Shown: positions 1 to 35,298 of the stretch, in pieces
How positions within the stretch are numbered: position 1 is the first letter of the stretch
Layout of the letters: every line of letters begins with the position of its first letter
Virus record (IMG/VR): IMGVR_UViG_3300042895_003305
Location: 1-35,298 of that record
Strand: one strand, 5' to 3'
Source: a virus
DNA length: 35,298 nucleotides
Notes under the pieces: model-generated
The model's input: only the letters and a program-made list of their open reading frames with translations
The model's database searches: none
Told to the model about the DNA's origin: nothing
Program-made: the position numbers and the translations under genes

Positions 1-636
1 ATTTATCTCCACAGAACGCGCAAGCTAACGTGTGTAAGCCCTAACATGATTGAGCGACAAGAACAGTCGCTGCATGTCAGAATAGGACACAATCAATTTT
101 CACGCCTCAACTGTGTGTTTGGCACCCAATATGATTGCTGGTTGTTGATGCGCCGGATAGTACTGCATCCGCGCTAACGTGGGGTATGGCGCTGGCCACA
201 TACCCATTCTTCGGAAAGGTGGCGGAGATTGTTGGCAGGCTCACCACGCTCTAGGGCGATTGTACATCCGCTGGGGTCCACCGGCGAATGGCCGAGATCT
301 ATGGGGAACGCGAAGGCACTCGCCGCATGACAAATATGGTTTTGCAGTCGCAGGCTAGTTGGGGCGCCATCGAGCGCAACGACAAAGGGAAGCGCATCGA
401 GCGCAAGAAGGCAATGGACCTAGACGGCTCTTCAGTAGCCGCTTGGCTCGCCGAAGCATGTTTACGATATAGCGGACGCGCGCTCCTCATAGCGAGCATA
501 GAGTCCAGCCCAGCGATCTACCCCTTTGTTCTTGGTGGCTCGACAGCCTACCTCCTCTCCTAATCAAGAGCGCTTGAGATGCGGGTGGACAGCGCCGGCA
601 ATCAGGTCGTTGGCTTAGCGGGTTGAATGACCGGCA
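1..636. other. Flanking region without intact gene
   Basis: No convincing intact gene lies left of the sulfotransferase gene. Bases 1-134 are richer in A+T than the phage genes and hold stops in the frame used by the adjacent remnant. Bases 135-563 hold a broken reading frame listed separately, and 564-636 show nothing clear. I see no tRNA, integrase or recognisable attachment core. This may be host DNA just outside the prophage or a decayed end of the phage; the sequence alone does not decide. Confidence 0.4.
135..563 (+). pseudogene. Broken reading frame with one internal TAG
   Basis: Reading from 135 the frame is open except for one TAG at 252-254, then stays open to the TAA at 561-563. 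A possible start ATG is at 186 and gives a hydrophobic beginning (MALATYPFFGKVAEIVGRL) before the stop. The same frame continues with HRRMAEIYGEREGTRRMTN, VLQSQASWGAIER and a C-terminal part ending YPFVLGGSTAYLLS. The continuous protein-like character on both sides of a single stop suggests a recently inactivated gene, not noise. An ATG at 288 could start a shorter 91-residue product. I do not recognise the family. It is the only plus-strand frame near the left edge and is probably host-derived. Confidence 0.45.
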
Positions 637-1317
637 CTAGAACGGCAAATCTCTATGATAGTAGGCTCGCAGAACATAAAAATCATCAGTAATCAGTTTG
701 GGCAAGGGCCCTGATACTGCATTGATCTTTGCGATCTCTACTGACGTACCATCGCCGCCGAACCGATCGACGACCTGCCTCAGTCTGACCTCGTATTCAG
801 CAAAATCCAGGACTGTGATGCCGGAGTGATCTAGCCATTCCGACTGTGACCGATAGAAACTGAGATTGCCTCCCCGCGGTTGGAACTGCACACCGGGAAC
901 AGTGGGCGGCGGCAATGCCGCAAGTATCTCTAGCGGGGCGATGCTGTCGATCACAGAGCGAAGATCTTGTTCGATGTTATTGGGATCAGTCTCGAACCAG
1001 CGGGAGTGCGGCTCGATCCCGACAAACCGCTCCCGGAAAAGCTGTATGAACGAGTTCGGCAGGCCGCGCTTGTGGAACTCGACCGCCGAGCAGAACCGCT
1101 CGACCGGATTCCGCCAGAAGGCATAGATGGCCGTCGGCGCAATTGCCTCTCCGAGAAAACGCGCCTCAGCCAGCCTGATCGCTTCCGGCACTGTTGGATG
1201 CCGCCCCAACTCGCCAACCAGATCAACACCGACCTGACCAAGTACAGCCCGCGCTGTTTGCGACCCGTTCTTCGGCACGCCAATGAACAGCGTCTGGCGG
1301 TCATGCGAAATGATCAT
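637..1317 (-). CDS. Sulfotransferase family protein (phage-borne)
   Basis: This 226-residue protein looks like a PAPS-dependent sulfotransferase. Residues 11-21 (FIGVPKNGSQT) match the 5'-phosphosulfate binding loop near the N-terminus, and residues 68-78 (WRNPVERFCSA) match the 3'-phosphate binding motif with its Arg and Ser. The C-terminal YYHRDL is typical of the sulfotransferase 2 / carbohydrate sulfotransferase style. No signal peptide or membrane segment is seen, so it should act in the cytoplasm. It starts three bases after the stop of the propeller-like gene, so it is the last gene of the late operon. Likely substrates are a cell-surface glycan or a virion component; the target is inference. 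It could serve lysogenic conversion. Confidence 0.72.
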   Translation of the reverse strand: MIISHDRQTLFIGVPKNGSQTARAVLGQVGVDLVGELGRHPTVPEAIRLAEARFLGEAIAPTAIYAFWRNPVERFCSAVEFHKRGLPNSFIQLFRERFVGIEPHSRWFETDPNNIEQDLRSVIDSIAPLEILAALPPPTVPGVQFQPRGGNLSFYRSQSEWLDHSGITVLDFAEYEVRLRQVVDRFGGDGTSVEIAKINAVSGPLPKLITDDFYVLRAYYHRDLPF

Positions 1318-1320
1318 GGG

Positions 1321-2712
1321 TCAGATCCCGGTCGTGGTGTTGGTATAGGAACCGGCCGCAAAGCTGTAAGACGGCGTGCCCGCGGTCAGAGTGCGGCTCA
1401 GCAACGAGAAGCTGCGGAAGGACAGCGACCAGAAAGTGGTGCCAATGCTGGGCGACGAGGCGCTGTAGGTCACGCCTTGCGTCGAGGCTCCGGCTACTGA
1501 CCATGTGCCGGTCTTTGAGCCATCGACGGGCACTTTGAAGATGGCGCCGCATAGATCCATGTACCCGTAGGGCGAGAAGTCCATCATCGTGTAGATGGAG
1601 AACACCATTGCCGTAGAGTTGACAGCCAGACCGGTGAGGCTGAATGAGTTCGCACCATTGCTCGTGTCGAGGCTGACGGAGCGCGCCAGCAACAAGGTGC
1701 CGTCGGTCGAAAACTGATAGATGTCCGCCCCGGCATAGATCGGCGCAAAAACCCGCAGACTGCCGTCCGGCCCCAGGTTCACCGAGCCACTGCCATAACT
1801 GGACGGAAGGGACAGCTGCCATTGGATGACAGCGCCCGAACTGATCTTGAACAGACTGAGCGTGCCGTTGATACCGGCCAGCCAGTAGATATTGTTGCTG
1901 CTGTCGACCGCAACGCCATAGCCGTAATCGTAGCCCGTGCTCCCGATCGAGCGCTGCCAGCTGACCGACGGGGTCGCCGTATTAAGGACGGTGATCAGGG
2001 CGTCGATGTTGCCGGCTGTTGAGGTAGAGGTGTTACCCGAGAGGACCAGCAGGCTCCCGTCCGGACTGAGGGCCATCTGGCTGGCATATTCGTTGCCGGA
2101 GCCGCCGATCGAACGCTGCCATTGCAGGGTGCCGACGCTGTTATACTTGGCTATCAGCGCATCGGCGTTTCCAGAACCGCCGCTCGAGGTCGAGTAGCCC
2201 GCCACATAGACGTTGCCCGATGCATCGACAGCCGCATTGTACCAGAGTTCCTGACCCGAGCCGTTGAGGCTGCGCTGCCATTGCAGGGTTCCTGAGGTAT
2301 CGAGCTTGGCCAGCCAGCCAAAGTAGTTGCTCGAGTAGTAGGCGCCAGCGAGGTAGACATTGCCGGCGGCATCGATCCAACCGCCATTGATGAAAGGCCC
2401 AGAGACGTTTCGGGCCCACAAAAGCGCGCCGTCCCGGTTCCATTTGAACACCGCGCTGTTGCCGCTGGCGTAGATGTTGCCGCTGCTGTCAGTGCCCAGG
2501 ATCAGGAAACTGACCACCGTCGAGCCAAAGGTCACATGCCAGAAGCTCTCGTTCGACTTCCCGTAAAGGTTGGAGAGCGTGATCGGTCCAGATGCGATTC
2601 CAGCCAGTGTCCGCACGGCCGCTTCACCCAGCGAAGTCGTGGTGGTCGATGTACGGCCGAGTTCGACCGCGACATTGCCAAGCGAGATTGGGCCCGAACT
2701 CTGCAGCGTCAT
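1321..2712 (-). CDS. Propeller-like repeat protein, putative tail tip or adhesin
   Basis: The 463-residue product begins with a fibre-style segment (SSGPISLGNVAVELG) that resembles the short N-terminal anchors of phage tail proteins. It then carries repeated units with DSSGNIY, DAAGNVY, DASGNVYVAG and DSSNNIY cores alternating with GTLQWQRS-type strands, in the style of SBBP/beta-propeller repeats. At least five such blades are visible. It overlaps the upstream S74 fibre gene by ATGA, so the two are translationally coupled. Position at the end of the fibre cluster suggests a receptor-binding or fibre-tip role, which is inference. No catalytic motif is seen. Confidence 0.6.
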   Translation of the reverse strand: MTLQSSGPISLGNVAVELGRTSTTTTSLGEAAVRTLAGIASGPITLSNLYGKSNESFWHVTFGSTVVSFLILGTDSSGNIYASGNSAVFKWNRDGALLWARNVSGPFINGGWIDAAGNVYLAGAYYSSNYFGWLAKLDTSGTLQWQRSLNGSGQELWYNAAVDASGNVYVAGYSTSSGGSGNADALIAKYNSVGTLQWQRSIGGSGNEYASQMALSPDGSLLVLSGNTSTSTAGNIDALITVLNTATPSVSWQRSIGSTGYDYGYGVAVDSSNNIYWLAGINGTLSLFKISSGAVIQWQLSLPSSYGSGSVNLGPDGSLRVFAPIYAGADIYQFSTDGTLLLARSVSLDTSNGANSFSLTGLAVNSTAMVFSIYTMMDFSPYGYMDLCGAIFKVPVDGSKTGTWSVAGASTQGVTYSASSPSIGTTFWSLSFRSFSLLSRTLTAGTPSYSFAAGSYTNTTTGI

Positions 2713-3569
2713 GTCCGCGCCTCAAGGCGTTCGACCTTGTCGGCAAGTTCCTTGACCGCCTCGATCAGCACGCCGACGAGATTGCCATAGGCGACAGACA
2801 GCAGGCCATCCTCGTGGGTCATAACCGCCTCGGGCACAATGGGCGCCAGTTCTTGTGCGACGAGGCCGACACCGCGACTGCCCGTATCGCGCCGGGTGAA
2901 GGTTACCCCGCGAAGCTTACAGACCCGGTCCAGCGCGCCAGCAATGGTCTCGACGTCCGTTTTCAGGCGGGCGTCCGAATAAGCGGTAATGTCACCGGTG
3001 GCGGTGATCGATCCCGACACGGAGATGCTACCGGTGAAGCTGTCGCCCGCCTTGTTGGCAGGCGTGTAGCCAAGAGCCCCTGTAACATCACCGGACGTCA
3101 TCGCAGATGCTGCGGTAACGCGCCCTTTCGCGTCCACTGTTACCTTGAGATAGGTCCCGGCCGTGACCCCGCTGTTGGCGAGCGTCGCAGCGAACGACAG
3201 GTTGCCCGCGCCATCGAAGCTGCCGCTTGTGCCGGTCACATCGCCGGTCAGCGCAATGGTGCGCCCAGTCGCCCACCTGGTCGCTGTCGCGGCATTGCCG
3301 GTGCAGGACCCTGATGAGCCGGTGATCGACCCACTCGCCGTGATATAGCCGCTGGGGTTGGTTGAGTTGTAGGGCGTGAAGCCAAGCGCCGTGGTCACCA
3401 TGCCCGATGTGAGGTTGCCAAAACCAACCTGCACCACGGTGCCGCCAGCAGTCTTCGAGTACAGCCTCTGATCGGCCAGATTGACCGCCAGTTCGCCCGC
3501 CTGCAGCGACGCAGCGGCAGGGACGCTGGACGCGGTCGAGGACCGTTTGAGCAGGATGGTACTGGGCAT
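2709..3569 (-). CDS. Tail fibre with C-terminal S74 self-cleaving chaperone
   Basis: This 286-residue fibre starts with a short anchor (STILLKRSSTASSVPAAASL, then GELAVNLADQRLY), continues with Ser/Thr/Gly-rich beta repeats, and ends in a Peptidase_S74 intramolecular chaperone domain. The junction AYSDARLKTD holds the expected Ser (residue 198) and Lys (residue 203) of the autoprocessing dyad. It is followed by GLVAQELAPIVPEAV and a C-terminal helix (VGVLIEAVKELADKVERLE). In this family the chaperone drives trimer folding and then cuts itself off before the Ser. The gene overlaps its neighbours by TGATG upstream and ATGA downstream. Part of its shaft is shared with the fibre gene at 3569-5110. 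Confidence 0.85.
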   Translation of the reverse strand: MPSTILLKRSSTASSVPAAASLQAGELAVNLADQRLYSKTAGGTVVQVGFGNLTSGMVTTALGFTPYNSTNPSGYITASGSITGSSGSCTGNAATATRWATGRTIALTGDVTGTSGSFDGAGNLSFAATLANSGVTAGTYLKVTVDAKGRVTAASAMTSGDVTGALGYTPANKAGDSFTGSISVSGSITATGDITAYSDARLKTDVETIAGALDRVCKLRGVTFTRRDTGSRGVGLVAQELAPIVPEAVMTHEDGLLSVAYGNLVGVLIEAVKELADKVERLEART

Positions 3570-5110
3570 CAGAAGGTTCCACCATCCAGCGTCACGCCAT
3601 CGATCGAACCACCGGTGATCGCGACATTGCTCGCGGCCTGTGTGGAAATGGTGCCGAGCCCGGAAATGTCAGTGTTGGGGATCGTCGTTGAAGCCGTAAA
3701 TGCAGAAGTGCCGTTGCCCTTGAGGTAGCCGGTGAGCGTGGTGGCCCCCGAGCCACCTTTGGCCACGCCGAGCGTGCCGCCGATATTGCCCAGCGTCAGG
3801 TTCGCTTCGTTGACATCGACAGTTGGGTTGCCCGCCACACCATCGCCATTGGTGATGGCGATCTTGATCGAGCCGGCCGTCAGGGTGCGCGCTGCCACGG
3901 TTCCTGCAGCCGTGCGGGCGATGATCCCGTTGGCGGCAAGATTATGCAGGGAGAGTGCTTGCCCCGTCAGCGCGACGCTATCAGCAGCAACGGCAATGCC
4001 AGTGCCCGCACCCACGTCGATCGTGTTGCCAGTCTTCGTGAGGCCATTGCCAGCGACGATCTGGCCCGCGCCATTGAACTGGACGAAGGTGATTGCCGTG
4101 GTGCCCAGCGCCCCACCCGCATCGACCGTGCACAGGTAGCCAATGTCGGCGTTCACTGTGCCCTGTTCGACAAACAGGTAAGCCGAGACATGCTCGTCCC
4201 AGGTAGAGAGGTCGATCGATCGCGCCCAGGCGCCGGAGGCAACGACATAGACACCGTTCTGAGACGGCGTGGTCTGGTCCTTCACCAGCACGCGGTCGCT
4301 CACGGCAAGCGCCACGCCGTCGATGGTCATGGTGCCTGAAAGCGAAGCGATGTTCGCGGTCGAGGCGCCCTTGACCGAAGCCTTGGGATCAAGCCCCTGG
4401 ACAGTGAGATCGACGTAGTTCTTGGTGGCCGCGTCCTGTGCGCCCGTAGGGTCCGCAAGCCCGGAGATACGCTGGCTGTTAACATCCACCGCTGCCGTGG
4501 GTGCTGCCATCTGGTCGAGCCGGTTTGCGCGAACCCGGGCGTCGGTGAAGTAGAGGTTAGTGCCTTCGGCGACGTCGCTGGTTGAGAGCGTGATCGCGCC
4601 CGTGCGTCCAGCAACCGAGGTCACCGGAAAGGTGATCGCAACATTGCTCGCTGCGGTCACGCGCCCCTTGGCATCGACCGTGACCTGCCCGACTTGGCTG
4701 GCCGAACCATAGGTGCCTGCAGTGACGCCGCTATTCGCGAGGGTCGCGGCAATGGTCGCATTGGCGGTGCCATTGAAGCTTGCTGTGCCGGTCACATCGC
4801 CGGAGAGGCCCAGCGTGCGCGCGGTTGCCAAAGCCGTGGCAGTTGCGGCATTGCCGGAGATCGAGCCTGCAATCGTGCTCGAAAAGGTCTTGGCCCCCGC
4901 AATGGTCTGGTCGCCTGAGACCGAGACAAAGCCGCCCGAACCGCCGATAGCGATGACTGAAGTCGCGGTGCCGCCAGCACCGCCTGTGCCAGTGCCGTAG
5001 TAGAGCGTGTTGTCCTGCTCGTTGAAAGCGAGCTCGGCATTGGCAAGCGATGCAGGAGCACCGGCACCGCCGCCCGCGGCGCGGCGCTTGATACGCAGGG
5101 TATTGGCCAT
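3569..5110 (-). CDS. Tail fibre protein
   Basis: The 513-residue product is a long, Gly/Ala/Thr-rich beta-structured fibre without a chaperone domain. Its N-terminus ([10 protein letters not shown], then [21 protein letters not shown]) is the anchor type found at the start of many siphovirus fibres. A phage fibre motif, [21 protein letters not shown], sits near the middle, followed by [18 protein letters not shown]. The segment with [19 protein letters not shown] and [13 protein letters not shown] also occurs in the next gene, so the two fibres are partly paralogous. The start overlaps the upstream stop by one base (TGATG). It probably forms the long part of the host-recognition apparatus; no enzymatic domain is visible. 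Confidence 0.8.
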
Positions 5111-5394
5111 CAGAAATTACCTCCGTCGACCAGTCTGGTCGCTTTCTCGTTGATCCATGTGTTGGTGGGGGATGAGTAGGTGAGGACGTCGCCGCCCTCG
5201 GGAGTGGCCAAGGCCACATCGGATAGGTCCGTCAGCGCACTGAGCGGTCCAGGGGGACCCGGTGGACCTTGAGGTCCGGCGGGCCCGCGCGGCCCGGAGA
5301 TCCCGGCGCTGGAAACATCGAGGGTGATGCTGGTCCCGTCGCTCTCGACGAGAATATTCTGGACCGCTTCGACGATCTGCAGCGCGGCCGTCAT
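5110..5394 (-). CDS. Small collagen-like tail protein
   Basis: The 94-residue protein has an N-terminal part of about 33 residues ([27 protein letters not shown]), a short collagen block at residues 34-50 of five Gly-X-Y triplets ([17 protein letters not shown]), and a C-terminal part with [19 protein letters not shown] followed by NTWINEK. The last motif is common in phage fibre proteins. The collagen block should trimerise. ATGA overlap with the upstream gene and TGATG overlap with the fibre gene place it in the fibre operon, probably as a linker or baseplate-fibre adaptor. The function is inferred from composition and context. Confidence 0.7.
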
Positions 5395-5702
5395 TCGACA
5401 TCAAACGTGAGGGTCGGCAGAACCTCACGCTCCCCGCTGTCGTTTTCGAAGCCGAGCGTCAGCCAGACCTTGCCTGCCCCGGGTGCCAGAGGTGCTGTTT
5501 GCTCATCGGTCCACAGCACTTCGATCTGGCCGCTGGTTGCGGGCGGCAGAATGGCAAGCGCGGGCGGCGCGATGTTGGGGCTTTGGTCGACGAGAATAAG
5601 CGTCAGCCCTGAGAGATCCCGGGCAATCCCAGCACTCTGGTCAGCAAAAAAAGTGGCGCGCACGCGCTTAGTGCCGCCCCGGCGGATGGTAAGCCTGGTC
5701 AT
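5391..5702 (-). CDS. Hypothetical protein, fibre-operon leader gene
   Basis: A 103-residue protein starting MTRLTIRRGGTKRVRATF. It contains a beta-rich pattern ([42 protein letters not shown]) but no motif I can assign. The chosen start at 5702 follows a purine-rich stretch and lies downstream of a stable hairpin; a longer upstream frame would run through that hairpin and the holin gene. It overlaps the collagen-like gene by ATGA. It may be a small virion decoration or fibre-attachment protein; this is inference from position only. Confidence 0.6.
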   Translation of the reverse strand: MTRLTIRRGGTKRVRATFFADQSAGIARDLSGLTLILVDQSPNIAPPALAILPPATSGQIEVLWTDEQTAPLAPGAGKVWLTLGFENDSGEREVLPTLTFDVE

Positions 5703-5728
5703 GCCTGCACCTGTTTGGAAATGGGGTT

Positions 5729-5756
5729 GGCGGAGGCCGAAGCCTCCGCCTTTATT
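5729..5756 (-). other. Perfect 9-bp hairpin between holin and fibre operon
   Basis: GGCGGAGGC and GCCTCCGCC form a perfect 9-bp stem around a four-base loop. Read as minus-strand RNA the loop is UUCG closed by C-G, an unusually stable tetraloop. A T-rich run (TTTATT) follows only on the plus strand, so as a Rho-independent terminator it fits plus-strand transcription better. On the minus strand it may protect or separate the holin message from the downstream fibre message. Confidence 0.5.
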
Positions 5757-5769
5757 GGGCCTTCCGTGA

Positions 5770-5964
5770 TCAGCCGATCCGGGTGGTCGCCGTCTTGCGG
5801 AACAGGACGCCGCCAATGCCAGTGAGCGCGAGGACCACGGTCAGGACGTCAGTCTGGCTCAGGCCTTCCGGCAAGATGCCGATCGCACCAGCAACACCCC
5901 AGATGCTGCCGATGATCCCGGTCCAGATGGCCTTCGAGGTCCACCAAGGTTTGAGTTCTTCCAT
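5770..5964 (-). CDS. Small membrane protein, putative holin
   Basis: This 64-residue protein starts MEELKPWWTSKAIWTG and has two likely membrane segments, roughly residues 11-31 (ending before ILPEGLSQ) and 38-55 (VLTVVLALTGIGGVLF), with a basic tail (RKTATTRIG). The ATG at 5964 has GGAG seven bases upstream. Its size, double membrane segment and nearness to the endolysin suggest a class II-like holin or another phage membrane protein that releases the endolysin. It lies between a terminator upstream and a stable hairpin downstream, so its expression could be set separately from its neighbours. Confidence 0.65.
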   Translation of the reverse strand: MEELKPWWTSKAIWTGIIGSIWGVAGAIGILPEGLSQTDVLTVVLALTGIGGVLFRKTATTRIG

Positions 5965-5978
5965 TTCATGTCTCCAAT

Positions 5979-6001
5979 AAAAAACCCGCCAAAACGGCGG
6001 G
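5979..6001 (-). terminator. Rho-independent terminator after endolysin
   Basis: On the minus strand CCCGCC and GGCGGG form a stem around a short GTTTT loop and are followed directly by six T residues and ATT. This is a textbook intrinsic terminator. It sits after the endolysin gene and just upstream of the ribosome-binding site of the small holin-like gene, so transcripts continuing into the holin and fibre genes must read through or start anew. Confidence 0.8.
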
Positions 6002-6009
6002 CGGTTGAT

Positions 6010-6031
6010 CTTGCTTACCCGGGTAAGCAAG
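6010..6031. repeat. 22-bp perfect palindrome
   Basis: The half-site CTTGCTTACCC is followed immediately by its exact reverse complement, with no spacer. It lies between the end of the endolysin gene (6047) and the terminator (5979-6001). A gapless 22-bp palindrome is more typical of a dimeric protein-binding site than of an RNA hairpin, because it has no loop. It may be an operator or an antitermination or processing site. No second copy was found in the window. Confidence 0.7.
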
Positions 6032-6046
6032 CGGGTGGCCGAGCAC

Positions 6047-6583
6047 TCAGGCTTCGTTGGCCGAGAGTGCGCCGGTGGCAGCAAGCACCACGGGCGCGGC
6101 TGTTACGGGAACCTTGCGATAGGGAGGCCGGCGCACGGCAATGCAACGGTCCTTGGCGATCCGGGTGATGGTCACGCCGTCGGACTGGTTGCCACCCAGC
6201 ACATGGTAGGCACCGTAATCCTCGCCGACATAAAGCCCGACATGGCCCGATGCCTCACCGCGGCGGAACACCAGGACGTCGCCGAGCTGGCCTTGGTCGG
6301 CTGCCTTGCCAAACTTGGCCCAGTTTCTAGCCCAGAGCGGCCCCTCAACGATGGCCTTGCCGCCCCGTTTGGCAACCACGGCCATGAACAAGCCGCACCA
6401 TGGGATGGCGTCAGCGGTGAAAGTCTTGGCAAGCCCGGTTTCTTTGGCCCAATCCAGAATGACGGGGTTGTTGGCCGGTCCTGAGACTTCAAGGGTGCCA
6501 TAGAGTTTGCGGGCCTCGTCCAGCATCCTGGGCAGCGGGCGCAGATCATCGATCCAGCCATAGGCCGGTGGGAGCGGGTTCAT
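6047..6583 (-). CDS. Endolysin, TIGR02594 (NlpC/P60-like) peptidoglycan hydrolase
   Basis: The 178-residue product matches the TIGR02594 phage lysis family: a Cys-His peptidase fold that cleaves peptide bonds in peptidoglycan. Cys63 in the AIPWCGLFMA motif is the likely nucleophile, His114 in SGHVGLYVG the base, and Asn132 in GGNQSDGV a likely third residue. There is no signal peptide, so release needs a holin. The start is supported by AAGGAG nine bases upstream. The C-terminal 20 residues are Ala/Val-rich (PVTAAPVVLAATGAL) and could be a weak membrane contact. The coiled-coil membrane protein lies just upstream and the small holin-like gene just downstream. Confidence 0.82.
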   Translation of the reverse strand: MNPLPPAYGWIDDLRPLPRMLDEARKLYGTLEVSGPANNPVILDWAKETGLAKTFTADAIPWCGLFMAVVAKRGGKAIVEGPLWARNWAKFGKAADQGQLGDVLVFRRGEASGHVGLYVGEDYGAYHVLGGNQSDGVTITRIAKDRCIAVRRPPYRKVPVTAAPVVLAATGALSANEA

Positions 6584-6605
6584 GGGGTAGATCTCCTTGG
6601 GTAGG

Positions 6606-6830
6606 TTAGCGGCCGCAAAGGCCTTTAAAGGCTGCGGTGATCACCGCGATCGCAGCGACCAACGTCGATAGCCATTTGACGAACCGGACGACGCCGGTGG
6701 CGGTATTCCAGGCATCGAGCAGGTCTTTGAGCTCTTTGCGGACGGCCTTCAGGTCCTCCTGCATGGCCTCGAGGTCGGCCCGGATCAGGGCGATTTCGAC
6801 AGCAGGGTCGCGTTCCGGATTGTCTACCAT
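6606..6830 (-). CDS. Coiled-coil plus one membrane segment (holin/XhlA-like)
   Basis: A 74-residue protein beginning MVDNPERDPAVEIALIRADL. Residues about 10-43 form a charged coiled coil (EIALIRADLEAMQEDLKAVR, then KELKDLLDAWN). Residues about 48-70 form one membrane helix (FVKWLSTLVAAIAVITAAFKG). This layout resembles haemolysin XhlA-type lysis accessory proteins and some holins. Its ATG overlaps the stop of the upstream gene (TAATG). With the endolysin and the small membrane protein it makes a three-gene lysis cassette; which of the two membrane proteins is the true holin cannot be decided here. Confidence 0.65.
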   Translation of the reverse strand: MVDNPERDPAVEIALIRADLEAMQEDLKAVRKELKDLLDAWNTATGVVRFVKWLSTLVAAIAVITAAFKGLCGR

Positions 6831-7411
6831 TATCGCAACCGCCCGATGATCGCGATGTCGGACGGGGCAATGTCCAGCACATGCCCGGCCACCAGATCGA
6901 AGTCGGTCTGCCGCTGCCGGGGACCCGTGACATAATGAACAAACAGCGCGCCGGAACCGAGGGTTGCTGACCCGGTCATCACCTCGAAGTTGTATTGGAT
7001 GCCCGGCGTCCGCTGGAACTTCTGCACCACGCAGCACAGCGTAAAATCATCGTGGAAGCAGCGGGTGAACTCGCCCGCCGGCAAATAGCCGCCGCCATTA
7101 TCGGCATTATGGCATCCCGGCGTCCACACCTGCGTGATCGGGCCATCAGGACCTTCGAATATATATTCTGCCCATCCGCTGACAGCCACAGACACATGCT
7201 CACACAGAGTCCAGGCGACCCCTGCATCGAACATCTCGGCGATGGTGGGATTGAGCTTTGGCGGCACGAACTCAAGCATCGGCCAGAGCCGCCAGGAATT
7301 GGCTGCACGCCGGAAGGTGAACCCGTTCTTGAACACCCCGTAGTTCACGTCGAGGTCGTCGTTGATCACGATCACCTCGTCGGTGACCGTGGGCCGGCGG
7401 TCTGACTGCAT
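6830..7411 (-). CDS. Hypothetical tail-region protein
   Basis: The 193-residue product starts MQSDRRPTVTDEVIVINDD. It contains FKNGFTFRRAANSWRLWPML and several Cys residues (TLCEH, PGCHN, TRCFHDDFTLCCVVQKF), which is unusual for a virion protein and could mean metal binding. I recognise no family. AAGGGG lies about ten bases before the ATG. It sits between the tail-tip genes and the lysis cassette and overlaps the latter by TAATG, so it is most likely a minor tail protein. That role is inferred from position only. Confidence 0.65.
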   Translation of the reverse strand: MQSDRRPTVTDEVIVINDDLDVNYGVFKNGFTFRRAANSWRLWPMLEFVPPKLNPTIAEMFDAGVAWTLCEHVSVAVSGWAEYIFEGPDGPITQVWTPGCHNADNGGGYLPAGEFTRCFHDDFTLCCVVQKFQRTPGIQYNFEVMTGSATLGSGALFVHYVTGPRQRQTDFDLVAGHVLDIAPSDIAIIGRLR

Positions 7412-7422
7412 GTGTTATCCCC

Positions 7423-8334
7423 TTAGCTGACCGTGACCGACACGACTTCGCGCAGCGTATGCGTGCCCGACTGGCCGCCGGACGCGGCGATCGCAGCCCC
7501 GCCTTGGCTGGGTGCAATGTTGAAGGTGTCGGTGGAGGCGTTGATGACGAAGTAGGTCGTGTTGGCGAGGATGCCGCTCGGCAACGCCCCGCTGGTCACG
7601 AACTGGACTTTTTTGCCATTGGTGAGGCCGTGCCCCGCCGCTGTCACCGTTGCAGGACTGGCGACGGTGATGACGACCGATCGCGGCAACAGGGACGCAA
7701 ATGGGTTACCGCTAAGAGCACCATAAGCCTCAAAGGCGGTAATCGGGTCCTTGTAGCCGTAGCGGGTGCCTGAGCCCGAGCCGGTAAAAATGATTGCTGC
7801 ACCGCCGGGGGTCGCGGCGATCTTGAAGGCGCTAGAGCTCACCACCGACTGCACGAAGTACATCGTGAAAGCCGTAATCCCGGTGGGCATGCCGCCGCTG
7901 CAATAGAACTGAACCGGATCACCCACGGCGAGGCCATGCGAGGTCCAGTTGATGTTGTTGGTCGGCGACGGGCTAAAGCTGATCCCGGTCACAAAGGTTG
8001 CCCAGGCGATCGAGCCAGCACTTAAGTTGAAAATGGTGCCATTGATGCGCAGGCGGCTTGGCTGAGGCGCCGCATTATAGCCGTCCAGGCCGATCAGCGT
8101 CCGCGACGTTGCGGCATAGAAATCGTAATCATGGATGACCGCGCGAATGGTGCGGCCCTGCCAGGTCGCTGGCGTGAAGTTGCCGCCGCTAAGCGATGTG
8201 AAATAGCCGCCATCAGCACCGTATTGCTCGCCCGCACTGTATTTGTTGGCAAACGAGTAATAGCTGATGGGCAGATCAATCTGCCGCTCGTCGCTTCCCG
8301 ACCCGAGCAGGATCCCAAGCACGCCCGACATCAA
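7423..8334 (-). CDS. Tail protein with two repeated beta modules
   Basis: The 303-residue protein holds two copies of one module. The first begins SHGLAVGDPVQFYCSGGMP and ends with GGAAIIFTGSGSGT; the second begins GHGLTNGKKVQFVTSGALP and ends with GGAAIAASGGQSGT. Both follow the pattern HGL-x-G-x-x-VQF, (L/M)P-(T/S)GI, T-x-YFV, F-x-IA, GGAAI. Such modules are found in virion surface proteins of many phages. The N-terminal half (LGILLGSGSDERQIDLPISY) is unassigned. ATGA overlap with the upstream gene shows translational coupling. A role at the tail tip or in host-surface contact is likely but unproven. Confidence 0.68.
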   Translation of the reverse strand: MMSGVLGILLGSGSDERQIDLPISYYSFANKYSAGEQYGADGGYFTSLSGGNFTPATWQGRTIRAVIHDYDFYAATSRTLIGLDGYNAAPQPSRLRINGTIFNLSAGSIAWATFVTGISFSPSPTNNINWTSHGLAVGDPVQFYCSGGMPTGITAFTMYFVQSVVSSSAFKIAATPGGAAIIFTGSGSGTRYGYKDPITAFEAYGALSGNPFASLLPRSVVITVASPATVTAAGHGLTNGKKVQFVTSGALPSGILANTTYFVINASTDTFNIAPSQGGAAIAASGGQSGTHTLREVVSVTVS

Positions 8335-9419
8335 CTGATACCTGTCCCTGAGACGAACCAGACATTGGTCTCGACCTTGATCAGCGTGGCCATACCTCGC
8401 ACCGCCAGCGTCCGGTTGCCCGTGCTAGTGGTGCCGGCCTGACAAAGCGTGACGCCTGCACCTTGCGCGATTACGATAGCCGCGCCGCCGTTGTTGATGA
8501 TGGTGACGGTGGTGCCAAGCGGGAAGCCGACAGTGCCATTGGGTGGCACGGTAATAGTCTGGGCCGCGGAATTCAGCGAATAGATGTGCTTGCCATTGTC
8601 GGCTGCGACCAGCTGGTAGGACGCGCTCTGGGCGTTTTGGGGCACTTCACGGAAGCCAATCGACCAAGCGGAGCCGGCGGCGTCGTTGACGGTCGATCCG
8701 GTTTCTGCACCCGAAATCGTCTTGTTGGAAAGCGTCTGGCTATCCGTTGTGCCGACGATCGCGCCTGATGGCACTGCCTTGCCGGCCCATGAGGCGAGCG
8801 TCGCGCTATAGGCCTGAACGTTGCTGCCGATGGCGAGCCCAAGATTGCTGCGGGCGGTGACCGCGTCAGTTGCGCCGGTCCCGCCGTTGGCAAGTGCGAT
8901 AGCGCCAGTGATTTTGGATCCTGCCAGCGAAGTCAGCCAGGCAGGGTCCGCATAGGTTCCGGTGGTGAGCACGGCATTGCCGGATACCGAAGGTGCGGAG
9001 AGCGCCACGGTCCAGGAAGCAATCGTGCCGCTACCGCCGACCATGGCGACATTGACGACCAATGCACCCGTGCCGCTGGTGTAGGCAGTGATTTGGCCAT
9101 GCATCCAGTTTGCCGGGCTGGCTGTGCTGGTGATGGTCACCCATTGGCCAACCACGAAGGCTTTGGCAGTTTGGACGGTGAGCGATTTTGAGCCCGTGCC
9201 GATGGCAAGCGAGGTCGTGCTGGTGGCACTGGTACCGGGCGCATTGACAGCGGTGGCAGCGCTTGCCGCAGCGTTGGTGGCGTAGCCATTGACCTCGACC
9301 GCCAGCGCATTGGCTTCGGTGCCGAAGGTCGGCAGCGCCCCGAGAAAGGAGTCTGCACGCGCAGAGAAGTTCGCCGCGTCCGTCCGGGACGGGGGCGTGG
9401 GCAGTGTTGTGATAGGCAT
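8331..9419 (-). CDS. Tail fibre-like protein
   Basis: A 362-residue protein starting MPITTLPTPPSRTDAANFSA and FLGALPTFGTEANALAVEVN, an N-terminal arrangement typical of siphovirus fibre proteins. The middle carries GKITGA-like strands (SKITGAIALANGGTGATDAV) followed by NLGLAIGSNV and TDSQTLSNKTISGA, both common phage fibre signatures. The C-terminal part, about residues 265-362, is beta-rich (YQLVAADNGKHIYSLNSAA). GAGGAG lies about seven bases before the ATG. It sits directly after the putative distal tail protein and so may be the central fibre or a tip component. Confidence 0.75.
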   Translation of the reverse strand: MPITTLPTPPSRTDAANFSARADSFLGALPTFGTEANALAVEVNGYATNAAASAATAVNAPGTSATSTTSLAIGTGSKSLTVQTAKAFVVGQWVTITSTASPANWMHGQITAYTSGTGALVVNVAMVGGSGTIASWTVALSAPSVSGNAVLTTGTYADPAWLTSLAGSKITGAIALANGGTGATDAVTARSNLGLAIGSNVQAYSATLASWAGKAVPSGAIVGTTDSQTLSNKTISGAETGSTVNDAAGSAWSIGFREVPQNAQSASYQLVAADNGKHIYSLNSAAQTITVPPNGTVGFPLGTTVTIINNGGAAIVIAQGAGVTLCQAGTTSTGNRTLAVRGMATLIKVETNVWFVSGTGIS

Positions 9420-9440
9420 GAAATTACTCCTCAGGGTGGA

Positions 9441-10334
9441 TCAGGTGAGCCCTTCGATGGTCAGGCTGCAGTAGCTGATCGTCGGATAGGCAAGGTCGAT
9501 CGAGAACTCTTTGTAGAAGCCGTAAACAGTGAGGCTCTCGAAGCTTTCGGAGCCGATCCAGAGGACCGGGGAGGCACGCAGCGCTGCGAGGTTGCGGGCC
9601 ACGTCATCAATGGCGCTGGTTGGCATGACGACGCGGGCAGTCATCCGCTTGGCAAAGGCGCGTTCAACCACCGAGGTCACCCCGAACTGGTCGGTTTCTT
9701 TCCTCGAATAGTCGATGATCCCGATGTCCGCGCCGTGCTCAGTCTCGCCGATTGTGAACTGCCGGCCGAATAGCAGCGCGCCGCAGGAGACCAGGTCAGC
9801 GGGGTTGTCACGCGTAATGGTGACGGTGATGACGCCGGCCTCATAGACCGGCACATCGAGGAACAGCAGGCTCGATTTGCGTCCGACCGGCTCGAAGAAC
9901 CAGCTGAACCAGTTATCGATGGCCGTGCCGCCGACATTGAAACTCTGGTTCCGCGTGTAAAGCTGCGAACCCGACACCGTCAGGGTGACAGTCGCGCTCT
10001 CGGCATTAGTGTCGATGAGCGCCACGCCGTCAGTGGCGCCAGGAGCCAGAACCACCTGCAGTGAGCCAGCTCGTGTCGTTGCCGTGCCAACCCGGTCATC
10101 AAACATCGCCCAGCGATTGGTCGGGCCAATGTCGAGCCACTTGGTTGGATCGCTGGCCGGGTTGACCCCGGTTGATGCGGCCAAGGCCTCGTACCGCCGG
10201 TGGGTCGCGGTCAGGATGACCCGGGTGCCCGCTGCATAGGCCGTGCCGGAGCCCCAAGCAGCGTAGTCATTCTCAGGCGCAGTGCTACTGGACAGCATTG
10301 CGTCGGTAAGCGTGGTCGGGCGGATCAGCTTCAT
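9441..10334 (-). CDS. Putative distal tail protein with chitin-binding-like N-terminus
   Basis: The 297-residue product couples by ATGA to the tape measure gene, the position where a distal tail or tail-tip protein is expected. Residues about 25-70 (AAWGSGTAYAAGTRVILTA, then RRYEALAAS and DPTKWLDIGPTNRW) resemble the small carbohydrate-binding fold of CBM5/12 domains: aromatic, with a W-x-x-G-T-x-Y start. The rest is beta-rich (SATVTLTVSGSQLYTRNQSF) and ends ISYCSLTIEGLT. No canonical hub protein of the lambda gpJ type is seen anywhere in the window, so this may be the main tip component. The carbohydrate-binding idea is from sequence style only. Confidence 0.6.
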   Translation of the reverse strand: MKLIRPTTLTDAMLSSSTAPENDYAAWGSGTAYAAGTRVILTATHRRYEALAASTGVNPASDPTKWLDIGPTNRWAMFDDRVGTATTRAGSLQVVLAPGATDGVALIDTNAESATVTLTVSGSQLYTRNQSFNVGGTAIDNWFSWFFEPVGRKSSLLFLDVPVYEAGVITVTITRDNPADLVSCGALLFGRQFTIGETEHGADIGIIDYSRKETDQFGVTSVVERAFAKRMTARVVMPTSAIDDVARNLAALRASPVLWIGSESFESLTVYGFYKEFSIDLAYPTISYCSLTIEGLT

Positions 10335-13300
10335 GCCGCCGTCCTGGTGGAAATGGCATCGCCGTCCGGCGTCACCCGCTCCAGAATGCGCGCTGTTTTG
10401 CTCGTTCCCGACGCGATCGTGGCGGCGGCGATCCTCTGTTCGCCGCGCAGGTCAGACACCTCCTGCCTGAGCGCCTTGAGTTCATCAATCATCGCGCTCT
10501 GGCCGTCGTTGGCCGGAATGCTTGGCGTACCCATCTGATTGGCAGCGAACTGATCCCACCAACTGGGCGAGGTGGCGGCAGATGTCGCTGCGGCAGGTTC
10601 CGTTCCGCTCGCCTGGTTGATGATCGCCAATGTCTGTTCGAGGCTCGCCGCGGTCAGGCCCTGAAGCCGGCCCAGATCTTCTGCTGACCGTGCGGTGTTG
10701 GCTGCGACCGAGAGCAGAGCCTGGCTCAAACCTGGCAGCGCCTTTGCCGCTTCCTGGTCACCCGAACGCGCCAGCATCGAGGCGTTGTTAAATGCAGCGA
10801 GCGCCGATGCATAGTTTGTCGGCGTATCGCTCATCACGCCCCGGATCCGCTTGATCTCGGCGATCAGTCCATCGGTGATCTGGGCCCATGCATTGCGCAA
10901 CTGTTCCGCGGCATTGGCGGCGTCATCGGCTGCCTTTTGTTGATCTTCAAGCGCCCAGACCTGTTCCTGCAACGCCTTGTTGGACATATCGATCTGGGTA
11001 AGCTCGAGCGCGCGCAGCGCTGCAGTATCGCCCTGGAGTTCCAGCATCCGTCGCTCAAGTGACAACCGCTCATCAAGAATGGCAGCTGCACTGGCAGCAT
11101 CCTGCGCCGCGCCGACCATATCGGCGAATGCCGGCGCCAACTGGATCAGCGCTGCATAAGCGGCCTGTCCAGATGCGGTGGTAAGGTCCTGCGCTTCAAC
11201 CAGCGACCGGAAGCCCGCGATGCTTTGCGGCAGCGCAAGCCCTAGGCTGTCAAAGACCCTGGCCATCTGCGCGGTCTGCGCTGAGGCCTGTTCGCCCTTG
11301 GTGTAATAGAGAGCAAAATACTCACCTGTGGCAGATGCCATGTCGCTGGCCGAGCCGAACAGGTCGAAGAGGTTCATCTTGGCGCTGAGGCTCAGACCCT
11401 CAACCGAGGTGCCGAGCAGGCTAAGCGTACTGCTTACCGCCTCGATACTGGAGGCGACGCGTACCAGCGCCTCGAAATAGCCTTCACCGACCTTTTGGAA
11501 CTGCTCGAGCCCTGGCACCGCCGTGCGGGCGAGATTATCGGCGGCCGCCCCAAAGACAGCGGTCAACTTTTCTTGGATCTCGGTCCCGGTCAGTCCCTTC
11601 AAATCGATCTTGCCGATGTTGACCACAAATCCTGAAAGGCGCGACTGCACCTCGTCAAGCGAAAGGCCCAGCGGGCCGGCAGCCGCCGAGATTGCGCTGT
11701 AGAAGCCTTCGAAGATCAGGCTGAACTGGCGCTCGAGTTCGGCGTCTGCCGCGGTGTACTGGACGCCGTAGCTCGAGCCGGTGCTGATCCCGAGGAACTT
11801 CTTGGTCTTCTTGACATCAGAATAATAACTTGCGTCAAAACCGCCCGACATGATCGATCCTACCGACTGCGCGCCGCCATAAATGCCCTGGCCAACGATG
11901 CTGGTCTTGGTGCCAAACAGAGCGCCTACGATGCTGCCAAGGACCTTGCCGAGACCGCCCAGCAGCTTGGCGCCCAGGAAGCCGATGGCAGCGCCAATCG
12001 GCCCCGCGATCGCCACGCCGATGCCGGCACCAATCAGCGAGCCCGTCTTGCTGCTGGCAAAGTTGGAGATGCCAGTCAGCATCGAATTGGCCGTACCCAA
12101 AAGCCCGTTGAGTTTGGTACCAGTCTGGATACCGGCGGCAGACGCTTCCATGCCGTTGGTGCGAATGATGAGATTGGTGAGCCCGCCAATGTTGGCCTCG
12201 ATGCTTTTCAGCGAAGCCAGCATGGCAGCAGAATAACGCATGGTCAGCGTGTCGACCTCGCGCAGATGATCAATGGCCTTGGCAATGCTTTCGGATTTGG
12301 CTGCGCTATCGCCAAAGACCGTGCCGGTGCCCTCATTAGAAGGCGTGGGATTGGCCCCGCCGCCACCAAAGGCACCGCCAATTGCGATGCCGAGCGAGGC
12401 GATCACGGCGGCGGTGGCGGCCCCTGCGGCAATGTTAAGCGGAAACGGCAGTGAGCGAATGGCATTCACCACGGCTTCGACCGCCTTGATGCCCGTCGTG
12501 ATGATCGAGTTGCCCTGTTCGACGCCGGCTCTTGCGGTGTCGGACACCGCCATGGCCGTATCCGAAGTGACCTTGGCGGCGGTCTGCGCGCCGATCAGGC
12601 CGATTTTCACAGCAGCGTTTTTGATGGCGATCGCCAGTTCAAAGGCGCGGAACACTTTCTCAGCGGCTGCCATGGCTTTGAAGCCCTCGGAGCCTTCTTT
12701 GAAGAAGCCCTTCGCGGCCGAAGCGAGATTGCCATAATGGTTGATCTCAGCCGAAGCCTGCGCCGTGCGCGCGTCCGCGTACTGGAACGAGGACCGTCCA
12801 TATTCACGCTCTGCATCGGCGACGCGGCTAGCAGCGGCCACCTGCGCAGAGGCAAAACGGGTGATCTCGACCGTGATGCCGCCAATCGCCCCGCCAACTG
12901 AACCGAAAGCATCAGCCATGCCCTGAGCCGCAGCTTCTGTCGCGGAGACCATGTCGTCGAGGCTCTTGAGAAACTGTTCCTGATCGCTTTGGGCAAAGTC
13001 AGCCTCCATCAGGCGGGTGCGTGCAGCCCGATATCGTTCCCAGGCTTCCGCGCCGCGTTCGAGGACAATCTGCTCGCGCTCCGCCTCAAGATTGGCGAGT
13101 GCCTGCGCCCGCGCGGACCGGCCCAGCAGAGCGACCTGCTGTTCAAGCGGGGCGACCGTTTGGCGAAGGAACTCAGACGCGGCGAACGCGCGGGTTGTCT
13201 GTTCCCAGGCCTCACCGGCTTCGAGAATAGCGATGCGTGCCGCGTCAGTGGGCGCCTTCAGCGCCGCCATGGCGACTTCCATGCGCTTGATCTCAATTGG

Positions 13301-14527
13301 CGTCTTGCCGATCTTGGCGGTCTCGAGCGCGAGATTGGCAGCAAAGTCTCTGGCAGCCTGGAGAGCGCGCTCGGCCTCGGTTGCTTCGCGAGACTGACGG
13401 CCAGCACCAGCCCGGTCCGGGCGATCACCGCGGATCTCAGCCGCACTTGCAGCCAGGCGCTCGCGGGCAGCTTTCAGGCTGTTCTCCCGCCACTGTGCAG
13501 AAAAGGCGTCCATCATTCCCATGGCATCGCCAAAGGCCGAGGTGAACTCGTCCCGGACCTGAGCGCTCATCCGCGCCGTCGATCCAGCAAAGCTGTTTTC
13601 CAATCGGGGCAGCGCCACACTCTCGATCTGACCGATGGTGGCAAGGCCCACCCGGTCGAGCACCGGGTTGACCCAGTGTGCCAGCCAGTTCAGCGCGGCA
13701 ATCGCCTTATTGGCGAGATATTCGATGCCAGCGATAGCGAGATTGGCAGCGCCTACGGCTGCTTCACCGATCACGCCAGGCAGCGACGACCAGAGGATCC
13801 GGATCGCGTTGAACCCACCGACCCACCCAGCATATAGGATCGCGACAGCATATTTGCCGACCTGAAGGATCGCTTCAAAGGCGACGACCGCCCAATCTTT
13901 TAGGGTGGAGAAGACAGGGCCAAGGTTGAGGCCATCAGATACGGTGGTCCACAAACCCTTCATAGTGTCGCCAATCGTGATCCCGACCGGCCCGAGCTTC
14001 TCCATCTCCTTGGCAGTGAGCCCAAGACTAGCGGCATATTTGTCGAGCTCGCCCGACTGTTTGACGCTGGACTGGAACATCTTGAACGCGCCGAACGCGA
14101 GGGATGCGGCAGCGGCTGCCGCCAGCAGATAGGGGTTTGTAAGCGCGGTCGCTGCCGCAGTGGCGGCCAGCTCCAGCAGCGCCCGGGCCATGCCGCCGAT
14201 CCCAACGCCTGCCTGCATGGCGATCTGACCGATCTGGCTGCCCTGCTGCATGAACACGGTCATCGGCTTCTGGCCTGAGAACAGGCTGACCACCACGTCG
14301 TTGAGCTGGTAGACAAGATTTTGCATCTGATGGCCGGCCAATTTTGCCGAGCCGCCCATGCGGGTCATTCCGCGCGAGCCGACGGCCTCAATGGCCCGGT
14401 CCGCCTGAGCTGACGAAGCCGCCACTTCCCCCATGGCGCCTGCAACCGACCGCTTGATGTCAGCCATCTCCTTCTGGAGCCGGGCAACATTGGTGATCAT
14501 CTCAATCTCGAGGGTGCCGGCCTTCAT
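10331..14527 (-). CDS. Tail tape measure protein
   Basis: At 1398 residues this is the largest gene. The N-terminus (LEIEMITNVARLQKEMADIK) and the motif LVYQLNDVVVSLFSGQKPM followed by FMQQGSQIGQI are characteristic of the phage tail-length tape-measure family. Long helical segments alternate with hydrophobic stretches: about residues 110-150 (MARALLELAATAAATAL), about 700-730 (LNIAAGAATAAVIASLGIAI) and about 815-860 (GSLIGAGIGVAIAGPIGAAI). These could take part in membrane passage of DNA. By the usual rule of about 1.5 angstrom per residue it predicts a tail near 200 nm. It starts at an ATGA overlap with the T-frame chaperone, the usual order G, T, tape measure. Confidence 0.92.
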   Translation of the reverse strand: MKAGTLEIEMITNVARLQKEMADIKRSVAGAMGEVAASSAQADRAIEAVGSRGMTRMGGSAKLAGHQMQNLVYQLNDVVVSLFSGQKPMTVFMQQGSQIGQIAMQAGVGIGGMARALLELAATAAATALTNPYLLAAAAAASLAFGAFKMFQSSVKQSGELDKYAASLGLTAKEMEKLGPVGITIGDTMKGLWTTVSDGLNLGPVFSTLKDWAVVAFEAILQVGKYAVAILYAGWVGGFNAIRILWSSLPGVIGEAAVGAANLAIAGIEYLANKAIAALNWLAHWVNPVLDRVGLATIGQIESVALPRLENSFAGSTARMSAQVRDEFTSAFGDAMGMMDAFSAQWRENSLKAARERLAASAAEIRGDRPDRAGAGRQSREATEAERALQAARDFAANLALETAKIGKTPIEIKRMEVAMAALKAPTDAARIAILEAGEAWEQTTRAFAASEFLRQTVAPLEQQVALLGRSARAQALANLEAEREQIVLERGAEAWERYRAARTRLMEADFAQSDQEQFLKSLDDMVSATEAAAQGMADAFGSVGGAIGGITVEITRFASAQVAAASRVADAEREYGRSSFQYADARTAQASAEINHYGNLASAAKGFFKEGSEGFKAMAAAEKVFRAFELAIAIKNAAVKIGLIGAQTAAKVTSDTAMAVSDTARAGVEQGNSIITTGIKAVEAVVNAIRSLPFPLNIAAGAATAAVIASLGIAIGGAFGGGGANPTPSNEGTGTVFGDSAAKSESIAKAIDHLREVDTLTMRYSAAMLASLKSIEANIGGLTNLIIRTNGMEASAAGIQTGTKLNGLLGTANSMLTGISNFASSKTGSLIGAGIGVAIAGPIGAAIGFLGAKLLGGLGKVLGSIVGALFGTKTSIVGQGIYGGAQSVGSIMSGGFDASYYSDVKKTKKFLGISTGSSYGVQYTAADAELERQFSLIFEGFYSAISAAAGPLGLSLDEVQSRLSGFVVNIGKIDLKGLTGTEIQEKLTAVFGAAADNLARTAVPGLEQFQKVGEGYFEALVRVASSIEAVSSTLSLLGTSVEGLSLSAKMNLFDLFGSASDMASATGEYFALYYTKGEQASAQTAQMARVFDSLGLALPQSIAGFRSLVEAQDLTTASGQAAYAALIQLAPAFADMVGAAQDAASAAAILDERLSLERRMLELQGDTAALRALELTQIDMSNKALQEQVWALEDQQKAADDAANAAEQLRNAWAQITDGLIAEIKRIRGVMSDTPTNYASALAAFNNASMLARSGDQEAAKALPGLSQALLSVAANTARSAEDLGRLQGLTAASLEQTLAIINQASGTEPAAATSAATSPSWWDQFAANQMGTPSIPANDGQSAMIDELKALRQEVSDLRGEQRIAAATIASGTSKTARILERVTPDGDAISTRTAA

Positions 14528-15003
14528 TTTGCAGGCTCCTTCGACATCATCAGCGCCCGGAAGGCGTTGGTCACTTTCCGGGAAACTTCATCACGGTTGA
14601 GAACGGTCGTGGCTGTCCAGGGCGGCGGACAATCCGGCTCGCGGGCGCGGACTGTTTCGGCGACGAACTCCACAGACAGGCGTCGGAGCAGGCGGACCAG
14701 CCAGGGCGGCAGGTCTAGCCCAATGCATTGCTGCCACTGGCTTATCGAGCCCCATGAGATGGGCACTGCGCCCATGGCGCCGGGATCGGTTGGGCCAACT
14801 TCCATAAGCCAGTCGATCACCCATGGGGTGCGGATGGGCGGAAAGTCGGGGGTAAGATCGTCGATGGCCATGCGCTGCAGCCGGGTCAGCGGATCAGTGT
14901 CAGCGTCGGGTTTGGCCTGCTTGGGTGAGCGCGGCTTTGGCGCGGTGCCCAGCCACGCCAGTTGCCGGACGTAAAGGCTCAGCTCTGCCCCGAGCTCTTC
15001 GTA
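14524..15003 (-). CDS. Tail assembly chaperone, T domain made by -1 frameshift
   Basis: This is the downstream part of a G-GT pair. The frame is open from the slippery site at 15003 to the stop at 14524-14526, and after the shift reads YEELGAELSLYVRQLAWLGT and on into the ATG at 14869-14871. That internal ATG has no good ribosome-binding site, which argues against separate initiation. The region encodes 159 residues; with the 131 G-frame residues before the slip the fusion would be about 290 residues. In lambda-like phages GT binds the tape measure while G coats it. The stop overlaps the tape-measure start (ATGA). Confidence 0.82.
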   Translation of the reverse strand, partial: YEELGAELSLYVRQLAWLGTAPKPRSPKQAKPDADTDPLTRLQRMAIDDLTPDFPPIRTPWVIDWLMEVGPTDPGAMGAVPISWGSISQWQQCIGLDLPPWLVRLLRRLSVEFVAETVRAREPDCPPPWTATTVLNRDEVSRKVTNAFRALMMSKEPAK

Positions 15004-15395
15004 AAATTTGCCCAGTCATTGATATGGGCGGCGACCTGGGTGGCGATGAAACCGATCGAGGGATCGGCATAGGCCTTGCGAAACAGCTCCTGACCTTCCA
15101 GCCCTTCAGCGGGCGGATAGACAAAGGCGTTGAAGCTTACGGTACAGGCAGCCAGAAAATCGGCCTGTTCGGCAAGTTTCTCCTCGGCCGACTGGTCCAT
15201 TTTTCCGCGCTTCTTGATCTTGTCCATAAGCTGGTTCTGCTGGCGGGCCTGCGCACGTTGGTAGACTTTAGAGCCCGGGCCGTAGACCGTGATCGAGAGG
15301 GGCTTGCCTTTGTCGTCAAAGAGCGGGGCGTCATCGGCGCCGACCAGTTCCAAGGTGGACGTGTCGGTTGCAGCGAGTGTGGTGATGTCAAACAT
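14979..15395 (-). CDS. Tail assembly chaperone (G-like)
   Basis: A 138-residue acidic protein starting MFDITTLAATDTSTLELVGA. The ATG at 15395 is chosen because GGAG lies eight bases upstream; a longer frame to 15440 would run into the repeat array of the fic regulatory region. The middle (YQRAQARQQNQLMDKIKKRG) and the C-terminal part (AYADPSIGFIATQVAAHIND) match the small tail assembly chaperones that precede tape-measure genes. It ends FTKSSGQS. The frameshift heptamer falls eight codons before its stop. It should coat the tape measure during tail assembly and be absent from the finished virion. Confidence 0.82.
   Translation of the reverse strand: MFDITTLAATDTSTLELVGADDAPLFDDKGKPLSITVYGPGSKVYQRAQARQQNQLMDKIKKRGKMDQSAEEKLAEQADFLAACTVSFNAFVYPPAEGLEGQELFRKAYADPSIGFIATQVAAHINDWANFTKSSGQS
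14981..15009 (-). promoter_or_regulatory. Programmed -1 ribosomal frameshift signal
   Basis: On the minus strand the G gene reads GCA AAT TTT ACG, giving the canonical heptamer A-AAT-TTT (X XXY YYZ) at 15009-15003. Six bases later AGCTC and GAGCT (14996-14992 and 14985-14981) can form a 5-bp stem with a six-base GGGGCA loop. The zero-frame stop of G (14981-14979) follows at once. The -1 frame is open on both sides of the slip. This is the arrangement known from lambda G/GT. Confidence 0.85.
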
Positions 15396-15419
15396 GGATT
15401 GTCTCCTATGGGGTTGCGA

Positions 15420-15515
15420 TGCGGTGATTTGGGCGCCCAATCACCGCATAGTTTGCGGTGATTGTTGCATTTGCGGTGATTAGGGGTCATAAACGCCGCA
15501 AGAGGTGCGGTGATT
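15420..15515. promoter_or_regulatory. Duplicated operator array at the fic start
   Basis: TGCGGTGATT occurs in direct orientation at 15420, 15454, 15472 and 15506, and inverted (AATCACCGCA) at 15439-15448. A degenerate inverted copy (AAACGCCGCA, 8 of 10) lies at 15491-15500. The layout is two 44-bp units with a 52-bp period, each site-N9-inverted site-N5-site. The last copy overlaps the GTG start codon of fic. This suggests repeated binding of a regulator, perhaps Fic's own C-terminal winged helix, that shuts down fic and possibly affects the leftward G gene. Confidence 0.75.
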
Positions 15516-16625
15516 ATTGTGCGATACATTCATCAAAGAGACGACTGGCCCCGATTTCGTTGGGACGAACTGCAAATCGGCTCCAAGCTTACCGAGGTCC
15601 GCCATCGTCAAGGGCGGCTCACAGGCCGCATGGAAGCGCTTGGTTTTGGACTGCGCGATGAGGCCATTCTGCGCACGCTCACCCAGGACGTGCTCAAATC
15701 CAGCGAAATCGAGGGGGAAATCCTCGATGCTGAGCAGGTCAGGTCTTCCATTGCGCGGCGCATGGGCCTTGATGTTGCGGGACTGGTTCCCTCCGATCGT
15801 AACGTCGAAGGTGTGGTCGAGATGATGCTCGATGCCACGCAGAATTTTGATCAACCTCTAACCGCTGCCCGACTTTTCGACTGGCACGCCGCCCTGTTTC
15901 CGACAGGCAGAAGCGGCATGACCAAAATTACGGTTGGCGGTTGGCGAAACGACGAAACTGGCCCCATGCAGGTCGTGTCAGGTCCGATAGGGCGCGAGCG
16001 GGTCCATTATGAAGCGCCTGTTGCCGCGCAGCTTGATACTGAAATGCAGGCATTTCTGGCATGGTTCGACGATGCATCATCGCTAGACCCCGTCATCAAG
16101 GCGGCAATTGCCCATATCTGGTTTGTGACCATCCACCCGTTTGATGATGGGAATGGGCGTATCGGCAGGGCGATTTCAGACATGGCCATGGCGCGCTCTG
16201 ATCGCAGTGCACAGCGGTTTTACAGCATGTCTGCGCAAATCCGGACTGAGCGTAAGGCATATTACGATCAGCTCGAAGCAAACCAGAAGGGCGATCTGGA
16301 TATTACAGGCTGGCTGACCTGGTTCCTGGATTGTCTAGACCGCGCCTTTGATGGGGCGGAAGAAACGCTGGCTGCCGTTCTGAGCAAGGCAAAGTTTTGG
16401 GAGAAGTACAGCCCTGCAGGCCTCAATGCCCGCCAGACCCAGATCCTCAATCGGCTGCTTGATGGGTTTGAAGGTAAGCTGACCAACGCCAAATACGCCA
16501 AGCTTGCCAAGACATCGAGCGATACATCGCTGCGTGACCTCAATGACCTGGTTGCCAGAGGTATCCTGCACAAGGCCCCGGCGGGAGGGCGCGGGACCAG
16601 CTATCACCTGCCAGAAGATGATTGA
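15510..16625 (+). CDS. fic: Fic family AMP-transferase with autoinhibitory helix
   Basis: The 371-residue product is a class II Fic protein. The N-terminal part (YIHQRDDWPRFRW, then LTEVRHRQGRLTGRM) is the DUF4172-type domain. The inhibitory motif (S/T)xxxE(G/N) is S64-x3-E68-G69 in KSSEIEGE. The catalytic loop HPFDDGNGRIGR is complete at residues 209-220, with His209. The C-terminal 70 residues (LNARQTQILNRLL, then YAKLAKTSSDTSLRDLNDLV) form a winged-helix DNA-binding domain. Such enzymes transfer AMP to target proteins. The start is GTG at 15510; GTG at 15519 is possible. It is on the opposite strand to the tail genes that flank it, so it is an inserted accessory gene. Confidence 0.9.
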   Translation: MIIVRYIHQRDDWPRFRWDELQIGSKLTEVRHRQGRLTGRMEALGFGLRDEAILRTLTQDVLKSSEIEGEILDAEQVRSSIARRMGLDVAGLVPSDRNVEGVVEMMLDATQNFDQPLTAARLFDWHAALFPTGRSGMTKITVGGWRNDETGPMQVVSGPIGRERVHYEAPVAAQLDTEMQAFLAWFDDASSLDPVIKAAIAHIWFVTIHPFDDGNGRIGRAISDMAMARSDRSAQRFYSMSAQIRTERKAYYDQLEANQKGDLDITGWLTWFLDCLDRAFDGAEETLAAVLSKAKFWEKYSPAGLNARQTQILNRLLDGFEGKLTNAKYAKLAKTSSDTSLRDLNDLVARGILHKAPAGGRGTSYHLPEDD

Positions 16626-16647
16626 TAAACCAGCCTGATATCGATCA

Positions 16648-17109
16648 TCACGGCGCCAGCACCTCGACAATGCCCACGCCGGCAGAATTGGTGGTGAGTT
16701 CCAGCGTCACGGTGGCGGTGGTGATCTGGTCGACCGAGCCGACGTTGACCTTGAAGCTCATCACCTGCGCCTGGAAGTAGTATTTGTCGCCGTTTTGAGT
16801 AGTAACAAGGAAGCTGTGATCGGCATCGGACATTGATGCGGATTTGAGCAAAATCTGGCCAGTATCATCGGTATCAAGACCCATTTGGATGGTCATCGTA
16901 CCCTGATTGAAGCTGCCCTTTTTCTTGACCACGCCGCGGCTGCCAACTGGGTTGAAGGTCACAAGATTGAACTCGCGGCCAAACTCTCCAAGGTCTGAAA
17001 CTTCGCCGACCACAGTCATGGTAAGCGCGTTGTAGCCGGTGGCGTCAAAGGTCGCAGGAGAAGATGCCGACACCTTTAACGTGGTACCGGCAGAAGTCCG
17101 AACAGTCAT
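16648..17109 (-). CDS. Major tail tube protein
   Basis: A 153-residue beta-rich protein starting MTVRTSAGTTLKVSASSPAT with GYNALTMTVVGEVSDLGEFG, a typical tail tube beginning. GTMTIQMGLDTDDTGQILL and the C-terminal TTATVTLELTTNSAGVGIVE fit the family pattern. AAGGA lies eight bases before the ATG inside an AATAAGGACT stretch shared with the major capsid gene, consistent with high expression. It follows the tail completion genes; downstream on the other strand lies fic, whose 3' end converges 22 bases away. It should polymerise around the tape measure. Confidence 0.85.
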   Translation of the reverse strand: MTVRTSAGTTLKVSASSPATFDATGYNALTMTVVGEVSDLGEFGREFNLVTFNPVGSRGVVKKKGSFNQGTMTIQMGLDTDDTGQILLKSASMSDADHSFLVTTQNGDKYYFQAQVMSFKVNVGSVDQITTATVTLELTTNSAGVGIVEVLAP

Positions 17110-17136
17110 AAATCAAGTCCTTATTGAGGGGAGGCT

Positions 17137-17541
17137 TCAACGCGCCTCGTTAAATGAGACGCGCAAATCTTGGCTTTGCATGTGGATACCGGTCTCCTCG
17201 TCGAGGAAATCTGGTCCGACGGAATCTGTGTGGACGGTCACGTCAAAGAGCCCGTCGATGGCGGGCATATGGTCGGTAGCAGCGCTGCGGACAGCCGCGA
17301 GAATGGCTTTTACTTGGCGGTAAGACGCCGCAAGTACGGTCAGTTGAACGCGCTCGGTCACCCGGCGTTTGGGTCCCGGTGTCGGGATGTTTCGATCGAC
17401 GCTGCTGACCGACATCAGCGATATCGCCGGCAAGTCTGTGCCATGGGGCAGCATTCCAGCTGCAATACGCGCTTCAGGAACAAGCGCCGTCACCCTGGCC
17501 TCACCCATAAGGAGAGATCGGACCACAATAACCCCGTTCAT
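17137..17541 (-). CDS. Tail completion protein (DUF3168)
   Basis: The 134-residue product starts MNGVIVVRSLLMGEARVTAL and contains PEARIAAGMLPHGTDLPAIS and a C-terminal DEETGIHMQSQDLRVSFNEA, the usual layout of DUF3168 tail completion proteins. It is coupled by ATGA to the morphogenesis gene upstream and lies directly before the tail tube gene. It should cap the head-proximal end of the tail so that it can join the head. Confidence in the family rests on length, position and the general sequence pattern. Confidence 0.78.
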   Translation of the reverse strand: MNGVIVVRSLLMGEARVTALVPEARIAAGMLPHGTDLPAISLMSVSSVDRNIPTPGPKRRVTERVQLTVLAASYRQVKAILAAVRSAATDHMPAIDGLFDVTVHTDSVGPDFLDEETGIHMQSQDLRVSFNEAR

Positions 17542-18101
17542 TCGTCGTCGACTTCAAGCTTGGGAGCCTTGAGATCGCCAATCTGCACGCGGCGGGCGAT
17601 GTAGGCGCCCATGGCGTTCACCGCCTCCTCGGCCTTCTGATCAAGAGCCGGGCGCAGAAACGGTTTGGCAGAGTGGCCCGGGTGCATCACCACGGAACCG
17701 ACGAAGTTCTCGCCAATCTTCAGGCTGCCACGTTTCACCATCTTGTTGATCGAACCGATGCTGAGCTTGCGCGGGCCGCGCCTAGTGTCACGCACAGGCT
17801 TGTCTGCATCGGAAACCGAGATCAGGTGCGGCGCAACGCCATATTCAATGAACAGACCGAGATAGGAGCCTGTTCCGCGCAGTTTAACGTAGGAGGAGAG
17901 CTTACTGCCCTCAACCCGGGTGCCGATGCCGATCGCCTTCTTGAGTTTGCCTGTGCGGACAGGGACATTGGCCTTCGCCTGTTGCTGGATCACCTTGGCG
18001 CCAGCGCGAAGCCCGCCGCGGATAACGTTGCGCTCGAGGTTCTTGGGCAGTTCATCAAGCAAGCGCAGCAGTTCAGGTCCGCCCTTCAAGTTTATAGTCA
18101 T
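17538..18101 (-). CDS. HK97 gp10-like morphogenesis protein
   Basis: A 187-residue basic protein with LKGGPELLRLLDELPKNLER followed by LRAGAKVIQQQAKANVPVRT and GKLKKAI. The ARxxVPVRTGKLKKAI block is the signature of the HK97-gp10/Bbp-type neck proteins. The following part contains FIEYGVAPHLISV and HPGHSAKPFLRPALDQKAEE, also conserved in this family. It is coupled by ATGA at both ends. It probably acts at the head-tail joint or in tail completion. Confidence 0.88.
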   Translation of the reverse strand: MTINLKGGPELLRLLDELPKNLERNVIRGGLRAGAKVIQQQAKANVPVRTGKLKKAIGIGTRVEGSKLSSYVKLRGTGSYLGLFIEYGVAPHLISVSDADKPVRDTRRGPRKLSIGSINKMVKRGSLKIGENFVGSVVMHPGHSAKPFLRPALDQKAEEAVNAMGAYIARRVQIGDLKAPKLEVDDE

Positions 18102-18451
18102 GGTGCGGTTCCTTGACTGGAGTGTTCTTCGACCATGATTTCCATGGCCTCGCGCCGGCCAAGCGTCGCCGGGCCAGAGACAATCTGGTGAATGCGATTG
18201 TCGAAGATGACGCGCATATCAGCAACGAGCCCCGCCAAATAACGAATCCGGATACGCGCAGGCCTGCGAGCAATCTGGACACTGTCCGCTAAACGTTCAG
18301 CCTTAGATGGAAGAATGTCCCTCACCTCGGCCCAGACATAAGCAAACTGTCCCCAAGTGACCTGTTCGGTTCCGTATTGCGGGTCCCGTGTGACCAACTT
18401 GCGCTCGATCCGGATCCTTGTGTCGAGGCTCGAGGCTAGATCCAGCGGCAT
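18098..18451 (-). CDS. Head closure / head-tail adaptor protein
   Basis: The 117-residue product has the layout of SPP1 gp16-like head closure proteins: an N-terminal LDTRIRIERKLVTRDPQYGT with W-x-x-x-x-YVWAEVRDI, then the conserved SVQIARRPARIRIRYLAGL and MRVIFDNRIHQIVSGPA, ending REAMEIMVEE. It overlaps the connector gene by 16 bases and the morphogenesis gene by ATGA. It should seal the connector after DNA packaging. Confidence 0.86.
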   Translation of the reverse strand: MPLDLASSLDTRIRIERKLVTRDPQYGTEQVTWGQFAYVWAEVRDILPSKAERLADSVQIARRPARIRIRYLAGLVADMRVIFDNRIHQIVSGPATLGRREAMEIMVEEHSSQGTAP

Positions 18452-18981
18452 TTGAGCTGTCCCAAGAGGCTCTCGAAGGCGAGACAGGGCGCGCCTTCAC
18501 GGTTTTCAAACATAGAGGCAACTTTGACCAGGATCGCGGCCCGGGCGATCTGGAGATCAGGGGCTGTTTCTGAAAATCCGGCTGACAAGGTGATCTGGAT
18601 CAGGCCGTCTGTGCCAAGCTCTGGCCATGATGTGGCTGAAGCCGGGCGGATGCGGGTAAACCCATTGCGCCGACGAGCGACATAATCACTCTCCGGCAGG
18701 ACGGTCATGTTGCCGTTTGCCGCGGTGAAGCGGATCTCAGCTACTGTGCAGGGCCGGACCGGCACAGTGACTTCGTCTTCCCAGCCTTCAAGCTGCAATT
18801 CGAGGGTCTGCTCGCACAGCCTAAGCCCGGTTTGCAACTCAAGCTCAGCCTGAGCGGCATCGAGTTTAGCGCCAAGCAAGAGATCCTCATCCCTTGCATC
18901 AAGTCGCAGTTGCTGACGCGCTTCCTCAAGCGTCACGGCTCTGTCTTGTGGCGGAGCGATGACGAGTATCTCGGACATCAA
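18436..18981 (-). CDS. Head-tail connector protein (gp6-like / phiE125 gp8 type)
   Basis: A 181-residue protein starting MMSEILVIAPPQDRAVTLEE with ARQQLRLDARDEDLLLGAKL, the characteristic V-T-L-x-E-A-(R/K)-x-x-LR start of this family. The middle EGWEDEVTVPVRPCTVAEIR and the Ile/Ala-rich helix near the C-terminus (LQIARAAILVKVASMFENRE) fit. The family forms the ring below the portal to which the closure protein attaches. The gene overlaps the upstream 86-residue ORF by ATGA and the downstream closure gene by 16 bases. Confidence 0.88.
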   Translation of the reverse strand: MMSEILVIAPPQDRAVTLEEARQQLRLDARDEDLLLGAKLDAAQAELELQTGLRLCEQTLELQLEGWEDEVTVPVRPCTVAEIRFTAANGNMTVLPESDYVARRRNGFTRIRPASATSWPELGTDGLIQITLSAGFSETAPDLQIARAAILVKVASMFENREGAPCLAFESLLGQLKCRWI

Positions 18982-19238
18982 CCAGCCTTGTTGCGAATGT
19001 TCGCTCCAGATTTGGTCAGGACGGTCTGCGTTTCTTGCTGCTTTGTCTTGGGCGTAGTTTCAGATTTGGATAGCGTGCCAAGCTCTGACTTTACCGCTGC
19101 CGCTACCACTTCAGTGGCAAGACCCCGTTTGATGAGGCTCGCTCCTGCCAATGCGTCGATCTCGAAGGTCTGACCGGTAATAATATTATCTGAACTCACG
19201 CTACTTACGTGAATGGTATCGCGTGCCATTAAAAACAT
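18978..19238 (-). CDS. Hypothetical small head protein
   Basis: This 86-residue protein begins MFLMARDTIHVSSVSSDNII and has an SH3-like small beta pattern (GQTFEIDALAGASLIKRGLA) followed by a Lys/Thr/Gln-rich tail (KSETTPKTKQQETQTVLTKS). The start at 19238 has AGGAG about nine bases upstream. It follows the terminator after the capsid gene and couples by ATGA to the connector gene. Small proteins of this type between capsid and connector are common; a decoration or connector-assisting role is inference. Its composition is richer in Lys and Thr than its neighbours. Confidence 0.65.
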   Translation of the reverse strand: MFLMARDTIHVSSVSSDNIITGQTFEIDALAGASLIKRGLATEVVAAAVKSELGTLSKSETTPKTKQQETQTVLTKSGANIRNKAG

Positions 19239-19252
19239 GGGGGCGTGCTCCT

Positions 19253-19285
19253 ATAAAATGAAGGGCCAGCCCAAAAGCCGGCCCT
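19253..19285 (-). terminator. Terminator hairpin after major capsid gene
   Basis: AGGGCCAGC (19262-19270) and GCCGGCCCT (19277-19285) pair over nine positions with one G-T wobble around a six-base loop. On the minus strand TCATTTTAT follows, and on the plus strand CTTTTAT follows, so it can work in both directions. It lies between the capsid gene and the next small gene. It is probably partial, lowering expression of connector genes relative to capsid. Confidence 0.65.
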
Positions 19286-19291
19286 CTTTTA

Positions 19292-20623
19292 TCAAATCTT
19301 GGTAGCTGCCGTCGCTGCGGCCGCAAAGTCACCCTTCACAAAGGCTTCGGGCCGGTAGACCGCAAGCGCAAGGCGTTCTTCTGCCAGCACTGTCACCAAG
19401 TTTTTGCGGAAGTTCTGGTCATCTTCGGTAGAAATCTCGACCACTGCGTCCATGCGGTCGAAGATCTGTGCGCCCAGTTGAAACGCACCTGTCAAGAACT
19501 TGCCAGTTGCCATCGACTGCGTGGAGACTACCGGCTGCCCCCAAAGCGTTGGCGTAAGAGTGCCTTGCGGGTTGCCAACAATAAACCTGCCCTGACTATC
19601 TTTAAGCAGTTCGATGGCTGCCCAATCTGCAGGATGGAGCACTACGCCAGTTGACATCAGTTCCGAGAGCGCTGTCTGCAACATTGCAAGGCGCAGCACA
19701 TCAATCCGGGTCACCGTTGCAGGGATCGTAATCGGCGGCGTAAAGGCTGTTGCCTGCGTGTAAATGCCGGCAAGGTCCGTGCCTGTTCCGCTGCCGTTTA
19801 GCAGCTGATTTTCTTCAACAAGCGCCAATCCGTAACGAAGCCGTCCGTCGATGTAGGATTGAAGCATTGGCACATCATCAAGGATCTGGCGTGTCGCCAA
19901 AACCCAGTGCGCGATCGTCGTGACGTTACTGGTAAGTACATCAAACTTAATGTCCGACTGCGGCTTGGTTGTCCCTGCGGTCTCCGAAAGCGAAGCTGCC
20001 GCATTGGCATAGCCGGTCTCCTTAACATACTGCACTGAATTGCTAGCAGTCCGCCCTGGCGTCAGCAGGTCGCGCACGGTCAGACGACGCTGACCTGGTA
20101 TTAGTATGCCGGGCAGACGGTCGGCCACGATAAGGTCGCCCGCCGAGCCATTAGCGTCAGTGGTAAGCGCCGAGATGATAGCCTTTACCTCTACACTGGC
20201 GCGGCCCCGCACTGTGCTATTGCCCAAAAATGCCTTAATCGCGTCATCTGCTACAACCTGTTCGCCGATGGTCTTGAATTGAGGGGCCGTATCTTCGGCT
20301 ACCCTGCGGGCAAGCTTTTGCTCGACCTCGTCAAGGCGGGCTTTGGCATTGTTAAGCGCGGTCAGTGCTTCATCGGCCAGTTGCTTTGTAGCCACGGATA
20401 AATCTTCGCCGCGCTGTGCTTTGCCCAGCGCTTCTTCGGCCAAGGCCTTTACCTTGTCATGTTTGCTATCAAGGTCAGATTTGATCTCGTCGTGTCTTGT
20501 TTCCAGCATGGACCGCAATTCTGCCTGCTTGGTATCAAGGCTGGCTTGCACTTCACTGTAGCGGGCATCGAGCACGCCTTTGACTTCGCCGGCAAGCTGC
20601 TCGGCGGTTTTTTGATCGCTCAT
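19292..20623 (-). CDS. HK97-fold major capsid protein with scaffold domain
   Basis: The 443-residue product has an N-terminal scaffold (delta) domain of about 115 residues that is helical and charged, with four 11-residue repeats at residues 18-61. The mature part probably begins near residues 115-135. The core contains LPGILIPGQRRLTVRDLLTP, VQYVKETGYANAAASLSETA and FDVLTSNVTTIAHWVLATRQ, all typical of HK97-type capsids, and a C-terminal RLALAVYRPEAFVKGDF. The prohead protease upstream would remove the scaffold. AAGGA lies nine bases before the ATG within AATAAGGACT, shared with the tail tube gene. The terminator downstream fits its high dosage. Confidence 0.93.
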   Translation of the reverse strand: MSDQKTAEQLAGEVKGVLDARYSEVQASLDTKQAELRSMLETRHDEIKSDLDSKHDKVKALAEEALGKAQRGEDLSVATKQLADEALTALNNAKARLDEVEQKLARRVAEDTAPQFKTIGEQVVADDAIKAFLGNSTVRGRASVEVKAIISALTTDANGSAGDLIVADRLPGILIPGQRRLTVRDLLTPGRTASNSVQYVKETGYANAAASLSETAGTTKPQSDIKFDVLTSNVTTIAHWVLATRQILDDVPMLQSYIDGRLRYGLALVEENQLLNGSGTGTDLAGIYTQATAFTPPITIPATVTRIDVLRLAMLQTALSELMSTGVVLHPADWAAIELLKDSQGRFIVGNPQGTLTPTLWGQPVVSTQSMATGKFLTGAFQLGAQIFDRMDAVVEISTEDDQNFRKNLVTVLAEERLALAVYRPEAFVKGDFAAAATAATKI

Positions 20624-20651
20624 GTAATAGTCCTTATTTGCAGGCTAATAT

Positions 20652-21278
20652 TCAGGCGCGCATTTGCGCCATAAGGGCCGACAGAAAGTCGGAAGTAGTG
20701 CTGCCAGACTCACTCTGGAACAGCGGCGTCAGGCCTTTGCCCGCGATTGCGGTGGCCTGACTTTTCGAGAACCCTGCCTCACGCAGGAAATGCTCAAATT
20801 CACGAAGCGTTGGCAGGCGCCCATCTTCGAGGATTGATTTTACACTGGTTATGACCGCCCGCTCGTTCATTGGAATGGTAACCAGGCTCACTTCATAAAG
20901 TGAAAGTTCGAGCAGTTGACGGGTCTTGCCTACCAATTGCTCGCGGATAGTCCTATAGCCAATTGATAGCCCGCCAATCGCGCCATCACGCACCAACCCG
21001 TGAGCCTCTTGGCCAGATTGGGAAGATAGCGAAAGCTGGCCTTTGACGATCAGTCCCTCGCGGCTCTCTACAAATTCAGTCCATACCCCTGCAGGACGGG
21101 TTTGATCATGGAACATCAGCATGGGCACAGATTTGCGCCCTTTAAGCGATCGGTTAAGGGCGCCTGGCACAATGACATCGCCGCCAGCATCAATATTGCC
21201 GTAACCTGCAGCGATGCCCTCAATGAGGCCGCCGTCAGTAACGGCCTTAGTATCTAAAGTGAAATCCAGATGGTTCAT
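20652..21278 (-). CDS. HK97-family prohead protease
   Basis: A 208-residue serine protease of the HK97 gp4 type that removes capsid scaffold during maturation. Residues 21-30 (GIAAGYGNID) and the block DVIVPGALNRSLKG are typical. The catalytic His57 lies in MLMFHDQTRPAG, Ser105 in GGLSIGYRT and the third residue is probably Glu129 in LYEVSLVTIP. GGAG lies seven bases before the ATG. It stands between portal and capsid genes, the usual order. The C-terminal 50 residues (LREFEHFLREAGFSKSQATA) form a helical tail seen in related proteases and may target the prohead. Confidence 0.93.
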   Translation of the reverse strand: MNHLDFTLDTKAVTDGGLIEGIAAGYGNIDAGGDVIVPGALNRSLKGRKSVPMLMFHDQTRPAGVWTEFVESREGLIVKGQLSLSSQSGQEAHGLVRDGAIGGLSIGYRTIREQLVGKTRQLLELSLYEVSLVTIPMNERAVITSVKSILEDGRLPTLREFEHFLREAGFSKSQATAIAGKGLTPLFQSESGSTTSDFLSALMAQMRA

Positions 21279-21307
21279 GGGGTAACTCCATTATCAGTCA
21301 CAGGCAG

Positions 21308-22540
21308 TCAAGCAGACGTGCCAGATTGCCCCAATCCAGGGCTGATCTGGTTGATGGGAACATTTTGCATCTGCATCCGCGGCACCTCGCCGCCTTCGAC
21401 GGGTGCAAGGTTTTCAAGCGCACGAACCTCGTTGATGGTCATCACGCCGTTGCTTAGCATCTGCTGGTAGAAGGAGGCACGTGCGCCGCTGTCTCCGCGC
21501 AGCAAGCCTTCTAGGTTAAACTCGATAACGATCCCGGCCTGACGGTCTGCAGGCGATAGAAGCTGTTTAGCAAGCGCCTGCTCGATGCGTTTGAGGCGCC
21601 GGCGAAGCGTGAACTTCTGGAACCCCAATGTCTGCTGTTCAAGGCCTGTACCCCAGCTGGTGGTTTTCTCAGTGTGGCCAACCATGAACGGCGGCACGCC
21701 AAAAAACCGGCAGACCTCCTCGACCGAAAAGGCTCGGCTCTGCAACATCTGCGCATCTTCCGGGCTAATCGAAAGCTGAACCCAGTCCATGCCTCGGTCG
21801 AGCAGCATGGGCCGCCCGGCATTGATGGCGCCTGCAAACTTCTCCTGCAGCAGTTCCTCGGCTTGTTTGCGCTGATCGAGTGTCAGCGTGTCTGCCGTCT
21901 TCAGGAGGCCCGAAGGCCGGACTCCGTTTCGGAACGTATCGCCTGAGGCGCGTTCAATGGCTTGGGCCAACCCAAAGGTTTGGCGGCCAAACGACAATGT
22001 CGAGAGCCCGCCCAGCGGATTGCCGCCAAATCCGCGGATGTGAAGCATATTTTCCTGGGCAGCGACCAAACGGATACCGTTGTCAGACCATTCATACTGC
22101 AGACTGCCGTCACGCAGGCGGCGAACAGTCATTATTTCCGGAGCGATGGGTACACTGAGCGCTATCACTCGGCCATCGCTGGACCTTATGATCTCGGCAT
22201 AGGCGTTACCGCCAAGTTCGATACAAGCACAGATGAACTCCCAAAAGTCGACCGCGGTCTGATCAGCGTTCGGGCTGTTATGTAAAATCATGTACAGCGG
22301 ATGATCGGTTGCAACCACCCTCGCGCCGCCCCGGGTTCGGTAGACCATGAGCGGTAGCGAAGCGATCGTGCCGGCAAGCAGGTTGACGCAGGCCCAAGCT
22401 GAAGCGAGGCCCAACACCGAGGCGGTGGATACCACTTCGCCAGTGGTAGTCATGCGGCCACCGACTGCCTGGGTAAGGCGCGGATCGGTAAGCCCTATCG
22501 AGCGGGCGACGTATCCGAGCGCCTTTTGAAATAGGTTCAT
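21308..22540 (-). CDS. Portal protein (HK97 family)
   Basis: The 410-residue product has the full pattern of HK97-type portals: a start MNLFQKALGYVARSIG, then ASAWACVNLLAGTIASLPLM, HPLYMILHNSPNADQTAVDF, GNAYAEIIRSSDGRV and, in the stem and crown, RAFSVEEVCRFFGVPPFMVG and TSWGTGLEQQTLGF, and a C-terminal LENLAPVEGG. It forms the 12-subunit ring at one capsid vertex through which DNA enters and leaves. It overlaps terL by ATGA. Confidence 0.95.
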   Translation of the reverse strand: MNLFQKALGYVARSIGLTDPRLTQAVGGRMTTTGEVVSTASVLGLASAWACVNLLAGTIASLPLMVYRTRGGARVVATDHPLYMILHNSPNADQTAVDFWEFICACIELGGNAYAEIIRSSDGRVIALSVPIAPEIMTVRRLRDGSLQYEWSDNGIRLVAAQENMLHIRGFGGNPLGGLSTLSFGRQTFGLAQAIERASGDTFRNGVRPSGLLKTADTLTLDQRKQAEELLQEKFAGAINAGRPMLLDRGMDWVQLSISPEDAQMLQSRAFSVEEVCRFFGVPPFMVGHTEKTTSWGTGLEQQTLGFQKFTLRRRLKRIEQALAKQLLSPADRQAGIVIEFNLEGLLRGDSGARASFYQQMLSNGVMTINEVRALENLAPVEGGEVPRMQMQNVPINQISPGLGQSGTSA

Positions 22541-24360
22541 GCGTGCAGGCTCTTTAGCCAGTCATCGATCGAGCCGGAGGTGTCGCCTGCCATCGCTGCC
22601 CCCACTGCCATACACAGCGCTACAGCTGCGTCGATCTTGTTGATGGCCCGCTGCTTGGAAAGCCACTTATTGTCCCAGCGGTCGGTCTCTGTGACCGCTG
22701 ACATCATCGCTGAAATCAGCACCGGATTTCGCTTAAGGCGGATCCGGCCTTCAAGGATCAGTTCTTCGAGATGCCGCAGTGAGCCTGGCATCCATAGACC
22801 TTCGCTCATCCCATCCTGTGGTTTGCCGCGTTTGGTGCCGCCTTGTGGGTGTTCGACAAAATTGACCGATAGTCCAAGGTCACAGACTTCCTCTTCAAAT
22901 CGGCGAAACGCATAACGGTCGTAGGCCACGGTCTCGACGCGGTAATCACTGTCCAGTTCAGCGAGCGCCTGCGCCACTTGCCGCAAGCTGATGTTCTCGC
23001 CTTGGGGCGCATTCAGAAATCCGCCAGCAACCCATAAGTCATAGGGCTGCTTGTCGCGCAGCACCCGCGCCGACAGCGTATCGCCCGGCGTCCAGACCTC
23101 GACCCAAGCATCAAAACACGGCTTGCCATCCTTTTCGCCATTGCGCTGGACGCCGGCCAGTGCAGTCAAATCCCGGTTCTGGCTGAGGTCCAATCCAAGC
23201 CAGACTGGTTGTCCCCCTTTAGGATCGAACTCGGCCAGCAATGGTTCCAGCGTCGAACGCGCCATCCAGGCTGTTTCGGCATCGGTCCAGATGCAGAAGT
23301 GCAGCCGAAGTATGCCGTTTAACTGACCCGGAATAGCTTTTGCCTGGGCCACAACTTCGGAGAGATACTGCTCGGTGATCGTAACGCCCAAGAGCGGATT
23401 AGCCTTGATCCAGCAACTGGGATCAGTCAGCGGATCGTCGTCCTCATCGAGCGCGCAGACATAGCTGAACGTCGTGTCGTCGATGACTTGGCCGAGGTAA
23501 GTCGGGTCCAGCACCGCATCGGGATTGCCCGCAGCCACACGGACCCCGTGTTCGTGTTCTTCCCAGGCAACTGAATTTCGGTTTGCCCCCGAATTGGTAA
23601 TCATGAACAGCAGCGGATCGCGGCGGAACTTGAAACCGCGCTCCAGCATTTCGATAATCGAGCGGTCCGGTAGCTCGTGGACCTCGTCCGCTAACACAAA
23701 ATAAGGTCGAGGGCCTGACCCTGTCTTGCCCGTATCGCGCGACACCGGGCGAAAGAAACTGCCCGACGGCAAATGCGCGATGTTGAACTCGCGGCCCGGA
23801 CCGCCGGAGAACTCCAACCGACGGGCAAGCGCTGGGGATTGCCGCACCATCTTTACCGCGTCACGGAACAGGATGTTGGCCTGCTCCTTTTTGGCGGCCG
23901 CCGCATAGATCTGAGCACCCGCTTCCTTGCAGGCTGTCATCCCATAAACGCCAATGCCACCGGCAATCGGCGACTTGCCGTTGCCTTTGCCTTGTTCGAT
24001 GTAGGCCCGGCGAAACCGGCGCCTGCCATCCTTGCGCTTCCAGCCAAATAGCGAACCGATAATAAAGGCCTGGCTTGGTTCCAGCTGGAAAGGCTGGCCC
24101 TCGAACTGGCCTTCGGAAAGCTTCAGTACCTCCTCGAAAAAGGCAAAGGCATGATTGGCGGCCGTCTGGTCGAACCAGACGCCATCCCTGCGCTTCAGGT
24201 CCGCGATGTGTCGTCGGCAAGAGTTGCGAACATGCGGCCCGGCTATAGTCTCGCCTGACACGACAGCATTGGCATAAGCCAGCGTGCGATCAGGCGAAGA
24301 AGCGGTCGGCGGGGTCTCCCCCATCTTCTGGCGGCGCGGCCGCGATCCTGCTCCTGGCAC
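22537..24360 (-). CDS. terL: Terminase large subunit
   Basis: The 607-residue motor-nuclease packages DNA into the prohead. The ATPase carries a Walker A variant EQGKGNGKS at residues 122-130 and Walker B with D225-E226 in VLADEVHEL. The nuclease begins with WLGLDLSQNRDLTAL and continues with VAYDRYAF and a final NKIDAAVALCMAVG. These are hallmarks of the HK97-like large subunits. The listed start is GTG at 24360, which overlaps terS by 71 bases; ATG at 24324 (MGETPPT) is an equally good choice, and neither has a strong ribosome-binding site. It couples to the portal by ATGA. Confidence 0.95.
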   Translation of the reverse strand: MPGAGSRPRRQKMGETPPTASSPDRTLAYANAVVSGETIAGPHVRNSCRRHIADLKRRDGVWFDQTAANHAFAFFEEVLKLSEGQFEGQPFQLEPSQAFIIGSLFGWKRKDGRRRFRRAYIEQGKGNGKSPIAGGIGVYGMTACKEAGAQIYAAAAKKEQANILFRDAVKMVRQSPALARRLEFSGGPGREFNIAHLPSGSFFRPVSRDTGKTGSGPRPYFVLADEVHELPDRSIIEMLERGFKFRRDPLLFMITNSGANRNSVAWEEHEHGVRVAAGNPDAVLDPTYLGQVIDDTTFSYVCALDEDDDPLTDPSCWIKANPLLGVTITEQYLSEVVAQAKAIPGQLNGILRLHFCIWTDAETAWMARSTLEPLLAEFDPKGGQPVWLGLDLSQNRDLTALAGVQRNGEKDGKPCFDAWVEVWTPGDTLSARVLRDKQPYDLWVAGGFLNAPQGENISLRQVAQALAELDSDYRVETVAYDRYAFRRFEEEVCDLGLSVNFVEHPQGGTKRGKPQDGMSEGLWMPGSLRHLEELILEGRIRLKRNPVLISAMMSAVTETDRWDNKWLSKQRAINKIDAAVALCMAVGAAMAGDTSGSIDDWLKSLHA

Positions 24361-24772
24361 TGGGCGTCATCCCGAATTCTGCAGCGTAGCGCATCATGTC
24401 CGCGGCTGCCTTGTTGGCGGTGCCAACCAGAGGGTTCTGGATCGCGTTGCCGTTGGTAGTCTTGATCATCAGGCCGCCTGTTAATTGGTCCTTCTGCGCC
24501 ATCTTAGCGATTGCCCGTTCCGCCTGGACCCAGCGGCCATAGGCCTGCGCATAGGCAGCTAGGGCCGACCGGTCGATCTCGGAAAGAACTCCCAGATTAT
24601 AGAGATCCGTTGCAACCCGGTTCCATTCCTCTACCGCATCTGCAGTGAGGTGGGCCGGCGGCGCTGGAAGGGCCGCTTTGGTTCTGGCTTCCTTGCGGTT
24701 CAGTGAACGCTTTCCAGGATTGCCGGTGACCAGCTTGAGATGGGTTGGCTTTGGTTTTGTTCCAGGCTTCAT
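24290..24772 (-). CDS. terS: Terminase small subunit (P27 family)
   Basis: The 160-residue product starts MKPGTKPKPTHLKLVTGNPG, the diagnostic P27-type beginning. The ATG at 24772 has AGGAG seven bases upstream and is preferred over one at 24793. The middle is helical (ADAVEEWNRVATDLYNLGVL followed by DRSALAAYAQAYGRWVQAE) and the C-terminus reads NPLVGTANKAAADMMRYAAE with EFGMTPSARSRI. It recognises the packaging start and delivers DNA to TerL. Its upstream region carries the double operator of the divergent higBA pair, so the toxin-antitoxin operator could also touch late-gene transcription. Confidence 0.93.
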   Translation of the reverse strand: MKPGTKPKPTHLKLVTGNPGKRSLNRKEARTKAALPAPPAHLTADAVEEWNRVATDLYNLGVLSEIDRSALAAYAQAYGRWVQAERAIAKMAQKDQLTGGLMIKTTNGNAIQNPLVGTANKAAADMMRYAAEFGMTPSARSRIAAAPPEDGGDPADRFFA

Positions 24773-24807
24773 AGGAAGGCTCCTGTGCCGCATCGCGCTT
24801 CCTATTC

Positions 24808-24843
24808 GTCAAATACCCTTTGACATGTCAAATGATGTTTGAC
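24808..24843. promoter_or_regulatory. Double operator upstream of second higBA pair
   Basis: Two inverted repeats of the form GTCAAA-N5-TTTGAC lie side by side: 24808-24824 (spacer TACCC) and 24827-24843 (spacer TGATG), separated by AT. The inner halves form the 14-bp palindrome TTTGACATGTCAAA. TTGACA at 24820 also resembles a -35 box with CATATG 17 bases on, so bound HigA would block RNA polymerase. The region lies between divergent terS and higB. Confidence 0.8.
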
Positions 24844-24853
24844 ATATGGCTCT

Positions 24854-25138
24854 ATGGATATCGAAAGCATAACCCACAAAGGGCTGCGAAGGTTTTTCGA
24901 AACCGGCAACGCAAAAGGCTTGGTGGGTGACACAGCACGGATCCGCAAGATGCTGGCATTTATTGATGCAGCAGCGAGTTTTAACGAACTGGCCGTGCCT
25001 CCGAATTATGGGTTGCACGAACTGGTTGGCGACAAGGCCGGGCACTGGGCAATGACCGTGACAAAAAACTGGCGTCTGACCTTCATCAAGATTGATGAAG
25101 CGACAATCGCTGAACTTGATATGGAGGATTACCACTGA
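24854..25138 (+). CDS. higB: HigB-type toxin (RelE superfamily)
   Basis: A 94-residue protein starting MDIESITHKGLRRFFETGNA. The pattern GLRRFF, RIRKMLAFIDAA, LHELVGDKAGHWAMTVTKNW and RLTFIKIDEATIAELDMEDY is that of HigB/RelE-family mRNA interferases that cut messages on the ribosome. The ATG at 24854 is preferred; an upstream TTG at 24839 lies inside the operator. It overlaps the antitoxin by one base (TGATG). The toxin-first order is typical of HigBA. It is on the plus strand, opposite to the phage late genes. Confidence 0.88.
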   Translation: MDIESITHKGLRRFFETGNAKGLVGDTARIRKMLAFIDAAASFNELAVPPNYGLHELVGDKAGHWAMTVTKNWRLTFIKIDEATIAELDMEDYH

Positions 25139-25440
25139 TGGCTATAATCATGCACCCCTCGCTAGCTGTTCACCCCGGTGATTGGCTGAAAACCGAAGTA
25201 GTCGTTCCGCACGGCGTTAGCATCAATCACCTCGCAACCTGCTTTCACGTAACGCGCCAGACACTCAGCAATCTTTTCAACGGCCACACGGCCCTTTCCG
25301 CTGAAATGGCGATCAGGTTCGAGAAGGCTTTTGGTATAAAAGCTGATACGCTGATGCGCATGCAGACATCGTATGACTTGGCTCAAGCCCGCGCCCATGC
25401 CGATGACATTATTGTTGATAGGGTTCTGGCTGCTGCCTAA
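25138..25440 (+). CDS. higA: HigA-type antitoxin
   Basis: The 100-residue product contains the HigA/VapI beginning HPGDWLKTEVVVPHGVSINH and the XRE-type helix-turn-helix INHLATCFHVTRQTLSNLFN (about residues 28-48), followed by HTALSAEMAIRFEKAFGI. It binds its toxin and represses the operon, most likely at the double GTCAAA operator upstream. GGAGG lies about ten bases before the ATG. It ends five bases before the end of the convergent methyltransferase gene. Confidence 0.92.
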   Translation: MAIIMHPSLAVHPGDWLKTEVVVPHGVSINHLATCFHVTRQTLSNLFNGHTALSAEMAIRFEKAFGIKADTLMRMQTSYDLAQARAHADDIIVDRVLAAA

Positions 25441-25445
25441 GCATC

Positions 25446-26735
25446 TTAGGCCGTTGCGCAATCACTGGAAACGGGCGCGGGTTCTTTTCCGGCGATTTCG
25501 TTAAACGTTCGGCCATCAGCTTCATGGACCGCGTCCTTTCCCGTAAAATCCTGCCAGCGTTGAACAATGACGTCGGCATATTTGGGGTCAAGTTCCATCA
25601 ACCGGCATCGTCTGCCCTGCTGTTCACAAGCGATCAACGTCGAGCCCGAACCTCCAAAAAGGTCAACCACTAAAGCGCCGCGGGCCGAGGAATTCAGTAG
25701 CGCACGTTCAATCAATTGCGTCGGTTTCGTGGTCGGATGCAGATCAGAGACCCTCGGCCTAGGAATGTTCCAGATGTCGGACTGCTTGCGGTCCGGCACA
25801 TGCATGATCCGTGGTCCGTCTTCGTTCCATCCATACCATAAGGGCTCGTACTGGGTGTGATAGTCCTTGCGCGAGAGGACGAGCGCATCCTTCACCCAGA
25901 TGATCGTCGACGACCAATGAAATTTAGCTTCGCGCAACCCCTTGTCGATCGCAGGCCATTCCTGAGCGCTCATGACAACGTAAGCAAGCGCACCAGGCTT
26001 GGTGACGACATAGAATGAGGCACAAAACCCACTTACAAATTCGCACCACTTGGCTTCGTCCATATGATCGTTCAGGATTTTACGGGGCTTATATCCTTGC
26101 GCATTGCCTGCTTTGACCGCGCCATAATTTACATTCCAAGGTGGATCGGTGAACAACATATCACCAAGCTCACCCTGCATCAGTTTGTCGACATCAGTCT
26201 GGACAGTGCTATCGCCGCACACAAGCCGATGATCGCCCATGATCCAAACATCACCCGGCACTGAAACAGGCGTCTGCGGCAAATCTGGGACGGTGTCAGG
26301 ATCCGTCAACCCTTCACTGCTTTGCGCCAGCAGACCTCCAAGTTCGTTGTCGGAAAATCCCGTGAGCATTAGGCCAAAGTCGAGGCTCTGCAGATCCTCC
26401 AATTCAACTGCCAAGAGTTCAAGATCCCAACCAGCGTTCAGTGCCAACTTATTGTCGGCTATCACATAGGCCTTCTTCTGGGCCTCGCTCCAGCCTTTGG
26501 CTACCATCACCGGAATCTCGGCAAGGCCAAGTTTACGCGCCGCGAGCACCCTGCCATGGCCTGCGATCAGGCCGCCGTCCTCGTCCATTAGAACCGGGAC
26601 CGTCCAGCCCCATTCACGGATCGAGGCGGCAATCTGTGCCACCTGCTCGTCGCTGTGAGTGCGGGCGTTGCGGGCATAGGGCACGAGTGCCGATACGCTT
26701 CTGCGCTCGACCTGATCAGCTGGCCATTGTGTCAT
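25446..26735 (-). CDS. DNA methyltransferase with N-terminal ParB domain
   Basis: A 429-residue fusion. Residues about 10-90 are a ParB/sulfiredoxin-like domain with GGLIAGHGRVLAARKLG. The rest is an amino-methyltransferase of beta type: motif IV DPPW at residues 197-200 comes before motif I DLFGGSGST at residues 358-366, and HPTTKPTQLIERAL lies between. It should methylate adenine N6 or cytosine N4 in a specific sequence using SAM. No partner restriction enzyme lies beside it, so it is an orphan, probably protecting phage DNA or regulating it. GGAG lies five bases before the ATG. It is flanked by two plus-strand toxin-antitoxin pairs. Confidence 0.93.
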   Translation of the reverse strand: MTQWPADQVERRSVSALVPYARNARTHSDEQVAQIAASIREWGWTVPVLMDEDGGLIAGHGRVLAARKLGLAEIPVMVAKGWSEAQKKAYVIADNKLALNAGWDLELLAVELEDLQSLDFGLMLTGFSDNELGGLLAQSSEGLTDPDTVPDLPQTPVSVPGDVWIMGDHRLVCGDSTVQTDVDKLMQGELGDMLFTDPPWNVNYGAVKAGNAQGYKPRKILNDHMDEAKWCEFVSGFCASFYVVTKPGALAYVVMSAQEWPAIDKGLREAKFHWSSTIIWVKDALVLSRKDYHTQYEPLWYGWNEDGPRIMHVPDRKQSDIWNIPRPRVSDLHPTTKPTQLIERALLNSSARGALVVDLFGGSGSTLIACEQQGRRCRLMELDPKYADVIVQRWQDFTGKDAVHEADGRTFNEIAGKEPAPVSSDCATA

Positions 26736-26770
26736 GCTGTCTCCGGGGGTGCATTGAATGGGTAGACAAA

Positions 26771-26788
26771 GTTATCAAATATGTTAAC
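26771..26788. promoter_or_regulatory. Imperfect palindrome upstream of first higBA pair
   Basis: GTTATCAAATATGTTAAC reads as an 18-bp palindrome with 14 of 18 positions symmetric, in an A+T-rich stretch between the methyltransferase start (26735) and the toxin start (26797). It is a candidate operator for the adjacent HTH antitoxin and may also affect the divergent methyltransferase promoter. It is much weaker than the GTCAAA array of the other pair. Confidence 0.4.
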
Positions 26789-26796
26789 ACGCCGTC

Positions 26797-27117
26797 ATGT
26801 GGACGATCCTCTACTACAACGATCGCGTGAGGCGGGAGATCGAGGAGTGGCCTGTCGGCATCTTTGCCGACTACCTCCGCCTCGTTGAATGGCTGGAGGA
26901 AGATGGCCTCGATCTTCGAATGCCACATTCACGGGCCATGAGCGGAGGATTGTTCGAATTACGGTGCAAGGGTGCCGAGGGGATCGGCCGCGCGTTCTAC
27001 TGTACGCAGGTCGGTCGTGAGTTGGTGATCTTGCATAGCATACTGAAAAAGAGCCAGGCGACGCCCGATAAGGACCTCAAGCTGGCTCGCAAGCGGTTGA
27101 AGGAGGTGCAGTCATGA
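26797..27117 (+). CDS. Toxin of Gp49-like (DUF891) HigB type
   Basis: The 106-residue product starts MWTILYYNDRVRREIEEWP and contains LVEWLEEDGLDLRMPHSRAM, GGLFELRCKGAEGIGRAFYC and LVILHSILKKSQATP, the sequence style of phage-derived Gp49-like (DUF891) toxins of the RelE superfamily. The L-(F/W)-ELR motif and the C-terminal Lys/Arg-rich helix (DKDLKLARKRLKEV) are the usual active region. It overlaps its antitoxin by ATGA. It is a separate lineage from the HigB at 24854, so the two systems are not recent duplicates. Confidence 0.88.
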   Translation: MWTILYYNDRVRREIEEWPVGIFADYLRLVEWLEEDGLDLRMPHSRAMSGGLFELRCKGAEGIGRAFYCTQVGRELVILHSILKKSQATPDKDLKLARKRLKEVQS

Positions 27118-27425
27118 GTGATCAAGGTTTTAAGCCTGTCCGTCACGACGGGAAAAAGGCTCTGGAAAAGGCGATGCAACGTCCTGGCTTCAAAGAGGCC
27201 TGGGAAGCGGGCGCCGATGAATATGCCGCGCTGCGGTCTTTACTTGAGGCGCGCAAACAATCGGGCCTGACCCAGGACGAAATTGCGGTCCGGATGGGGA
27301 CCTCCAAGAGTGCTGTCTCGCGCCTGGAAAGCTCGATGCGCGATCCTAAACACTCGCCAACATTCGAGACGATCCGCCGCTATGCTAAAGCCTGCGGCAA
27401 GCGCGTCGAACTCCAGCTGGTTTAG
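27114..27425 (+). CDS. HTH antitoxin (HigA-like, XRE family)
   Basis: A 103-residue protein whose N-terminal half (VRHDGKKALEKAMQRPGFKE) is likely to bind toxin. The C-terminal half has a clear XRE helix-turn-helix, LTQDEIAVRMGTSKSAVSRL at residues 52-71, followed by FETIRRYAKACGKRVELQL. It neutralises the DUF891-type toxin and should repress the pair. It converges on the HNH endonuclease gene, 98 bases away. Confidence 0.92.
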   Translation: MSDQGFKPVRHDGKKALEKAMQRPGFKEAWEAGADEYAALRSLLEARKQSGLTQDEIAVRMGTSKSAVSRLESSMRDPKHSPTFETIRRYAKACGKRVELQLV

Positions 27426-27523
27426 ATTTGACCCCCGGTCGCTAACTCGCGGTTGCGCGTTTTTTGGACCATGCGCGGTTTCCCCCGCCAAAGCCCCAGA
27501 CTTTCGCACCGCCCCCGGCCTGG

Positions 27524-27787
27524 TCACCCGATCGGCCACCCGTCGGGCCCTACGGCGACCGTCCTGCGCTGGCCGAATTGTTCGGCAGTCCGCTTGGCGT
27601 GGCACTCGGAGCAAAGGCAGCGGATGTTGCTGTCCTCGTCCGATCCGCCGTGGGCAAGCGGCACGATGTGGTCAGGCACAGTCGCCTCGCGCACTATCCC
27701 GGCGCGGGCACAATCCCGACAGAGGGGCTCGGAGCGAAGGCGGCGGAGCCGTTGGGCAACAGCCGCTCGCCCTCGCAGGCGAGCCAT
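27524..27787 (-). CDS. HNH endonuclease
   Basis: The 87-residue nuclease has CRDC and CSEC zinc-binding pairs around the HNH core: DHIVPLAHGG with the catalytic His, then DEDSNIRCLCSECHAKRTAE. The first half is very basic (MARLRGRAAVAQRLRRLRSE). HNH proteins of this size near terminase genes often assist packaging cleavage in HK97-type phages. Here about 2.7 kb of methyltransferase and toxin-antitoxin genes separate it from terS, which suggests later insertion between the two. Confidence 0.9.
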   Translation of the reverse strand: MARLRGRAAVAQRLRRLRSEPLCRDCARAGIVREATVPDHIVPLAHGGSDEDSNIRCLCSECHAKRTAEQFGQRRTVAVGPDGWPIG

Positions 27788-27804
27788 GCTAGTGCGCCTC
27801 CGTT

Positions 27805-28020
27805 ATGTCAGAACGTCGATACATTACCAACGAAGCCTGCACTAAATCGATCGACGAAGATGGTTCGATCTGCGGCGAGCCGTCGAACATCATCGAACAG
27901 CGTACTGATCCCAACAGCGGTTTGATCATCGCGATCGCCGAATGCCGGGCCGGTCACCAATTCTCTGCATCATTCGATCAAGAAACTGGCCAAGTCTACA
28001 ATCGGCGTTGGATCGCCTAA
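27805..28020 (+). CDS. Small hypothetical protein with Cys/His residues
   Basis: A 71-residue plus-strand ORF starting MSERRYITNEACTKSIDEDG. It has Cys at 12 and 23, then a C-x3-H near residue 48 (AECRAGHQF), which could be a metal site. It ends in ETGQVYNRRWIA. The ATG is 17 bases from the divergent HNH start and has no strong ribosome-binding site, so expression is uncertain. A hairpin follows its stop at 28029-28055. Amino-acid composition is protein-like. No family is recognised. Confidence 0.5.
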   Translation: MSERRYITNEACTKSIDEDGSICGEPSNIIEQRTDPNSGLIIAIAECRAGHQFSASFDQETGQVYNRRWIA

Positions 28021-28028
28021 ACGAACAA

Positions 28029-28055
28029 CGCCCGGAAGCTGGTGAGCTCCGGGCG
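28029..28055 (+). terminator. Hairpin after small plus-strand gene
   Basis: CGCCCGG-A-AGCT and AGCTCCGGGCG form an 11-bp stem with one bulged A around a GGTG loop, beginning eight bases after the 71-residue gene. No T run follows, so it is a weak intrinsic terminator or an RNA-stabilising end. Its presence supports the reality of the small gene. The remaining bases to 28179 show nothing clear. Confidence 0.45.
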
Positions 28056-28179
28056 CAGTTCTGAATTCTCAATTTCGGAAATACTCCTAGGCTGTAAATC
28101 CCAGCCAGTCAAATAGTTATTTCCTTTTGAATCATTGCCTTACGACTAGATTGATTGCGCTTCACCACGTCGCATTGCG

Positions 28180-28761
28180 TCAGGGACTGTCGAGGCGGAT
28201 GCGATAAAGTTTTGCCAGGGCATCAAGACCGTGGCCCAGCCACTTCAAGTCCGCAGCCGACCAAAGCGCCGCATCGACATCGTAGCAGACGAGGGAATGA
28301 ACCAACAGGCTGGGTCCGCGCCTCGTGCCAGCCGGCATATCCCGGTCAGCATCGCGTAGCACCATCGTCGCGGCAGCAGCCTCCTTCCGGATCCGATCGA
28401 TGAGCTCGGGGTCATGGACAGGTTCACCCCCGCCGAAGATCCCCTCGTTGATGAGGAGTCCGGTGACCGAGCGCGGCTGCGCCATGGGCAAGCCGACCAC
28501 TGCCCGGTGCCGAGCCATGGTCTCGCCGTAGAGCTCCCCAGCCGCATACTGGCTGAGCGTGATAGCGCCGACAAAGGCCAGTCGGCCAAGTGCGGTTCCC
28601 AGCCGCTCGTCCTTTGCCTGACGCTCGCTGACCCCGAAGTGTCGTTGGCGTGCCTCCAGCACTGTCGACATCACCTCCCGCTGGGTCTCTTCGAGACGCG
28701 GCTGAACGAGCTTTCCAGAAGGGTGGCGCTTGCCGGCCTTGCGCTTACGACCGCGAGCCAT
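28180..28761 (-). CDS. Hypothetical protein
   Basis: The 193-residue product starts MARGRKRKAGKRHPSGKLVQ, strongly basic for the first 20 residues, then a helical part (QREVMSTVLEARQRHFGVSE) and a less charged C-terminal half with LWSAADLKWLGHGLDALAKL. GGAGG lies five bases before the ATG at 28761, which is preferred over a longer frame to 28923. It overlaps the small gene upstream by 17 bases. The basic head suggests nucleic-acid binding; its place ahead of the HNH gene might fit a packaging or late-control role. No family is recognised. Confidence 0.65.
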   Translation of the reverse strand: MARGRKRKAGKRHPSGKLVQPRLEETQREVMSTVLEARQRHFGVSERQAKDERLGTALGRLAFVGAITLSQYAAGELYGETMARHRAVVGLPMAQPRSVTGLLINEGIFGGGEPVHDPELIDRIRKEAAAATMVLRDADRDMPAGTRRGPSLLVHSLVCYDVDAALWSAADLKWLGHGLDALAKLYRIRLDSP

Positions 28762-28951
28762 GGGCGCCTCCCCTGCCTTCACTTCCGTAGAGACGCTCGC
28801 CCAGCTCGCGGATAAACTCCCGCTCGCTGAAGCTAAGGCGCCTGTCGGAAGGCGAGACCGCAAGAATCCCGCGTTGCCGCCACCCATCGCGGGCGAGCTC
28901 GAAGGCATCGCGCTGCCGGGCATGACTGTAGATCGGGGAGATGGCAGCCAT
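28745..28951 (-). CDS. Small hypothetical protein
   Basis: A 68-residue protein beginning MAAISPIYSHARQRDAFELA and containing RDGWRQRGILAVSPSDRRLS and FSEREFIRELGERLYG. The start overlaps the stop of the DUF6378-type gene (TGATG) and the end overlaps the next gene by 17 bases, so it is embedded in the coupled operon. It is Arg-rich and helical. I recognise no family; the position argues that it is real and translated by coupling. Confidence 0.6.
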   Translation of the reverse strand: MAAISPIYSHARQRDAFELARDGWRQRGILAVSPSDRRLSFSEREFIRELGERLYGSEGRGGAHGSRS

Positions 28952-29205
28952 CAGCGCACCTCCCGCAGCAAAGCCGCGTAACCGATGACATCTACCATGC
29001 TGTCGATGTGACCGGGATCGTAAGCCAGCCGAACAAGCTTGAGGTCGATCATGCACAGGGCGACCTGTGACGGTGTGACGGGCGTGCCGAGCGTGATCGA
29101 CCAGCGGTCGGCAACGGCGCGAAACTGCTCGGCTGGATCGCCGTAATCGTCGCGCCGTTCTTCGAGCACCTTGGCGGTGTGGCCGAGAATGGACCAGGTG
29201 GTCAT
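28951..29205 (-). CDS. DUF6378-type protein, possibly MazG-like
   Basis: The 84-residue product contains RRDDYGDPAEQFRAVADRWS, TPSQVALCMIDLKLVRLAYD and HIDSMVDVIGYAALLREV. This pattern (YGD, then a D-x-K-x-x-R-L helix, then D-x-x-D-x-x-GY) is that of the phage family DUF6378, whose acidic helices resemble MazG-type nucleotide pyrophosphohydrolases. If so it may act on nucleotides during phage replication. It overlaps the resolvase gene upstream by ATGA and the next gene by TGATG. Confidence 0.7.
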   Translation of the reverse strand: MTTWSILGHTAKVLEERRDDYGDPAEQFRAVADRWSITLGTPVTPSQVALCMIDLKLVRLAYDPGHIDSMVDVIGYAALLREVR

Positions 29206-29738
29206 CGCACACCTCCCCGGGTTTCAATGGCCCAAAGCAGGATGGCGAGTGCGTCAGCCTCGTTGTCATCCCGAGGTGCAAAGCCACGGGAACGGATCGC
29301 ATTGATTACCGCGGCCTTGTCGGCATTGCCCTTTCCCGTGGCAAATCGCTTGATGGTTCCCACCGGCACGCCCTGGTAGGCAACGAGGTGCTCTTCGCAC
29401 CAAGCCGATAGGACTGCAAGCAGACCGCCGTAGATGTGGGCGGCATCAGTGCCAACATGACGGCGGACCTCTTCGAAGTAGATCGCCTCGATCGGCCCAG
29501 CGTCCTGATCGAGATCTTCCAGCCAGCGCCGGAAACGCAGGAAGCGCATGCCGCCACCATCGTAGCGAGTGTTCTTTAGCAATACGGTGCCGCTGGACGT
29601 GTAGTCGTCAGCGGTCCTCAGCGCCCAACCAGTGCTGGTGCCGAGATCAAGGGCCAGCAAGGATCCGCGCATCACTGTCACGCGCCTCGCAGCCGGGGTT
29701 GCGCTGCGCGGAGGCGCAGGCAAAGTCGAAACATCCAT
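29202..29738 (-). CDS. RuvC-like Holliday junction resolvase
   Basis: The 178-residue protein has an RNase H-fold nuclease pattern: Asp31 in LLALDLGTSTGWAL, Glu89/Glu90 in EAIYFEEVRRH, and a C-terminal acidic group at residues 157-162 in APRDDNEADALAI. TIKRFATGKGNADKAAVI is typical of RuvC-like phage resolvases. The ATG at 29738 has GGAG seven bases upstream and is preferred to a start at 29807, which would lie inside an inverted repeat. It should resolve branched DNA before packaging. It overlaps the DUF6378-type gene by ATGA. Confidence 0.88.
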   Translation of the reverse strand: MDVSTLPAPPRSATPAARRVTVMRGSLLALDLGTSTGWALRTADDYTSSGTVLLKNTRYDGGGMRFLRFRRWLEDLDQDAGPIEAIYFEEVRRHVGTDAAHIYGGLLAVLSAWCEEHLVAYQGVPVGTIKRFATGKGNADKAAVINAIRSRGFAPRDDNEADALAILLWAIETRGGVR

Positions 29739-29769
29739 GATGATTCTCCAATTGGGGTTTTGTCTGGTG

Positions 29770-29816
29770 CGGACGACGGTGGTTTTGTGCTTGGCGGTAC
29801 GGACCACCGTCGTCCG
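29770..29816. repeat. 14-bp perfect inverted repeat in resolvase leader
   Basis: CGGACGACGGTGGT (29770-29783) and ACCACCGTCGTCCG (29803-29816) are exact inverted copies separated by 19 bases. The element lies in the 132-base gap before the RuvC-like gene. In RNA it would form a very stable hairpin about 31 bases before the start codon. No T run follows on either strand, so it is not a simple terminator; it may be an operator, RNA processing site or attenuator. Confidence 0.7.
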
Positions 29817-29870
29817 ATCTTGGGGGTTTGGGTCTTCAGAACATCGGCGCCTCCATCACAGCGAACGGCA

Positions 29871-30413
29871 TCAGAACGGGATGTCCGAAAGCTCGTCGTC
29901 GAGCTCGGCTAGGGTTGTCTTGCTGGGGCGGACACTCACGACCTGCGCGCCAGGGAAGGCGTTCTTGGCTGCGGCCAGGATGGGGTGGCAGCGGATCACA
30001 TTGGCGATCTCATCGAGCGCCCAGACCTGTGCCTCCCGGCCATGACGCTGGGCCCGGCCGGTATCGCGCAGATCCCTTACCAGAATGACCAGGCCATCAG
30101 GCGTCTCGAACTCCCACTGGTCGACCGGCAGCGGTTCGCCCTTGGAACCTCGAGCGAGCTCATCGAGCTTGTCGTAAGCCCGCAGCATCGCCTCGCCATG
30201 CTGGCGCACCAACGGAAGATGGAACTCCCAGACCGCAGCGTTGAACAGCTTGTGCTGTGCGTGGAAGCGTTCAGCCCACTCGATCGGCACCAGCATGGGC
30301 AAACGCCCGATGCCCCAGCGCTCGTCCATTTCACGACCGCGCTGGTCGACACATTTGATGATGACCTGCATGTCGCTGATCTGCGCATGGCGGGTCGGTG
30401 GCGCGCCTTTCAT
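29871..30413 (-). CDS. Hypothetical protein with SSB-like C-terminal tail
   Basis: A 180-residue protein of unknown fold: MQVIIKCVDQRGREMDERWG near the start, a helical middle (EAMLRAYDKLDELARGSKGE), and TPDGLVILVRDLRDTGRAQR. It ends TLAELDDELSDIPF, closely like the acidic tip of bacterial SSB (DDDIPF) that recruits repair and replication enzymes. I see no OB-fold signature. It may bind ssDNA itself or mimic the SSB tail to attract host proteins. It overlaps the 66-codon ORF by ATGA and lies below the primase-helicase. Confidence 0.68.
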   Translation of the reverse strand: MKGAPPTRHAQISDMQVIIKCVDQRGREMDERWGIGRLPMLVPIEWAERFHAQHKLFNAAVWEFHLPLVRQHGEAMLRAYDKLDELARGSKGEPLPVDQWEFETPDGLVILVRDLRDTGRAQRHGREAQVWALDEIANVIRCHPILAAAKNAFPGAQVVSVRPSKTTLAELDDELSDIPF

Positions 30414-30610
30414 GCGCCCCTCCTTTCTTCGCTAAAGTGGAGGCTGACGACGCGCCTGAAGCGCAGTCGGAAGCCCTTAGGGGGTGTGGGGGGGAAGCGA
30501 CTGCGCGTTCCGACTGCTTGCGACCGTGCTTCCGACTGCTTCCGACAAGCTTCCGACTGACGCATTTCCGTGCTTCCGACTGCTTCCGACAACTCGATTT
30601 TTGGGCTCAT
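30410..30610 (-). CDS. Small coupled ORF built on a repeat array
   Basis: The 66-residue frame starts MSPKIELSEAVGSTEM with an ATGA overlap with the primase-helicase stop and ends with an ATGA overlap with the next gene, so it fills the gap exactly with no spare base. Its middle (SEACRKQSEARSQAVGTRS) is encoded by 10-bp repeats, and its C-terminal part (FRLRFRRVVSLHFSEERRGA) is very basic. It could be a small translated protein, or merely a coupling frame laid over a replication origin. I recognise no family. Confidence 0.5.
   Translation of the reverse strand: MSPKIELSEAVGSTEMRQSEACRKQSEARSQAVGTRSRFPPTPPKGFRLRFRRVVSLHFSEERRGA
30506..30591. repeat. Helically phased 10-bp direct repeats (iteron-like)
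   Basis: GCTTCCGAC(T/A) occurs exactly at 30528, 30538, 30549, 30572 and 30582, with degenerate copies at 30506 and 30516 and a broken one near 30560. Steps are 10-12 bases, about one helical turn. A 25-bp segment holding two copies recurs identically. One inverted copy lies apart at 30465-30474. Because the unit is not a multiple of three, the repeat is kept at DNA level, not as a peptide repeat. Position beneath the primase-helicase gene suggests a replication origin. Confidence 0.7.
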
Positions 30611-32712
30611 CGGTCGGGCTCCAGGTACTTGACGACCCTGAGACCAGAGGCCTTGCCGTGGAACTTTCCGGCCTCGGTGACGAGGTAGCCATTCTGCTGC
30701 CACTTGGTGATCGAGGTCTCGGCCTCGCGCTTGGTGACGCCGTAGTGATCAGAGATGAGATCGACCGCGAAACGTCCCTTGCGGCGGGCGTGCGGGAAGA
30801 CCGACCAGGGTGCGCCCTCGCGCCAGGCATCGTCGATCGACTTGAAGATCTCGCGGATCTGGTGCCAGCTCAGGCGCTTCTCGGCGGCAGGCGTGGCGCC
30901 AACCCCGATTACGGGGACCAACGTGTTCTGCTCCTTGCCGAGACCACTGGTGACATCGACGACCTCCATCGTGAAATGGACGTCCTCGATCTCTTCGCCG
31001 TCCTTCTGCTTCTCGACCGAGAGGACGGTGTGATCCTCCTCCTTGGCAACCCGGATGGCCGTATCGCAGCCGCCGAGCAGCACGGTGGACCCGCGCATGC
31101 CGCGGTCAGCGTCCTTGCCCGAATGGTGGATGCCGATGACGACGCCGCCGCAGTGGTTCTGGATCTCAGCGCACGCATCGACGAACAGCGACATCGCTTC
31201 CTGGCTGTTCTCGTCCTGACCAGGGATGGCGCGCGAGACGGTGTCGATGACGACCATCCCGATCTCGAAATCGACCTCTTCGCGCACCTGATCGATCGTG
31301 CGCTTCAGCTTCTCGACATTGGCGGGATCCAGCATGTGGACCGCGACCGGCAGCAGCTTGAATGGCGCATCGACACCGGCAAGGCCATGCTTCTTGCGCC
31401 AGCCCTTGATGCGCTGCCCGATCCCGAACCGGCCTTCGCCAGCAATGTAAAGGACGCCAACACGTTTGACGGCGCGGCCGTGCCAGTCGAGGCCATAGGC
31501 AACACGCAGCCCCCCATCGACGGCGACGAAGGTCTTGTGCTCACCCGGCCGGCCATAAAGCAGGACCAGACCATGCTGGGGGATGAGCCCGTCGATCAGC
31601 CATGTGGGCGCCGGCATGTTGACGAGCTCGTCGAGACTGAGGGTCTCGAACACGTCGGGACCTGCGCTGGCGGCAAACAGAGAAGCGACCGCTTCGTGGC
31701 CCCGCAGCTGCGCCATGTCGTTGAAGTCGGTGCCGAGGTGGCCGTCGGGAAGCACCGGGAACACGGCCTCGCAGCGAAGGACCTCAGCAGCTTTGCCCGC
31801 AGCCTCGCGGCCGACATTCGGCGTCTTGTGCCGATCATCGTCGCCAGCAACGATCCAGCGGGTCCTGGGAAACGCCGCGACCAGCCGCTCGGCAACCTTT
31901 GTCAGGTTCCCGGCATTGAAGGTGACCACGACGGTACGGCCAGTCGATTCATGGAGCGATGCACCGGTGGCAAAACCCTCGCAGACGAGCACCGGGGCTT
32001 TGGCCATGGGGATCGGCGCGCCCATGACAAACGCAGAGCCTGCGACCGGGAGCTCTGCCTCGAACAGCTTGTAGCCGGCCGGGTCGATCGACTGCAGCGA
32101 GGTAAGCTCGCCGCCAGCATCGAACAGCGGCACGAGGATGTGCTCGCGGTCCAGCCGCGTGCCCCCCGGCCCAATACCCTTGGCCGTGAGATAGGGGTGG
32201 GATGAATAGGTGGGATCAGCGCCAGCCCAGCGCAGACGCATCTGGTCAGCGGCGAGCTTGCGGCGCTCGGCCTGCTCGGCCTCGAAGCGCGCTTGCCGCG
32301 CCCGAAGCTCAGCGACACGCGCCTCCGACATGACCGGGAAGTTGCCGCCCGTCAGCCGCTCGGCGGCCGCGCGAATATCCAGCCCTTCCTGGGCCCCGAG
32401 GAAATCGAAGATGTCACCGTGCGCGCCGCAGCCGAAACAATGGAACCGCTCTTCATCGGGATAGACCGCGAAAGAGGGCGTCCGCTCCATATGGAAGGGG
32501 CAAAGGCCGACCAGCGCTGCCCCGCGGCGCTTCAGCGCGAGATGACGGCGCACCTCATCGGCCAGAGGGAACTGGTCCTTGATCGCGTCAATGTCGATGC
32601 TGCCGGTTTCAATACGACGCGCCATGGCGGCCAGGACCACTTTCTGAACGGGAGATGGGAGTGGGATCCGGCTAGGGGACCCCTGGGGGACGGGTGGGGG
32701 ATGCCGGACCAT
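30607..32712 (-). CDS. Primase-helicase (CHC2 zinc, Toprim, RecA-like ATPase)
   Basis: The 701-residue protein combines three modules. A zinc-binding primase part has C71-x2-H74 and C92-x2-C95 (CPFHMERTPS, then HCFGCGAHGD). A Toprim part has Glu245 in VCEGFATGAS and Asp291-293 in VAGDDDRH. The C-terminal ATPase has Walker A GRPGEHKT at residues 387-394 and Walker B VVID ending at residue 490, as in RepA/DnaB-like replicative helicases. It should prime and unwind phage DNA. The start at 32712 has no strong ribosome-binding site; ATG at 32625 is an alternative. A long plus-strand open frame over this gene is only its shadow. Confidence 0.93.
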   Translation of the reverse strand: MVRHPPPVPQGSPSRIPLPSPVQKVVLAAMARRIETGSIDIDAIKDQFPLADEVRRHLALKRRGAALVGLCPFHMERTPSFAVYPDEERFHCFGCGAHGDIFDFLGAQEGLDIRAAAERLTGGNFPVMSEARVAELRARQARFEAEQAERRKLAADQMRLRWAGADPTYSSHPYLTAKGIGPGGTRLDREHILVPLFDAGGELTSLQSIDPAGYKLFEAELPVAGSAFVMGAPIPMAKAPVLVCEGFATGASLHESTGRTVVVTFNAGNLTKVAERLVAAFPRTRWIVAGDDDRHKTPNVGREAAGKAAEVLRCEAVFPVLPDGHLGTDFNDMAQLRGHEAVASLFAASAGPDVFETLSLDELVNMPAPTWLIDGLIPQHGLVLLYGRPGEHKTFVAVDGGLRVAYGLDWHGRAVKRVGVLYIAGEGRFGIGQRIKGWRKKHGLAGVDAPFKLLPVAVHMLDPANVEKLKRTIDQVREEVDFEIGMVVIDTVSRAIPGQDENSQEAMSLFVDACAEIQNHCGGVVIGIHHSGKDADRGMRGSTVLLGGCDTAIRVAKEEDHTVLSVEKQKDGEEIEDVHFTMEVVDVTSGLGKEQNTLVPVIGVGATPAAEKRLSWHQIREIFKSIDDAWREGAPWSVFPHARRKGRFAVDLISDHYGVTKREAETSITKWQQNGYLVTEAGKFHGKASGLRVVKYLEPDR

Positions 32713-32734
32713 CTAAGCAGCCCGGCATTGGCGA

Positions 32735-33361
32735 TCAGAACACCGGCGCGCCGACCTTCGCGCTACCAGCCGCGGGCGGCGGCATATGCTGTGCCGGCGG
32801 CTGAGGCGCGGCCTGTGCAGATGCGGCAGCTGGCGGAGTGGATGCCCCACTCCCGGCGAGAGCGGCCGGCCGATCAGTCCAGCCGACGATCTCGAAAGTC
32901 GGCTGGTAGTTGGTGCCGTGCTTGTTTGAGATCGGTAGCACACCCGAACATCGGACCACCGGCAGCTTGCCCGACACATTTTCGGGAGCCGCCATCCAGA
33001 GATCATAGAGGTTGTTCATGGCCTCAATGACGATCCCCGCGGTCGAGCTGAATTCCCGAAGCCCCATCAGGTTCTTCTCGGAATACAGATCGATTTGGAA
33101 CCCGCGCTTGAAGTCCGTCCCCGGATTGGGAGCAGCTTCTGCCAGCGAGGGATCCATGACCTTTTCCGGGGCGACGCCAGAACTGAACTTGAACCAGCCG
33201 GTCTCGAGATTGGGCATATCGAAGACCGCAGTCATGTCGGTCACCTCAAACATCGGCTCATCTTTGCCGTCATTCTTCGTGTACCAGCGACCGGCCTTCG
33301 CATTGTAGGCGACGAACACCTTGAAATCCCCGCCAGACGACGGGACAGACATAAAACCCAT
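32735..33361 (-). CDS. Putative phage ssDNA-binding protein
   Basis: The 208-residue product has a compact first part (FKVFVAYNAKAGRWYTKNDG, FEVTDMTAVFDMPNLETGWF) and a flexible Ala/Pro-rich tail from about residue 165 (PPAAASAQAAPQPPAQHMPP) ending VGAPVF. The arrangement of a beta-rich domain and a disordered tail is that of phage ssDNA-binding proteins, and it lies between a PD-(D/E)XK nuclease and the primase. The function is inferred; no decisive OB-fold motif can be shown by eye. AGGA lies close before the ATG at 33361. Confidence 0.55.
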   Translation of the reverse strand: MGFMSVPSSGGDFKVFVAYNAKAGRWYTKNDGKDEPMFEVTDMTAVFDMPNLETGWFKFSSGVAPEKVMDPSLAEAAPNPGTDFKRGFQIDLYSEKNLMGLREFSSTAGIVIEAMNNLYDLWMAAPENVSGKLPVVRCSGVLPISNKHGTNYQPTFEIVGWTDRPAALAGSGASTPPAAASAQAAPQPPAQHMPPPAAGSAKVGAPVF

Positions 33362-33398
33362 TTTCCTGTTTCCTTGTTTGCTTGGAAGTTTCCGCGTG

Positions 33399-34187
33399 TC
33401 AGGCCTGCGGCATAGCCTCGGGGGCGAGGCCCCAGATTTCTTGAGCTGCCGCGCGCGCGCCGGGATCGTTCCAGTAGAAGCTGTCCAGATCCGGTGAGAG
33501 CGCAGCAGTCAGTTCAGCCCCGTCTTCCGACAGGCTCAGAAACCTCTCGATGGATCTGGCGATGCTGACCACGCGGTCGAGATGAAGGCGTGGATCCTCA
33601 AGCCGGTAGACCCCGATTTTTTGGGGCGTGACATAGGCAAAGCGGATCTCGCTGTTGCCGTGGGCAGCATGATATATTGCGCCCTGCCGGGCATGGGGAT
33701 CCGAGATCTTCGAGGACAAGCGACCTTGCGTCTTAAGATCGATGATGATGCCGTGGTCCGGATACCAAAAGTCGAGCCAGCCGATGAAAGGTACCGGCAC
33801 ACCGGGCAGTTCTACCTCGATCCGGTGCTGGCGGGTGCCGTCCGCAGAGCCGGGAATGCCGTATTGGCGCAGCTCGCCGAGCGCGATCGCAACGGCCGAA
33901 GCAATGCCTGCGCGTTCCTTCTCGACATTGGGATCCGCCGACAATGCGGTCAGCTGGTTGAACCTGGCGCGTGCTGCCTCTTGGCAATCCTCGAGCGGAA
34001 GATTTGGGTCAAACAGCCCCATCTCGACACCCGCTTCGACAGCCGTGCCGCGGTGGGCTGCCGCGCCAACCCGGGACTTGTGCCCGAGGAGCTTCTGCAT
34101 TGCCCACATCGCCGGCTGGGCGACGAACAGGTTGATGGAGGAGGCCGAGAGGTGGTCAAGCCCGTGGCGTTCGAAGGCGTTTGTCAT
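33399..34187 (-). CDS. PD-(D/E)XK nuclease (RecB-like exonuclease family)
   Basis: The product of 262 residues starts MTNAFERHGLDHLSASSINL. The ATG at 34187 is chosen because it forms an ATGA overlap with the HTH gene. LSASSINLFVAQPAMW and GAAAHRGTAVEAGVE are typical of the RecB/AddB-type nuclease N-terminus. The catalytic core is GWLDFWYPDHGIIIDLKTQG, in which Asp and IIDLKT form the D-(x)n-D-x-K motif, followed by HARQGAIYHAAHG. It probably degrades DNA ends for recombination or replication, in partnership with the ssDNA-binding protein next door. Confidence 0.88.
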   Translation of the reverse strand: MTNAFERHGLDHLSASSINLFVAQPAMWAMQKLLGHKSRVGAAAHRGTAVEAGVEMGLFDPNLPLEDCQEAARARFNQLTALSADPNVEKERAGIASAVAIALGELRQYGIPGSADGTRQHRIEVELPGVPVPFIGWLDFWYPDHGIIIDLKTQGRLSSKISDPHARQGAIYHAAHGNSEIRFAYVTPQKIGVYRLEDPRLHLDRVVSIARSIERFLSLSEDGAELTAALSPDLDSFYWNDPGARAAAQEIWGLAPEAMPQA

Positions 34188-34378
34188 TGGAACCGCCCGG
34201 TGATGGTGCGGTTGCCTTCGGCTTCGAAGGTCTCGACCACTTCCAGGCGGTAGACCACCCGGCCGCCGAGTTTCACAAAGGCGGGGCCCTTTCCGGACCA
34301 ACGCCAGCGTTCAAGGGTTCTGGGTGACATATGCCAGCGAGCGGCAAGGTCACGTTGAGCAAGAAAGACGGGTTGCAC
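34184..34378 (-). CDS. Excisionase/AlpA-like HTH protein
   Basis: The 64-residue protein, MQPVFLAQRDLAARWHMSPR followed by TLERWRWSGKGPAFVKLGGR and VVYRLEVVETFEA, is a MerR/excisionase-type HTH_17 domain. Such proteins bind DNA and act as excisionases or transcriptional regulators. It is the first gene after the GTGGGAT array and is coupled by ATGA to the nuclease gene, so it may control the operon itself. Confidence 0.85.
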   Translation of the reverse strand: MQPVFLAQRDLAARWHMSPRTLERWRWSGKGPAFVKLGGRVVYRLEVVETFEAEGNRTITGRFQ

Positions 34379-34449
34379 TTAATTTCTCCATCTGCGTCGT
34401 CGATGGACAAGAAGTGGCGCATGGCAGCGCATCCCGCGTGACCCTGAGG

Positions 34450-34544
34450 GTGGGATGAAATCAGAAAATCGAGTGGGACAATCATCCCACCCCCGTGGGA
34501 TGGAAGTGGGATATCGTAGTTCGGCATGGGGTTAAGGGTGGGAT
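34450..34544. repeat. GTGGGAT repeat array
   Basis: GTGGGAT occurs directly at 34450, 34495, 34506 and 34538, as GTGGGAC at 34473, and inverted at 34484-34490; another copy at 34620 falls in the next gene. Steps are 23, 22, 11 and 32 bases, close to whole helical turns. CATCCCAC-CCCC-GTGGGATG at 34483-34502 is an 8-bp perfect inverted repeat. The array lies between a terminator and the HTH gene start, so it may hold the operon promoter and its operators, or a second iteron-like origin. Confidence 0.65.
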
Positions 34545-34556
34545 GACTCAGACACG

Positions 34557-34586
34557 AAAAAGCCGCCGAAACTAGGTCTCGGCGGC
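34557..34586 (-). terminator. Rho-independent terminator after right-edge gene
   Basis: On the minus strand GCCGCCGA and TCGGCGGC form an 8-bp stem around a nine-base loop, followed directly by five T residues. It ends transcription of the gene at 34609-35298 and isolates it from the operon beginning with the HTH gene. Confidence 0.85.
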
Positions 34587-34608
34587 GCAATTTCATAGGT
34601 TCAACCGT

Positions 34609-35298
34609 TCAAAGGTGGGGTGGGATAGCAAGCCTGTATGCGCCGCGATTGTCAGAGTGGATCAACTCGCGCCAATGGGGCTTGGACTTGAACACGTCGA
34701 CCAGCCGGTAGCAGCCGGACTCGGCCAGCTCGAGCAACTCTTCACCTCGGCGCCACGGCATGGCCGTCTCGCTCGCCTCGTGAAGCTGCCGGACGATATT
34801 GGCCTGGATCCGGCCGAACCGGAAATGGCGACCGCAGTATTCGACATGCTCGTAGGTCGCATCGTGGGTGAAGGGAGGCTTGACCAGTCCCTTGTCCGGC
34901 TTGGTCTTGCCCTGCTCCAACCGGCGCCGTTCATCAGCGCGCAGCAGCAGATCGGTTTCGAAGATCGCTATCGGCGTGCTGGGCTCCTCGATATGGCAAT
35001 AGCTGCCTTCTGAGGTGTAAAAGGTCGCTATTTCCGCGCCGCCATCCCGAAAGATCAGGTGGGCATCCTGCTCCTTCAGGTCGACCAATCCCGTGTAGCG
35101 GGTGCGCTCTTCCGGGACCTTGAACCAGCCTGAGCCCTCTTCGAGCTCCCAGTAGCCCCGCTCAATATGGGTACGGCAAACACGGACCGACAGGCGCATG
35201 CGCCCGGTCTCTGCCAGGTAGACAACGTCATATCGCGGCATCTCCCAGGCGGCCACGACTTCCCCCAGAGTGTAGTAGTCCTTCTCGATAAGCCTCAT
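34609..35298 (-). CDS. Hypothetical protein at window edge
   Basis: The 229-residue product starts MRLIEKDYYTLGEVVAAWEM, a beginning like a MerR-type or excisionase HTH (YYTLGEVVAAW), with aromatic and acidic residues after it. The C-terminal half is helical (ERRRLEQGKTKPDKGLVKPP, then FRFGRIQANIVRQLHEASET) and ends in HWRELIHSDNRGAYRLAIPP, a winged-helix-like pattern. Its ATG is the last three bases of the window, so the upstream promoter is not seen. Two DNA-binding-like ends suggest a replication or regulatory role, which is inference. It is followed by a clear terminator. Confidence 0.65.
   Translation of the reverse strand: MRLIEKDYYTLGEVVAAWEMPRYDVVYLAETGRMRLSVRVCRTHIERGYWELEEGSGWFKVPEERTRYTGLVDLKEQDAHLIFRDGGAEIATFYTSEGSYCHIEEPSTPIAIFETDLLLRADERRRLEQGKTKPDKGLVKPPFTHDATYEHVEYCGRHFRFGRIQANIVRQLHEASETAMPWRRGEELLELAESGCYRLVDVFKSKPHWRELIHSDNRGAYRLAIPPHL

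Follow-up and report, generated by a model that had tools for sequence, protein, structure and literature searches.

The open reading frame at positions 637-1317 on the minus strand of the window, which is the whole 35,298-base virus record IMGVR_UViG_3300042895_003305, is a member of the PAPS-type sulfotransferase superfamily, of the Sulfotransfer_2 type, and is predicted to encode an enzyme with intact cofactor residues. Our comparison with related records indicates that this gene and the gene of a β-propeller tail tip are present together and lost together, and that the sulfotransferase gene is a mosaic whose PAPS-binding and C-terminal halves reassort between phages. The explanation we favor, with a probability of roughly two in five, is that the enzyme would sulfate, late in infection, the host glycan recognized by the tip and so mask newly made receptor.

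The frame begins with an ATG, encodes 226 amino acids and contains the motifs PKNGSQT (residues 15-21) and WRNPVERF (residues 68-75), as an earlier note on this DNA had described. Relatives that are 68-77% identical occur at a fixed place in viral and genome contigs, and these, together with a low dN/dS, identify it at the sequence level as a real gene. It is preceded on the same strand by a gene for a fibre or decoration protein of 513 amino acids (3569-5110, identified by PHROGs), a gene for a tail fibre protein with a Peptidase_S74 chaperone (2709-3569; Pfam E 3.3e-12, PHROGs tail) and a gene for a 463-residue protein (1321-2712) that combines an adaptor (about residues 1-56) with an SBBP β-propeller (Pfam SBBP E 4e-9). 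The position and modularity of this last protein suggest that it is the tail tip, and the sulfotransferase gene follows it directly; the stop codon of the propeller gene and the 3-nt gap to the sulfotransferase start occupy positions 1318-1323. The location directly after fibre genes proposed in the earlier note is thus confirmed, and the same succession behind the propeller recurs in all 16 records that carry it. The accompanying claim that the gene is the last of the late operon is correct for the window, where it is the final minus-strand frame of at least 80 amino acids and lies at the 3' end of the tail operon; it does not hold in general, since a further same-strand gene of about 130 amino acids follows in 8 of the 16 propeller records, one of these copies being partial.

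The window also contains several genes that lie against or beside the late genes. A Fic-domain gene (DUF4172 plus Fic; PADLOC SoFic, E 1.2e-44) is located at 15510-16625 on the plus strand, opposite in direction to the tail operon that surrounds it. Two toxin-antitoxin-like pairs, HigB with an HTH protein and a Gp49-like protein with an HTH protein, run against the late strand at 24839-25440 (+) and 26797-27425 (+), and a DNA methylase gene (N6_N4_Mtase, E 4.1e-25) with a weak ParB_N match at its N-terminus is found at 25446-26735 (-). Additionally, a 99-base stretch at 45-143 is 99% identical to positions 10957-11055 of locus L119, downstream of the tail tip in both, although the tips differ.

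Matches of the single protein to existing models were absent or weak, and the motifs therefore needed further tests. For the sulfotransferase protein alone, no Pfam or NCBIfam model matched at E ≤ 1, and PHROG 3347, named galactose-3-O-sulfotransferase, matched at only E=0.026. Similarly, neither this protein nor its close family, used as query, gave a significant match in sequence searches of the PDB, Pfam or NCBIfam, and a tblastn search against annotated phages and plasmids returned two weak, unrelated phage matches and no plasmid match. Because the best family member reached only E 0.06 and the Pfam cut-off for PF03567 was missed, we assign the protein to the superfamily, within the Sulfotransfer_2 type, rather than to the Pfam family itself.

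Family profiles gave a much clearer signal. A profile built from the window protein together with 11 relatives that share 68-77% identity with it aligned over 194 columns with 17 chromosomal Sulfotransfer_2 proteins (probability 97.9, score 86.05), against a maximum of 23.3 in 60 column shuffles and 12.5 for the reversed profile. The 17 proteins come from chromosomes of sphingomonads, the order of Novosphingobium arvoryzae, and were chosen by motif pattern and a length limit from 30 PF03567 loci, 20 of which had the motif, a choice that favors both motifs. When an HMM of these host proteins was run on 9046 stop-to-stop frames of at least 80 amino acids from loci L001-L197, it yielded 40 matches at E ≤ 1e-3, all of them copies of this sulfotransferase gene.

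The residues expected to hold the cofactor are conserved well beyond the immediate family. In an alignment of the 12 members of the phage family with 18 of the 28 usable viral sulfotransferases, F11, P15, K16, H40, R69, P71 and S77 are invariant (30/30), R69 and S77 standing eight residues apart. We take PKNGSQT (1255-1275), with K16, to be the 5'-phosphosulfate-binding loop and RNPVERFCS (residues 69-77; 1087-1113), with R69 and S77, to be the 3'-phosphate-binding motif, both roles being carried over from the sulfotransferase superfamily. H40 (1198-1200) is a candidate catalytic base, as suggested by its invariance and by a position that we assume to correspond to the place of the base in heparan sulfate sulfotransferases. 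A loss of PAPS-binding residues, which would have spoken against a PAPS-dependent enzyme, was looked for in this alignment, and they are retained throughout. One might suppose that the protein has lost its catalytic function and instead plays a binding or structural part, given that individual Pfam models miss it and that two copies (L005 and L014) are truncated after the cofactor half; however, the invariance of the cofactor residues and of H40, and a dN/dS of 0.024 over codons 1-25, the strongest constraint in the gene, make this very improbable.

An AlphaFold2 (AF2) model built from the 30-sequence alignment reached a pLDDT of 81.7 and a pTM of 0.81. A first model from the 12 close relatives only had a pLDDT of 38 and was discarded. 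As the earlier note had proposed, the prediction was compared with carbohydrate sulfotransferases, and these proved to be the best PDB matches: VIA-align ranked heparan sulfate 2-O-sulfotransferase first (Z 9.4, rmsd 4.2, 170 residues aligned), followed by 6-O-sulfotransferase (9.2), NDST1 (9.1) and 3-OST-3 (8.9). All 50 PDB entries among the matches listed are sulfotransferases, with small-molecule enzymes ranking just below glycan enzymes and no protein sulfotransferase among them. Foldseek against the PDB gave nothing at E ≤ 0.001, its best match being a moderate one to a bacterial sulfotransferase (E 1.8e-3), and the best match among viral models was the sulfotransferase of the uncultured tailed phage A0A6J5KNV5 (E 2.1e-13, 31% identity, TM 0.73). 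The model thus points to a small sulfotransferase with the Sulfotransfer_2 / heparan sulfate sulfotransferase fold. Taken with the profile score of 86 (at most 23.3 in shuffles) and the seven invariant residues, it supports the proposal of a PAPS-dependent enzyme at the level of family.

Comparison with known systems delimits what is shared. The sphingomonad PF03567 proteins resemble the phage protein along their full length and carry the same 5' and 3' PAPS motifs, but they are only about 12-23% identical to it (in an alignment of 11), and as a single sequence it lies beyond the reach of the Pfam model; they are also chromosomal, whereas the gene described here follows the tail-tip gene of a phage. 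Heparan sulfate 2-O-, 6-O-, 3-O- and N-sulfotransferases (PDB 3f5f, 5t03, 6xl8, 9f6z) align over 165-174 residues at Z 8.9-9.4, but at 13-19% identity, and the likeness concerns the fold. The comparison with A0A6J5KNV5 covers the protein model. Marine phage and viral sulfotransferases, such as those of cyanophages and OM43 phages, are likewise small and have the same invariant residues; the comparison with them concerns the protein only, and linkage to a tip is established only for the present family.

Sulfotransferase genes proved to be more widespread in phages than the word "rare" in the earlier note implied. A viral scan seeded with the host sulfotransferase found 31 loci, 28 of which hold a frame that matches the host profile at E ≤ 1e-12 (the three from which none was extracted are L237, L238 and L257), and the viral-model library lists sulfotransferases of cyanophages, uncultured tailed phages, phiRSL1, FoX4 and others. 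One published study calls the role of sulfotransferases in phage genomes unclear and reports the OM43 phage genes as PF13469 (PMC10580990). Within literature represented mostly by titles and the beginnings of abstracts, we found no description of a phage sulfotransferase linked to tail fibres, lysogenic conversion or these hosts. Among 396 genomes of the order of Novosphingobium arvoryzae, the profile of this sulfotransferase matched 3 and the chaperone 7, while PF03567 was present in 16 of 60 genomes of that order, which indicates that the hosts often have sulfotransferases of their own. The tip-sulfotransferase cassette is present in named strains, Novosphingobium arvoryzae KCTC 32422, N. 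meiothermophilum SYSU G00007 and Sphingobium sp. DEHP117. In the genome containing L010, another contig carries a second sulfotransferase copy (G004:C15:3-662, E 1.1e-116).

The linkage between the enzyme and one particular tail tip was examined in 197 loci plus the window, each searched for the fibre, the chaperone, the tip adaptor, the propeller, a 155-residue alternative tip, both sulfotransferase halves and the next gene. The propeller, whole or in large part, is found in 16 distinct records, and the sulfotransferase lies directly behind it in every one of the 16; since L002 and L011 are 99.7% alike, fewer than 16 are effectively independent. These records are the window, seven viral contigs (3300027848_000085, 3300016657_000072, 3300013004_004504, 3300045452_000083, 3300007013_000014, 2826983331_000001 and 3300016657_000060) and loci L007 to L014. 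The distance from the propeller stop to the sulfotransferase ATG measures 5 nt in L001 and 3 nt in the 15 others, among them the window. Thirteen records have the complete sulfotransferase. In L005 (3300007013_000014) it is truncated and joined to a chaperone 3' end, in L014 another sequence takes the place of its C-terminal half, and contig 3300016657_000060 stops inside it.

Two of these records have second copies of other genes near the sulfotransferase. At 6001-6944 of L005 (the same contig as L046), the sulfotransferase is cut near residue 148 and runs on in frame into the 3' end of another copy of the chaperone gene, after which a second, broken tip adaptor follows; this arrangement represents either tandem tail-tip cassettes or an assembly join at the contig end. 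Downstream of the sulfotransferase in L001 (8742-9849) are second copies of an endolysin-like gene and an adjoining small gene, 82% and 73% identical to those of the window.

Records of the same tail family that have no such propeller present the opposite picture: a full-length sulfotransferase occurs in none of 10, of which 8 are informative, as the contigs of L042 and L123, kept as short-tip rows, end at the tip and thus cannot show absence of the gene. The 155-residue tip is found in L035, L042, L044, L048, L113, L117, L119 and L123; L037 is without a tip, and L038 (duplicate L039) has the adaptor with another short tip. Four of the ten retain a C-terminal relic of the sulfotransferase behind a foreign tip or a deletion, corresponding to residues 182-226 in L035 (E 9.8e-12), residues 193-225 with one internal stop in L037 (E 2.2e-4) and, weakly, residues 186-223 in L117 (E 0.0115), with which L113 reads as the same sequence. 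The relics and the missing full-length genes indicate that, where the propeller was replaced, most of the sulfotransferase disappeared with it, at three different junctions, and the relics suggest a direction of change in which the enzyme was first present and later lost. In L048, a likely defence locus lies directly behind the 155-residue tip (7699-12840). It comprises a WYL regulator, a 1133-residue protein that contains sigma-70 region 4 and matches MzaA in part, and a PLD protein that matches PADLOC PbeA strongly.

These counts leave out contigs that break off ahead of the tip gene or within it, or in which the tip was not recognized (L030, L034, L040, L041, L043, L045, L047, L050, L114, L115, L120-L122 and L126), the more distant phages L116 and L144, whose propeller matches are partial (29-40%) and which have no sulfotransferase match, and duplicates of one contig under several locus identifiers, as well as L107/L112 (G135), whose tip and sulfotransferase are contained in L016. 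Across L051-L197, the sulfotransferase occurs only in members of this same tail family. For adjacency of sulfotransferase and tail genes in annotated phages, distant sulfotransferases used as queries matched two unannotated records or none. Part of the linkage could reflect common descent and shared exchange of the flank, as the records are related and the gene beyond the sulfotransferase is also variable.

The two halves of the gene have different histories. Compared with its relatives, the C-terminal half (residues 111-226; 640-987), presumed to be the acceptor side, is 48-68% identical, against 82-90% for the N-terminal half and 86-96% for the propeller. Among ten chosen pairs, the third-position distance from codons 1-110 to codons 111-end rises from 0.11 to 0.45 (L012-L016), 0.00 to 0.27 (L010-L012) and 0.19 to 0.66 (window-L013), and falls from 0.32 to 0.04 (L002-L016) and 0.37 to 0.16 (L004-L016). 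Distances in the two halves are uncorrelated (r 0.11, Mantel p 0.28; 55 pairs, 11 copies), and each half rejects the maximum-likelihood tree of the other (12 copies; AU p 2.5e-6 and 9.8e-59). According to the distance shifts and AU tests, the breakpoint lies near codons 100-115 (973-1020), past K16, H40, R69 and S77; the incompatible trees and this position together imply that recombination joins one cofactor half with different C-terminal halves. Exchange of the whole right flank is possible, because the next gene, of about 130 amino acids, varies too, and the outcome for the enzyme is the same.

Selection also differs along the gene. The median dN/dS is 0.175 for the whole sulfotransferase (78 pairs, 13 copies), 0.088 for codons 1-110 and 0.241 for the remainder, while the propeller and the chaperone have 0.087 and 0.076 (66 pairs each). 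Conservation of the N-terminal half solely as a recombination anchor was ruled out, its median pS of 0.465 being high against a pN of 0.060.

Strict linkage to one type of tail tip, together with exchange of the C-terminal half, points to adsorption as the process served. The earlier suggestion that the enzyme modifies a host surface glycan or the fibre is strengthened by the tip linkage and is a fair guess. In the mechanism we propose, the sulfotransferase would be made late, together with the propeller tip, as the gene order suggests, and would act in the cytoplasm on host PAPS; its N-terminus, MIISHDRQTLFIGV, appears by eye to be without a signal sequence. It would transfer sulfate to a sugar of the surface glycan recognized by the tip, or to the lipid-linked precursor of that glycan. 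Newly made receptor would thus be masked late in infection, progeny tips would not adhere to the dying cell or to its debris, and siblings of the phage would be excluded. Tip and matching enzyme would form a cassette, and exchange of the acceptor half would let the enzyme follow host glycans.

A glycan acceptor is suggested by the fold, whose best PDB matches are glycan sulfotransferases, and by the fast, exchanged C-terminal half. Since an enzyme that marks the receptor late must match the tip, masking would explain the cassette, and a C-terminal half that evolves quickly beside a constant propeller is what would be expected for a variable host glycan as acceptor, and not for the propeller. 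Two points weigh against masking: late expression leaves little time to alter the surface glycan, and the binding face of the tip should vary too if it binds the same glycan, yet the propeller is highly conserved.

The main rival, which we consider rather unlikely, is that the enzyme modifies the virion during assembly by sulfating the propeller tip, another fibre protein or a sugar on it, and thereby alters receptor binding or stability. The short gap that separates the two genes and their joint loss agree with this, as would the presence of both products in the cytoplasm at the same time. Sulfation of the virion accounts for the coupling but not for a divergent, exchanged C-terminal half next to a constant propeller; moreover, a scan of a subset of the frames of the window revealed no glycosyltransferase, and the nearest folds are those of enzymes that sulfate glycans, protein sulfotransferases being absent among the 50 PDB matches listed.

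Expression in the lysogen, with sulfation of a host surface glycan that blocks superinfection, would have a parallel in Shigella phage Sf6, whose oac gene encodes a surface-modifying enzyme, an O-antigen acetylase, beside the gene of the adhesin (tailspike). However, oac occupies the opposite strand, has a putative promoter of its own and encodes an enzyme that transfers acetyl groups, whereas the sulfotransferase gene is on the late strand of the tip, coupled 3 nt behind it, and its product is predicted to transfer sulfate. Such coupling to a late gene is evidence against lysogenic conversion of the ordinary kind, and positions 1-3000 of the window contain two promoter-like sites against 1.0 (sd 1.0) in shuffles, in a scan limited in promoter types; we regard such conversion as improbable. 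About equally doubtful is a service to host metabolism or defence evasion on a small-molecule or nucleotide acceptor, with the place behind the tip an accident of module exchange. The PAPS fold is common to small-molecule sulfotransferases, which rank just below the glycan enzymes, and the site behind the tip accepts other genes too, such as the likely defence locus of L048; against an accident, tip and enzyme were lost together in at least three junctions, and the search revealed no sulfotransferase beside other tips.

Besides late masking of the receptor, which we continue to favor, a bolder reading, which we consider less likely than not, is an adhesin-enzyme cassette in which the tip may be coupled to a sulfotransferase acting on the receptor glycan of the tip or on the tip itself, the acceptor half being swapped as a specificity module while the PAPS half is kept. 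Such a cassette, if real, would assign a definite function to a phage sulfotransferase, and if the tip itself is sulfated, it would to our knowledge be the first virion protein of a phage with this modification. Many viral genomes contain sulfotransferase genes, and for one of these genes tip linkage and exchange of the C-terminal half suggest a process in which it may take part; because named strains carry the cassette, the question is directly testable.

Follow-up and report, generated by a model that had tools for sequence, protein, structure and literature searches.

The two inverted repeats at positions 24808-24843 of the window (the whole stretch of 35,298 bases analysed here, a single virus record) are most probably the autorepression operator of the rightward gene pair higBA, a self-contained antisense cassette, and they do not appear to set a promoter for the terminase gene terS. 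We put the probability of this reading at roughly 0.88. The comparison with other modules gives good support to the view that the site is an ordinary operator of a known autoregulatory kind in a phage-borne higBA; the virus is a phage of sphingomonad-type bacteria. In the mechanism that we propose, a HigA dimer would read GTCAAA-N5-TTTGAC, whose half-sites lie 11 bp, or one helical turn, apart. Two such dimers, 19 bp apart, would occupy the -35 box and the spacer that leads to the -10 box, and HigA, alone or with HigB, would block RNA polymerase at the rightward higBA promoter. A fall in HigA would open this promoter, and the mRNA would begin at the higB start codon or no more than a few bases away. 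The cassette as a whole has been inserted between the methylase and terS genes. The suggestion in the preliminary description that HigA represses its own pair is strongly supported by sequence comparison, namely by conservation of the site, a fixed promoter geometry, covariation with the recognition helix and homology to solved HigA-operator complexes. By comparison of many alphaproteobacterial and phage modules, the analysis defines the operator of HigA together with a higBA promoter that is probably leaderless.

The segment 24808-24843, GTCAAATACCCTTTGACATGTCAAATGATGTTTGAC, contains two exact copies of GTCAAA-N5-TTTGAC, which lie precisely where they had been described and start 19 nt apart. 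Copy 1 (24808-24824, GTCAAA-TACCC-TTTGAC) is a predicted HigA dimer site over the -35 box, and copy 2 (24827-24843, GTCAAA-TGATG-TTTGAC) is a predicted dimer site that fills the spacer up to the -10 box; the two are joined by an inner perfect palindrome of 14 bp, TTTGACATGTCAAA, at 24819-24832. The described overlap with a TTGACA box was likewise observed, since this hexamer occurs on the plus strand at 24820-24825 and 24839-24844; it is also found on the minus strand at 24832-24827. The two copies are the only exact matches to GTCAAA-N5-TTTGAC in the entire 35,298-base record, and when two mismatches were allowed, none of 100 shuffles contained as many operator matches. Perfect 6-N5-6 palindromes are not in themselves rare in the record (20 seen versus about 11 expected), but two copies with identical arms 19 nt apart would be expected from base composition only about 1e-11 times. 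The pair of same-arm repeats is not a product of chance.

The setting is divergent, as had been reported, with terS of the P27 family running leftward and higB and higA running rightward. The gene higB (24854-25138, plus strand) encodes a RelE-like toxin of 94 aa (PF05015, 47.9 bits against a cut-off of 27), and higA (25138-25440, plus strand), whose start shares one base with the higB stop, encodes an antitoxin (TIGR02607, HTH_3; 81.5 bits for TIGR02607 against a cut-off of 47.7). The pair has the features of a type II toxin-antitoxin module of the HigBA kind: a RelE-like toxin gene placed first, an HTH antitoxin gene downstream and an inverted-repeat operator overlapping the promoter. The best sequence match of HigB in the PDB is the HigB of Proteus vulgaris (E 4.8e-15), and the PDB sequence matches of HigA are Escherichia coli YbaQ, Pseudomonas aeruginosa HigA, GraA and P. 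vulgaris HigA. The predicted structure of HigA (mean pLDDT 85) resembles GraA and the HigA proteins of P. aeruginosa and P. vulgaris, DNA complexes included, with Z scores of 12-13 over about 90 residues; the first structure outside the HigA family in this comparison has a Z of 9.1. On the left of the operator lies terS (24290-24772, minus strand), the terminase small subunit gene, whose start was placed at 24772 with AGGAG at a suitable distance; terL lies on this side too, also on the minus strand. On the other side of higBA is a gene for a ParB-like N6/N4 DNA methylase (25446-26735, minus strand). Beyond the methylase gene there is a second toxin-antitoxin-like pair (26797-27425, plus strand), consisting of a Gp49/DUF891 protein and an HTH_3 protein, whose presence or absence in relatives is independent of higBA. 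A gene for a Fic/DUF4172 protein (15510-16625, plus strand), apparently a cargo gene, lies antisense within the late gene cluster.

Relatives of HigA were sampled from 31 loci on viral contigs and 80 in bacterial genomes, and the 81 distinct 80-nt sequences upstream of higB were scored for GTCAA-N7-TTGAC with a threshold of 8 out of 10. The motif was found at or above this threshold in 78 of the 81 upstreams; among shuffled upstreams the mean was 2.7 and the maximum 7, and the two control regions gave 0 of 81 and 0 of 79. The DNA beyond the far side of higB varies widely among these relatives, and most of those in bacterial genomes carry the site ahead of higB next to other neighbours. When 2.9 million viral contigs were scanned with the extended operator, 25 loci were returned, comprising 18 with higBA, 2 with higBA deletion scars and 5 unrelated. 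Several close relatives have a degenerate left arm in copy 2 (GTAAAA, GTAAGG); copy 2 may therefore be a weaker site.

To follow the operator at terS, 77 scorable terS relatives were classed by the content of the methylase-terS junction. This junction (24773-25445 in the window; terS relatives L114-L193) is a hot-spot for cassettes, whose inserts are always antisense to the late genes. It held higBA in 12 of the 77 relatives, another antisense cassette in 21, both in 5 and neither in 39. The other cassette is an antisense ORF of 138 aa that looks nuclease-like by eye and has no match in Pfam. In 24 of the 39 relatives without a cassette the end of the methylase gene runs 4 or 53 nt into the start of terS, and terS is therefore probably cotranscribed, being read from upstream. 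Nine other cassette-free relatives (L115-L120, L130, L133 and L154) carry a scar of about 140 nt, which aligns in register with the window through the terS leader, copy 1, a decayed copy 2 and a decayed higB start, indicating that higBA was lost there. When the scar was aligned locally to higBA, the scores were close to those of shuffled sequences, and the in-register alignment is the better evidence. Deletion scars of higBA of about 140 nt were also seen in L215-L222. Copy 1 is perfect in the scars of L120 and L154. Among the 60 scorable terS relatives without higBA, a perfect operator was present in 2 and one with a single mismatch in 7, and all nine share one deletion scar. Within the scars, 1 of 19 positions varies in copy 1, compared with 5 of 38 towards terS and 40 of 107 farther on; since these counts come from only five distinct sequences, one of them an apparent recombinant, we do not interpret the stronger conservation of copy 1 as a sign of function.

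These data bear on two ways in which the operator might reach the late genes. One is that HigA at the double operator would form a roadblock to leftward transcription of the late genes just before terS, and that this transcription could conversely silence or strip the promoter of higBA. Such a roadblock is conceivable because higBA is embedded, in antisense orientation, in the methylase-terS transcription unit, and if true it would couple the addiction module physically to the packaging genes without any terS promoter; the single operator kept in the scars lacking higBA fits with it and is explained equally well by recent loss. We regard this as improbable. The other, proposed in the preliminary description, is that HigA on the operator also controls a leftward terS promoter and so links the addiction module to late gene control, which we consider very unlikely. 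In its favour, the terS start is 36 nt from copy 1, a minus-strand TTGACA is present at 24832-24827, and the highest-scoring leftward promoter of the window reaches 9 of 12. However, eight operator-bearing relatives, some with an identical HigA, do not retain this match, and no conserved leftward promoter was detected in the operator region of the nine loci tested. The operator follows higBA and not terS, and accompanies higBA also at loci that lack terS. Where higBA is the direct neighbour of terS, the operators are 36 and 55 nt from that gene, and where the other cassette intervenes the distance is about 520 bp (L126, L143, L165, L169 and L183). Within the set of 77, phages with neither higBA nor its scar, including the 21 relatives with the other cassette only, have no operator at terS. 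What was found is not a divergent operator shared with a terS promoter, and as far as shown terS is outside the regulon of the operator. This takes away a tempting but unsupported link between a toxin-antitoxin module and phage late gene control.

Returning to autorepression by HigA, the letters of the operator arms track the recognition helix of the protein, as judged from sequence comparison. The closest relatives have GTCAAA arms, and a sister clade, whose HigA is 81-86% identical to that of the window, carries a G as the sixth arm letter (GACAAG or GTCAAG, with CTTGAC). Between the two clades HigA has fixed differences at six positions only (23, 39, 42, 50, 51 and 95), four of which fall within residues 39-51 (P 0.002). 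T42 pairs with GTCAAA arms, and A42 with GTCAAG arms in the sister phages. Residue 42 is inside the predicted recognition helix (40-47) and residue 39 is just before it. Residue 42 is aligned to T40 of P. aeruginosa HigA (PaHigA), the counterpart of T37 in P. vulgaris HigA; T40 is among the DNA-contacting residues of PaHigA, and both T40 and T37 are important for DNA binding (PMC6987408). As the covariation arose once on the tree, within a group of close relatives, it supports a DNA contact but does not prove it; this residue-to-base correspondence is directly testable. In six further relatives (L070, L079, L094, L107, L109 and L110) HigA has P41 rather than Q and the left arms are GTAAC or GTTAC, a possible second change of specificity.

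The covariation also bears on whether another regulator, such as the host LexA, the repressor of the phage or the antitoxin from the second toxin-antitoxin-like pair (27114-27425), binds the operator in place of HigA. Some higBA operons respond to DNA damage, as in Caulobacter crescentus according to a citation in PMC8265657, and this speaks for another regulator. But a pattern check revealed no alphaproteobacterial LexA-type GTTC-N7-GTTC box nearby, the second toxin-antitoxin-like pair has no exact copy of the operator, and the site follows higA across unrelated genomes with arm letters that track HigA residue 42, so that we give very little credence to a different regulator.

The geometry of the higBA promoter is consistent with repression by HigA. 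The predicted -35 box, TTGACA (24820-24825, plus strand), is formed by the right arm of copy 1, and the predicted -10 box, CATATG (24843-24848, plus strand), follows after a spacer of 17, ends 5 nt before the higB start codon and is reached at its first base by copy 2. With copy 1 over the -35 box and copy 2 over the spacer, occupancy by HigA would block the promoter. Among 60 non-redundant upstreams, a TTGAC-type -35 box was found 34-37 nt from the higB start in 59, and in most of them this box is supplied by the operator's right arm. A -10-like hexamer follows, most commonly after a spacer of 17 bp, and in 54 of the 59 upstreams its end is 5-7 nt from the start codon; the mean match of the hexamer is 3.39 of 6 versus 2.59 for shuffles (maximum 2.93). 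The CATATG of the window is weak (3 of 6), and a sigma-70 scan, which demands T at the last position of the -10 box, reported no promoter at the operator. As the -10 box is close to the higB start and Shine-Dalgarno-like motifs are present in only 5 of the 60 upstreams, we infer that the higBA mRNA is probably leaderless. A search of the open-access literature returned nothing on point about leaderless HigB messages or sphingomonad HigA operators. In five relatives (L029, L044, L061, L073 and L104) the operator has a second copy, offset by +28 to +30 bp, that overlaps the -10 box and reaches the start codon, and in L061 (GTCAAG-TATAA-CTTGAC) the spacer letters TATAA and the next C make up the -10 box. 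That the repeats are promoter parts only, two tandem TTGACA -35 boxes that are palindromic by chance, is extremely improbable: conservation is indeed highest in the TTGAC arm, which also serves as the -35 box, but the left arms are conserved too, arm letter 6 changes in both halves at once from one clade to the other (A/T to G/C), and the second TTGACA (24839-24844) has no -10 box at 17 bp, where it would fall inside higB.

The two predicted dimer sites were compared with known systems. GraA and PaHigA bind as two cooperating dimers on opposite DNA faces (PMC6393540, PMC6987408), and we infer that two HigA dimers would likewise cooperate here, in a different register. In the graTA operator, read from its printed sequence, the half-sites are 11 bp apart and the dimers 7 bp apart. 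The autocorrelation of operator scores in the alphaproteobacterial set peaks at +7 and -7 bp, with 24 scores of 7 or more at these offsets versus about 0.55 per offset on average, a signal due in part to the inner letters of the main site itself. The 7-bp register, as in GraA and PaHigA operators, is present in other alphaproteobacterial relatives, whereas in the clade of the window the second site is found at +19 bp, and in a few others at +28 to +30 bp. The tandem sites 19 bp apart are a feature of the clade and a somewhat unusual register.

GraTA of Pseudomonas putida (PMC6393540; 6fix) is, like the present module, of the HigBA type with inverted half-sites about 11 bp apart, and two GraA dimers per operator correspond to the two predicted dimer sites; it differs in that the GraA dimers interleave 7 bp apart on opposite faces and the half-site is TAAC, instead of tandem GTCAAA sites at 19 bp. 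HigBA of P. aeruginosa (PA4674; PMC6987408; 6jpi, 6lb3) shares the toxin-first operon, two promoter palindromes, the HigA fold (Z about 12.7) and autorepression as proposed here, but its arms are TTAAC/GTTAA, two dimers bind around one central palindrome, and D43 and R49 of PaHigA are N45 and T51 in the HigA of the window. HigBA of P. vulgaris Rts1 (6chv, 9chl, 9chn) is again a toxin-first operon with one HigA dimer per inverted repeat, as predicted here; its operator sequence is different, and the base-reading R40 of its HigA corresponds to D43 of PaHigA and so to N45 in the window.
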